Shown here in pieces: positions 1 through 35,930 of a DNA stretch of 35,930 nt (within the stretch, counting starts at the first letter, position 1; each line of letters opens with the position of its first letter). Made by a program: the position numbers and the translations under genes. This DNA is from Armatimonadota bacterium (lineage in GTDB: Bacteria > Armatimonadota > Armatimonadia > Armatimonadales > Armatimonadaceae): positions 1 to 35,930 of the forward strand of contig JAPLCP010000050.1 of assembly GCA_026392155.1 (NCBI GenBank), read 5' to 3'. A model generated the notes under the pieces. It was not told the DNA's origin. It worked only from the letters and a program-made list of their open reading frames with translations, and did no database searches.

Positions 1-60
1 TTTATTAGCTTTGGCAAGTCCAGGGAGAAAGTTCAGGCTCCCCCTGGAATTATAGGAATT

Positions 61-2745
61 TTAGAACTTGCCTAAGAGTGTTAACACCAACCGACGACCC
101 TGCTGAAAACGCGTCCCACCGAGCGAGGTAGTCCCCGTCGCAGCGGCTCCCTGAGCGAAATTGAGAGCGTTACGTGAGTTTGTGACGTTCTCAACGCCAA
201 ACTCGATCGTATGCAGGTTGCTGATGAGACGTGGCCGTGCTCGAAGACGCAGGTCGAGCTGGTCAATAGGAGCACGTGTGCCTCCGAGAGCCGTTACCGA
301 CGAGCGAAGCCCACTGCCATGGTAGTAGGTCAGCGCTAGCTGCGACTGGTCTCGTAGCTGGTAGCCCGCGCCGACATTGACCGTCTGCTGCTGATCAAAC
401 TCTTGGGGAACCATTCCGCCACCCGCAAGAGCGCGACGCTTTGCATTGCTACTGGTGTAGGAGACATACCCACTGAGCCCTGCACTAATGGCATCAAGCG
501 CGCCGGGCTGCTGATCCAGGCTTCGTGGCTTGAGCTCATAGAGCATCTCAAAACCATTGACGGTGGCATCACCTTGATTGACCATCGAGAATGCACCGGC
601 TTGAGGACCTTGAATCATCTGCTGCCAGCCATGCGCATTTTTCAGGTCTTTGTTAAAGCTAGAGAGTCGGATGGTCTGACCGCGAAGCTGCTGCTCGACG
701 CTGAAATCTAATTGGTCGTTTGTCTGAGCGGCAACCGGAAGGGGTGTGGTTCCTGTCTGACCAAGACCGATAGCCCCTTGTCCAATCCCGGGCGTGGTGA
801 CAACACGGTTGTAGCCAAAGCGAAGCACCATCGGCTGATCTTTGCCCAGGCTCTTGATAAGGCCCTTCGGAAAGAGATACAGGGCATTCATGCGCGGAGA
901 CACCATGCTCTCAGAGCGCTTGGTATCATAGCTCGCACGGGGATCTGAGGCGGCAAAGCGAATGCTCTGGTCCTGGGAGAAGTTCTCTACACGAACCCCC
1001 ACGTTCAGGCGAAGCTGTTTCGTTGCCGTGTAGGTATCCTGAAGGTAGAAGGCGCTATAGCCACCCGTACGACGGATCAGCATGGAGGGTGAAGTGGTGT
1101 TATCGGCATTGGCGCGGAGGCTATTGCCTACATAGGGAAGCGCCGTGACGGCATTGGCAGCCGCTTGGCTCATCGGGGTGAACTGATAAGCCTCATTGCC
1201 TTTGAGATCCTGAGCGATTACTCCAAATTTGTAGGCATGTTGGCTGTCACTATCTCCATAGTTAAAGTCTGCCTGCACCTGACTCTGCGTGAAGTTCAGT
1301 GTGGTATTGGGGTTGTACTCGATGGAGTAGTTTGCGGGAAGTGTTGAGGTCGAGTACGCCGCGCCGGTTGTCAGTGGATAGCCCAGCACGTTTCGGTTGG
1401 TCGTATCCTGGCGGGTATCTGCGCCCCCTATGGAGATCGTCCCCTTTAGCTTGGACGTAAACGTCCGGTTAAGCTGAAGGGCATAGAAGCTATGGTTATC
1501 TGACTGGCGGACATTGTTGCCCAGAATTTCCTGGCTTGCCGCAAAGTTGGTACCATCTTGGAAGCTCACTCGGGGGAAGTCTGTTGCGTTGCTGTTGCCC
1601 CCAAAGCCATAACCCTGGCCGCGATTAATAAAAGACGAGGACAGTCCCTGTCGGTTGGCGACACCGTTTCGCGCACCGCTGCTTCCAACAAAGGCGGAGG
1701 CCTCCGTTTTCTCATTGATCCGGTAGCTGAACTTTCCGAGCAGGCTCTCCGAGGTTCCATTGTTGTTTGACATCTGCCGCTGTGGCTGCGGAGACTCCAG
1801 GAAGTTATCCGTGTCTCGGCGCGAGTAGCTCAAGACGTAGCCTGCACGTGAGTCGGGGTTGGTGACCGCCTTCCCCGAAGTGTCCATGTGAGTGCCAAGC
1901 TGACGGCTGAAGGTGAAGGTTTGTGACGTTCCCCCGTACTCTTCCCCGCCAACAGCATACTCAAAGTTGGGGGCCAGAGGACTTTTTGCCGCACCGATCG
2001 CAGGGCGCAGCGAGGTCTCCAAAATCGTGCTACCACCCCCAAAGTTGGCTGCTAGGTTTCCTGTGCGCACCTTGATGCTCTCCAGCATATCTGGCGTGAG
2101 GATCTGGGCGGCGCGTCCTGATAGGAGCGAGGGGAGCTGGAAGCCATCAATGTAGAACGTCCCATTGTCCGACTCGCCACGCGGATGCAGGCGGTTCTGG
2201 CTATTGGGAACCATGCCAGGCACAGATCGCAGTGCCTTACTCAGGCTCTGGCGGTTCCCCACACCATTGGGGAAGAACTGAAGATGCTCACGGTCACGCG
2301 ATGTATAGACACTCGGATCGGTAATGTCAATGCGCAAAACACGAGCTTTTGTATCAAAAACAATCTCGCCTTTGGGCTCTAGCTTTAGCTCTACCTCAAT
2401 GGTTTGATTGTCCACGACTGCGATTTTGCCGGTTAGCTCTTTGTAGGAGATACCGTTGACGATGGCGGTAATTTTGTATGTTCGCTCACCTGAGTCCAAG
2501 TCTCCTGTTGTCACCAGACCATTGGCGGCGGTGTTAAACTGGATGTCATCAAGGTCACGTGGCCCTGCTTTTATAACAATGGTTGCTCCAGGTAGAACAG
2601 CACCGTTTTTGGCATCCACGATCTTAAACTTGATCTGGCCATCTGCCCAAGCCGAAGCAGCGGGTAGCAGAAGACTGAGGGCACTCGCAGTTGCCCAGAT
2701 ACTGCCACGACGGGCAAAGCGTTGGTGTGTGTTATGTTTTTTCAT
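61..2745 (-). CDS. TonB-dependent outer-membrane receptor with carboxypeptidase-regulatory-like N-terminal domain
   Basis: An 894-residue outer-membrane protein probably importing a large or scarce ligand with TonB energy; the ligand cannot be told from sequence. A signal peptide covers about residues 1-34 (basic start, hydrophobic core, AWA cleavage site). A carboxypeptidase-regulatory-like beta-sandwich follows (about 38-125), then a plug region with a YIDGFQLP segment, and a long barrel rich in aromatic and Asn/Gly turns ending in a terminal Phe, as outer-membrane barrels do. I chose ATG 2745 because AGGA lies just upstream and the signal peptide starts there; longer readings only add a hydrophilic leader. 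It stands alone with its own strong promoter and possible operator. I see no clear TonB box. The family call is secure. Confidence 0.93.
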   Translation of the reverse strand: MKKHNTHQRFARRGSIWATASALSLLLPAASAWADGQIKFKIVDAKNGAVLPGATIVIKAGPRDLDDIQFNTAANGLVTTGDLDSGERTYKITAIVNGISYKELTGKIAVVDNQTIEVELKLEPKGEIVFDTKARVLRIDITDPSVYTSRDREHLQFFPNGVGNRQSLSKALRSVPGMVPNSQNRLHPRGESDNGTFYIDGFQLPSLLSGRAAQILTPDMLESIKVRTGNLAANFGGGSTILETSLRPAIGAAKSPLAPNFEYAVGGEEYGGTSQTFTFSRQLGTHMDTSGKAVTNPDSRAGYVLSYSRRDTDNFLESPQPQRQMSNNNGTSESLLGKFSYRINEKTEASAFVGSSGARNGVANRQGLSSSFINRGQGYGFGGNSNATDFPRVSFQDGTNFAASQEILGNNVRQSDNHSFYALQLNRTFTSKLKGTISIGGADTRQDTTNRNVLGYPLTTGAAYSTSTLPANYSIEYNPNTTLNFTQSQVQADFNYGDSDSQHAYKFGVIAQDLKGNEAYQFTPMSQAAANAVTALPYVGNSLRANADNTTSPSMLIRRTGGYSAFYLQDTYTATKQLRLNVGVRVENFSQDQSIRFAASDPRASYDTKRSESMVSPRMNALYLFPKGLIKSLGKDQPMVLRFGYNRVVTTPGIGQGAIGLGQTGTTPLPVAAQTNDQLDFSVEQQLRGQTIRLSSFNKDLKNAHGWQQMIQGPQAGAFSMVNQGDATVNGFEMLYELKPRSLDQQPGALDAISAGLSGYVSYTSSNAKRRALAGGGMVPQEFDQQQTVNVGAGYQLRDQSQLALTYYHGSGLRSSVTALGGTRAPIDQLDLRLRARPRLISNLHTIEFGVENVTNSRNALNFAQGAAATGTTSLGGTRFQQGRRLVLTLLGKF

Positions 2746-2794
2746 TGTGGTTCCTGGCATCAGAAACTCCCCTAGGCAAAAATGGATTCCGGTA

Positions 2795-2823
2795 ATTGTA
2801 CGAGTACCCTCGGGTACTGTCAA
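2795..2823 (-). promoter_or_regulatory. Sigma70-type promoter of the TonB receptor
   Basis: Read on the minus strand, a perfect TTGACA (2818-2823) is followed by a 17-bp spacer and TACAAT (2795-2800). Transcription would begin near 2788, giving an untranslated leader of about 43 nt before ATG 2745. It is the best -35/-10 pair I found in the window. Confidence 0.8.
2803..2818. promoter_or_regulatory. Palindromic operator candidate in the promoter spacer
   Basis: AGTACCC-TC-GGGTACT is a perfect 7-bp inverted repeat with a 2-nt centre. It fills almost the whole spacer between the -35 and -10 boxes of the receptor promoter. A dimeric repressor bound here would block RNA polymerase. No regulator gene lies next to it. 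Confidence 0.5.
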
Positions 2824-2924
2824 GCACACTACTCTCTATGTTCTTTGTGCGCGACGAAAACTCCTGCTTGTTTTGTGCCGAATCTAGCTTCAATGAGGTA
2901 TCTCATACCTGCGTGACAAACAAT

Positions 2925-2952
2925 AAAAGCCAGGCCGCAGTGCCTAGCTTTT
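2925..2952 (-). terminator. Intrinsic terminator after the sugar transferase
   Basis: The arms AAAAGCCAGGC and GCCTAGCTTTT pair with one mismatch around a 6-nt loop. On the minus strand the hairpin is followed by TTTTATTG, about 28 nt past the sugar transferase stop. The A/T-rich outer arms would let it work in both directions, separating the receptor promoter from the upstream operon. Confidence 0.7.
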
Positions 2953-2979
2953 CCAAGGGAGATGACTCTAGTGGGTACT

Positions 2980-3633
2980 CTAGTAGGCTCCACGCCCTAG
3001 AAGGATGGCAGGGATCGCTCGTAGCAGAATCATCAGGTCGGTGCGAAACGAGTGGTGCTTGACATACTTCATGTCGAGCTCCAGCCAGCGCTCAAACGTC
3101 AGACCCGAGCGCCCTTCCACTTCGCGGAAACAGATCAGGCCAGGAGTGACACTCAGACGCTCCATAGGATAGTCGGGATAAGAATCAATCTCACTCTTGA
3201 GATGCGGTCGAGGCCCAACGAGAGTCATATCGCCCTTGAGGACATTCCAGAACTGAGGCGTCTCATCTAATGAACTTCGTCGTAAAAGACGGCCAATCCT
3301 AGTAACACGTGGGTCATTTTTCATCTTGAAAATCGGCCCCGAGGCTTCGTTTTGAACGGCTAGGCGCGCCTTCAGAGCATCGGCATTGGTTACCATGCTC
3401 CGAAACTTATAGAACGTAAACTGCTCACCATTCTTCCCGACACGCTTCTGACGGTAGATAATGGGGCCACGATCTGTGGCATAGATAAGAAGTGCGATCA
3501 AGGACAGAAGGGGTAACAACAGAAGTAGAGCAAGTGATGCCACTAAAATATCAAGAGCGCGTTTTGCACCGCGAGACACACTTGAACGCTTGGCACGCGT
3601 TGGAACCGAGAGAAGCTCTACGGACACAGGCAT
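2980..3633 (-). CDS. Bacterial sugar transferase (polyisoprenyl-phosphate glycosyl-1-phosphate transferase)
   Basis: A 217-residue membrane enzyme that would start assembly of an exopolysaccharide or O-antigen unit by moving a sugar-1-phosphate onto undecaprenyl phosphate at the inner face of the cytoplasmic membrane. One membrane segment (about 25-50) is followed by the family block with YRQKRVGKNGEQFTFYKFRSM-like sequence, then the SSLDETPQFWNVLKGDM and LVGPRPH motifs. The length fits the short EpsL/PglC-like branch that lacks extra N-terminal helices. I chose ATG 3633, preceded by AGAAAGGA; longer readings add a poorly conserved leader. No other glycosyltransferase is nearby, so the polymer is unknown. 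Confidence 0.9.
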   Translation of the reverse strand: MPVSVELLSVPTRAKRSSVSRGAKRALDILVASLALLLLLPLLSLIALLIYATDRGPIIYRQKRVGKNGEQFTFYKFRSMVTNADALKARLAVQNEASGPIFKMKNDPRVTRIGRLLRRSSLDETPQFWNVLKGDMTLVGPRPHLKSEIDSYPDYPMERLSVTPGLICFREVEGRSGLTFERWLELDMKYVKHHSFRTDLMILLRAIPAILLGRGAY

Positions 3634-3780
3634 GTTTCCTTTCTGATTCTGTCTAGTTTCATCGTTATTTAATGAGCAAGGGGGCGAGCTTTCTAAGTGA
3701 GGCATGTATGTCGTCCGTGCTATTATCCCCCAATTCTCTTCGGTTTCAAACTTCGATTGTGGCACAGTGTGAAGAGTTCC

Positions 3781-4119
3781 TCAGAGGCGCTCGTTTTTTT
3801 TCTCACGCGGCTGAAGGTAGACGGTCTCACCTGGGCGATGATAGCCTCGTGAACGGGCTATGGCTTCGATCCCTTCTGCGGACTTGAGATAGGCTAGGTG
3901 TTGAGCATATCTTACATTTTCTGCATGCCGGTCACGGAGTCTTGCTTCGAGCTGACGCACCTCGCGATTGGTCTGCGCTCCTAAGGACCAAGGGAGCGAG
4001 AGCCACCGAACATAGAGACCGAGTGCTAAGACTATGCCAAGAGCACCGCCCAGAGTGCGCCAGAAAATATTGGACTGACGCCGCTGGCGCTGGGGACGAG
4101 GTTTAGAGAGGTTCGCCAA
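3781..4119 (-). CDS. FtsB/DivIC-like septum formation initiator protein
   Basis: A 112-residue bitopic protein: basic N-terminus (PRPQRQRR), one membrane helix (about 25-45), then a helix of coiled-coil character (REVRQLEARLRDRHAEN) and the short tail 'AIARSRGYHRPGETVY', typical of FtsB/DivIC. Such proteins join FtsL and FtsQ in the divisome. No ATG is available. TTG 4119 gives a 17-bp overlap with the pyruvate kinase gene and has AAGG upstream; TTG 4185 would overlap by 83 bp and is less likely. Translation is probably coupled to the kinase gene. Family assignment rests on architecture and tail motif more than on strong identity. Confidence 0.78.
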   Translation of the reverse strand: MANLSKPRPQRQRRQSNIFWRTLGGALGIVLALGLYVRWLSLPWSLGAQTNREVRQLEARLRDRHAENVRYAQHLAYLKSAEGIEAIARSRGYHRPGETVYLQPREKKNERL

Positions 4120-5527
4120 AAGAGTGTACCTTGATAAGATTGGTGCTTCCAGGTTTTCCCAACGGAGTGCCTGAGGTAAGCACAAAGAGACTTCCTGTCT
4201 TCAAATAACCTGCCGCCGCCGCTGCCGCCGCACTCTCGCTCAGGAGACCTTCGACACTGGTAGGGACGGGCATGAGGAGAGACTGAACCCCCCAGAAGAG
4301 AGCCAGGCGTCGACAGGTTTCCAGCGAGGGAGTGACAGCTACGACTTGTGTCTTGGGGCGGAATTTCGCAACGGAGCGTGCCGTTCCCCCAGACTCAGTG
4401 GCGCAGAGAATAGCCGCCGCCTGAAGATCATGGGCAATGGTGACGGCTGCCTCTGCAACCGCATCGGTGACGCTCTCGCGGCCAAAGATTGCCGTTTTCT
4501 CCCGCAAGAGCTGGTCGTAGTCTAGCTGCTCTTCCGTACGGCGAGCGATCCGTGCCATGGTCTCGACGGCCTGAAGGGGATGGGCTCCCACCGCGGTCTC
4601 CCCAGAAAGCATCAGCGCATCCGTACCATCTAGGATCGCGTTGGCGATGTCGGTGACCTCGGCGCGGGTGGGACGCGGGTTGCGGATCATGGAGTCGAGC
4701 ATCTGGGTTGCCGTAATCACGGGCTTGCCGAGGCGGTTACAGGCACGGATCAAGCGCTTCTGGACCATGGCCATCTCCTCGACCGGTAGCTCAACTCCCA
4801 GATCTCCGCGCGCCACCATCGCGCCATCTGCCGCTTCCAGGATCGCATCCAAGTTTTCTAGCGCTTCTGCTTTTTCGATCTTGACTAGGATGGGAACCAC
4901 ACGCCCCGCCTGCTGCATGAGCGTGCGGAGCCGGTGGACATCGGCCACGTCGCGGACAAACGAGAGGGCGACATAGTCCACTCCGAGCGCTAGCCCAAAT
5001 TTAAGATCTGCCTCGTCTTTCTCTGTCACTGCCGCGACCGGTAAGGGGACACCGGGCAGGTTGACGCCCTTGCCTGAGGAGAGCGCTCCCCCTGCAATCA
5101 CGCGACAGATAACCCTCTCTGACTCTACTGTTTCGACCTGCAGCTCCAGAAGGCCATCATCGAGCAGCAGGCGCATTCCGGGAGCGGCGACGGCAAAAAA
5201 CTCCGGGATGGGAAGGGGGATGCACTCCGCAGTGCCTATCGCCGATGCCAGGGTGAGGGTGACTTGCGCTCCCTCATCCAAGATGACTCCCTCCATGATT
5301 GTCCCCACACGGAGCTTGGGTCCACAGAGATCCTGCATGGCTGCGACGGGCTTGCCGACACGAGCTGCTGCCGCCTGGAGCCGTGCGAAGCGCTCTGCAT
5401 GCTGGGCGTGGCTACCATGCGAGAAGTTGAAACGGGCAACATCCATCCCAGAGCGGATCAGGCGTTCCAAGGTTTCTGGGGCATCTACAGCAGGCCCTAG
5501 CGTACAGATAATTTTGGTTCGTGGCAT
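4103..5527 (-). CDS. pyk: Pyruvate kinase
   Basis: A 474-residue cytosolic glycolytic enzyme converting phosphoenolpyruvate and ADP to pyruvate and ATP. The N-terminus (MPRTKIICTLGP), the ARFNFSHG substrate-binding segment, the metal-site region VARGDLGVELP and the signature ITATQMLDSM..PTRAEVTDIANAI all match the family, followed by DGTDALMLSGETAVG. Length is normal and the regulatory C-domain is present. The start ATG 5527 follows a TATAAT box by 10 nt with no ribosome-binding site, so the message may be leaderless. The FtsB-like gene overlaps its 3' end. Confidence 0.97.
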   Translation of the reverse strand: MPRTKIICTLGPAVDAPETLERLIRSGMDVARFNFSHGSHAQHAERFARLQAAAARVGKPVAAMQDLCGPKLRVGTIMEGVILDEGAQVTLTLASAIGTAECIPLPIPEFFAVAAPGMRLLLDDGLLELQVETVESERVICRVIAGGALSSGKGVNLPGVPLPVAAVTEKDEADLKFGLALGVDYVALSFVRDVADVHRLRTLMQQAGRVVPILVKIEKAEALENLDAILEAADGAMVARGDLGVELPVEEMAMVQKRLIRACNRLGKPVITATQMLDSMIRNPRPTRAEVTDIANAILDGTDALMLSGETAVGAHPLQAVETMARIARRTEEQLDYDQLLREKTAIFGRESVTDAVAEAAVTIAHDLQAAAILCATESGGTARSVAKFRPKTQVVAVTPSLETCRRLALFWGVQSLLMPVPTSVEGLLSESAAAAAAAGYLKTGSLFVLTSGTPLGKPGSTNLIKVHSFGEPL

Positions 5528-5537
5528 CTAAGCCCGT

Positions 5538-5543
5538 ATTATA
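5538..5543 (-). promoter_or_regulatory. -10 box of pyk, probably leaderless
   Basis: TATAAT on the minus strand lies 10 nt before ATG 5527. No purine-rich ribosome-binding site lies between them. Upstream is an imperfect palindrome with TGCATTT and AAATGCA arms (5547-5566) where a -35 box would be expected, and no good -35 match. Confidence 0.6.
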
Positions 5544-5573
5544 GCTTGCATTTCAAAAAAAATGCACGGGGGG

Positions 5574-5602
5574 TGGACGACTCATTTTTGTCGTGATAAA
5601 CT
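5574..5602 (+). promoter_or_regulatory. Putative promoter of the tRNA gene
   Basis: TGGACG (5574-5579), a 17-bp spacer and TAAACT (5597-5602) lie just before the tRNA. Start of transcription near 5609 would leave a very short 5' leader, usual for tRNA genes. Both boxes are only partial matches. Confidence 0.4.
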
Positions 5603-5614
5603 CCCCTGTGCTAC

Positions 5615-5743
5615 GGGTCGGTAGCTCAGTGGTAGAGCAGTGCCCTTTGCTTATCGTGAGAACGATGGTTCATGCCATTTCAGGTGCGACTCCTGAGAGA
5701 AGCTATAAGGCATTGGTCGTGGGTTCGAGTCCCACCCGACCCA
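5615..5743 (+). tRNA. tRNA-Lys (probable UUU anticodon) interrupted by a 57-nt anticodon-loop insertion
   Basis: All arms of a tRNA are present: acceptor GGGTCGG/CCGACCC (5615-5621, 5736-5742), D arm 5624-5638, anticodon stem GTGCC/GGCAT (5640-5644, 5709-5713), five-base variable region and T arm GTGGG-TTCGAGT-CCCAC (5719-5735). No CCA is encoded. Body sequence closely resembles bacterial tRNA-Lys, including the acceptor start and the TTGGTCG variable-loop region. The anticodon loop spans 64 nt (5645-5708) instead of 7. Joining CTTT (5645-5648) to TAA (5706-5708) restores the lysine loop CTTTTAA and defines an insert at 5649-5705. Joining CTTTG to AA would give a glutamine anticodon, but the body does not look like tRNA-Gln. 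Whether it is spliced, repaired or dead is unknown. Confidence 0.75.
5649..5705 (+). other. Structured 57-nt insert within the tRNA anticodon loop
   Basis: The insert folds by eye as GCTT (5649-5652) paired with AAGC (5700-5703), enclosing a hairpin ATCGT-GAGA-ACGAT (5653-5666) with a GNRA loop, a weak ATGG/CCAT hairpin (5665-5678, sharing two bases with the first), and TCAGG/CCTGA (5680-5696) around a 7-nt loop. It resembles a small cloverleaf nested in the anticodon loop. It is far too short for a group I or II intron and does not end in G. No open reading frame of note. Confidence 0.55.
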
Positions 5744-5756
5744 TATTATTTTCATA

Positions 5757-7379
5757 CTAGCGATTCACGACGGCGAAGTCGGTGCGTTTTCGCTTGACAA
5801 GAACGGTGTCGTGGCGCTCACTTTCCTGGGCTTCGGGGTAGTTCAAGGTGGTATGTAGCCCCCGGGACTCTTTGCGCTGCTGTGCGGAGCGGATGATCAG
5901 CTGCGCCGTCAGCGCCAGGTTCCGTAGCTCTAAGAGATCCTCGGTTGGGCGGCACGTGGCGTAGAGGCTCTCGACCTCGTCCATGATGACACTCACTGCG
6001 ACATCCGCTTGGTGGAGGCGCTCGTCGTTGCGGACAATGCCCACGAACTTTGTCATCGCCGCCTGAATGCGCGTCTTCAGTGCCTCCGTGTCTGCGATAC
6101 GCACGCGACCTCGGTAGGGGCGAAAGGGAGGGACATGCTCCAGAAGAGGCGGGGTATCGTCTAGGTCGTGCAAGAATAAGTCCGCGGCTCGGTGGGAGAA
6201 GACCAGCCCCTCCAGAAGCGAGTTGGAGGCGAGCCGATTGGCCCCATGGACGCCCGTACAGGTCACCTCACCGCTGGCAAAAAGCCGTGGTAGGCTTGTG
6301 CGTCCGTAGAGATCCGTGACAACCCCACCACACATGTAGTGCGCCGCAGGCACAACGGGGATGGGCTCGCGTGTCATGTCAATGCCGTAGCTGAGGCACC
6401 GTGCGTAGATATTGGGAAACCGATGCTGAATCTCCGTAGCGCTGATATGGGTGGCATCCAGAAACATACACGGCTCGTTTTGTTTCTTGCACTCTGCGTC
6501 AATGGCCCGTGCCACAATATCGCGTGGCGCTAAGTTCCCGCGCTCGTCGTAGTCATTCATGAAGGCGCGCCCGGCGGCATCCCGGAGAACTCCGCCCTCA
6601 CCGCGCACCGCTTCTGAGATCAGAAAGCTACGGGCCGCAGGATGGTAGAGCGTCGTAGGATGGAACTGGATAAACTCCATGTTGGCCACTTGTGCTCCCG
6701 CCCGGAAAGCCATCGCGACCCCATCGCCGGTTGCAATGGCGGGGTTGGTGGTATGCGTGTAGACAGCACCGCAGCCACCCGTTGCCAGAAAGACCGCACG
6801 TCTCGCCAGAAAGGTCGTGATCTCCCCATCAAGCGTGTCTAAAACATACGCACCACAGATCCGCTCATCATCGTCTTTTGACTTGGCCAGATCAATGGCC
6901 ATGTGGTGCTCAAAAACCTGGATCGAAGGGTGTGAGTGGATACTCTCCACGAGGGCGCGCTCGATCTCACGGCCGGTTAGGTCGTTGTTGTAGAGAATTC
7001 TGCGCCGCGAGTGGCCGCCTTCTTGCGTGAGAGCGAGCGCGCCTTTTTGGTCTTGTGTAAAGCGCGTCCCGAGGGCAATCAGCTCCCGAATACGAGTCGG
7101 CCCCTCGACGACGAGTGTCCGTACCGCATCTTCGTGACAGAGGCCAGCCCCTGCGATCAGCGTGTCATGGATATGGAGATCAAAGGAGTCGTCAGGTGCC
7201 ATGACCCCCGCAATCCCCCCCTGAGCCCAGTTCGTGTTCGAGTCTGATCTGTCTTTTTTTGTGATGAGAGCAACCGTGCCAGCATCCGCAACTTTCAGCG
7301 CAAAAGTCAGGCCCGCGATTCCGGAGCCCATGACGACAAAATCAAACAGAGGAGCATTGGTATCTTGAAATTCTGCCAT
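5757..7379 (-). CDS. nadB: L-aspartate oxidase
   Basis: A 540-residue FAD flavoprotein making iminoaspartate from aspartate, the first step of de novo NAD synthesis in the cytosol. The N-terminal dinucleotide-binding segment VVMGSGIAGLTFALKV, the NTNWAQGGIAG loop, the FHPTTLYHP and SEAVRGEGGVL segments of the active-site region and the late SGEVTCTGVHGANRLASNSLLEGLVF block all match NadB rather than succinate dehydrogenase flavoprotein. Length is normal. NadA and NadC are not in the window, though NAD kinase is at 31817. ATG 7379 lies 9 nt after TATACT with no ribosome-binding site. Confidence 0.95.
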   Translation of the reverse strand: MAEFQDTNAPLFDFVVMGSGIAGLTFALKVADAGTVALITKKDRSDSNTNWAQGGIAGVMAPDDSFDLHIHDTLIAGAGLCHEDAVRTLVVEGPTRIRELIALGTRFTQDQKGALALTQEGGHSRRRILYNNDLTGREIERALVESIHSHPSIQVFEHHMAIDLAKSKDDDERICGAYVLDTLDGEITTFLARRAVFLATGGCGAVYTHTTNPAIATGDGVAMAFRAGAQVANMEFIQFHPTTLYHPAARSFLISEAVRGEGGVLRDAAGRAFMNDYDERGNLAPRDIVARAIDAECKKQNEPCMFLDATHISATEIQHRFPNIYARCLSYGIDMTREPIPVVPAAHYMCGGVVTDLYGRTSLPRLFASGEVTCTGVHGANRLASNSLLEGLVFSHRAADLFLHDLDDTPPLLEHVPPFRPYRGRVRIADTEALKTRIQAAMTKFVGIVRNDERLHQADVAVSVIMDEVESLYATCRPTEDLLELRNLALTAQLIIRSAQQRKESRGLHTTLNYPEAQESERHDTVLVKRKRTDFAVVNR

Positions 7380-7505
7380 TATAAATATAGTATACCTGAT
7401 TACACAAGTGAATAACTATGAAAAATAGATACCCTGTGAATTACTTAGATTTAGACATATTAATGACAGGACTTTGAAATACTAACGCAACTAAGTTGGA
7501 TAATA
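7380..7505. other. AT-rich intergenic stretch
   Basis: Clearly richer in A and T than the flanking genes. It holds the nadB promoter at its left end and two copies of AATACTAAC in its right third. I see no gene or RNA fold here. Confidence 0.4.
7389..7394 (-). promoter_or_regulatory. -10 box of nadB, probably leaderless
   Basis: TATACT on the minus strand is separated from ATG 7379 by nine AT-rich nucleotides lacking any ribosome-binding site. The expected start of transcription falls at or next to the start codon. No convincing -35 box. Confidence 0.5.
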
Positions 7506-7891
7506 CTAACTTATAAGATTTTTATTCTGCTTGGAAGGGCGACTGCTCCTATACCAATGAAAGAAGCGACGCAGGCGGCTGAAGAAGGTCTCTTGGGTGA
7601 TCTCTTCCAAAACCTGTGCACGGGAAATGGGAAACGCCCGCTCTGCCCGCTGCTGTGGATTTACCTGAGCAGGATGAGCCCCGCCATGACCTGCTCTCGG
7701 CGCTATGGCGCTTTCGGGTCTGTACCACGATTGCGGTCCCACTTGCTGATCACAAAGTGAATCGAGAGAGGACGATCTCTGGCCGGTCGTAGTGTAGCCG
7801 CGATACGAACGAGTATCGGAGCGAGCTCCTGCGATACCCACTCCTTGGCTTCTTCGTCCGCTCCCATCGCAAGCAAGAGCCGAACACCGTT
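7506..7891 (-). pseudogene. Decayed coding remnant, possibly from a GTPase-like protein
   Basis: No single frame reads as a convincing protein. Two pieces in different minus-strand frames do look protein-like. One (7703-7867) starts MGADEEAKEW and contains LSIHFVISKWDRN, which resembles the base-recognition strand (xKWD) of P-loop GTPases, and ends at an early stop. The other, in another frame (about 7510-7620), reads RAQVLEEITQETFFSRLRRFF. This suggests a frameshifted and truncated gene. A 159-codon open frame covers the area but its N-terminal half is just the out-of-frame reading of the 18-bp repeats. The GTPase link is only an inference. Confidence 0.3.
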
Positions 7892-8923
7892 TCATCTTCT
7901 CAAGACATGTTTGGGGGAGACTTGTTTGCGCGGTGGGACTTGGTTGCGCGGTGGGGCTTGGTTGCGCGGTGGGGCTTGGTTGCATGCAGTTATCTGAGTC
8001 TTGCTCTCCGAGAGCACCGTAAGCCCCAGAGCCTTGAGCGCCGCTGCCATTGCTGTCTCGGTTGGGACTTCTAGCTCATACGTGGCGCTGGTGCCACTCC
8101 AGGAGCGCTTTAGGGCTTTGAGGACACTGGGCAGGGCTCCGAGACGGTCACAGAGCGCCTGGGCAGCATCAGCGCTGGCAATGCCTGTGACGACGAGCTG
8201 GACGGGCTGGGTGAGGCGTGAGGGAAGCACGAGTAAGTCCTCCGCCAGAAGTCGGGCCAGTTTTTCCACGGCATCATCCACAGCTTGCTGCCGTGCGGTT
8301 TCCAGGTTAATATGCCGTCCTAGCTCGGTCTGCACCCGCGCTGCCACCACCTCAGAGCCGCGCCTTGCCCGAGCCGTGACCTCGCCACGCACGGTGTACA
8401 TGATCATGGGGCCGACAGCCGTTTGCAGAGGGAGCTGGGTGACCGTGGTGAAGCGAGGAGTGACCGCCACCGTGATATCTGTCTTTTTCTCGTCTTCTTC
8501 CACCGTGAAACCCGCTTCGATAAGCGCTTTTTCCAGTGTGGGATTGAGAGTCTGTACCCGCCAGGCTCGCGCCAGTCCCAGAGCACGGACTTGCTCGGTA
8601 AGAGGGCGGAGGGAGACTGTGGCACGAACAATCACGCGAATTTCCTGGGGAAGCTGCTCCACCCGCACGATGTCGTTGAGGACGGCATGGCCGTCGCTGC
8701 GGGTTAGCACCTGGTCGCGCAACAAGGCGTAGTCTTTTGTCAGAGTCTGCCCCGAGACATAGACGCCTAGCGTCTTTTCCACTGCGTTTCGCAGCGCACT
8801 GGCGATCGCGGCTCGACGTGCACCCTCGATGTCGAGGCTTGTAAGAGTGGCACGGCCCTCGGCGAGCACGACACGGATCTCGGGACTCTGTGGTGCTTGC
8901 GCGACAGTGGCAAAGACCATCAT
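7892..8923 (-). CDS. FlgT N-terminal-domain-like envelope protein with C-terminal hexapeptide repeats
   Basis: A 343-residue protein whose first 110 residues match the FlgT N-terminal fold: EGRATL, then an ARRAAIASALRNAVEKTLG helix and GxxV strands. In Vibrio, FlgT stabilises the flagellar basal body at the outer membrane. A second alpha/beta region follows (about 120-215), then a third (about 225-315). The tail is four degenerate copies of a six-residue unit (NQAPPR, NQAPPR, NQVPPR, KQVSPK). Start ATG 8923 overlaps the upstream stop as ATGATGG, implying coupled translation. The signal peptide is oddly short (MMVFATVAQA), so the N-terminus may be eroded or misassigned. Role inferred from neighbours. 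Confidence 0.7.
   Translation of the reverse strand: MMVFATVAQAPQSPEIRVVLAEGRATLTSLDIEGARRAAIASALRNAVEKTLGVYVSGQTLTKDYALLRDQVLTRSDGHAVLNDIVRVEQLPQEIRVIVRATVSLRPLTEQVRALGLARAWRVQTLNPTLEKALIEAGFTVEEDEKKTDITVAVTPRFTTVTQLPLQTAVGPMIMYTVRGEVTARARRGSEVVAARVQTELGRHINLETARQQAVDDAVEKLARLLAEDLLVLPSRLTQPVQLVVTGIASADAAQALCDRLGALPSVLKALKRSWSGTSATYELEVPTETAMAAALKALGLTVLSESKTQITACNQAPPRNQAPPRNQVPPRKQVSPKHVLRR
7926..7979 (-). repeat. Three 18-bp tandem repeats in the FlgT-like gene
   Basis: Copies at 7926-7943, 7944-7961 and 7962-7979 share the unit TTGCGCGGTGGGGCTTGG; the first differs by one base, and a more degenerate copy lies at about 7910-7925. They encode the Pro/Arg/Gln hexapeptides at the protein's end. 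Confidence 0.9.
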
Positions 8924-10749
8924 TTTGCCTGCTCCACGGGCAGGCCGGGAATCAGCCGTGCCTTGATCTTAGCGCTGGTCTCTGGCTCAAACGAGGCATC
9001 GCAGCTACGGCCCCGGACTTTTGTGACGATCAGACGGAGAGCCGTGTTGTCTGGAAAGCGCACTAGGAGCACATCGCCCTTCTTGATACCATCGCTACTT
9101 CCTAGGCCGATCAGCACGCTCTCGGAATCGGTGTCGAGAACCGTGGCTCGGGTAAGTGACGCACTGGGCTCTGCGACAACGGCGCTACTGCTGGGGAGCA
9201 GAGCTGTGAGAGGTAGCTCGGTGAGGGCGCGGCTCAGGGCCGTCTCTCCGGCACGTAGTGCGACTCCTTGAGGCGGCTTTGTGGTGCTGGGAGGCAGGTC
9301 CAAGGCACGGGGGGCACTCTCTTCGCCCAGAGTGGTAATCGTGCGGGTCGTGGCCGCAGCCTCCCCCGTCTCCGTGGCCTGCAGGGGCGCTTCCCAGAGT
9401 ACCGCACCATCGCTGAGGCTGACTAAACGGACGCTCCCCCGGATACTGGCCGATCCTTTCGAGGCGATTCTCTCCTGCCAGGAGACACGCCGGTTGCGCC
9501 TCTCCTGCTGGTAGTTGTAGAGAGCACGCTCCCAGGCAGGCAGGACACGAAAGCGATAATCATCCATTGCCTCCGCGTACTCGCGCTCGGTGCGGTAGCC
9601 CACTTTACTACCCAAAAGCGCTTCGGCGGCGGCACGCGCGAGAGGATCGGTGCCGACATCCAGCCTGAAGCGTGACGGCTCTAGGGGGCGCTGTGGAGCC
9701 TGCCCCTGCTTGGGAGTCAAGCGCTCATGGCGCGCGGAGTAGGTCGTCTCTCCACTTGCCTCACTCAGCTCGACGATTAAGAGCGTGTCAGCGGCGGCAA
9801 GTGTCTGGAGTTTTTTACGAGTTGGAGCTTCGGTGATCCCGGCTTGCGAGAGGGCAAGCTCCGAGAGGAGGGCCGAGAGTCCCTCGCGCTCCAGTACCTC
9901 AAAGGCTCCTATGTTTCGCAACCCGATGGCAGCACGGGAGGCAAGCTGGCGGGCAAGCTCGCTATCCTCTCCGATCCCACTCACGGCGACGCGGCGGACG
10001 CTGCGAAGGTCTTTTGCGCTGGAGACGACCGTGGGGGCTTCCGAGAGGCTCAGAGGATCTCCCAGGCGCTTGAGAGCCCCTTCCAAAAGAGGGCCACTGG
10101 GGGCGGCAACCACGGCGCGGGAGCGCCCGCCGGGAAGGCTCTCACGCCACGTGAGCGTATCGAGAGGCCCACAGATGGTGCCCTGTGGAAGCGCGACGAG
10201 GCCGCCGGGAACGGAGCGATCCCAGAGAATAATCTCATCCCGGTTGCCCACAGGCGAGGAAGCGTCCGCCGCGGCGAGATGGCGCACGCCCGTAAGTAAA
10301 GGTGTCGCGGCAGAGAGTGCTCCGGGCCCGATGGGAATCACCGCCACCGAGCGCACAGACCGACGAATGACCTCTTTAGGGGGCTCTTTCAGCCGGCGAA
10401 ACTCGACGATGAGCTGGCGCAGGTTCCCCGAGTCGGGGGCGGAGAGGTTGACGATCCAGCGATCCCGCTTGGGGCGCTGGATGGCGATCACATTCTCGCT
10501 ACTCTCGGGGGTAAGCATGAGGCGCACCGTCGTCTCCGCCTGCGCTTCAGAGCTCACCCGCTCTTTGACCCCCGAGCCCGCCAGAAGTGCGTCGGCGAGC
10601 GGCATCAGCTCGGGCGCGGCTTGGACGATCACGCGCTTTTTCTCAAAGAGCTTGAGGATATCGCCCTCACGTGCCGCAAAGCTCGGGGCGGCGATCACGA
10701 TTGCTGCCGGGAGGGCAGTGAGGGCAAGGAGTGCGCTTCGCATTCGCAT
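8920..10749 (-). CDS. CsgG/FlgT-like secreted envelope protein
   Basis: A 609-residue protein with a signal peptide (about 1-26, ending SFAA). The middle region has a CsgG/FlgO-type core: VRRVAVSGIGEDSELARQL, then IGAFEVLEREGLSALLSELALSQAG, the pattern of proteins that assemble rings or bind envelope complexes. A helical, Arg/Tyr-rich stretch (about 390-430) follows. The C-terminal 70 residues (SVLIGLGSSDGIKKGDVLLV) look like the small beta domain that ends FlgT. ATG 10749 gives a 13-nt gap from the LPP20 gene, with AGGA upstream; a longer reading to 10779 would overlap it. It is the centre of the LPP20-CsgG-FlgT operon. Confidence 0.72.
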   Translation of the reverse strand: MRMRSALLALTALPAAIVIAAPSFAAREGDILKLFEKKRVIVQAAPELMPLADALLAGSGVKERVSSEAQAETTVRLMLTPESSENVIAIQRPKRDRWIVNLSAPDSGNLRQLIVEFRRLKEPPKEVIRRSVRSVAVIPIGPGALSAATPLLTGVRHLAAADASSPVGNRDEIILWDRSVPGGLVALPQGTICGPLDTLTWRESLPGGRSRAVVAAPSGPLLEGALKRLGDPLSLSEAPTVVSSAKDLRSVRRVAVSGIGEDSELARQLASRAAIGLRNIGAFEVLEREGLSALLSELALSQAGITEAPTRKKLQTLAAADTLLIVELSEASGETTYSARHERLTPKQGQAPQRPLEPSRFRLDVGTDPLARAAAEALLGSKVGYRTEREYAEAMDDYRFRVLPAWERALYNYQQERRNRRVSWQERIASKGSASIRGSVRLVSLSDGAVLWEAPLQATETGEAAATTRTITTLGEESAPRALDLPPSTTKPPQGVALRAGETALSRALTELPLTALLPSSSAVVAEPSASLTRATVLDTDSESVLIGLGSSDGIKKGDVLLVRFPDNTALRLIVTKVRGRSCDASFEPETSAKIKARLIPGLPVEQAK

Positions 10750-10762
10750 TTCCGTCGCGTTC

Positions 10763-11794
10763 CTATCGAACGGGATCACACAGCAGGATGACGCGGCATT
10801 TTTCTAAAAAGCCATCACGTCGGCTCTCTTCTAGTATCCGCTTGCCATCCTCATTGGAGAGCACGACATCTATCTTGCTGGAGTCTTTGGCACGTAGCGC
10901 TCGAACGACAAGGGGCTTCTCTCCCGCTCGCTTGCTTGCGAGTGCCTCTTCAACCGAACGCGGGTAGCCCACAATTCCAATCTCAATGGCGTAGTCCACG
11001 TCCACGTTGAGTGTGCCGTAGACCTCACGGCCATTCGTGTCGTAGATCTTAGGGCTCATCACGGCTTGAATGCCTAGGCCACGGCAGTCTACAATCACCG
11101 ACGTAAAGGGGCCTTCCTCGATGGGGGAGGTGATCGGCAGGTGGTAGTTCTTAGGCTCCGCTTTGGGCTTGCGCGGCTCGACCTTGATGGGCTTTGCCCC
11201 ACCGCGAGGCTCTTTAAACGGATCGCGAGGGTTGGTTTTGATGCCACGCTCGGGGAGTGAGAGAGGCTCGGGTTCTGGCTCTCTGCGCACAGGCTCTCGG
11301 CTTGGGGACTCGCGCCGTGGCTCCATAATCGCTTCCGCCATCACCGCAGAGGCGACGGAGCCTCTGCCGTACATTGGGATCTCAACCGTGACAGACGCCA
11401 TGCCATCTTTGCCAACTATCTCCGAGATAATCCGGGCGTTCTGCAAGATCGCGGTAACTTTGGTCTCGACGGTGTCGCTCTCGGTGACATAGTTCTTGAC
11501 CTTGGTGGTTGCGGTGACTTGGATCGAGCTCACGGCCATCGCGAGATTGCGCAGCGCATCGGCCTTAGCCGCACCCATGGCCATGAGCCGGGCCTGGGCG
11601 GGGTTTTGCGAGTTGGTGGGTGGGGCACCGTAGCCCGTGGCCTTCACCACTCCAGCAGCGTAGTTGATCCGGCCCTTACCCTGTGCGACGACATCCACGT
11701 AGGGATCGCCATCAAGCTGGGCTTGCGTGGGCAGGGTCGGCAGCGACAGAAGCGTGAGCGAGAGGGCGGCCAGAAAGACGTTGCGACGTGTCAT
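10763..11794 (-). CDS. LPP20-domain secreted protein (FlgP-like)
   Basis: A 343-residue exported protein. A signal peptide (about 1-25, ending TQAQ) has no lipobox cysteine, so it is not an obvious lipoprotein despite the family name. An LPP20 domain (about 65-150) contains ARLMAMGAAKADALRNLA and the VTVEIPMYG end strand. A charged Pro/Arg/Glu linker (about 170-225) leads to a C-terminal domain with VDCRGLGIQAVMSPKIYD, NGREVYG and LVVRALRAK, an arrangement I recall from LPP20 proteins of delta-proteobacteria-like lineages. AGGAGAT lies 6 nt before ATG 11794. It begins the three-gene operon; FlgP of Vibrio carries the same domain. Confidence 0.82.
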   Translation of the reverse strand: MTRRNVFLAALSLTLLSLPTLPTQAQLDGDPYVDVVAQGKGRINYAAGVVKATGYGAPPTNSQNPAQARLMAMGAAKADALRNLAMAVSSIQVTATTKVKNYVTESDTVETKVTAILQNARIISEIVGKDGMASVTVEIPMYGRGSVASAVMAEAIMEPRRESPSREPVRREPEPEPLSLPERGIKTNPRDPFKEPRGGAKPIKVEPRKPKAEPKNYHLPITSPIEEGPFTSVIVDCRGLGIQAVMSPKIYDTNGREVYGTLNVDVDYAIEIGIVGYPRSVEEALASKRAGEKPLVVRALRAKDSSKIDVVLSNEDGKRILEESRRDGFLEKCRVILLCDPVR

Positions 11795-11800
11795 AAAACT

Positions 11801-11807
11801 ATCTCCT
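11801..11807 (-). promoter_or_regulatory. Strong ribosome-binding site of the LPP20 gene
   Basis: AGGAGAT ends 6 nt before ATG 11794. It contrasts with the many genes here that lack a ribosome-binding site. TATATA at 11812-11817 could be a -10 box but has no matching -35. Confidence 0.65.
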
Positions 11808-11830
11808 GTCTTATATAGACGCTATGAAGG

Positions 11831-12886
11831 CTATTTTTGTGACAGGTTTTCTGGGCTGCTGACAGGTTTTTTAGGAGGAAGAAGGAGCTTGCCAAGCTCA
11901 GGATAGTCACTCATTTTCCAGATCAGGCCATCCACGAAGTAGTGGAAGATCACGACCATCGTGAAGGGGATAAACGCCCACATTGCCCAGCCGTCTGGTT
12001 GGAGAAGCCCCTTGATCTCGATCACCCCGACAAGACACCCGTAGGCAAGCGCGGTTGCTCCCCATTTTAGCGCGACATGCCGGATGCCAGGAAAGCGCCG
12101 CTTTTCGTAGTGGGCCATCCAGGCGTGGTACTGCACATCGTGGTAGGCGGTCTCCAGAGCCTCTGCGACTAAGAACGGCGTGGCGGTCGCAAAAAAGACA
12201 AAGTAGTGCGTCCCGAGTGCCGAGAGCATCAGGAGTATTTTGGGCAGGTTGACGCGGTGCCCCAGCATGGCGCGGCCCACTTGGCGAAACCCAAAGAGCG
12301 TCAGGAGCACCAAAAACACTACCCAGAGCCCCTCACCCCACTCGCCCGGCAGGTTTGGGACACTGACTTTGACGCTACCGTAGACCACCAGAGGGCCGCG
12401 CACATCGCCGTAGTCGTTGAAGAAGCAGGCGAACATTCCCGTGAAGTAGGTCAGGCCATCCAGCCAGTTGTCCAGAGGCGCACGGTCGTCGTTGAGGGCT
12501 TTATAGATCTTGAGGAAGCCGTAGTGCTGCCGCATGATATGCCACGTGCCATAGACCGCCGCCCCCACAATTAAGTACGCTTCCCACTTCAGGGCCACGC
12601 CCACAAAGCCCGCCGCGATAAAACCCGCAAGGCCCCAAGTATAGAGCCCCTTGCGTTTTTGAAACTCGTCTTTGTCGGCGTGGGTGCGGGCAAAGGTCTG
12701 GAAGATATGGGGGTGATCAAAGAGGGCGGTGAAGAAAAAGTAGGTGATGAGAATACTGTCGCCATGTAATAAAAAACCGAAGTTATGGGCAGTGCGGTAG
12801 AGGCCATAGAACGCGAAGGTGAGAGCGCAGGAGCCGATAAAAAAGGCAAGGTCGTAGCGAGCAGAGACGATCCAGCGCGGCTTCAC
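11831..12886 (-). CDS. Polytopic membrane protein with conserved-looking histidine motifs
   Basis: A 351-residue protein with about eight hydrophobic segments. Histidines sit in motifs at membrane edges: DHPH (57-60), H69, WHIMRQHYGF (H116, H121), YHDVQYHAWMAHY (H249, H254, H259) and FHYFVDGLIWK (H315). Such clusters occur in membrane di-metal oxygenases, desaturases and the Brp/Blh group, but I do not recognise the family and assign no reaction. The GTG start overlaps the speD stop as TAGTG, so the two are translationally coupled, pointing to a job linked to the polyamine/membrane operon. It is the operon's last gene before the LPP20 operon, 36 bp away. Confidence 0.75.
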   Translation of the reverse strand: MKPRWIVSARYDLAFFIGSCALTFAFYGLYRTAHNFGFLLHGDSILITYFFFTALFDHPHIFQTFARTHADKDEFQKRKGLYTWGLAGFIAAGFVGVALKWEAYLIVGAAVYGTWHIMRQHYGFLKIYKALNDDRAPLDNWLDGLTYFTGMFACFFNDYGDVRGPLVVYGSVKVSVPNLPGEWGEGLWVVFLVLLTLFGFRQVGRAMLGHRVNLPKILLMLSALGTHYFVFFATATPFLVAEALETAYHDVQYHAWMAHYEKRRFPGIRHVALKWGATALAYGCLVGVIEIKGLLQPDGWAMWAFIPFTMVVIFHYFVDGLIWKMSDYPELGKLLLPPKKPVSSPENLSQK

Positions 12887-13236
12887 TAGCCACGCTCCAG
12901 GCGACGGATCTCAAAGTGGCCCTCGCCGAGAGCGCTACAGAGCACAGTCATGGCACGGTCGGCACCTTCGGGGAGGCCACAGGTAAAGCAGTCGGCGGCG
13001 ATATAGCCACGCTCGGGGTAGGTGTGCAGCGCTAGGTGCGACTCGGCGAGCGGCAGAAACGCGGTCAGGCCCCCACCGGGAAAGACATGCACCACCGGGG
13101 CAGAGAGCGGCGTCATCTGGGCCGCAAGTGCCGCCTCAGTGAGTGCCTGTGCGAGCCTCGGGGCATCCGTTAGGTGGCTTGGAGAGATCTCGTAGGCATC
13201 GAGAAGCAAGTGGATACCGATTGGCTTTACTCCCAA
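12886..13236 (-). CDS. speD: S-adenosylmethionine decarboxylase proenzyme
   Basis: A 116-residue prokaryotic-type enzyme that self-cleaves to form a pyruvoyl group and makes decarboxylated AdoMet, the aminopropyl donor. The cleavage motif LAESHLALHTYPERGY places pyruvoyl Ser66, with His71 and Cys86 at +5 and +20, the same spacing as the processing and catalytic residues of the Thermotoga enzyme. Length is normal for this class. The TTG start 13236 overlaps the synthase gene by 10 bp and is preceded by GGGGAG. Its place next to a membrane spermidine-synthase-like gene suggests the product is used at the membrane. Confidence 0.93.
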   Translation of the reverse strand: MGVKPIGIHLLLDAYEISPSHLTDAPRLAQALTEAALAAQMTPLSAPVVHVFPGGGLTAFLPLAESHLALHTYPERGYIAADCFTCGLPEGADRAMTVLCSALGEGHFEIRRLERG

Positions 13237-14756
13237 CGCTTGGCTCCCCGCTCGTAGTGACGCACGACTTGAGGGCGATCCAGGGTAGACGCCGAGACAA
13301 CGGTAGGTTTTGAGTCCGCATCAAAAACGGTCAGTGTCGAGAGCAGCTCTGGAGTGAGGTACTTGAGTGTCAGGCCCGAGAGCCGGGTATCGGTGAGCTT
13401 GGGAGAGGCAGCGCTGTCTTTTGCCAGCACGAAGCCCCAGTCACCGAAACTTGGCACGTAGACATGGTAGGGCGTGGTCGAAAAACCTGCCGCGGCGACC
13501 GTGCGCTCGATGCACCAGAAGGCATCGCGCGAGAAAAGCGGCGAGGTTGCCTGGGTCACAAACGCGCCACCGGGGGCAAGCCTGCGCCGGATCATGCTGT
13601 AGAACTCACGGGAGTAGAGCTTGGCGAGCACCTCGCTGTTCGGGTCGGGCAGGTCGCCGATGATCACCGAAAAAAGCGCTCCCGTCTTGTTGAGGTAGGT
13701 GAAAGCATCTTCATGAACTAAAGTGACACGGGGGTCATCGAGTGCGCCGCTATTCTGGGCTTTAAGGCTCGGGTAGGTGCGGGCAATGCGGGTCATGGCG
13801 GGGTCAATATCCACCAGCACCACTTTTTTAACCCCAGGCCACTTGAGTACTTCACGCACGCCCAGCCCGTCGCCGCCGCCTAGCACCAGCACGGACTCCT
13901 GACTTACCGAGAGGCTCAGGGCAGGGTGAACCAGAGCCTCGTGGTAGCGGTACTCATCGAGCGACGAGAACTGCAGGTTGCCATCCAGAAAGAGCCGTAG
14001 GTCTTCCCGAAAGCGCGTCACCACGATTTTCTGGTACGGAGTCTGCCGCGCAAAGAGGATCTCGTCGTCGTAGAGCCGCTTCTCGAAAAATCGCCCGGCC
14101 TGGTCGGCGACCGCCAGCCCGAAGCCAAGAAAAGCGGCCAAAAAGACGCAGAGGAGCACGATCAGCCGAGGGTTCTTCAGCTTGGCACCAAAGACCCGCA
14201 GGTTCCACACCGCGATCCCTAGGTTGAGGAGCCCCACCACAAAGGCCGTGCGGGTCATGCCCAGGGCAGGCAGAAGTACGAGGGGAAACGTGACCGAGCC
14301 TAGAAGTGAGCCCACGTAGTCAAAAGAGAGTGCCTGTGCAATCGTCTCTTTGAGCGCACCATAGGGTGAGAGCAGGCGCGTCAGGAGAGGCAGCTCAATA
14401 CCGACGAGGCCGCCGATAAGCCCGATCAGCACAAAAAGCGCCCCGTAGTAGAGGCCGCCGAGATACGAGTACGCGCCAAACAGTGCCCACGCCGAGACCC
14501 CACCGACGACGGCTAGGAGAATCTCCACGGTGAGAAACCAGCGCAAGAGGTGCACTGTCACGAACTGCGACAGATACGAGCCAATCCCCATTGCCCCGAT
14601 AAAGACCCCTATGCACAGGGAGAACTGTGTCACCGAGGAGCCGATCAGATACGAGGAGATCGTCGCCAAGAGTAGCTCATAGATCAGGCCGCACGCCGCC
14701 ACCAGAAAGACACTCGTGAGGAGGGTGAGAACTTCGCGCCGGTCTTGCTCGCTCAT
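13227..14756 (-). CDS. Membrane-anchored spermidine-synthase-like aminopropyltransferase
   Basis: A 509-residue protein with about seven membrane helices (10-215) joined to a cytosolic Rossmann methyltransferase-fold domain (about 270-460). VLVLGGGDGLGVREVLKW is the nucleotide-binding loop, VVLVDIDPAM the ribose-binding acid strand, and IIGDLPDPN replaces the DxxDP catalytic segment of soluble spermidine synthases. The membrane part belongs with the MFS-like halves of other fused synthases. It probably transfers an aminopropyl group from the SpeD product, but the acceptor could be something other than putrescine. It overlaps speD and lies 12 nt after the DUF350 gene. Confidence 0.87.
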   Translation of the reverse strand: MSEQDRREVLTLLTSVFLVAACGLIYELLLATISSYLIGSSVTQFSLCIGVFIGAMGIGSYLSQFVTVHLLRWFLTVEILLAVVGGVSAWALFGAYSYLGGLYYGALFVLIGLIGGLVGIELPLLTRLLSPYGALKETIAQALSFDYVGSLLGSVTFPLVLLPALGMTRTAFVVGLLNLGIAVWNLRVFGAKLKNPRLIVLLCVFLAAFLGFGLAVADQAGRFFEKRLYDDEILFARQTPYQKIVVTRFREDLRLFLDGNLQFSSLDEYRYHEALVHPALSLSVSQESVLVLGGGDGLGVREVLKWPGVKKVVLVDIDPAMTRIARTYPSLKAQNSGALDDPRVTLVHEDAFTYLNKTGALFSVIIGDLPDPNSEVLAKLYSREFYSMIRRRLAPGGAFVTQATSPLFSRDAFWCIERTVAAAGFSTTPYHVYVPSFGDWGFVLAKDSAASPKLTDTRLSGLTLKYLTPELLSTLTVFDADSKPTVVSASTLDRPQVVRHYERGAKRWE

Positions 14757-14768
14757 GAGTTGCTTTAG

Positions 14769-15062
14769 TTAGGAGTGAATCGTCGCCGCGACGATCAGCG
14801 CAATTCCCAGAACCACTGAACCTGCGAGAGTGGCCGCCGCCATGTTTTTGTTCTCAAAGATCTCTTTTTCGATATTGGCTTTGATGGCAAGATCAAATAC
14901 CTTAAAGCCAATCACGGCTAAGACAATGCCAATCACGCCATAGATCAGGGTGGAAAGAATGCCTTCGGTGAGGCTTTGGCGGGAGCGCCCTACTGACTCC
15001 TGGGCAAGTGCAGGAAGAGTGGTCGCCACAAGCAGCGAGAGCGTTGCGAGTATTTTATTCAT
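14769..15062 (-). CDS. DUF350 small membrane protein
   Basis: A 97-residue protein with a signal-like hydrophobic start (1-20) and two further membrane segments (about 35-57 and 73-94) separated by a polar loop ANIEKEIFENKN, the usual shape of DUF350 proteins. Their function is not established; they recur beside DUF4178 proteins and polyamine genes. GGAAAATAACT lies before ATG 15062. It follows the preceding small gene by 2 nt. Confidence 0.85.
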   Translation of the reverse strand: MNKILATLSLLVATTLPALAQESVGRSRQSLTEGILSTLIYGVIGIVLAVIGFKVFDLAIKANIEKEIFENKNMAAATLAGSVVLGIALIVAATIHS

Positions 15063-15064
15063 AG

Positions 15065-15259
15065 TTATTTTCCAAAGTGGCTACCGCCACCGGTGATGTG
15101 CGTACCGACACGGGCGCTTGCACGGCTATGGATGGTGTTGCGCTGGGCTGTGGTGGTCGCTGTATGGGGGAGAAGCCAGCCAAAGTAGGCCGCGCCACAG
15201 GTGAAGGCAAAGCTCAACAGCAGGAGCAACGTCGCGATTCGATAGCCCCAGGTCTTCAC
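15065..15259 (-). CDS. Small single-pass membrane protein
   Basis: A 64-residue protein with one hydrophobic helix (about 8-30) and a polar, Thr/His-rich tail ending GGGSHFGK. The GTG start overlaps the DUF4178 stop as GTGA, and DUF350 begins 2 nt after its end, so it is almost surely translated within the operon. I do not recognise the family. Similar small membrane proteins between DUF4178 and DUF350 genes would be worth looking for. Confidence 0.65.
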   Translation of the reverse strand: MKTWGYRIATLLLLLSFAFTCGAAYFGWLLPHTATTTAQRNTIHSRASARVGTHITGGGSHFGK

Positions 15260-16473
15260 GAGTCTTGCATCGCCTCCGCAAAGCTCTTACGGGCACCAGG
15301 CGCTCCAGAGAGCCAGAAGCAGGTTCCTAGCACCAGCCCGATTCCTCCAAACCAGGCAAGTGGGGTGGCATGTCGCACATCCTCATAGACACGCACCATG
15401 ATCGGAACACTCGTGGCGGCGGCTTCGGGATCGGCATAGACACGCACGCGGAAATCTCCGGCTTTCGCGAGTCTAAAGTCGGTGTTGGCGTCCGTGACCC
15501 ACTCATGCCACGGGCCATCGTCGTAGCCGGTCTCGTCCCAGAACTCCTGCTCCGCTTCAAAAACCGCGCCGCCCGCATCTTCGAGCACTCCTTGCACCCA
15601 GACGGATGTCTGGCTGAGCCCACCGGACGCGAGAGACAAGCGGTGCGGGAACTCAATGTGCTTGAGAGGAAAGGGCCCGACGAGACTTCCTTCATCGGCG
15701 ACTTGATCTGCCGTGAGCTGTGCGCTAAAAACTTGTTTGCCGTTGGTGCTGGAGGCGATTGCGCAGAGAAAGAACGCAAGCAGGGAGAGATTGAGCCAGA
15801 GACAGCCAAAGCGCCGTCGGTCGGTCTGGACGACCTCTTTCTGCATTTCTTCGCGTACTTCTTCTTTCAGGTCAAAGAGAGTGTAGACTTCTGCGGCATC
15901 TAAGCGACGTCCACGGAACCACTCAATCCCATCGCTGGCTTGCTCGACAGAGAAGATCGTATCGCCAGAGCCAAAGTCGGCGTAGGGGCTGCTCTCGCCC
16001 ACGGAGACACGCCAGGGAATCTCACCCTCCACCCCGGCCACGCGCATCATCCCAACCGAGGTGACGATATAGGTCTTGCCACCCAGTGTCACGGGCTGGC
16101 CCTCGGTATAGTCACCCACTCGCACGCTCTGACTGCCCTCGGGCCAGTAGCGTGTCAGGCTCCACTTGCCCTCATCGAACTCTAGGTACTGTGCATCGCC
16201 GTCTTGCGAGAGAAGCACCCACTCTTCCCAGGCGTAGCCCTCGCTGTCACGAAACAACAAGCGGCCCACCGCGACATACTCACGCCCACCGAGCTTCGCT
16301 TTCATTCCGATGCGAATCGGTGAGGTATGGGCAAACGTGCCCCCCGGATGGGTGAAGGGCAGAGGAGGGAGGGTCGCTCCACAGTAGGCGCATGTACTCT
16401 GGCTGTTTTTAAAGACACGCGCCTGAGCGCCACAGCTCGGACAGGCAAGCGAAGGGTCAAGAGTGCGCTGCAT
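15256..16473 (-). CDS. DUF4178 protein with zinc ribbon and two membrane segments
   Basis: A 405-residue protein. A zinc ribbon opens it (Cys11, Cys14, Cys28, Cys31 in CPSC and CAYC). The DUF4178 region (about 55-195) has repeated beta motifs such as YVAVGRLLFRDSEGYAWEEWVLL and WSLTRYWPE. A membrane helix (about 225-243), an extracytoplasmic-looking beta domain and a final helix (about 375-393) follow. ATG 16473 is chosen because it starts just before the zinc ribbon and lies 9 nt after TATAAT; the longer open frame upstream merely reads through a palindrome. It opens the polyamine/membrane operon. Function unknown. Confidence 0.82.
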   Translation of the reverse strand: MQRTLDPSLACPSCGAQARVFKNSQSTCAYCGATLPPLPFTHPGGTFAHTSPIRIGMKAKLGGREYVAVGRLLFRDSEGYAWEEWVLLSQDGDAQYLEFDEGKWSLTRYWPEGSQSVRVGDYTEGQPVTLGGKTYIVTSVGMMRVAGVEGEIPWRVSVGESSPYADFGSGDTIFSVEQASDGIEWFRGRRLDAAEVYTLFDLKEEVREEMQKEVVQTDRRRFGCLWLNLSLLAFFLCAIASSTNGKQVFSAQLTADQVADEGSLVGPFPLKHIEFPHRLSLASGGLSQTSVWVQGVLEDAGGAVFEAEQEFWDETGYDDGPWHEWVTDANTDFRLAKAGDFRVRVYADPEAAATSVPIMVRVYEDVRHATPLAWFGGIGLVLGTCFWLSGAPGARKSFAEAMQDS

Positions 16474-16482
16474 TTGGACTGT

Positions 16483-16488
16483 ATTATA
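16483..16488 (-). promoter_or_regulatory. -10 box of the DUF4178 operon, probably leaderless
   Basis: TATAAT lies 9 nt before ATG 16473 with no ribosome-binding site in between. It touches the 19-bp palindrome that takes the place of the -35 region. Confidence 0.6.
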
Positions 16489-16528
16489 GCAAAAGTGGGA
16501 GCGCAAATCTTGCGCTCCCACTTTTGCT
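16488..16528. repeat. 19-bp perfect inverted repeat between ctpA and the DUF4178 operon
   Basis: AGCAAAAGTGGGAGCGCAA (16488-16506), a 3-nt loop and its exact reverse complement (16510-16528). It begins 10 nt after the upstream protease stop (16538) and may end that transcript, although no U-run follows on the minus strand. On the plus strand the hairpin is followed by T-rich sequence. It also abuts the next operon's -10 box, so it may affect that promoter. Confidence 0.9.
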
Positions 16529-16537
16529 CTATTATTT

Positions 16538-18073
16538 TTATTTTTCGTCGTCTTTGACTTGCTCTGCCAAGTGCTCAGGAGGCCGCTGCTCAGAGTGCAT
16601 CGGGATTCCCCCGAGCTTCTTGGGATTGGCACTCACTGTCTCGGACTTCTCGGGCTTATCGGGGAGGTCTTTCTCCGATTTTGGCCAGGGCTTTCCTGCC
16701 ATACGGCCTTTGAGAAGCTCGATTCCCTTGGCGATCTGAGGGCTGTACTTGGCCGCTGCACGCCGGTCAAAGGGCTTGTCACGGAGCGCGACCCACTGCG
16801 CCTCGATATCTTTATCCGTCTCGACCAGCACCAAGTCCGGCTTGACACCCCCTTGCTTGGTGACAGCACCCGACTCATCCCGAAACGTGTTGATATCGCG
16901 CTTGCCCCGTGTGTAGTAGCGTTGTGTGGTGATCTTGACCGCACCCTCGCCATCTTGCAGAGGGATAATGGTCTGCACCAGCCCCTTGCCGTAGGTTCGT
17001 GTTCCAATGAGGAAGCCCGAGCCACCGTCTTGGATCGCCCCTGAGACAATCTCGGAGGCACTGGCGGAGCCGCCATTGATGAGCACCACCGTGGGGATTT
17101 TGCCCTGTGCAAGTGGCCCACGGCGCTTGGTGACATCAACATCGAGCGAGCGCATCTGCCCGTTTTTCTCTTTGAGCCAGGTCACGGGGCCGCTCGGTAA
17201 GAAGCGTGCGCTCATGTCCTGTGCCACGTGGAGCATGCCACCTGGGTTGTTGCGCAGGTCAAAAATCAGGGCCTTCATGCCTAGTTTTTGGAGACGCTCT
17301 AAGGCAATCCCGAACTGGAGATCGGCTTCCTCGCTGAAGAGATCCAGGCGAATGTAGCCGATCTTGGCGACATCGTCTTGCATCCAGGAGTCAATCACCG
17401 GTGAGTTGACCTGTGCACGGGTGAAGACATAGTCTTTTTTCTCGGTACCACGGCGAATCCCAAGCCGCACTTTCGTGCCCTCTTCGCCTTTAATGCGCTT
17501 GATCACGTCGTCTAGGTGCTGCGAGTCCGAGATCAAGGCGGATTTACCATCTACTTCCACGATCACATCGCCGGGTTTGAGCTTGGCGCGCCAGGCGGGG
17601 GAGTTCTCAATGGGCTCGATGATCATCGGGAACTTCTTGTCTTTGGTGACATCCAGCTTCGCCCCGATCCCAAAGAAGCGCCCCTGGGTGTCTTCCATGT
17701 TGCGCTTGAACTCTTCGGGGTTCCAGTACTCGGTGTAGCGGTCGCCCACAGCCAGCACCATGCCGTCAATTCCGGCGTAGCTAATCTTGTTGCGCCACTT
17801 GTTTAGCTCCGTGGGAGCCGTGGGCGGGGTGCCGTACTCTGTGAGAATCTTCTGGAGCACACTGTGGTAGGTATCAATCGGAGCAAGCTCACTGGTGCGG
17901 GCTTTCGCTTCTTTGGGGCGAGTTGCCTCACTAAGACGAGACGCCATCAGCAGAGGACTGGTGCGGAGGGGGTCTTCTCGGCGCGTGCGAAACGCTTCAA
18001 GGTTAAAGCCACTGAAAAACGCGGCTCCGACGAGGCTGGCGGCAGCGATGCCTTTGATGGTATTGCGTAGCAT
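16538..18073 (-). CDS. S41 carboxy-terminal processing protease
   Basis: A 511-residue exported protease with an N-terminal hydrophobic anchor (about 8-25). A PDZ domain (about 130-210, with KPGDVIVEVDGK) precedes the S41 core. INGGSASASE gives nucleophile Ser338 and RTYGKGLVQ gives general base Lys363, the 25-residue spacing of the Ser/Lys dyad in Prc/CtpA. LRNNPGGML is the oxyanion-side motif. A long charged tail ends the protein. It likely trims or degrades envelope proteins. AGGA lies 9 nt before ATG 18073 inside the end of the preceding paralogue, so the pair is co-translated. Confidence 0.94.
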   Translation of the reverse strand: MLRNTIKGIAAASLVGAAFFSGFNLEAFRTRREDPLRTSPLLMASRLSEATRPKEAKARTSELAPIDTYHSVLQKILTEYGTPPTAPTELNKWRNKISYAGIDGMVLAVGDRYTEYWNPEEFKRNMEDTQGRFFGIGAKLDVTKDKKFPMIIEPIENSPAWRAKLKPGDVIVEVDGKSALISDSQHLDDVIKRIKGEEGTKVRLGIRRGTEKKDYVFTRAQVNSPVIDSWMQDDVAKIGYIRLDLFSEEADLQFGIALERLQKLGMKALIFDLRNNPGGMLHVAQDMSARFLPSGPVTWLKEKNGQMRSLDVDVTKRRGPLAQGKIPTVVLINGGSASASEIVSGAIQDGGSGFLIGTRTYGKGLVQTIIPLQDGEGAVKITTQRYYTRGKRDINTFRDESGAVTKQGGVKPDLVLVETDKDIEAQWVALRDKPFDRRAAAKYSPQIAKGIELLKGRMAGKPWPKSEKDLPDKPEKSETVSANPKKLGGIPMHSEQRPPEHLAEQVKDDEK

Positions 18074-18077
18074 GGTG

Positions 18078-19499
18078 TTATTCCTTTGCTCCTGTTGGCG
18101 AGGTTCCGGCGATCTGAGGACGGTTCTTGAGCGAGGCTACGGCGCGGGCTAGCACCTCACTCTCCGGGGTGCCTGAGGCTACCGCGATCTGAGGATTGAG
18201 GCCGATCCCTGACCATGCGACTCCCTTGCCGCTGACGAGCTTGCCCGTGATCAGGGTGAAGGCGGAGCCATCTTGCAACAAGTACATTCCCTGCACCAAG
18301 GCATCACCAAAAGTCTTCTCCCCGACCAGGGTGGCGCCGCCACGCTCACTCAAACAAGAGGCAAGCGCCTCAGCAGTGGAGGCCGTGCCACCGTCCACCA
18401 AGACCGTGAGCGGGCCTTTCACACGCGCCGCTTCACTGGCGAGGAGGCTACTCTTCTTGCCGCCTTGGCCTACTTCTTGTGCCACCACGCCACGGCCACT
18501 GAGCAGGCCCGCAATCTGCTGCATCGCCTCAAACGAGCCGCCGGGGGTTCCCCGTAGATCTAAAACCAAGCCTGTATTCTCAGCGGGTAGGCTCTCCAGG
18601 GCCTTGGCAAGGGCAGCATCCGTGCCTTCGCTCAGATAGGGAATTTTGACGTAGCTTGCTTTCCCCTCCAGGGTCTTGACGGTCAGAGGGGGGGCAGTGG
18701 TTACCCCTGGAGTTACCTCGACTTTGAGCGGTGTTGCCTGGCCTTTGCGCTGAACGGTGAGCGCGTACTTTTCTTTGGTCGCGGTACTCTTCGCGAGTAG
18801 GGTGTCACCGCGCAGAAGCATCTCAGCGGCGTGGAGGCGAATCCCGCCTGCAATGCGGTCACGGGCTGTCACGCGCGCTTTCTCGTAGGCTTTTTCATCT
18901 ACCTCGCGGTTCTGGAACTGCTGTGCCACTTTTGCGAAAGAGACCAGCGGATCGTAGCCCAGTACCCAGCGCCCGTCAATATGGGTGATGACATCACCGG
19001 GCTTCAGGCCCGCTTTTTCGGCAGCGGAGCCGGGCAGGGGTGCGATGACGACGATTTTATGGTCGGTGTAGCCTGCCGTTTTCGTTGCCTGAACCGAGAG
19101 CGCCGCTCCGATACCGGCGAACTTGCCTTGCGCCTCGGCCTCTAAAAGCTTGCGCTGCTCGGGCTCCAAAAAATAAGAGTTGGGATCTTCTAGTGAGGCG
19201 ATCATGAGCTTGACACTGGTCTGCGCCATCTTCGTGTCGCTGGGAAGAGTGTCGTAGTACTGGTCTTTAACAAGGGAGTAGACCGTCTCAAAGGTTCCTC
19301 CAAAGTCCTGGCCTGCGCCAAGATTGGGAGTCGCTGCGTGGCCGTTCTCTGCCACTTGTGCCCGCCCGACGGCGGCTTGTAGAGCTCGCGGACTCGTGGG
19401 AGCGTTGCCTTGGCGCAGCCGTGCGCCACCGGCAAAGGCAATCCCAGTGGCCAGGACAAGCCCAGCTCCAAAAACAAAAGAACCACTCCGTCGTTGCAT
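18078..19499 (-). CDS. S41-family protease homologue lacking the catalytic lysine
   Basis: A 473-residue exported paralogue: signal or anchor (about 5-25), N-terminal helical part, PDZ domain (about 130-260) stretched by a 45-residue charged insertion after GLKPGDVITHIDGRW, then the S41 core. LDLRGTPGGSF is kept, and VDGGTASTAE keeps a serine at the nucleophile position (Ser374), but the base at +25 is Asp399 (TFGDALVQ) instead of Lys. The usual GKG is lost. It is probably a pseudoprotease or scaffold for the active neighbour. ATG 19499 has GGTGAG upstream; a TTG reading from 19523 is less likely. Four nucleotides separate it from the next gene. Confidence 0.88.
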   Translation of the reverse strand: MQRRSGSFVFGAGLVLATGIAFAGGARLRQGNAPTSPRALQAAVGRAQVAENGHAATPNLGAGQDFGGTFETVYSLVKDQYYDTLPSDTKMAQTSVKLMIASLEDPNSYFLEPEQRKLLEAEAQGKFAGIGAALSVQATKTAGYTDHKIVVIAPLPGSAAEKAGLKPGDVITHIDGRWVLGYDPLVSFAKVAQQFQNREVDEKAYEKARVTARDRIAGGIRLHAAEMLLRGDTLLAKSTATKEKYALTVQRKGQATPLKVEVTPGVTTAPPLTVKTLEGKASYVKIPYLSEGTDAALAKALESLPAENTGLVLDLRGTPGGSFEAMQQIAGLLSGRGVVAQEVGQGGKKSSLLASEAARVKGPLTVLVDGGTASTAEALASCLSERGGATLVGEKTFGDALVQGMYLLQDGSAFTLITGKLVSGKGVAWSGIGLNPQIAVASGTPESEVLARAVASLKNRPQIAGTSPTGAKE

Positions 19500-19601
19500 T
19501 ATCTCACCCGCCCCTTCGTGCAATCTCTTCTGAATACGTTATTTTATCATCGGTTGTGCCCACCATGTTACCAAAGCTGGTCGTTTTCATGGGACTAGAG
19601 G

Positions 19602-19607
19602 TAAAAT
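19602..19607 (+). promoter_or_regulatory. Possible -10 box of the heme protein gene
   Basis: TAAAAT ends 6 nt before GTG 19614, so transcription could begin at the start codon itself. Only a weak -35 match is present. Confidence 0.3.
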
Positions 19608-19613
19608 CTCTCC

Positions 19614-22600
19614 GTGAAACGATCCTCACTTTGCCTTCTCGCCGCACTGCCGCTGGCGCTCTCTCTCTTTGCAAGCGCATCGCCGCAGAAACCTCGGGTG
19701 AGCTACACCCGCGAGATTCGCCCTATTCTTGCCGAGAACTGCTTTCTCTGCCACGGCCCCGACCCTGGCTCGCGGCAAGCAAACCTGAGGCTCGACCAGC
19801 CCAACGCGGCGACAAAAAAAGCGCTACTGGCTCGCATTACGGCTCCGGTGAGCGATGCGCTTCATATGCCGCCGGTGCACACGAAAAAAACTCTCACGTC
19901 TGCTCAGATCGCCACGGTGCGGCAGTGGCTTTCGGAGGGTGCAAAGTACGAAAAACACTGGGCGTTTGGCCCCCTGGCCCCCACAAGTGGGGGGATCGAC
20001 CGGTATATCCGCGAGCGTCTTGTCAAAGAGAAGCTCAAGCCCTCCCCTGAGGCGAGCCGGGCGGAGTGGCTACGACGGGTGAGTTTGGACTTGATCGGGT
20101 TGCCGCCCAGTATCGCGGAGGCCGATGCGTTTTTCAGTGACAAAACGCCGAGTGCACATGAGAAAGTCGTGGATCGGCTGCTAGCATCTCCGCATTTTGG
20201 GGAGCAGATGGCCTTGCCCTGGCTGGATGTGGCACGCTACGGCGACAGCTACGGCTACCAGTCGGATCAGCTCTCGACCGTCTGGCCGTGGCGGGACTGG
20301 GTTGTGGGGGCGTTCAATCGCAATCTTCCCTACGATCAGTTCATTACCCAGCAGCTCGCGGGGGACTTACTGCCAAACGCCACACGAGAGACGCGCCTCG
20401 CCACGACGTTTAACCGCTTGCACCGCATGACCAATGAAGGCGGCTCCGTCCCTGAGGAGTGGCGCTTGGAGTACGTCGCGGATCGTGTGCGGACGCTTGG
20501 AACGGCGTTTCTGGGCCTGACCTTGGAGTGCGCTCGCTGCCACGATCACAAGTACGATCCCATCAAGCAGAGCGACTTCTACGGCCTCTCGGCGTTTTTT
20601 AACTCCATAGACGAGCACGGCCTCTACGACTCAGGGAGCATCACCCCGACCCCATCGCTACTCCTGCCCACGCCCGAGCAAGAGAGAGCTCTTGAGCAGG
20701 CAAAAAGTGGGGTTGCTGAAGCCGAGAAAGTACTGGAGGAGACGAAGAAAGCGCGTGAGAGCGCGTTCCAAGAGTGGCTGGCGACCAAAGCTACCGTCAC
20801 TCAGCCTGATCTGGTAGCGCACTTTGGCTTTGAGACGCTCGATGGCGTACCGCACGTCGATGCCGTCCCCTTGGTGCCGGGCAAGATAGGCATGGCGGCG
20901 CAGCTCGACGGCGACAATAATATTAACTTTGGAGATAAGGCACGCTTCACCCGCCATACGCCGTTTACCATTGACTTCTGGATGCGCGATGGGCGGGTTC
21001 TCAAAGATCCTGTTGTCGTCTACACATCAAGCGCGGGCACGGATGCAGGCCCTTACGGCTACGATCTAATGATCGAGGATGGGATCCTGCAAGCCCGCAT
21101 GATGCGCCACTGGCCTGGCAATGCCATCGCCATTCGTGCCACAAACCCCGTTCCGAAAGACACTTGGCTCCGTGTGACGCTGACCTACGATGGCTCCAGT
21201 AAAGCCTCAGGCATGAAGCTCTATGTGGATGGCCAGCCTGCCGCGACCAAGATTCTTCGCGACCACATCTGGAAGGGCACGGGAACCCACACGCTCGCCT
21301 TTGGTCAGCGCTTCCGTGATAAGGGCTTCAAAGGCGGCTTGATTGATGAGCTCTCGGTCTACAGCCGGGCCCTGACTGCGACAGAACTCTCAGGCACCAA
21401 ACAGCCCGAGGCACTGCGTGACTACTACTTCTCCGCACTCGACCCTGAGACCCGCGCTGCGCAGGCGAAGCTCACTGCTGCCCGCGAGCGCGTCTGGCGC
21501 GCGGAAGACCCGATTCAGGAAGTCATGGCGATGGAGGAGCTGCCCACGCCGCGCCCCAGCTATGTTCTGGCACGCGGTGCCTACGATGCGCCCAAGACCG
21601 ACAAGAACCGCGTCGGACGTATCACCCCCGCTTTTCTCCCGCCTCTGGCCCCCTCCGCCCCCACGAGTGGGGGAGCCCGAGTGGATCGGCTTGCGCTGGC
21701 TCGCTGGCTCACGCGGCCCGACCATCCTCTGACGGCGCGCGTTGCGGTCAACCGTTTCTGGCAGCAGTTCTTTGGGCGTGGCTTGGTGGAGACGAGCGAG
21801 GACTTTGGGATTCAGGGGAGCTTACCGAGCCACTCCGAGCTTTTGGACTGGCTTGCTAAAGACTTCCAGCGCGACTGGAGCGTGAAGCGCCTCGTGAAGC
21901 AGCTCGTGCTAAGCCAGACGTACCGGCAGAGCAGTGCCCAGCGGCCAGAGCTGCAAAAAAGAGACCCGCAGAATGTCTTGCTGGCTCGTGGGCCAAGCTA
22001 CCGGCTCTCGGCGGAGACAATTCGCGATGTGGCGCTCTCGGCCAGTGGGCTGCTGGATGCCAAGCTCGGTGGGCCACCGGTGAGCCCGTACCAGCCGGGA
22101 GATCTCTGGCGTGAGGCCAACACCATGAGCCCTGGCTATCGGCAGAGTGTCGGAGGGGATCTCTACCGCCGAAGCCTCTACACGGTCTGGAAGCGCACGG
22201 CCCCGATGCCCAACATGATGGCCTTCGATGCGTCGGGGCGAGAAGTCTGTACGGCCCGTCGTCAGAACACCAGCACGCCCCTCCAGGCCTTGGTCTTACT
22301 AAATGATCCGCAGTTTGTCGAAGCTGCACGCGTGCTTGGGGAGCGAATCGTCAAAGAGGGCGGCACGACGGACTCCCAGCGGGTGGTCTATACCTTTCGC
22401 ACCCTCACCACACGCTTTCCCACACCGACTGAGGCGCGGCTCTTGGAGCAGCTCTACGCCGCCCAGCGCCAGCTCTTCACCCAAGCACCTGCTGAGGCTG
22501 CAAAACTTCTCACCGTCGGGGAGAAGAAAGCCGATCCCGCGCTGAGTCCCCTCGAAGTCGCCGCTGCGGCCACGCTTGCCCAGGCGATTCTCAACCTAGA

Positions 22601-22622
22601 TGCCACGATCTGGAAGCGCTAG
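19614..22622 (+). CDS. Secreted cytochrome-c/DUF1549/LamG/DUF1553 protein (PSD1-type)
   Basis: A 1002-residue exported protein. After the signal peptide (about 1-24) comes a cytochrome-c-like domain with heme motif CFLCH (Cys43, Cys46, His47). DUF1549 (about 130-330) contains [12 protein letters not shown] and [12 protein letters not shown], whose CxxCH could bind a second heme. A LamG-like carbohydrate-binding domain sits at about 400-590. DUF1553 (about 690-980) starts [19 protein letters not shown]. These proteins are expanded in Planctomycetes and relatives and are thought to act in polysaccharide use. GTG 19614 follows TAAAAT by 6 nt. Its stop overlaps the convergent oxidoreductase stop in CTAG. 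No DUF1501 partner is present. Confidence 0.92.
19978..19993. repeat. Intragenic palindrome, copy 1
   Basis: CCCCCAC-AA-GTGGGGG, a perfect 7-bp inverted repeat inside the heme protein gene, encoding APTSGG in the linker just before DUF1549. Confidence 0.85.
21658..21673. repeat. Intragenic palindrome, copy 2
   Basis: CCCCCAC-GA-GTGGGGG, differing from copy 1 only in the centre, in the same frame and again encoding APTSGG, here in the linker just before DUF1553. The flanking TGGCCCCCT is shared. Confidence 0.85.
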
Positions 22623-23710
22623 TCCAGCAGTGTGACAGTGCGCTTCTCTTTTGCAGAGAGCATGGCGCTGTCTACGATCTGCTGGCCGATGCGGCAGAGT
22701 GTGGGATCTAGTGGGCCGTGGAGGCGACAGCCGGTTTCGAGGTAGTGGATGAGGTGCTCAATCGGGTTGCGCCAGCCCGGCTGAAGCGTGTCCACGGGGA
22801 TCTCCTGGGTCGCGGGCTGGTCTTTGGTCTGGACGCGAATCACGGGCTCGTAGTCGTAGCTAGAGATCGTGCCGTGGGTGCCCATGACCACAAAGCCGCA
22901 CTTGGGCTGGGGCTGGAGTGTCCAGGGGTCGGTGAAGGTGCCCCAGCGCGTCTCGAACTTGGAGAGGCTGTAGGGGGTGGCGTAGCGGCAGACCGTGATC
23001 GAGTGCTCATCGACGTCTAAGCCGGGTTTACTGTCGGTGACGCACGTGACTTCGACAGGCTTTCGGCCTTCCAGAAACCAGGTGCCGAGGGTCACGCCGT
23101 AACCTAAGTAGTCCTGAAGTGAGCCTCCTGCTGCCGATCTCTGATACCACCAGGACTCGGACTTCTGGCGATTGGCCTCGTCTTCTGTGATCTCGACTTT
23201 ATCCGCGATATGGCGCAGAGGACCACGGTTGCCGTCGTAGTAGTGCACCTCCAGCACGTCGCCAATCAAGCCCTCCGAGAGCAAGCGCTTGGTGGTGACA
23301 TGTGGCGGGTACCAGGCGAGAGGCCAGTTGATGATCATCGTCTTGCCGGTCTTTGCCACTGCCGCGATCATCCGATCTGCATCGGCTAAGCGGGCGGCAA
23401 AGGGCTTCTCGACCAGAATGTGCGTCCCATAGGGCGCGACATCCACTACATACTGGCCATGCTCACCCGTCTTGGGGCAGAGAATCACGAGATCGGGCTG
23501 GGTCGTCTCCAGGCACACGCGCCAGTCCGTAAAGACGCGCTCCTCAGGGACGGCAAGGCTGGCTACCACGCCTGCCATACGCTCGCGGCTGGCGTCGGCA
23601 ACCCCCACAAGCTCGGCGCGGGGGTGCTCACGCACTTGGCGCAGCAGATCCCCCATGTGCATGTGGTCAAAACTCACCCCAGCGACGCGGAATTTCTTCG
23701 GCTCAGACAT
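22619..23710 (-). CDS. Gfo/Idh/MocA-family oxidoreductase
   Basis: A 363-residue cytosolic NAD(P)-dependent dehydrogenase of unknown sugar or inositol-like substrate. The N-terminal Rossmann half has RVAGVSFDHMHMGDLL in place of the common GxGxxG loop, a variant seen in some members, and ILVEKPFA carries the conserved EKP lysine. The C-terminal half has the mixed sheet domain with a GTHG turn. The gene runs toward the heme/LamG gene and shares a CTAG stop overlap with it, so there is room for neither terminator. The pairing suggests saccharide metabolism, but they are separate transcripts. Confidence 0.9.
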   Translation of the reverse strand: MSEPKKFRVAGVSFDHMHMGDLLRQVREHPRAELVGVADASRERMAGVVASLAVPEERVFTDWRVCLETTQPDLVILCPKTGEHGQYVVDVAPYGTHILVEKPFAARLADADRMIAAVAKTGKTMIINWPLAWYPPHVTTKRLLSEGLIGDVLEVHYYDGNRGPLRHIADKVEITEDEANRQKSESWWYQRSAAGGSLQDYLGYGVTLGTWFLEGRKPVEVTCVTDSKPGLDVDEHSITVCRYATPYSLSKFETRWGTFTDPWTLQPQPKCGFVVMGTHGTISSYDYEPVIRVQTKDQPATQEIPVDTLQPGWRNPIEHLIHYLETGCRLHGPLDPTLCRIGQQIVDSAMLSAKEKRTVTLLD

Positions 23711-23753
23711 GCCCTAGGGTTCGGTTTTCGCTGCCCACTTTCCTGCTGGTGAA

Positions 23754-24239
23754 CTACGGGGTAAGCAGAGCCACATCGGCTCGATCAATGGCCATGGTGA
23801 TGGCCTTGGTGATTGCGAGTGAGTTGCTGTCTTGAGGCTGAGATGTGCTACCGATCCGACGTGCGAGAGTGTAGCACTGCTCCAGATAGGCACGTGCCTC
23901 TTTAGGCTGCCCCTTGGCCTTGGCAGTTTCCGCGGCATGGATGAGACCTTTGCTGAGCAAGAGTAGCTGCATACTCGGCGTTACTTCGGTGCTTAGCTCT
24001 GACTCAATCGGCAAGGGCATTGGGGCGTTTGCATGGCTCTTGAGGAGCTCAAGCGCTTCTTTGGTGCGGTTTTGCTGGATAAGAACAAGGGCTGTACTAC
24101 AGTGAACAAACTCCTGATCTGCTTCCGTCTTGTTTGGGGAAGTCGTGATGTTATCCAAACCGGCTTTTGCGCTACCCAGAACAAAAATCAAAACAACGGT
24201 ACTACCTAATAATGGCAGCCAAGGGGCTACTCGTGGCAT
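23754..24239 (-). CDS. Small exported helical protein of unknown function
   Basis: A 161-residue protein with an N-terminal hydrophobic segment (about 7-26, ending SAKA). The rest is predicted helical, with alanine/leucine-spaced stretches (TALVLIQQNRTKEALELL and AKGQPKEARAYLEQCY) resembling two TPR-like hairpins. GGAGG lies 9 nt before ATG 24239, one of the better ribosome-binding sites here. Next upstream is mutY, 73 bp away. I do not recognise a family. Confidence 0.7.
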   Translation of the reverse strand: MPRVAPWLPLLGSTVVLIFVLGSAKAGLDNITTSPNKTEADQEFVHCSTALVLIQQNRTKEALELLKSHANAPMPLPIESELSTEVTPSMQLLLLSKGLIHAAETAKAKGQPKEARAYLEQCYTLARRIGSTSQPQDSNSLAITKAITMAIDRADVALLTP

Positions 24240-24312
24240 GTGTTTATCCTCCGTTTTCTCTCCCCCGCTCGTTGACGAGGTAGTTCCTTATTGGTGTATT
24301 GGAACGCGTTTT

Positions 24313-25383
24313 TTAGAACAAAGACGGCTGATTTTGACTGTTTTGAATGAAACCCAGTAGTTTTGCTTGCGGCGAGGAAAGAGGAAAGCGCTCTAAGTCC
24401 TTATAGGTCACCCAGATGAGATTTTCGGGGAGCGGATCGGGAAGCGAGACCGGAGAAGCTGCTAAGGCGTAGAGGGTGATCTTGCGCGTTGTCACGCCGT
24501 GCTTCAGGCTGGCAAGCGGCGCGCCGATAGTGCCGGTGGTGCCCAGAAGCTCCAAGAGTGCACGCAAGCCTGCCGCCTCTAGGCTCTCTGCCGTCTGCAC
24601 GGTGACGCGTGGTAGCTCAAAGAGGCCGCCCCAGAGCCCTTCCTCAGGGCGCTTAACGAGCAGAAACCAGTCGCCATCGGTGATCCAGAGGCTAACATCG
24701 CTCTGGGACGTGAAGGCTTTCTTGGGGGCAAAGTGCGGAAACTGATCGGTGGCACTCTGCTGGAAAGCGGCGCAGACACTCTGCACAGGGCACGCCCCAC
24801 ACTTGGGGGGAGTGAGGCAGTGCAGCGCTCCTAGCTCCATCAGGGCTTGGTTGAACTCGCCCGCTCGGCCCGCAGGTAGTAGCTCCGCCGCTTTCACCCA
24901 GAGCAAGTCTTGAGTTTTGGGAAGCTTCGGGTCCCCCGAGATCGCGAAGGCGCGGCAGAGCACCCGGATCACGTTGGCATCTACGAGCGGCGTATCCAGC
25001 CCGAGGGCGATGGAGCAGATCGCTCCTGCGGTGTAGCGTCCCACGCCAGGAAGTGCCAGCACCGCCTCATGCGTGGTGGGAAAGACACCTCCGTGCTCCT
25101 CGCAGATACGCTGGGCGGCTTTATGCAGGTTCCGGGCGCGGGCGTAGTAGCCCAGTCCCTGCCACTGCTTTAAAACATCGTCGAGGGGCGCTTCGGCGAG
25201 GGCCTGAACGGTGGGGAAGCGGGCGAGCCAGCGCTCAAAGTAGGGGATGGCGGTGGCAACCTGGGTCTGCTGGAGCATCATCTCCGAGACCCAGATGGCA
25301 TAGGGGTTCTGGGTACGCCGCCAAGGCAAGTCCCGCTTATGGGCGGCGTACCAGTGCAACAGAAGAGCCGTGAACGGGCTCAA
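24313..25383 (-). CDS. mutY: A/G-specific adenine glycosylase
   Basis: A 356-residue repair enzyme that removes adenine mispaired with 8-oxoguanine. The SEMMLQQTQV motif carries catalytic Glu34; a helix-hairpin-helix LPGVGRYTAGA is followed by VDANVIRVLCR with catalytic Asp135. Cys189, 195, 198 and 204 would hold a 4Fe-4S cluster. The C-terminal third (LLVKRPEEGLWGGLFELPRV) is the NUDIX-like domain that recognises 8-oxoG. The start is TTG overlapping the upstream stop as TTGA, so translation is coupled to the small gene before it. The first cysteine gap is one residue shorter than the usual six. Confidence 0.95.
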   Translation of the reverse strand: MSPFTALLLHWYAAHKRDLPWRRTQNPYAIWVSEMMLQQTQVATAIPYFERWLARFPTVQALAEAPLDDVLKQWQGLGYYARARNLHKAAQRICEEHGGVFPTTHEAVLALPGVGRYTAGAICSIALGLDTPLVDANVIRVLCRAFAISGDPKLPKTQDLLWVKAAELLPAGRAGEFNQALMELGALHCLTPPKCGACPVQSVCAAFQQSATDQFPHFAPKKAFTSQSDVSLWITDGDWFLLVKRPEEGLWGGLFELPRVTVQTAESLEAAGLRALLELLGTTGTIGAPLASLKHGVTTRKITLYALAASPVSLPDPLPENLIWVTYKDLERFPLSSPQAKLLGFIQNSQNQPSLF

Positions 25384-25631
25384 ACGCCGGGCAGCTCCGG
25401 GTTATCAAACGGAAAGTCGTTGTCAATTCCTTCCACCTCGACAAACTGGACATGGGCGCTGATCACTAGCACCCGGCCCTTGTTCTCCGAGATAAAAGAG
25501 AAAAACTGTCGTGTGAGGCGGTTTTCCACCTGATGGAGCGCGTCGTCGTAGGAGGATGCGGTCAGGGTCTCGCAGAGATTGCTCCCACGATCCCCTTGCT
25601 TCATCCAGTAGTAGGCAAGATAGTTCTGCAT
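25380..25631 (-). CDS. Small conserved-looking protein of unknown function
   Basis: An 83-residue acidic, soluble protein. It starts MQNYLAYYWMKQGDRG, has a helix SSYDDALHQVENRLTRQFFSFI, a strand RVLVISAHVQFVEVEG and an acidic Pro-rich end. ATG 25631 lies 9 nt after TATACT with no ribosome-binding site. It is coupled to mutY by TTGA, which makes it a real gene and perhaps a helper in the same unit. Family not recognised. Confidence 0.65.
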   Translation of the reverse strand: MQNYLAYYWMKQGDRGSNLCETLTASSYDDALHQVENRLTRQFFSFISENKGRVLVISAHVQFVEVEGIDNDFPFDNPELPGV

Positions 25632-25640
25632 AGCAAGAAA

Positions 25641-25646
25641 AGTATA
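25641..25646 (-). promoter_or_regulatory. -10 box of the small gene plus mutY, probably leaderless
   Basis: TATACT lies 9 nt before ATG 25631, in the short gap after the transporter gene, with no ribosome-binding site. Confidence 0.5.
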
Positions 25647-25651
25647 CCTTC

Positions 25652-27142
25652 TTAGTGGGCAAATGCCGCGTGCGCATCTTCGCCGGGCTCTTCGGCAGGC
25701 GGCTCTTTAAAGGTGAACCAGAACGCAACAGCGCAGATGGTCGTGAGAGCGGCAGGGATGAGGAAGATCATGGGCCAGTTGGTCTTGTCGGTCGTGGTGT
25801 AGTGGTCTTTGAGCCAGCCGGAGAAGATTGTCCCCAGCCAGTTGCCGATCCCCAACGTCACCAGCATAAAGAGGCTCTGGGCGCTGGCACGAATGTCGCG
25901 GGGGGCAATGCGATCGACAAAGAGGTAGCTTGTCACAAAGACAAAGGCAAAGCCAACTCCATGGAGCACGTTGGATGCAAGCACGAGTGTGGTGGGTTGG
26001 CCTATCGCATAGAGGAAGTAGCGAACGGGCCAGGCGAGGGTGCCGATCACGAGGGTCTTTTTTAGCCCAAGCTTCTTAAGAGAGAGTGGGGTTAGCACGC
26101 CCAGACAGAGGATCTCCGCCCACTGCGCGATGCTTTTGTAGAACGAGACCATGCTATGGTCAATGCCAAGCCCGCCCTTGGCAACCGCGTCTTCCATGAA
26201 GGGCCCAGAGAACGTGTAGTAGAACTGGAACTCGGTGGAGACGATCAGGGAGATCAGCAGGAAGATCGAGAATCCGGGGACGCTCTTAAACAGCACGAAG
26301 GCTTTCTTGAAAGCCCAAGGGTCTTTGGTTTCTTTGGAAGGGGGCGTGTTGGGGAGAATAAAGGCAACCACCGTCAGGATCACGCCAAAGAGCGCCGTGA
26401 CCTGCATCTCCTCAAACGGTGCCCATGTTCCCTTGGCAACCGGCGGGCTGGACTTGAGCCAGATCGTCAGCACAATCGCCGAGATGATCCAGCCGATGGT
26501 TCCGGCAGTTCGTACCACGGAGAACGAGCGCTCGACATCTGTGGCGCGCGACATGTCTTGGAACATCAGGAAAAAGATAAACAAAATCGAGAGAATGCCT
26601 AGGGTAACGAGAGTAGGAATGCCTTCGAAGCTAAAGTTACCTGTTGCTAGCAGACCGGCAATGCTCCCGATTGCAGCCACGGCCCAGCCGATATTGAAGC
26701 TCTTACTGATGCCCTTGAATCGCTCGCGCTCTGCATCGTCGGTAGCGCTGTTTTTTGACTCTTTGCCCAGATGGAACATGGCAATAGAGTTGGTAATTCC
26801 CAGAGTGGGGGCGAAAAAGAGCGACCAGACCCACATCCAGAGCATGAAGCTACTGTAGCTTTGCTGCTGTGACATCATCCAGGCCGCCCCTGCGCACACG
26901 GCAGCGGAGATACCCAGATAGACTTGGGAGGGCATCAGGCGGTCCACGAGCTGGCCGCCGATAAACGGGGAGATGATACAGGCCAGCCACAGCACGCCGT
27001 AGGCTGCGCCGATCTGCACGCCGGTGGCACCGAGCCGGTCGCCAATAGTCACTGCCATAATCGGAGTCCAAGCTCCCCAGACGGCATAGAGACAAAACAT
27101 CATGACGCTCAGGAGAAACCTGAGACGTAGCTTATCTGACAT
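25652..27142 (-). CDS. MFS transporter of the nucleoside:H+ symporter type
   Basis: A 496-residue inner-membrane protein with 12 predicted helices and a central polar loop. The opening (LSVMMFCLYAVWGAWTPIMAVTI) and the second-half block FVFVTSYLFVDRIAPRDIRASAQSL resemble the NupG/XapB symporter family, which brings nucleosides in with protons. The planctomycete-type homologues are often of unknown substrate, so the substrate remains open. ATG 27142 has only a weak GAAGTGAAAG-like site; TACAAT about 35 nt upstream may be its -10 box. Confidence 0.85.
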   Translation of the reverse strand: MSDKLRLRFLLSVMMFCLYAVWGAWTPIMAVTIGDRLGATGVQIGAAYGVLWLACIISPFIGGQLVDRLMPSQVYLGISAAVCAGAAWMMSQQQSYSSFMLWMWVWSLFFAPTLGITNSIAMFHLGKESKNSATDDAERERFKGISKSFNIGWAVAAIGSIAGLLATGNFSFEGIPTLVTLGILSILFIFFLMFQDMSRATDVERSFSVVRTAGTIGWIISAIVLTIWLKSSPPVAKGTWAPFEEMQVTALFGVILTVVAFILPNTPPSKETKDPWAFKKAFVLFKSVPGFSIFLLISLIVSTEFQFYYTFSGPFMEDAVAKGGLGIDHSMVSFYKSIAQWAEILCLGVLTPLSLKKLGLKKTLVIGTLAWPVRYFLYAIGQPTTLVLASNVLHGVGFAFVFVTSYLFVDRIAPRDIRASAQSLFMLVTLGIGNWLGTIFSGWLKDHYTTTDKTNWPMIFLIPAALTTICAVAFWFTFKEPPAEEPGEDAHAAFAH

Positions 27143-27212
27143 GGATTGAGTCTTTCACTTCAGTTTGATTAGCCCGCATTGTAACAGAAAAGCGGATTAA
27201 GTGGGGAAGAGA

Positions 27213-29009
27213 TTAAGAATTGCGCAGGAGGATCAGCTTGGTGTCGGACTCAGCGGCGAGAATCAGGGTATTGCCCGAGGCGGTGAGAGCCGCAGGAAAG
27301 ACGGCCTCGGGGCCGTACTGACGGGTTCCCCAGAGATACTGCCCCGTGGTGCTATCTAAGGCAAAGAGAGGGGTGGTGCCTTGACGCCCCATGCCGGTGA
27401 GGCTGACATAGACCCGCGACCCGGCGATTCGGGCTATAAAGCTGTCGTTGGGAACCGTGGTAGAGGGGAGGTAGGTGCTCCAGCGCACGGAGCCATCGTT
27501 GGGACGTAGCGCTTGGATCGGCTGGCAACGAGGAAGCTCGGCGGGCGGGAGCACGAGTAAGTCGCCGTTTGGGAGCATCCCGATCACTTTGGTGAGGCTA
27601 CTGCGGCTCCAGAGGGTGGTTCCCGTGGCAGGGTCATAGGCACTACACTGGGTTTCGGAGTAGGCGATAAGCTGGTTTTTGTCGGGCGTAAGATAGCCCC
27701 GATCGCCCGGTGCGGCAACACCCCAGGTGCGAACCCCTGTCGTGAGGAAGAGGGCTCGTAGCTCCCCGGGAGCCAGGGAAAAGAGCAGGGGAGTCGCGCC
27801 GGTGAGGCGAACCCCCAGAAACTGACTACTGCTTGGCACGCGCGCCTCCCAGAGCGAGTAGCCCAGTGCCGCATGGAGCGCAAAGTAGGACTCGTTGGTC
27901 GGGTTCTGGCAAAGCAGGCGGGCAGAGTCTGCCCAGAGAGCTGTGGTATCGTCCAGCACGGCCTGATCCCAGAGAAAATCGCCGGTGGTCAAGCCGCGTG
28001 CCTGGACATGAAGCTGACGTGGTGCCGAGGTATGTGTGAAGCCAAAGAAGCGGCTGGTATTGTCGGAGAGAGATGGGGGCTCCAGCAGAGCATCCTCCCA
28101 GAAAAAGGCGCCATCGCTGATTCGATGCACCCGGATGCCGCCGCTGGTGAGGCTTGCGACCACGTAGTCGCCCACACGCTGTAGAAACTCCACGGTGCCC
28201 GTGAGCGTGCGTCGCCAGAGAGTCGCACCCGAGTTATCTACGGCCTTGATCTCTTTGCCATCCGAGAGCACCAGAGAACCATTTTCGAGCGGCACGAGCC
28301 CTAAGAGCTTGACATTGATCGGGACAGTAGCCACAAGGGGAGCGGTCTTGCTGGGATCGCCGCTGCAAACGGGGCGGGTGATACTGGCCACGTTGCCTGA
28401 CTCTTTCTCGGTTGCGGTGAGAGTGGCGACTCCAAACCCCGACTCAGTGAAGCTTGCCGTGGGGCCGGTGGGCGTGAGGGTGCCCAGCGTGGGATCACTC
28501 AGGCTCCACTGCCACTGTTCGGGGAAAGTCAGAACCGCACTCCCCGCACTGTCTCTCGCGACTACGGTCAGCGCAGTCTCCAGTCCCGTGGTGGTCTGGC
28601 TGAGCTCCACCCAGCTGATCACCGAGGTGAGTGTGAGAGCAAGGCGCTCTTGTTTACCCCGGAAGAGATTGAAGGGAACCAAGGCCGTGGCCAGAGCAGC
28701 GCCTGCTGCATCGGCGGTGGAAAAAGCGCTGGCCTCCAGCACCAGGGCCTCCGCAAACGGAAGCTCATTGATTTGCTCTTCCGAGTCTGGGCCTGCAAGA
28801 TAGAGCCGCTCCGCGAGAATCTTGGTGCCTCGCTTGACCCGCACCCGCACACTCTTTGCCGCGACGGGGAGCACGCGCGAGGCCTCGGGCCAGTCGAGTG
28901 CCAGAATCACGCCGGTCGGTGTGGAGACGCCCCCGCCGCCCCCGGAGCAGCCTGCAGAGAGAGTCAGCAGAAGCAGTGTTCGGCGCGTGAGTTTCGGGGA
29001 GGGATTCAT
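27213..29009 (-). CDS. Lipoprotein with PQQ-like beta-propeller
   Basis: A 598-residue protein with lipobox LTLSAGC, followed by a Gly-rich spacer, so it is lipid-anchored. The N-terminal part (about 30-200) looks like one or two Ig-type beta-sandwich domains. From about 230, repeated blades with GxxLWxR, DGAFFWED, TGDFLWDQ, LGYSLWEAR, TGTTLWSRS, DGSVRWSTY and TGQYLWGTR mark a PQQ-like propeller, probably for binding a partner rather than a redox cofactor. ATG 29009 follows TATAAT by 8 nt without a ribosome-binding site. The gene's promoter lies in the Hen1 remnant upstream. It differs from BamB in domain order and length. Confidence 0.82.
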   Translation of the reverse strand: MNPSPKLTRRTLLLLTLSAGCSGGGGGVSTPTGVILALDWPEASRVLPVAAKSVRVRVKRGTKILAERLYLAGPDSEEQINELPFAEALVLEASAFSTADAAGAALATALVPFNLFRGKQERLALTLTSVISWVELSQTTTGLETALTVVARDSAGSAVLTFPEQWQWSLSDPTLGTLTPTGPTASFTESGFGVATLTATEKESGNVASITRPVCSGDPSKTAPLVATVPINVKLLGLVPLENGSLVLSDGKEIKAVDNSGATLWRRTLTGTVEFLQRVGDYVVASLTSGGIRVHRISDGAFFWEDALLEPPSLSDNTSRFFGFTHTSAPRQLHVQARGLTTGDFLWDQAVLDDTTALWADSARLLCQNPTNESYFALHAALGYSLWEARVPSSSQFLGVRLTGATPLLFSLAPGELRALFLTTGVRTWGVAAPGDRGYLTPDKNQLIAYSETQCSAYDPATGTTLWSRSSLTKVIGMLPNGDLLVLPPAELPRCQPIQALRPNDGSVRWSTYLPSTTVPNDSFIARIAGSRVYVSLTGMGRQGTTPLFALDSTTGQYLWGTRQYGPEAVFPAALTASGNTLILAAESDTKLILLRNS

Positions 29010-29017
29010 CAAAGACG

Positions 29018-29023
29018 ATTATA
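29018..29023 (-). promoter_or_regulatory. -10 box of the propeller lipoprotein gene, probably leaderless
   Basis: TATAAT lies 8 nt before ATG 29009, with no ribosome-binding site. It sits at the broken end of the Hen1 remnant, so the lipoprotein gene appears to use a promoter formed at or next to the deletion point. Confidence 0.5.
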
Positions 29024-29362
29024 TCGCCCCGAAAGTAGTGCTTGGCATTGTCCAGTGCGGGGATGAGGACATAGAGATGCGAGAGGAAATGATGCACGGT
29101 CTGCTCTCCGGTGAGCGTCACGGTATACAAGTTGCTACTACCCCACCGCGAGAAGTGCGGGTCTAGCTCGTAGCGGGTGAGAGTTATCTCATAGCCTAGT
29201 GGCTCTAGCAGGCGGCGTATGAGCGACTCACGGGCATCACAGGCTTAGTGCGGCCAGGCTTGCAGAGAGTGTCAGAGTCGGGTCTACTTCCAGCAGAAAC
29301 CCAATATCACGGGAATCTGGCAGGGATGGCGACGGCGCTTGTGTGGTGAGAGTGAGAAGCAT
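29024..29362 (-). pseudogene. Remnant of Hen1, the RNA-repair 3'-terminal 2'-O-methyltransferase
   Basis: Two pieces of the Hen1 N-terminal domain survive. The first (29237-29362) starts MLLTLTTQAPSP and stops after 41 codons. The second, in another frame from about 29240 down to about 29024, reads ESLIRRLLEPLGYEI, then HFSRWGSSNLYTVTLTG and FLSHLYVLIPALDNAKHY, hallmark Hen1 segments. By comparison with remembered Hen1 proteins, roughly 120-130 residues between the pieces and the whole C-terminal methyltransferase domain are gone. Intact Hen1 marks the cut 3' end of a tRNA or other RNA before the Pnkp partner seals it. No Pnkp gene is seen here. The gene is inactive. Confidence 0.8.
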
Positions 29363-29387
29363 GGATTCAGGTAAGTTTATCACTACC

Positions 29388-29416
29388 TTGTGGTTCTAAG
29401 AGTCAGGCGTTATAAT
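29388..29416 (+). promoter_or_regulatory. Promoter of the sigma factor operon
   Basis: TTGTGG (29388-29393), a 17-bp spacer and a perfect TATAAT (29411-29416). The -35 box matches only in its first three bases. Start near 29423 gives a leader of about 44 nt. Confidence 0.5.
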
Positions 29417-29466
29417 CACCAACGGTGTCAATAGAAGAAAAACAAGTAGGGGACTGGCAAGACTAG

Positions 29467-30240
29467 ATGGCGGTTAGATCCATGACGGAAGTATGGCGGC
29501 GCTTCAAGGGGAGTGGTGACTCTCGCGCTCGCGATGCGATCATCAATAACTATGCCTATCTTGTTAAGATAACGGCAGGACGGGTGGTGAGTAATCTTCC
29601 ACCCAATCTGGAGCGCGAGGATCTCTACACCGCAGGTTCGATGGGCTTGATCAAGGCAGTAGACCAGTTCGATCCGGGCCGACAAGTCAAGTTCGAGACC
29701 TACGCCATCGCGCTGATTCGTGGAGCAATCTTAGAATCACTGCGCGAAGAAGACTGGGTGCCACGCTCCATTCGAGAGCGAGCGAAGGCACTGGAGAGGG
29801 CATTTTTTGACCTGGAACTCTCGCTAGGGCGACCTCCCAAAGAGGATGAAGTCGCGCTGCACATGGGAGTGACTGGCGAAGAGCTCTCCAAGATGATGGC
29901 CGATACCGGGCGAGGCGGAGTCCTCTCACTGGACGATCTCATTATGGGAAGTGAGGGGTCGGAGCGGCTACATCTTTCCGATGTGGTGCCCGACGACGGT
30001 GCAACTCCGGAGGCAGATGTGGAGCTACGGGAGCGGATCCGTCAGCTTGGGCAAGGGATAGATCGCTTGCCGGAGCGGGAGAAGCTCGTGATAGCATTAT
30101 ACTATTATGAAGGCTTGACCTTTAAAGAAATCGGTAAGGTGCTCTCGGTATCGGAATCGCGCGTCTATCAGCTGCACACACAGGCAGTTCTTAGAATGCG
30201 TGGGTATCTCAATCGTGACCAGGAGTTATTTCGCGCATGA
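29467..30240 (+). CDS. FliA/WhiG-type RNA polymerase sigma factor
   Basis: A 257-residue alternative sigma factor. Region 2 (about 25-95) has NLEREDLYTAGSMGLIKAVDQFD and FETYAIALIRGAILESLREEDW, with the WVPRSIRERAK extension typical of the flagellar/sporulation branch. Region 3 (about 110-160) and region 4 (LPEREKLVIALYYYEGLTFKEIGKVLSVSESRVYQLH) follow. No flagellar structural gene is in the window, so its regulon is unknown; in related lineages such factors control motility or development. The stop overlaps the TPR start as ATGA. A second ATG five codons in is an alternative start; ribosome-binding sites are poor for both. Confidence 0.92.
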   Translation: MAVRSMTEVWRRFKGSGDSRARDAIINNYAYLVKITAGRVVSNLPPNLEREDLYTAGSMGLIKAVDQFDPGRQVKFETYAIALIRGAILESLREEDWVPRSIRERAKALERAFFDLELSLGRPPKEDEVALHMGVTGEELSKMMADTGRGGVLSLDDLIMGSEGSERLHLSDVVPDDGATPEADVELRERIRQLGQGIDRLPEREKLVIALYYYEGLTFKEIGKVLSVSESRVYQLHTQAVLRMRGYLNRDQELFRA

Positions 30241-31814
30241 AGCGGACATTATTAACATCAGCGGCTCTGACCGCACTCGGTTTGCTCTGTACCCCTAGCT
30301 TTACATGGGCACAGAACACACAGCCCCCTGCCGTGACGGCGCAGGATGGTGGGGCGTTTAGTCGGGCTCGAAAGGCCTATGCCGATGGGGATCTTGCAAC
30401 CGCTCGGACCGAGATGGAAAAAGCAATCGCCACCATGCCCGAGGATGCGGACGCGAATGCCTGGATGGGCTTTATTCTCGTCAAGACCACGGATCATGCT
30501 CGTGCGGTTCCCTTTTTAGAGAAAGCGCTCGCCAAGAAGCCGGACTCGGTGGACAACATGACCAACCTAGGCAATGCGCTCTTGCTGAAGTCAGACCGAA
30601 CCGCCGACGACACCGACCGCGCTATTGAGCTCTTTGAGAAAGTGGCTCAGAAGAAGCCGGACTCCGCCGAAGCGCACTTTAACCTTGGCTATGCCAGTGC
30701 GCGAAAGAAAGACTTCACTCGTGCTGCGACGGCGTATCGTAAGTCCGGTGAGCTCAAGCCCACCGACGGTCAGACATTTATCAACCTCGGGATCGTTCTC
30801 CAGAGCCTCGGGAAGCTTGATGAAGCGGCCCAGGCGATGCGCACGGGAATTAGTAACAATACGGGCGATAAAGCAGCGCATGCTGCTCTAGGCTCGATTG
30901 AGGTTCAGCGCCGGAACTACTCTGGTGCCGTGATGGTGCTGGAGACGGCCCGTAAGCTGGATACCAACAACTACGGCGTGCTCGTCAATCTGGCCTACGC
31001 CTACAGTAAAATGGGGCGCTCCGCCGATGCGGCAACGGTCTACGAAATGGCGGCAGATCTGGCGGCCAATGGTGCCGAAGGGGCTCCCGCCAACGATGTG
31101 ACCGCACGCTATAACCAAGGCGTTCTCCTCGGCCAGATAGGCAACACGGATAGGGCTTTGGCTGCCTATGAGAAAGCCCTCAGCGTTAACCCACGCTATC
31201 TTGATGCGCTGCTCAATGCGGGCTACCTCCACTTCACCCGTGCTGCCTACGCGGAAGCCGCCTCGCGCTTCAAAGCCGCCACCGAGCTGGATGGCAATAG
31301 TTTTGTCGCCTGGTTGAACCTCGGTACCGCTTGCCAGAAGCAGGGCGATGGCAATGGCGCAATCTTAGCGTGGCAGAAAGCCGCCACACTGAATACCTCC
31401 GATTATGATGTGCGAAGCTACTTAGCGGGCGAGCTTGCCAAGCAGAAGCGTGATGATGAGGCCGCGAAGGTCTTTGCCGAGATGGCACGGCTCAAGCCGG
31501 ATGCTGCGACTCCTCAGCTCGCCATTGGCCTGGCTGCCATGACCGCTGGAAAACTGGACGATGCCTTCAAGGCCTTCCAAGGCGCGATCAAGGCGGATCC
31601 GAACTCTGCTCAGGCGCACAACAACCTCGGGGTGGTCTATGAGCGTCGTGGGATGCTCAATGAGGCAAAAATGGAGTACCGCAAGGCACTCCAGCTTGAT
31701 CCGACTCTGATGGATGTCAAGAACAACCTGGGGCGCTTCGGTGATGCGGGGACTATCACGAAGCCTGCTGCCAAGCCGACCAAGCCCGCTTCTAAGTCTA
31801 CTAAGAAGAAGTAA
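30237..31814 (+). CDS. Exported TPR-repeat protein
   Basis: A 525-residue protein: signal peptide (about 1-25, ending TWAQ), then some 11-12 tetratricopeptide repeats from about 40 to 495, with repeat marks such as AHFNLGYASARKKDF, AHNNLGVVYERRGMLNEAKMEYRKALQLDP. The tail (about 505-525) is Lys/Thr/Pro-rich (KPTKPASKSTKKK) and may contact RNA, peptidoglycan or acidic polymers. Likely a periplasmic scaffold. Coupled by ATGA to the sigma factor and 2 nt before NAD kinase. Confidence 0.9.
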   Translation: MKRTLLTSAALTALGLLCTPSFTWAQNTQPPAVTAQDGGAFSRARKAYADGDLATARTEMEKAIATMPEDADANAWMGFILVKTTDHARAVPFLEKALAKKPDSVDNMTNLGNALLLKSDRTADDTDRAIELFEKVAQKKPDSAEAHFNLGYASARKKDFTRAATAYRKSGELKPTDGQTFINLGIVLQSLGKLDEAAQAMRTGISNNTGDKAAHAALGSIEVQRRNYSGAVMVLETARKLDTNNYGVLVNLAYAYSKMGRSADAATVYEMAADLAANGAEGAPANDVTARYNQGVLLGQIGNTDRALAAYEKALSVNPRYLDALLNAGYLHFTRAAYAEAASRFKAATELDGNSFVAWLNLGTACQKQGDGNGAILAWQKAATLNTSDYDVRSYLAGELAKQKRDDEAAKVFAEMARLKPDAATPQLAIGLAAMTAGKLDDAFKAFQGAIKADPNSAQAHNNLGVVYERRGMLNEAKMEYRKALQLDPTLMDVKNNLGRFGDAGTITKPAAKPTKPASKSTKKK

Positions 31815-31816
31815 GC

Positions 31817-32656
31817 GTGAGTCGTATCGTCGGACTGATCGCCAACGATTCTAAGCCTGCTGCTCAAGAAGCGGCGGCGGGCTTGGCGCAACAACTAAAA
31901 CAACATGGGGTCTCGGTCAGGATGGCCCCACAGCACAACGACGACGAGATTGCGCAGAGCGATTTTGTCGTCGTTTTTGGTGGCGATGGCACGGTGCTCG
32001 CCGCGGCCCGTATGGTGGCTGAGCGGGGAACGCCCTTGCTCGCCATTCATCTCGGGCGCTTTGGTTTTGTAACCGAGGCATCTCCTGATAACTTGGACGA
32101 AGCCGTTGCCATGGCGCTGGAAGGCAAGTGTGAGGTTCATGAGCGGATGCTCCTGGAGGGGACGATCTACCGGGGGGGAAGCTCGGTACCTGATCAGCAG
32201 ATGCTGGCTGTCAACGATATTGTCGTAGCAAGTGGCGCGGTACGGATGGTGCATGTTCACACTTGTGTGGGCGATGACGCCATTGCTACCTACGCTGCCG
32301 ATGGTGTGATTGTTTCGTCGCCGACGGGCTCGACCGGCTACTCGCTCTCCGCAGGAGGGCCACTGGTGCACCCTGATGTTCGTGCGCTCATGATCACCCC
32401 CATCGCGCCGCATACGCTCTCCGCAAGGCCGTTGCTCGTCCCTGACACCGAGACTATCTCCCTCACCATCGAGGCCCAGACCCGCGACGCTGTTGCCGTG
32501 ACTGCCGATGGCCAGACCGGGCTTTCGCTCACACCGGGCGACACGGTAACAGTCTCACGTGCCCCATTCAACGTCAGGCTGCTGGCGGCAGGTGGCCCGA
32601 ACTTCTACCAAAAAATAAGAAGCCGCTGGCATTACGCCGAGCGGCTTTCCGGTTAA
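31817..32656 (+). CDS. nadK: NAD kinase
   Basis: A 279-residue cytosolic enzyme that phosphorylates NAD to NADP. The GGDGT motif (VVVFGGDGTVLAAARM) binds phosphate, AVNDIVV carries the NE/D motif, and DGVIVSSPTGSTGYSLSAGGP is the conserved glycine-rich segment. Length is normal. The GTG start 31817 lies 2 nt after the TPR stop, with only a GAAG-like site before it. With nadB it is the second NAD-related gene in the window, but in a separate operon. Confidence 0.95.
   Translation: MSRIVGLIANDSKPAAQEAAAGLAQQLKQHGVSVRMAPQHNDDEIAQSDFVVVFGGDGTVLAAARMVAERGTPLLAIHLGRFGFVTEASPDNLDEAVAMALEGKCEVHERMLLEGTIYRGGSSVPDQQMLAVNDIVVASGAVRMVHVHTCVGDDAIATYAADGVIVSSPTGSTGYSLSAGGPLVHPDVRALMITPIAPHTLSARPLLVPDTETISLTIEAQTRDAVAVTADGQTGLSLTPGDTVTVSRAPFNVRLLAAGGPNFYQKIRSRWHYAERLSG
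32621..32649 (+). terminator. Hairpin overlapping the end of nadK, probable terminator
   Basis: AGCCGCT (32621-32627) pairs with AGCGGCT (32640-32646), with an inner GGC/GCC pair, then TTTCC. The U-run is short. It lies inside the last codons of nadK, and only 12 nt separate the gene from the convergent neighbour. Confidence 0.45.
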
Positions 32657-32668
32657 ACTGCCTGGAAA

Positions 32669-33094
32669 TTAGTCGTCGTTGCGGTCGTGCGCCACGGCGT
32701 TGCCTTCATCGTAGTTCTGGTAGGTGCCACTGCCACTACCCGACTCCATTCCGAAGTAAACCCGGCGGTTTTCGTTGCTATCCATCAAAATCAGGCTAGG
32801 AATGTCCTGGAAAGTGTCGAGCTGCAGGCGCTCGGTGCCACTGCTGTCAAACATCAGTATCCCGGGGTTGCCTTGGCTATTGACCTTCATGTCCATCTTT
32901 ACTTCGCCACTGTCGTCCACAATCCGAAGCTGGCGCACGGTCAGCACGCTCGCATTGGTATTGGCGGGCACTGCGCTCATCTCATGAACCACCACGGTTC
33001 GGGTGGGAAGAAAGGCGCGGACAGCGATGTCTACCACTGCCAGCACGGCGGCTGTTGCCACAATAATCTTAGTCTGTGTTGTCATCCGTTCCAT
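32669..33094 (-). CDS. Small membrane-anchored protein of unknown function
   Basis: A 141-residue protein with one hydrophobic segment (about 8-27), a short linker and a beta-rich region: LRIVDDSGEVKMDMKVNSQGNPGILMFDSSGTERLQLD, a hairpin repeat in which residue, decoration and strand alternate, with a second round SLILMDSNENRRVYFGM. The Ser/Gly-rich acidic tail ends DRNDD. Short paired strands like these occur in small surface beta-prism domains; I do not recognise a family. ATG 33094 has AGGA 10 nt upstream, and TATAAT at 33135-33140 may be its -10 box. Confidence 0.65.
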   Translation of the reverse strand: MERMTTQTKIIVATAAVLAVVDIAVRAFLPTRTVVVHEMSAVPANTNASVLTVRQLRIVDDSGEVKMDMKVNSQGNPGILMFDSSGTERLQLDTFQDIPSLILMDSNENRRVYFGMESGSGSGTYQNYDEGNAVAHDRNDD

Positions 33095-33134
33095 CAGTTG
33101 AAGTTCCTCTCCAGGCTGGGTTGGCCTGTGTGGC

Positions 33135-33140
33135 ATTATA
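33135..33140 (-). promoter_or_regulatory. -10 box of the small membrane-anchored protein
   Basis: TATAAT on the minus strand, about 40 nt before ATG 33094. Here a leader and a ribosome-binding site are present, unlike the leaderless set. No strong -35. Confidence 0.45.
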
Positions 33141-33204
33141 GCACCTTCTGTCACAGCCCTAGACCTTCAGCTTCACGAAATCGAGGTAGCCTGTTCCGTA
33201 TCCG

Positions 33205-34245
33205 CTACGCGTGGAGCGCCTGCTGCGCCGCTGCGACCGCAGTAGCGATATCTATGGTCGAGATATCCTGGTGCGTGACGAAGCGCAGACGCTGCCCTGC
33301 CCCTGAGCACAGAACCCCTACTGCCCATAGCCGCTTGCGAGCATCCTCACCACTCAGGCCCGTACCACGGATATTGGCAAAGACAAGGTTGGTCTCCGGC
33401 CAGGGATCGAGTGCCACGCCCGGAAGCCCTGAGAGCTCTTGTGCCAGAAGCTGGGCGTTGGCATGGTCGGTTTCAAGCTGGGAGAGGTGGTTCTGGAGTG
33501 CATAAAGCCCACCCGCCGCGACGATCCCACTCTGGCGCATGGCTCCCCCCAAGGCATGTTTCCAGCGCCGCGCTACTTCGATCTGCGCTCGCGTCCCCAA
33601 AAGCAGCGCCCCCACGGGAGCACCCAGTCCCTTGGTCAGACAGATCGTCACCGTGTCGAAGTCCTGTACCAGTTGCTGAGCCATCGGCCAAGCCCCCTCG
33701 ATACCTCCCAGCTTCACCGCCGCATTGAACAGCCGCGAGCCGTCTAGGTGAAGCGCCAGAGAGCTCTCGCGACACACGTCGGCGACGTTCTCAATCTCCT
33801 CGGGAGTCCAGACCGTGCCGCCACAGTAGTTATGCGTGTTCTCAATACAGACTAGGCGCGTCGGGGGAAAGTAGGGGCCGCTCGGACGGATCGCTGCTCG
33901 TACTTGCGCTCCGGAAAACACGCCCCGCTCGCCGCCCACTGAGTCCAGCGAAACCCCTGAGAAAACCGCCGGTGTCCCGCCCTCAAACAGGCGGATATGG
34001 CACTGCTCGTGGCAGATCACCGCATCGCCGGGCTGGGTGTGAATCTTCACCGCGATCTGATTACTCATCGTCGCCGACGGAAGAAACAGCGCCGCTTCTT
34101 TATTGAGCTTCTCCACGAGAAAATCCTGGAGCGCTTGCACGGTAGGGTCTTCGCCAAAGTGGTCGTCTCCCACCGGAGCACTAGCCATCGCTGCCCGCAT
34201 TGCCACCGTAGGCCGGGTCTTTGTGTCGGAATAAAGATCAATCAT
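33205..34245 (-). CDS. Low-specificity threonine aldolase
   Basis: A 346-residue PLP enzyme that splits threonine or allo-threonine into glycine and acetaldehyde. The start [19 protein letters not shown], the [10 protein letters not shown] segment, [12 protein letters not shown] and [10 protein letters not shown] (cofactor site) and [14 protein letters not shown] with cofactor Lys205 match the family, although the usual RSDT start is YSDT here. Length is normal. Its start overlaps the methyltransferase stop by 8 bp, so it would be expressed from the restriction-modification transcript unless it has its own promoter, an unusual joining of functions. Confidence 0.93.
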
Positions 34246-35161
34246 AATCGAGTGTCAATGCTCCCTTTTCGCTTCCTATTTTAGGTCTCTCCTGAAAGCG
34301 CAGTCGGGAGTTCTCTGCATAATCTGGGCTCTGCTCTACCCCAATCCAACGTCGCTCCAGTGACTCCGCGACGGCTCCGGTTGTATTCGACCCCGCAAAA
34401 GGGTCTAGGACAACATCCCCTTCTGTGGTGAGAAACTGGATAAAGAAGCGCGGAAGCTCAGCGGGAAAGCGGGCAGGATGGACTTTTTGCCCGATGGCTT
34501 TGGTGTCTTTCATGTAGTGGCTGTTGCTCTCATTGTTGCCACACTCAATTAAATTTCCAGGAATCGAACCGCCGCGATCTTCCGCAAATGTTTCCTTGAC
34601 GTTATGACCTGAGGGCCGCTGCGTTTTCTGAAGCCCACGCTTGATTAGTCTTTCCATGTCTTTACTATAGGGCTTTAAGACGTTGCTATTATTCGCTTTA
34701 GGAAACGCTTCTTTGGAGAGCCAGTAGATATATTCTACGGAGTCTTTCACTCGAATGCGGCGCACCGTCACCCATTCGGCAGGAGCGGGCATCTTGGCGG
34801 GGTTGTACCAAAAGAACTCCTGTGCTAGATGAAAACCCACCGTATCACACAGAGCAATCAGAAGACGAAAGTGGTAGAGCGAGCGTGTCGGCGAGCCCTG
34901 TGTCCATGCTCCTCCGACATTTAAGACGAAGCTGCCTTCTGGCTTGAGAATACGCCGAATCTCGTGGGCAAACGGTAAGAACCACTCGACATACTCCGCT
35001 TGGCTTGCATTGCCATACTCTTTCTTGAAGTGTAGAGCATACGGCGGCGATGTCATTACCAGATCAATGCTTTCATCGGGCAGGGAGCGCATTACCTCTA
35101 GGCTATCCGCACAGAAAAGCTTTCCAAGATGGGTTGTGTAAAGTGGCGTAAAAGTTGTCAT
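34238..35161 (-). CDS. PvuII-like DNA cytosine-N4 methyltransferase
   Basis: A 307-residue site-specific methyltransferase. TSPPY (37-41) is the catalytic motif, followed by a KKEYGN segment; [10 protein letters not shown] is the AdoMet-binding loop near the C-terminus, giving the beta-class order. From the SPPYAL segment through [28 protein letters not shown] and [10 protein letters not shown] it follows what I recall of M.PvuII (CAGCTG, N4-methylcytosine) closely. The target sequence cannot be known from this alone. ATG 35161 overlaps the upstream stop as ATGA, so the restriction gene and this gene are coupled. Confidence 0.93.
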
Positions 35162-35757
35162 GGACGAGGATATTTTTCTGCGATAAGGGTTCCTAAACTG
35201 TCGAACCAAATCGTGCTTTCTATCGAATTAGTCTGCGTAAGAGGATGCATGACTGCAAGCTTTTCTGGATACTCTGCATGGCGTTTCAGATCGGAAATAC
35301 TGGCAAAAAGGAACTGCTTCCAGTTGCGTGTCTTTTTACCCATACACACCGCGAGTATATCAAACTGTGAGGCAGCATAGTAGCGACTACTGGGATCACC
35401 TTTGGAGGTGCGGGTTTTCTGAACCTCTACCTGAAGCCGACTGGAGTTCCGAACGTTTTTACACTCAATCCGAACTTGACGATCCTGTTTGGGGAGGAAG
35501 ATTGTAAAGTCATGTTTGCCATCTTCATCGTGTGCTTCGTAGCGGCCAATAGTACCGTCATACTGGAGTTTACTGAGCTGCGCGGCAAGCTGGACTTCTG
35601 CCACAGCGCCCTCCAGCGTGACACGAGCACGAAAGCGTGCTTGAAGTGCATCGAGCAGCTCATGAGCCGTGAGGCCATACTCAATCTCTAGTGGGTGTTT
35701 CGTTTCCAAACTCTTCCATCTCTTTCTGGACTCCAAACGGAGCAAAAGGCCGGGCAT
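35158..35757 (-). CDS. PD-(D/E)xK restriction endonuclease, partner of the methyltransferase
   Basis: A 199-residue protein with a nuclease core: KHDFTIFLP supplies Asp83 and RIECKN supplies Glu98 and Lys100, the D-x14-E-x-K spacing of PD-(D/E)xK enzymes. [12 protein letters not shown] is the hydrophobic strand common after the active site in restriction enzymes. Its stop is coupled to the methyltransferase gene by ATGA. It does not resemble remembered R.PvuII, although the methyltransferase does resemble M.PvuII. The ATG 35757 start overlaps the upstream gene by 77 bp; TTG 35709 would reduce that to 29 bp, so the start is uncertain. Base composition here is lower in GC than flanking genes. 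Confidence 0.75.
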
Positions 35758-35930
35758 AGCCCGCCGGGCAGACCATGTTGTACTGGAGGATCATCGTATT
35801 GACCACGCCCATGCTCTCTTTTAGCTCACTTTTCAGACGCGCCTTCACCCGCTCCCGGCTCTCCAGCGAGGCTTTTTCAAGCAACTTCTGCGCCCGCTCT
35901 TTTTGTTTCACGACGGCCTCCCGCTCGCGC
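35681..35930 (-). CDS. 3' part of a gene running off the window edge
   Basis: The open frame continues past the right edge, so the N-terminus is missing. The visible 82 residues begin with a charged helical stretch (KQKERAQKLLEKASLESRERVKARLKSELKES) of coiled-coil character and end with a compact segment [19 protein letters not shown] before GNETPTRD. It overlaps the start of the endonuclease gene and may belong to the same restriction unit. Function not recognised. Confidence 0.6.
   Translation of the reverse strand, partial: REREAVVKQKERAQKLLEKASLESRERVKARLKSELKESMGVVNTMILQYNMVCPAGYARPFAPFGVQKEMEEFGNETPTRD

Follow-up and report, generated by a model that had tools for sequence, protein, structure and literature searches.

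Short tRNA-like inserts in the anticodon loops of bacterial and phage tRNA genes suggest a further mode of tRNA splicing

The tRNA introns known so far from bacteria are self-splicing ribozymes. Group I introns sit in the bacterial genes for tRNA-Leu(UAA), tRNA-Ile(CAU) and tRNA-Arg. Such introns are mostly longer than 200 nt, and the usual site of the archaeal and eukaryotic tRNA introns is 37/38 (PMC8450103). Phage T4 and bacteria can also seal breaks in the anticodon loop with a kinase and an ATP-dependent ligase (Pnkp-Rnl, Hen1), and repair of this type acts on toxin damage (PMC4411300). The tRNA introns of the Lak megaphages were called enigmatic, and one of them, located in a tRNA-Thr(UGU), 'may encode a possible tRNA' (Devoto et al., 2019, PMC6784885). 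In the open-access literature searched, we found neither a mechanism for such introns nor a bacterial chromosomal case.

The window analyzed here is a contig of 35,930 nt (JAPLCP010000050.1) from the draft genome of an Armatimonadota bacterium (GCA_026392155.1, hereafter G000). An earlier note on this DNA had described a tRNA-Lys gene with a 57-nt insert in its anticodon loop at 5615-5743, and the insert proved to be real. The Rfam tRNA model RF00005 covers 5615-5743 (+) over its full length with 61.2 bits, against a gathering score of 29, and places the surplus nucleotides inside the anticodon loop. In default mode, ARAGORN called no tRNA anywhere in the window, and the intron mode of the program called 5615-5743 with a 57-nt insert. 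Removal of 5649-5705 restores a standard tRNA-Lys(UUU) with the loop CTTTTAA and the anticodon UUU, just as the note had read it. According to the RF00005 alignment, the 5' exon (5615-5648, +; nt 1-35) ends with ...GTGCC-CTTT and the 3' exon (5706-5743, +; nt 36-73) begins with TAA-GGCAT..., the intron (5649-5705, +) lying between nt 35 and 36. CCA is not encoded after nt 73, and it is likewise missing in 54 of the 56 host tRNA genes checked. The note had considered a sequencing error as a source of the insert; an assembly error is ruled out by three further interrupted genes in the same genome and by an orthologous insert in a sister genome, where the whole gene is 88% identical.

A whole-genome tRNA search of G000 (4.77 Mb, 96.6% complete) returned 60 hits, of which four were overlong. 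Besides tRNA-Lys(UUU), with 57 nt at site 35/36, these were tRNA-Ile(CAU) with 49 nt at 35/36, tRNA-Arg(UCU) with 45 nt at 35/36 and tRNA-Leu(UAA) with 47 nt at 34/35. The insert, which had first appeared to be unique, is thus found in four genes of this genome and, as described below, in viral contigs. The intact tRNA-Lys(UUU) by which the note would have recognized a pseudogene was searched for, and neither it nor an uninterrupted Ile-CAU, Arg-UCU or Leu-UAA gene was among the 60 hits. A tRNA-Thr(GGU) was also not found in the draft, including a check for a longer intron, and no split halves were detected; this is probably an assembly gap. The draft therefore occasionally loses genes, and a gap could hide one intact copy, but hardly four. 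Among 38,103 sampled codons, AAA occurs at 18.9 per 1000, whereas AGA, AUA and UUA belong to the least used. Since AAA is common and its sole gene is interrupted, tRNA-Lys(UUU) must be made. Slow splicing of the Arg, Ile and Leu tRNAs could be tolerated because their codons are rare. Decoding of AAA, AUA, AGA and UUA in this bacterium appears ligation-dependent.

One other genome of the genus (G001) was used for comparison. The earlier note pointed to related genomes as a place to look for the same insert, and G001 indeed has an orthologous Lys insert; the Ile insert is also common to both species. The Arg-UCU and Leu-UAA genes are intact in G001, with the loops CTTCTAA and CTTAAAA. The empty sites read ...CCGCCTTCTAAGCGG for Arg and ...AGACTTAAAATCT for Leu, which fixes the insert boundaries in G000, and the joined exons of G000 agree with these intact genes at 70/73 (Arg) and 79/83 (Leu) positions. 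For the Lys gene, the two species are identical at 71/72 exon positions, compared with 43/57 in the insert and 60/83 in the upstream spacer; the adjoining pyruvate kinase gene has 74% identity. Judged by this comparison, the Lys exons are under strong selection. The contrast between exons and insert, together with the frequent use of AAA, indicates that the interrupted Lys gene is alive and contains an intron. G001 also has divergent uninterrupted Lys-UUU and CAU genes. When 291 genomes of the phylum were searched with a covariance model of the inserts (R1), inserts were found in this genus only; the model also misses the Leu insert, so its silence elsewhere says little about absence. On contig 1 of G001, an array of low-scoring unusual tRNAs (1186125-1189054; L167) is possibly of phage or mobile origin.

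What the inserts have in common is their architecture. In all five genus inserts, with lengths of 45-58 nt, the first 7 nt pair with 7 nt near the insert end, and immediately within this helix a further 5 bp close a loop of 7 nt with the form T-N-C-R-A-N-N, giving 12 bp in total. Read from the sequence, this is the acceptor stem of a tRNA stacked on its T-arm, and the inner RNA of the bacterial inserts has no anticodon arm. In the window, the acceptor-like 5' strand GCTTATC (5649-5655, +) starts at the first intron nucleotide and pairs with the acceptor-like 3' strand GAGAAGC (5697-5703, +), found by the helix/T-loop search, through 6/7 pairs with one A.G mismatch; the corresponding mismatch in G001 is G.A. 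The middle region (5656-5679, +) contains small hairpins in the MFE structure and a GG that is D-loop-like by inspection. The T-arm mimic TCAGG-TGCGACT-CCTGA (5680-5696, +), from the same search, keeps T54, C56, R57 and A58, with G at 55; its stem is identical in the G001 Lys insert, where the loop is TGCAAAT. A 2-nt tail TA (5704-5705, +), corresponding to a discriminator-like base plus one, completes the intron, its boundary being given by the restored 7-nt anticodon loop. In G001 this tail is GA. Tail lengths in the genus are 2 or 4 nt (TA, GA, AA, CAAG and CCGA), and none of the tails contains CCA.

We compared the inserts with dinucleotide shuffles, 40,000 per insert, allowing tails of 0-6 nt. 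A 7+5-bp helix that begins at insert nt 1 and carries a T-loop arose in 1/40,000 shuffles of the window insert and in 0/40,000 for each of the other four genus inserts, so this architecture is no product of chance. The 12-bp helix, beginning at nt 1 and capped by a T-loop, is present in 5/5 genus inserts, with 11/12 pairs formed in the window insert. This insert is the least tRNA-like one owing to its acceptor mismatch, the G at position 55 and an MFE fold that redistributes the helix. Its folding energy alone is mildly unusual (RNAfold z = -1.6, 13/200 shuffles as good), and a minihelix covariance model of the host acceptor stem and T-arm with a short middle region (R2) failed to recognize the inserts, the window insert reaching no significant score, probably owing to a penalty on their longer middle. 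The case for a tRNA-like insert accordingly rests on the shared architecture and the comparative data.

The same nesting is found in phages. Viral contigs were pattern-scanned for two T-loops nested in one tRNA and the matches passed to a structural parser. The matches to the first viral pattern consisted mostly of ordinary tRNAs beside a chance T-loop; only parser-resolved viral cases were counted, and L205, L259 and L321, being tandem or ordinary tRNAs, were removed manually. The resulting set has 60 distinct inserts, including 57 from viral contigs (about 55 viral cases). A minihelix with at least 10/12 pairs is present in 67/108 outer-tRNA frames, where shuffling predicts 0.3. The viral inserts lie mostly at sites 35/36 and 34/35, some at 36/37, and the outer tRNAs retain their anticodon stems and 7-nt loops. 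An exact N73-CCA end was seen in 26/57 viral inserts and an N73-only end, that is, a single-nt tail, in 9/57. The outer gene carries CCA in 20/26 cases with N73-CCA inserts versus 1/9 with single-nt tails (p=0.0009), or in 9/14 versus 1/9 (p=0.029) when the CCA-requiring scan is left out.

Individual cases illustrate the range of inserts. In the Val-UAC gene L314, whose outer identity is supported by similarity, the sequence reads CTT/GTCTTTC...GAAAGGC-ACCA/ACAA, with slashes at the insert ends. L519 contains a tRNA-Gly within a tRNA-Asn, as indicated by the best hits of the inner and outer parts. A 76-nt tRNA lies within tRNA-Arg-UCU in L207/L299, and a 75-nt tRNA lies within tRNA-Lys in L554, again with the outer identity supported by similarity; for L279, similarity did not confirm the outer amino-acid identity. 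Inner tRNAs exist in complete, shortened and minimal form, so that the origin of the intron would be testable. In the viral contigs L647 and L622, a tRNA-Ile(UAU) contains an inner full-length tRNA, whose anticodon loop in L647 reads CUA by inspection, a possible amber suppressor; the inner tRNAs of the two contigs are related without being the same and occupy one and the same site. The 332-kb contig IMGVR_UViG_3300037851_000141 (L329, L342) carries both an interrupted Thr-UGU gene with an AA tail and an interrupted Arg-UCU gene with a TCCA tail. Among cultured phages, the jumbo phage Atu_ph07 of Agrobacterium has an apparently interrupted, unannotated tRNA-Asn(GUU) at 323902-324023 (-) of MF403008.1, and the paper describing this phage lists asparagine among the missing tRNAs.

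Candidate enzymes are encoded in the host. In a cluster conserved in both species, two PF09414 RNA ligases flank a protein with HD and P-loop kinase domains (G000 contig 48, L188 7141-9543; G001 contig 1, L190 6526-8931). The kinase domain of the host cluster matches the kinase-domain structures 4gp7/4jst, which we take to be bacterial Pnkp. RNA ligase genes are also present in relatives without such introns. Among phage contigs of more than 80 kb, a PF09414 RNA ligase was found in 21/26 contigs with nested tRNAs versus 6/23 length-matched controls with ordinary tRNAs (p=1.7e-4, kinship uncorrected). With a curated cut-off, the numbers were 16/26 versus 6/23 (p=0.02), and part of the association may reflect phage phylogeny. 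The host has an RtcB gene, as do most intron-free relatives. The splicing-endonuclease family PF01974 was detected in control genomes and in 0/2 genus genomes. The insert is neither a group I nor a group II element, and its removal would need a route not described for bacteria, as the earlier note had foreseen.

RNase P and RNase Z accept minihelices consisting of acceptor stem and T-arm. Products of RNase P and tRNA 3'-processing have 3'-OH and 5'-phosphate ends, on which ATP-dependent RNA ligases act. Since the insert is itself tRNA-like, its ends resemble sites of RNase P and of tRNA 3'-processing: the intron 5' end is the RNase P position of a tRNA, and the phage 3' end is a mature tRNA end. 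We consider it probable that the intron is a tRNA mimic that is excised by the tRNA end-processing enzymes and whose flanking exons are joined by an ATP-dependent RNA ligase. We infer every enzymatic step from the sequences. In the precursor, outer and inner tRNA would both fold. RNase P would cleave where the inner helix starts, directly behind nt 35 (nt 34 in Leu), which in the window corresponds to 5648/5649. On the 3' side of this helix, an RNase Z-type 3'-processing endonuclease would cleave behind N73 or, if CCA is encoded, behind N73-CCA. The outer halves, with their 3'-OH and 5'-phosphate, would be held together by the rest of the tRNA fold and sealed by the ligase. With the host-genus tails of 2 or 4 nt, RNase Z cutting at N73 would leave 1-3 extra nucleotides, so another cut or trimming would be needed. 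More broadly, we lean towards a further mode of tRNA splicing that is used by phages and was taken up by a bacterial chromosome. In this mode a tRNA or mini-tRNA would serve as the intron and would itself supply the sites for RNase P and for 3'-processing. Ordinary maturation would then provide the cuts, only an RNA ligase would have to be added, and a phage transcript could yield two tRNAs.

The irregular 3' tails of the genus are a poor match to RNase Z, which speaks for a different route: an unknown endonuclease, resembling anticodon nucleases or RNase III, might cut the loop and leave a 2',3'-cyclic phosphate and a 5'-OH, with RtcB joining the exons or the HD-kinase healing and the ligases sealing the ends, so that the tRNA shape would only keep the loop open or position the nuclease. 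The presence of RtcB is consistent with such a route, and the cluster of ligases and HD-kinase suits end healing as well as sealing. The route does not account, however, for inserts that start precisely with the acceptor helix, for phage inserts that finish precisely with N73-CCA or for the use of entire tRNAs as inserts; the absence of PF01974 and the occurrence of RtcB in most relatives free of such introns also count against it. We regard it as unlikely, though a serious competitor. The nuclease with an RtcB-type ligase proposed in the earlier note thus stands as far as the gene is present, whereas the RNase P-type ends would suit the ATP-dependent ligase and not RtcB. The complete, CCA-bearing inner tRNAs of the phages, including L647 with its amber CUA loop by inspection, could instead mean that nesting mainly serves the inner tRNA as a packing or mobility trait of phage tRNA arrays, the outer tRNA perhaps being lost, and that the arrangement was later captured and degenerated in the bacterium. 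That the outer stems and loops are preserved, that the bacterial outer genes are the only copies and that the bacterial inner RNA lacks an anticodon arm make this quite improbable.

A reading of the interrupted genes as dead copies, which the note had also considered, or as unspliced tRNA-like RNAs with another role could point to the divergent uninterrupted Lys-UUU and CAU genes of G001. Against this reading, the Lys exons are conserved while the insert diverges, G000 has no intact paralogue, four essential decoding functions have no other gene there and AAA is a common codon; we think it very improbable. Known bacterial tRNA introns are self-splicing group I introns in the anticodon loop (PMC4090602), and a very small self-splicing or self-cleaving RNA might be expected by analogy. 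The 45-58 nt of the inserts fall far below the known sizes of group I and group II introns, the Rfam scan of the window insert gave no ribozyme or intron family at the gathering score or at E up to 10, its sole weak match being a Y-RNA T-arm (E=0.96), and the common core is a tRNA shape, so that we give a ribozyme hardly any credence.

The proposed excision of a tRNA mimic by tRNA end-processing enzymes would also distinguish these introns from the described systems. They share with group I tRNA introns the anticodon-loop position and some of the same tRNA species, but are far shorter than the roughly 200 nt or more of those introns, which have a conserved catalytic core, and give no Rfam intron match. 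Like the BHB introns of archaea and eukaryotes, they are short, lie in the anticodon loop and are likely removed by protein enzymes; in contrast to them, they occupy sites 34/35, 35/36 or 36/37, and the recognition element would be the tRNA shape, with PF01974 absent from the genus. The class is therefore set apart from both. A gene set comparable to that of the T4 and bacterial repair systems is present, with ligation proposed here for routine splicing instead of toxin damage. Going by the published description, the Lak introns may be the closest match; they are likewise short inserts in phage tRNAs recognized from alignments with and without intron (PMC6784885). Those were reported from one phage group with no mechanism given, whereas the present cases include bacterial chromosomal genes and a minimal acceptor/T-arm form, with insert ends that coincide with tRNA ends (CCA among them), occurrence in many phages and an association with ligases. 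We take the Lak report as the probable first sighting of this intron class, the splicing route being what we infer for it. If this route is correct, tRNA end-processing enzymes act as splicing nucleases, bacterial ATP-dependent RNA ligases have a constructive role, and tRNAs missing from annotations, such as the tRNA-Asn of Atu_ph07, are explained.

YrlA-type bacterial Y RNAs are free-standing Ro60 partners with a tRNA-like module. They resemble the inserts in their T-arm mimic and differ in being free-standing, and Y-RNA-like genes occur elsewhere in G000, on contig 57 (L028, L194), and on contig 8 of G001 (L146), with RF01656 scores of 30-36 bits that fall short of its gathering score (38). 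L028/L146, which in both genomes had been a candidate for a fifth interrupted tRNA, was rejected as a Y-RNA-like tRNA mimic because the anticodon stem is absent, a GGUUAUC motif is present and a Ro60 gene lies nearby. A 129-nt tRNA-shaped RNA is nearly identical in the two species (G000 contig 57; G001 contig 8, L146), and the same region of contig 57 contains a Ro60/TROVE gene (L194 9146-10783).
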